NCBI GenBank assembly: GCA_003696125.1
Contig: RFHZ01000026.1
Coordinates: forward strand, 1-5,976
Reading direction: 5' to 3'
DNA from: Nitrospinota bacterium
GTDB taxonomy: Bacteria > Tectomicrobia > Entotheonellia > J063
DNA: 5,976 nt
The notes under the pieces were generated by a model. It did no database searches and had not been told where the DNA came from. It saw only the letters and a program-made list of their open reading frames with translations. How positions within the stretch are numbered: the stretch's first letter is position 1; each line of letters begins with the position of its first letter. This document shows, one piece after another, positions 1 through 5,976 of this stretch. The position numbers and the translations under genes were made by a program.

Positions 1-1
1 G

Positions 2-1255
2 GCCACGGCCTTTCGAGACCTTATCACCTATATCACGGAGATATCGAGAGCGGCAGATGCCCTCAGCAGGGGGGATCTCACGGTTACCGTCCCTCCCCGC
101 TCTTCCCGAGACGTCCTGGCACAGCACTTCTTGCAGGTTACGGAGACCTTACAGGGGCTTGTTGAGGAGACCGGCGGTCTGATCCAGGCGGGACAAGAGG
201 GGAGATTACACCATCGGGGCAATGCTTCCCGGTTTCAAGGATGCTATGCCGATCTGATCGACCGCATCAACAAGATGCTCGATGCCATCCTTTCGCCGAT
301 CCAAGAGGCCTCCACCGTTCTGGAACATGTGGCTGCTCGTGACCTGACCGTCTGCATGACCGGTACCTACCAGGGGAACCATGCCCAGATCAAGACAGCC
401 TTAAATACCACGGTACAGAACCTCAACGAAGGCTTGCATCAGGTGGCGATTGCCGCCGAACAGGTCGCTGCCGCTTCGAAACAGATCAGTGCCGGGAATC
501 AAAGCCTGGCCCAGGGGACTTCGGAGCAGGCAAGTGCCCTGGCCAAAATATCTGGCACACTCCAGGCAATGGCTTCGATGAGTCAACAGAATGCCGCAAA
601 CGCCCGGGAAGCGCGGACCCTATCAGAGAATGCCAGCCAGGTCACAGAAAAAGGGACCAGGAGCATGCAGCGCCTCTCAGAAGCCATCGCTCGTATCAAG
701 AACTCTGCCGATGAAACGACCAAGGTGGTACAGGCCATCGACGATATCGCCTTCCAGACAAATCTTCTGGCACTGAATGCCGCGGTAGAGGCCGCTCGAG
801 CCGGAGAGGCGGGGAAGGGCTTTGCTGTTGTGGCAGAAGAGGTACGGAATCTGGCCATGCGAAGCGCAGAAGCAGCCAAGAGCACGGCCCGGTTGATCGA
901 AGAGTCGATGCACAATGCCGAAGAGGGCGTAATTCTCAATCAAGAAGTCTTGCAGAACCTCGAAGCCATCAATGTCCAGGTAGAACAGGTCAGTACCGTC
1001 ATGGCCGAGATTGCGGCCTCGTCTAACCAGCAGCAGCAAGGTTTGGAGCAGATCAAGATGGCCATGGAAGAGATAAATCAGATAACACAGCAAAACGCTG
1101 CCCATTCAGAAGAGACGGCCAGTGCAGCCGAAGAACTCTCTGGACAGGCAGAGCTGCTGCAGAAACTGGTCGCCACCTTCCACCTGGCCCCAGGAAAGGC
1201 GTCTCAGATAGAGGGGGCTGACCAGGTGTCTGTCGCCTACGAACTCACCGTCTAG
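2..1255 (+). CDS. Methyl-accepting chemotaxis protein, 3' part (start outside window)
   Basis: The reading frame is open from base 2 to a TAG stop, giving 417 visible C-terminal residues. A TTG at 131 is only an internal codon, since protein-like sequence continues upstream of it. Visible residues about 6-50 look like a HAMP linker ([15 protein letters not shown]). Two more HAMP-like modules follow at about 51-97 ([10 protein letters not shown]...[13 protein letters not shown]) and 98-148 ([21 protein letters not shown]). The rest is the long antiparallel coiled-coil signalling domain, with the almost invariant hairpin tip starting at residue 247 ([20 protein letters not shown], then [19 protein letters not shown]). 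In this family the tip binds CheW and the CheA kinase, and Glu/Gln pairs on the flanking helices (SEQ, SEE) are methylated by CheR. The sensor and membrane segments lie outside the window, so the ligand and topology are unknown. The C-terminus (YELTV) lacks the NWETF-type tether for CheR/CheB. Family assignment is very secure; a link to the importer downstream is only positional. Confidence 0.97.
8..445 (+). other. Tandem (poly-)HAMP region of the chemotaxis protein
   Basis: Three successive HAMP-like units can be read before the kinase-control coiled coil. Two contain the typical connector signature of a helix end followed by G/R-D-L-T-V (GDLTVTV near residue 25, RDLTVCM near residue 113). 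The middle unit has EGRL followed by FQGCY and a helix with RINKMLDAI. Poly-HAMP stacks occur in soluble and membrane receptors and are thought to relay or invert signals by alternating helix-bundle conformations. Module boundaries are my reading of the translated pattern and are approximate. Whether further HAMP units lie upstream cannot be seen. Confidence 0.7.
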
Positions 1256-1342
1256 CCCCCATCCTCAAATTTCCCTTTCCTCAAAGAAGAAAATAGTGTA
1301 TAACTATCAACAAGGGGATCACCATAAGAGGGGGGGTGATTT

Positions 1343-1402
1343 ATGTTTTCCCGCAATCCCTGGTTGTGCCGTCAGAGTAAGGCGAATACCTTCATTTCCT
1401 GA
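1343..1402 (+). CDS. Possible 19-residue leader peptide ORF
   Basis: ATG at 1343 opens a frame of 19 codons (MFSRNPWLCRQSKANTFIS) ending in TGA. It is preceded by a run of seven G at 1330-1336, six bases upstream, a very strong Shine-Dalgarno-like match. The dyad 1318-1323/1335-1340 would pair with the edge of that site. The stop codon lies two bases before the base of the hairpin at 1405-1460. Together this resembles a translated leader, but the peptide has no homopolymeric codon run of the kind used in amino-acid attenuators, and the G-run alone could be chance. It is listed because of the arrangement; real translation is unproven. Confidence 0.22.
   Translation: MFSRNPWLCRQSKANTFIS
1391..1402 (+). 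repeat. Direct repeat copy 1 (TTCATTTCCTGA)
   Basis: An identical 12-base copy occurs at 1473-1484, 82 bases downstream. Including two bases to the left, 13 of 14 positions match. The two copies bracket the hairpin at 1405-1460. The spacing is not a multiple of three, and neither flank is a recognised gene. Confidence 0.6.
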
Positions 1403-1404
1403 CA

Positions 1405-1460
1405 CCCTTGCGGCAGGGGAAATCCTTCCATCTTGTATTTGCTCTTTCCTGCCGTGAGGG
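1405..1460 (+). repeat. Large imperfect hairpin in the importer leader, REP/MITE-like
   Basis: Bases 1405-1420 (CCCTTGCGGCAGGGGA) pair with 1445-1460 (TTTCCTGCCGTGAGGG) over 16 positions, with four G-U wobbles in the RNA and a 24-base loop. The core CGGCAGG/CCTGCCG (1411-1417 and 1448-1454) is perfect. No U-tract follows, so it is not an ordinary intrinsic terminator. It sits between two copies of TTCATTTCCTGA, which gives it the look of either a small dispersed palindromic element with flanking duplication or a structured 5' leader. A further alternative pairing of CCTTCC in the loop (1424-1429) with GGAAGG (1465-1470) would form a pseudoknot. Confidence 0.5.
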
Positions 1461-1472
1461 GGAGGGAAGGCT

Positions 1473-1484
1473 TTCATTTCCTGA
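1473..1484 (+). repeat. Direct repeat copy 2 (TTCATTTCCTGA)
   Basis: This is an exact copy of 1391-1402, placed 12 bases beyond the right arm of the leader hairpin. It could be one half of a target duplication or a pair of regulator half-sites; the sequence alone does not decide. Confidence 0.6.
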
Positions 1485-1561
1485 AAAGAATGATTCTCGG
1501 AGGCTCTGAGCCAAAGTGAAGAGGAGAAAGCGTAGAGAGGTAGCATCTTCAACGGAAAACA

Positions 1562-1570
1562 GGGAGGGAG
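1562..1570 (+). promoter_or_regulatory. Ribosome binding site of the solute-binding protein gene
   Basis: GGGAGGGAG contains GGAGG at 1563-1567, eight bases before ATG 1576. It favours that start over the in-frame GTG at 1516, which has its own GGAGG (1499-1503) but at a longer 12-base spacing. Confidence 0.7.
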
Positions 1571-1575
1571 CGCAT

Positions 1576-3042
1576 ATGCTATTTGCAGGAAAGCTTAGCA
1601 GGCGAAGTTTCTTCAAACGGACCGGAATGGCTGCTGGCTCAATGCTCCTGGGAAATCTCTTCTCCAAACTGGCCATCCTGGAAGCGTGGGCACAGGACGG
1701 ATACCCTCCCACCTTCCGCCAGGTGTTCAAAGTGGACCAGATCACCGATCCGCTCTGGAAACAGAAGCTCCGCTGGTATAACGTGTCTGGTTTGGCCGGC
1801 GACCCGGCCCAGGTCCTCAATGCCAAAAAATTCGAGGAGTATTTCGGGTGTAAGACCGAAGGGGTGCCGGTCGCTCATGAAAAAATGGCGGACATCCTGC
1901 TGACCGATATCCGGGCAGGCACCTCAGAGGCGGATGTCTGGCAGTTTACCTTCCCCACCCTGTTCTCTTTATATATCCAGAATCATGGACTCGAAGAGAT
2001 CAGCGACTTTGCCACCACCCAGGACGCCTGGGTTCCTTCTATGAAAGAAGCCCTTACCTTCCCCCAGGCTTCCTTTGAGGGGTTTGGAGGCGGTCCCAGC
2101 GACTTCCCGTACAGGAAAGGACTCTATGGTATCCCGGTCCGCACGCTCTTCTGGGGAGGGTGCTTCTACAACAAAATCGTGTTTAAGAAGGCAGGACTCG
2201 ACCCGGAAAAAGACCTGGAAACGGTACCCGAATTCTTAGACGCGCTCCGGAAGATCAAGAGGGACACCAAGGTCAAGTATCCGCTTGTCTTCCCCTACTC
2301 GGCGGTCACCGAAGGGGTGCAGATCCCCATAAGCTGGTTCGTCCGCTTCGGAGGGCGAGAATTCGATGAAAAGGGGAATCCGCAGTTCGATTCTCCAGAG
2401 TATCTCGAAATGCTCAAGTTCATGAATACCCTGGTCAAGGAAAAGCTGGTCTCCAAGGGGATCCTGACCATCACCGAAGGGGAAGCCACCGCTTCCTTCT
2501 ACCGGGGGGAAGCCGCGGTCATGTTCAACTCCCAGGAAAACATCCTCTTTACCCAGCTTGCCGAGGTTACCGGCAAGGGTTTTGAGAAGGAATTCGAGGG
2601 GAAAGTGGCCTGGGATGTTGCCCGCACCACCCATATGCCCACCCTGGAAGGGATCGGGTATCGGGATTGGAAGAAGACCTTCTCCGGTTGTGGGGTAGGG
2701 GAGTGTACCGGTGTGCCGATCATGTCCAAACGGAAGCGTGCGGCCGCCATCTTTGCCGATTTTCTCAGCTACCCGGACTGCCAGGCGGCAGAGTTCCTCA
2801 TCGAGGGGAACCTCCCGATCCGTGCCGACATCTTCGACCTCCCCTATGTCCGCGAGGGAGCTCCCTATCCGGAACACATGAAGGAAGCGCTGGAGAACAT
2901 GTACCTGGTGAGCTACCCGAACATGTTTGAAATTCTCCAGGCCCGGTACGAAGAGATCACCGAGATGATTAACGGGGTGAGGACCCCGGAGGAGACACAG
3001 GAGAGGATCCAGTCTCGCGTAAAATCCATCTTAAGCCGGTAA
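1576..3042 (+). CDS. Tat-exported ABC transporter solute-binding protein, carbohydrate type (family 1)
   Basis: This 488-residue protein would capture a solute, probably a sugar or sugar derivative, in the periplasm and deliver it to the permease pair encoded just downstream. The N-terminus is a clear twin-arginine signal: SRRSFFK at residues 8-14, a hydrophobic stretch (GMAAGSMLLGNLF), then an AWA cleavage site with the mature chain from about Q40. There is no lipobox, so it should be soluble after cleavage. The mature part has hallmarks of the MalE/UgpB-like family: a ligand-lobe region around YGIPVRTLFWGGCFYNK, the segment GNPQFDSPEYLEMLKF at about 267-282, and the FYRGEAAVMFN motif at about 308-318. 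ATG 1576 was chosen because it puts the arginines nine residues in and has a good ribosome site. GTG 1516 would add 20 basic residues. Five cysteines in the mature chain are more than usual for such proteins. The exact substrate cannot be told. Confidence 0.9.
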   Translation: MLFAGKLSRRSFFKRTGMAAGSMLLGNLFSKLAILEAWAQDGYPPTFRQVFKVDQITDPLWKQKLRWYNVSGLAGDPAQVLNAKKFEEYFGCKTEGVPVAHEKMADILLTDIRAGTSEADVWQFTFPTLFSLYIQNHGLEEISDFATTQDAWVPSMKEALTFPQASFEGFGGGPSDFPYRKGLYGIPVRTLFWGGCFYNKIVFKKAGLDPEKDLETVPEFLDALRKIKRDTKVKYPLVFPYSAVTEGVQIPISWFVRFGGREFDEKGNPQFDSPEYLEMLKFMNTLVKEKLVSKGILTITEGEATASFYRGEAAVMFNSQENILFTQLAEVTGKGFEKEFEGKVAWDVARTTHMPTLEGIGYRDWKKTFSGCGVGECTGVPIMSKRKRAAAIFADFLSYPDCQAAEFLIEGNLPIRADIFDLPYVREGAPYPEHMKEALENMYLVSYPNMFEILQARYEEITEMINGVRTPEETQERIQSRVKSILSR

Positions 3043-3069
3043 GAGGAACTATCTGCACAACGGTAGAGG

Positions 3070-3111
3070 TGCGTCATAAAGCCCTCTCTCCACAGAGGGC
3101 TTTATGACGCA
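3070..3111 (+). promoter_or_regulatory. Perfect 18-bp intercistronic hairpin between binding-protein and permease genes
   Basis: TGCGTCATAAAGCCCTCT (3070-3087) is followed by a six-base loop CTCCAC and then its exact reverse complement (3094-3111). It starts 27 bases after the binding-protein stop and ends two bases before the GGGGG ribosome site of the first permease. No T-run follows on either strand, so it is not a typical intrinsic terminator, though partial termination cannot be excluded. In sugar-importer operons such as malE-malF of E. coli, palindromes in this place protect the upstream mRNA from 3' exonucleases so the binding protein is made in excess over the permeases. The same role is the best inference here, with possible damping of permease translation because of the closeness to its ribosome site. 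Confidence 0.85.
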
Positions 3112-3113
3112 AA

Positions 3114-3118
3114 GGGGG
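3114..3118 (+). promoter_or_regulatory. Ribosome binding site of the first permease gene, abutting the hairpin
   Basis: GGGGG lies four bases before ATG 3123 and two bases after the last stem base at 3111. A ribosome bound here would cover the 3' arm of the hairpin. It supports ATG 3123 over the later in-frame ATG at 3147. Confidence 0.6.
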
Positions 3119-3122
3119 ATGT

Positions 3123-4064
3123 ATGAGTGTCGCAAGAGCCGGAGACATGCACCACCGGGAGTCGCTTCTGGTCCGCTACCAGCTTTGGTTTGAGCGCAGT
3201 TTCGCCTATGTGATGATGATGCCTTCTACCCTCTTTATCCTGGCCTTTGTCGGTTTCCCTTTTCTCCTCCTGCTGACCATGTCGGTCACCACCGGCGTGT
3301 TCTCCGTGGTCCAGCCCATCCGCTGGGTTGGCCTGCTCCATTACAAAAGAGCCCTTGCCAATACCGCGCTATGGAACTACCTGGGGAACACGGTGATCTA
3401 TGTGATCGGATCGATATGGGTAGGGGCGATACTCCATTTTCTGATTGCCTGGGCTTTGAACAACCTCAACCCGAAGTTCGAGCGCTTCTGGCTGACCTTT
3501 ATCCTCCTCCCCTGGGCCATTCCCTATGTCATCTCGGCCATGTTCTGGAAATGGATGCTGCAGGGAGATGTCGGCATCATCCCCTGGGTCCTGCGCGGAC
3601 TGGGACTGATAAGCGAGGAGTGGCAGTACATGAGTGGGAAATGGTCGGCCATGGCCGTGATCATCGTGACCCATATGTGGACCTGGGGACCTATTGCCAT
3701 CACCCTGATGAACGCCGGATTTAAAGGGATTCCCCAGCAGATGTACGAGGCAGCCCAGGTAGACGGTGCCAATCCCTGGCAACAGTTTCGCTACATCACC
3801 TTTCCCTTCATGAAACCCTCCATCCTGGTATCGGTGGTCATGCTCAGCATGTTCACCATGCGACAGATGGGAGAAATCCTGACCCTGACCGAAGGGGGAC
3901 CGGGCAAAGCGACCACGGTACTGGCCATCCATATCTACCGGAACCTGGTCCTGTATGGAAGACCAGAATATGCGTCGGTGGTAGGAATCCTGCTCATGAT
4001 CGCCACCGTTGTCCTGGTCTGGATCATCCATAAGCTTATTGCTCCCCGTTATGAACTGGATTAG
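3123..4064 (+). CDS. ABC transporter permease, MalF/UgpA type
   Basis: This 313-residue inner-membrane protein is one half of the transmembrane channel of a carbohydrate-type importer. Six hydrophobic segments can be read at about 30-53, 88-111, 122-143, 175-196, 232-250 and 284-304. The cytoplasmic EAA loop that docks onto the ATPase is intact: YEAAQVDGANPWQQF from residue 208, with E209-A-A and G215, followed by the conserved proline of TFPFMKP. The segment LTEGGPGKATTVLAIHIY at about 256-272 is also typical of this branch. The short N-terminus without the large periplasmic loop of E. coli MalF resembles UgpA and most bacterial sugar permeases. It follows the binding-protein gene by 80 bases, most of which is the hairpin, and precedes its partner by 64 bases. 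The substrate is not deducible. Confidence 0.94.
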   Translation: MSVARAGDMHHRESLLVRYQLWFERSFAYVMMMPSTLFILAFVGFPFLLLLTMSVTTGVFSVVQPIRWVGLLHYKRALANTALWNYLGNTVIYVIGSIWVGAILHFLIAWALNNLNPKFERFWLTFILLPWAIPYVISAMFWKWMLQGDVGIIPWVLRGLGLISEEWQYMSGKWSAMAVIIVTHMWTWGPIAITLMNAGFKGIPQQMYEAAQVDGANPWQQFRYITFPFMKPSILVSVVMLSMFTMRQMGEILTLTEGGPGKATTVLAIHIYRNLVLYGRPEYASVVGILLMIATVVLVWIIHKLIAPRYELD

Positions 4065-4114
4065 GAGAGGGTGCCGGCAAGGATGGTGTAGCGATCTGGA
4101 GGTCCCGGAGAAAA

Positions 4115-4120
4115 AGAGGT
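4115..4120 (+). promoter_or_regulatory. Ribosome binding site of the second permease gene
   Basis: AGAGGT lies eight bases before ATG 4129. The 64-base gap (4065-4128) otherwise shows only an eight-base palindrome TGCCGGCA at 4072-4079 and no terminator-like stem, so read-through from the first permease gene is expected. Confidence 0.55.
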
Positions 4121-4128
4121 AGAGATCG

Positions 4129-4998
4129 ATGCAGATACCCATTGCCTTTAAGGCGACCAAGACGACCTATCGACACATCAGAAAGGGTTTTACCTATCTC
4201 ATCCTCTTCTTTGTCATCATCTGGACCGGTTTCCCGGTCTTTTGGGCCATCCTCACCTCGCTAAAGTCGTGGGGAGATGCGGTGCGCCTCCCCCCGCTCT
4301 TCTGGGGATTCGAGGTGCAGTGGTCGAACTATGTGCGTATCTTTAACCCGCAATTCGCCTTTGGAAGCTACCTGGTCAACGGACTCATCGGTGCCACCGG
4401 TGCCACCTGTATCGCCCTGATCCTGGCCATCCCCCATGCCTATGTCATCTCGAGATTCCAGCACAAAAAGCTCATCCTCGCCTCCCTGTGGGCCGTGCTG
4501 GGAGCCAGACTGGCCCCTCCGGTCACCCTGGCCGTCCCCATGTACATCATCTACATGCGCCTCCATCTGTTAAACACCAAGCTGGGGGTCGTGCTCATCC
4601 TGACCTTCCTCTACGAGCCGTTCATGGTATGGATCCTGAAAGGCTTTTTCGATACCATCCCCACGGAAATCGAAGAGTGTGCCCGCATCGACGGCTGTAC
4701 CAGGCTGCAGTCGGTCCGCAAGATCGTTTTACCCCTTATCGCCCCGGCTGTCGGGGCCTCGATCATCGTGAGCTGGCTGATGGCGTGGAACGAATTCATC
4801 ATGGTCTTCCTCCTGACCAGTACCAAAAAAGCGGCCACGGTCCCGGTAGGGATCTTGAATTTCACCCTGGACAGGAATATCCCCTACAACCTGATGATGG
4901 CCGCCGGGGTGGTCGGAATGGTGCCCACGGTTCTCCTCATCCTCTTCTTTGTGCGCTACCTGATTCGCGGTCTGGCCGAAGGAGCCATGAAACAGTAA
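4129..4998 (+). CDS. ABC transporter permease, MalG/UgpE type
   Basis: This 289-residue inner-membrane protein should pair with the MalF-type permease just upstream. Hydrophobic segments lie at about 21-44, 84-106, 117-142, 152-172, 204-229 and 254-277. The cytoplasmic coupling loop reads EECARIDGCTRLQSVRKIVLP, from residue 182; the core is E183-C184-A185 with G189, so the first alanine of the EAA motif is a cysteine. The glutamate, the second alanine and the glycine that matter most for ATPase docking are kept, and I regard this as a tolerated family variant. The tail RGLAEGAMKQ is typical of MalG-like proteins, showing the gene is complete. Length is normal for the family. No ATPase gene follows; the next gene is trmB, 30 bases on. 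Confidence 0.94.
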   Translation: MQIPIAFKATKTTYRHIRKGFTYLILFFVIIWTGFPVFWAILTSLKSWGDAVRLPPLFWGFEVQWSNYVRIFNPQFAFGSYLVNGLIGATGATCIALILAIPHAYVISRFQHKKLILASLWAVLGARLAPPVTLAVPMYIIYMRLHLLNTKLGVVLILTFLYEPFMVWILKGFFDTIPTEIEECARIDGCTRLQSVRKIVLPLIAPAVGASIIVSWLMAWNEFIMVFLLTSTKKAATVPVGILNFTLDRNIPYNLMMAAGVVGMVPTVLLILFFVRYLIRGLAEGAMKQ

Positions 4999-5010
4999 CG
5001 TTTGTGTCTC

Positions 5011-5016
5011 AAGGAG
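5011..5016 (+). promoter_or_regulatory. Ribosome binding site deciding the trmB start
   Basis: AAGGAG lies 12 bases before ATG 5029, with a second AGG at 5018-5020 at eight bases. The alternative TTG start at 5002 would place this site inside the coding region and has no ribosome site of its own, so ATG 5029 is preferred. Confidence 0.6.
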
Positions 5017-5028
5017 CAGGTCATCTCG

Positions 5029-5961
5029 ATGCAGCCACGCTATCTCTCGCTCAAATCCTTTCTCCCCTGGAAGCAGGTATCCCATCCGATCGACTGGACA
5101 GCGCAATTCGGGCGTGCAGCGCCCCTGGAGGTAGAGATCGGCTTTGGCAATGGGGCCTTTCTGGTGCGGCAGGCGCAGATGTATCCGGAGCGGAATTTCA
5201 TCGGCCTGGAGCTGGAGTGGGCCTCGGTGCAACGCGCCCTGCGGAGAATCGCCCAGGCCAACGTTCATAACGTGCGCCTGCTGCAGGTCGATGCCCGGAC
5301 CGCCTTTGAGCGCTTCTTCCTTCCCCAATCCCTCACCTACGTCTACTCCCTTTTTCCCTGTCCCTGGCCCAAGAAGCGCCATGCCAAGCATCGTCTCTTC
5401 TCACACCCCTTCTTACAACTCCTGAACAGCCGCCTGGTTCCGGAAGGAGAGGTGCAGATCGTTACCGACCACTATCCCTATCTGCAATGGGTATTGGAAC
5501 AGGTATCTGACACCGGCTTTGCCGTCCACTGGAAACAGATCCCTCCCCGCTTTGATACCAAGTATGAACGCAAGTGGTATGAGCAGGGACAGGAACAGTT
5601 TTACGAACTCCGACTCCATAAAATCACCCACCTGGACATCCCGGTAAAGGAGGAGATCAGGGTGGAGACCTACTGGGTAGAATGCTTTGATCCGGATCGT
5701 TTTCAACCGGTCAACGAACGACAAGCGGCCACGGTTGAGTTCAAGGAATTCCTCTACGACCCGAAGCGTCTTAAGGGCATGGTACGCGTGGTGGTGGCCG
5801 AAGAGAACCTGGTGCAGAGCTTCTGGATCGAGATCGTCCAGCGGGAGGGACGCTGGCAGATCCGGCCGGCGCGTGGTTGCGATGTGGTCCCGACCCTGGG
5901 GGTGCAGCGAGCCCTCGACCTGGTGCGAGATGCCGCTCTCCGGCCATGTGCCTCGGAATAG
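5029..5961 (+). CDS. trmB: tRNA (guanine-N7-)-methyltransferase with C-terminal extension
   Basis: TrmB transfers a methyl group from S-adenosylmethionine to N7 of G46 in the tRNA variable loop, in the cytoplasm. The 310-residue product shows the SAM-binding motif VEIGFGNGAF (35-44), the acidic LELEW after the second strand (60-64), VDAR (87-90), the family signature at 109-118, the TD pair at 146-147 and the C-terminal signature TKYERKWYEQG (177-187). Usual bacterial TrmB proteins end soon after this last motif, at about 210-240 residues. Here about 110 more residues follow, including EFKEFLYDP and a strand-rich stretch MVRVVVAEENLVQSFWIEI. Aquifex-type TrmB has a comparable tail that supports dimer stability and fidelity. 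The signature reads FPCPWPKKRH instead of FPDPWPKKRH: the aspartate, thought to act in the active site, is C111 (TGT at 5359-5361). The family call is firm; activity is uncertain because of this change. Spacing suggests co-transcription with the importer. Confidence 0.93.
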   Translation: MQPRYLSLKSFLPWKQVSHPIDWTAQFGRAAPLEVEIGFGNGAFLVRQAQMYPERNFIGLELEWASVQRALRRIAQANVHNVRLLQVDARTAFERFFLPQSLTYVYSLFPCPWPKKRHAKHRLFSHPFLQLLNSRLVPEGEVQIVTDHYPYLQWVLEQVSDTGFAVHWKQIPPRFDTKYERKWYEQGQEQFYELRLHKITHLDIPVKEEIRVETYWVECFDPDRFQPVNERQAATVEFKEFLYDPKRLKGMVRVVVAEENLVQSFWIEIVQREGRWQIRPARGCDVVPTLGVQRALDLVRDAALRPCASE

Positions 5962-5976
5962 GGTGAAGTGTATCAA

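Follow-up and report, generated by a model that had tools for sequence, protein, structure and literature searches.

The window, by which we mean the whole stretch of 5,976 nucleotides analysed here, ends with a trmB gene that forms an open frame from the ATG at 5029 to the stop codon at 5959-5961. It is preceded by a methyl-accepting chemotaxis protein gene with HAMP domains (2-1255), present with its 3' part since the contig starts within it, and by an ABC-type sugar transporter (1516-4998) made up of two permeases and a solute-binding protein whose signal, RRSFFKRTG, is twin-arginine-like. Between the transporter and trmB there is no gene for an ATPase. The features of trmB are listed below with their basis in parentheses.

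5029..5961, + strand: trmB, 310 aa, long-form tRNA (guanine46-N7)-methyltransferase homologue (TIGR00091, PF02390, model compared with 3dxz)
5134..5154, + strand: SAM-binding motif I EIGFGNG, residues 36-42, intact (E36, G38 and G40 do not vary in alignment A1)
5353..5382, + strand: signature FPCPWPKKRH, canonical form FPDPWPKKRH (translation; alignment of 173 proteins)
5359..5361, + strand: TGT, Cys111, at the site of A. aeolicus Asp133 and E. coli Asp144 (alignment with E. coli TrmB, published role)
5464..5469, + strand: Thr146-Asp147, equivalent to E. coli T179-D180, intact (D147 present in all of 142 Cys and 28 Asp proteins)
5557..5577, + strand: TKYERKW, residues 177-183, with the T217 and E220 equivalents, intact (T177, E180 and W183 invariant in A1)
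5626..5958, + strand: C-terminal domain formed by residues 200-310, with a helix and about four long strands (AlphaFold2 prediction of the domain alone, pLDDT 91)

The preliminary description had assigned the gene to TrmB, and this identity is upheld by a TIGR00091 score of 128.8 bits, above the curated equivalog cut-off of 112.65, and by the TrmB fold of the predicted structure; the score against PF02390 is 146.2 bits (threshold 24). The whole-protein model (pLDDT 94, pTM 0.89) has as its top structural matches E. coli TrmB, B. subtilis TrmB and human METTL1 (class I methyltransferase fold), with Z 25.5 over 190 residues at 2.2 A for E. coli TrmB (3dxz) and Z 24.0 for B. subtilis TrmB (7nyb). 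The sequence marks SAM motif I, T-D, T-x-x-E, and H118 and R122 of the signature are present in the window protein. Asp-type TrmB is recognized by the Asp in PDPWPK, where the window protein has Cys111; by sequence, the window lineage is a Cys variant of TrmB and not an Asp-type enzyme. The position of the Cys111 side chain is not fixed by the model because the signature loop (residues 111-120) was predicted with a mean pLDDT of 61.

Cysteine at the Asp site and its distribution

Bases 5353-5382 read TTT CCC TGT CCC TGG CCC AAG AAG CGC CAT. In the alignment with E. coli TrmB, Cys111 falls on the Asp of FPDPW, and a constant offset of 33 residues leads to Asp144; D147 and R122 correspond to D180 and R155 by the same alignment, and T177 and E180 were taken as the equivalents of T217 and E220. 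Reviews regard the PDPWPK Asp as the catalytic centre of TrmB/Trm8, and the A. aeolicus variants D133A and D133N lost activity (PMC6320965); in E. coli TrmB, D144A lowers the rate more than 150-fold, with the variant still able to bind tRNA (PMC10130221). The proposed roles of this Asp vary between papers, being either the capture of a guanine N-H (PMC6320965) or a hydrogen bond to the adenine N6 of SAM, and contacts to O6 and N1-H of G46 have been proposed for E. coli T179-D180 (PMC10130221). The preliminary description was right that a Cys, encoded by TGT at 5359-5361, has taken the place of a residue implicated in catalysis. In the literature searched, which left subscription papers mostly outside, we found no report or discussion of a PCPWPK or FPCPWP motif, nothing on m7G in Thermotoga, and nothing on the activity or nucleoside content of any Cys-TrmB.

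A contig scan gave 80 loci, all with Cys, and is uninformative on frequency since its seed pattern contained Cys; frequencies were therefore taken solely from the same-phylum set, the phylum draws and a domain-wide draw. The collection holds five genomes of the same phylum, and all four others have Cys in proteins 60-66% identical. In one genome of the phylum (G001) the trmB match comes in two pieces in different frames (L007, residues 1-229, and L008, residues 233-307), possibly as a result of a frameshift or sequencing error. Cys was present in 31 of the 31 genes read from Thermotogota and in 30 of 30 from Synergistota, both drawn without selection for Cys. The Desulfobacterota draw (n = 13) gave 3 Cys, 8 Asp, 1 Leu and 1 Arg, the Armatimonadota draw Cys in one of four, and the Omnitrophota draw (n = 20) 1 Cys, 18 Asp and 1 Phe, the phylum draws leaning slightly to Cys through the inclusion of centre genomes reached via Cys loci. 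At the threshold applied, 57 of 61 Armatimonadota and 37 of 58 Omnitrophota genomes lacked a TrmB match. Outside the window's class, the domain-wide draw gave 24 TrmBs, of which 20 have Asp and one each has Cys, Val, Leu and Asn. Whether a clade shares the Cys, a check proposed at the outset, is answered positively by the phylum mates, the Thermotogota and the Synergistota, and as far as sequences go, Cys at the Asp site is the normal state of a large bacterial TrmB lineage. The earlier claim that the Asp is nearly invariant in TrmB holds for the short TrmBs and fails for the long forms, where Cys is the usual residue in several phyla, with cases of Leu, Val, Phe and Arg besides.

A sequencing or assembly error, or contamination, might be suspected behind Cys111 because the source assembly is fragmented and carries about 8% contamination, but the probability of this is practically negligible: the step from GAT or GAC to TGT takes at least two base changes, as had been pointed out before, and the same Cys is shared by independent genomes of several phyla, some of them complete. 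Relatives with the identical Cys rule out sequencing error or chance as its origin.

Leu, Arg and Phe at this site are found in members of the Cys lineage that keep the other motifs (L156, L160 and L169, respectively). The Leu, Val, Phe and Arg cases look like later changes since they are mostly nested inside Cys groups on the tree. The Asp may have been lost in other lineages too, to judge from two long TrmBs of the domain-wide draw, L249 (FPVPWDKKPH) and L270 (FPLPWPHKKH). The best quick tree places the Thermotogota-Synergistota group apart from the window's group, yet a single Cys clade was not rejected (p-AU 0.72) and the likelihood improved when the Cys proteins were held together, so that one or two origins of the Cys both appear possible.

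The long form, conserved residues and copy number

All full-length Cys proteins carry the C-terminal domain (residues ~200-310), predicted to be small and strand-rich with a final helix, in which Gln263, Trp276 and Thr289 are conserved. Among TrmBs without this domain, 37 of 38 have Asp and the remaining one, a second copy, has Asn; among those with the domain there are 148 Cys (a count that takes in loci selected for Cys), 9 Asp, 2 Leu, 1 Phe, 1 Arg and 1 Val, and every residue other than Asp and Asn was found in a long form. By these counts the loss of Asp clearly goes with the C-terminal domain, an association that is descriptive only, the independent events being too few for an independent-pairs test. 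The domain has no Foldseek match in PDB at E <= 0.001 and no Pfam family. A KA1 fold was considered, but the best VIA-align match (Z 6.5, a KA1 domain) is too weak to claim it; a weak likeness (Z 5.7) was also seen to the KA1-like RNA-binding region of the RNA methyltransferase METTL16.

Residues E36, G38, G40, P112, W113, K115, R122, D147, T177, E180 and W183 are conserved at 97-100% in 142 Cys proteins, and across 55 aligned proteins, the most distant at ~26% identity, C111 is one of 18 invariant residues. The preliminary remark that all other motifs look intact is therefore upheld for the lineage as well as for the window protein. A compensating residue that switches together with the Cys was sought and rejected, as no other column fully separates Cys from Asp proteins; F39 and E/D43 lean toward Cys proteins, yet the Asp-type E. 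coli enzyme has F39 and the window protein has Ala at 43.

In the window's genome, PF02390 matches one full-length gene; the other match consists of 30 residues of SAM motif at 21 bits. A single full-length TrmB was found in 46 of 47 other Cys genomes, which include complete single-contig genomes, although the assemblies searched differ in quality; one MAG (G019) has two full-length TrmBs, apparently both Cys. No second, Asp-type TrmB was found in the window's own genome or in the 47 others, where the weak extra PF02390 matches are mostly SAM motif only. The search for a second trmB that had been recommended thus yielded no full-length copy, and the suggestion of an inactive enzyme backed by another TrmB elsewhere is unsupported.

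In tRNAs sampled from six Cys genomes including the window's own, G46 is present in 43 of 45 five-base variable loops. Both exceptions were annotated as tRNA-Leu, a tRNA whose variable arm is normally long, and were probably misparsed. The presence of G46 in host tRNAs is weak support for m7G46 modification because G46 is also structurally conserved.

Function of the Cys lineage and alternative explanations

We consider it likely that the window trmB encodes a working, sole-copy m7G46 methyltransferase of a long-form Cys lineage. Most likely the long-form subfamily lost the Asp in one or two ancient replacements, and the residue is not chemically indispensable; the Cys proteins keep the Cys and the other important residues down to ~26% identity to the window protein. 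Guanine N7 has no proton and, being itself the nucleophile, would attack the methyl group of SAM directly, so that no general base should be needed and a positioning role for the Asp appears most plausible. The side chain at 111 would help to hold either the adenine of SAM or the guanine in place, a task that Cys111 might share with the retained Thr146-Asp147, Arg122, Thr177 and Glu180, perhaps with assistance from the C-terminal domain; with Thr146-Asp147, the guanine contact in another proposal, retained, Cys at 111 could be tolerable. The strict retention of Cys, together with the occasional Leu, Phe or Arg in proteins that keep the other motifs, suggests a role in packing or positioning rather than thiol chemistry. 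We infer the activity, the m7G46 product and the manner in which Cys substitutes for Asp. What speaks against a working m7G46 enzyme is that A. aeolicus TrmB is also a long form, yet is reported to be dead as D133A or D133N (PMC6320965), and that the E. coli enzyme is slowed so strongly by D144A (PMC10130221). A more specific proposal, that long-form TrmBs dispense with the Asp because Cys111 and the C-terminal domain (Gln263, Thr289) position the substrate in an unseen way, is put forward as a rather doubtful one.

Four further readings of the Cys would lead elsewhere, one of them being the assembly artefact dealt with above. The earlier suggestion of altered specificity would make the Cys lineage a SAM- and tRNA-binding methyltransferase acting at another position or on another nucleoside. 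The lineage-wide replacement of a residue to which capture of the guanine N-H has been ascribed (PMC6320965) agrees with this, as does the conserved C-terminal domain, which in A. aeolicus is reported to affect the choice of guanine; Thr146-Asp147, Arg122, Thr177 and Glu180 are nevertheless unchanged, the protein is the sole TrmB, and the tRNAs retain G46, which leaves such a change of specificity unlikely. A low probability is likewise given to a Cys that is active chemically or as a regulator, its thiolate acting on SAM or guanine or serving as a redox switch, in a truly different catalytic arrangement such as the preliminary description had also suggested. Near-fixation of the Cys over very long times (142 of 146 proteins of Cys lineages), in place of drift, speaks for an active thiol, but N7 methylation needs no covalent intermediate, and the rare members with Leu, Phe, Arg, Val or Asp keep the other motifs, which indicates that the thiol is not strictly required. 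Very improbable is the loss of catalysis with survival as a tRNA-binding protein or chaperone: Ala or Asn at the site kills or nearly kills Asp-type enzymes and E. coli D144A still binds tRNA, but the SAM-binding residues are invariant across phyla, which would be unexpected after such a loss.

If the favoured reading of a working m7G46 methyltransferase is right, and m7G46 is made by Cys enzymes throughout at least two phyla and in parts of others, the accepted role of the Asp needs revision, and the Cys enzymes are a ready natural test of its supposed catalytic role. If no m7G46 is made, these bacteria either lack the modification or have a different one, and the trmB label given automatically to their genes is misleading.

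Comparison with known TrmB enzymes

The Campylobacterota-type TrmB (NF010719) is a weak match to the window protein, with 95 bits against a cut-off of 402. L249 (416 aa), which we take to be a Campylobacterota-type TrmB, also lacks the Asp, but has Val instead of Cys, and further signature residues are unlike those of the window protein. The E. coli and B. subtilis enzymes (3dxz, 7nyb) have the fold, motif I, T-D, T-x-x-E and the His and Arg of the signature in common with the window protein at ~30% identity, and differ from it in having Asp at the site and no C-terminal domain. The TrmB enzymes of A. aeolicus and T. thermophilus have a long C-terminal region that is reported to affect stability and site choice (PMC6320965, PMC6313347). 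In this "thermophilic" type the catalytic domain is followed by the long C-terminal region, as in the window protein, a likeness drawn from published descriptions; A. aeolicus TrmB has and needs Asp133, whereas the window lineage has Cys.
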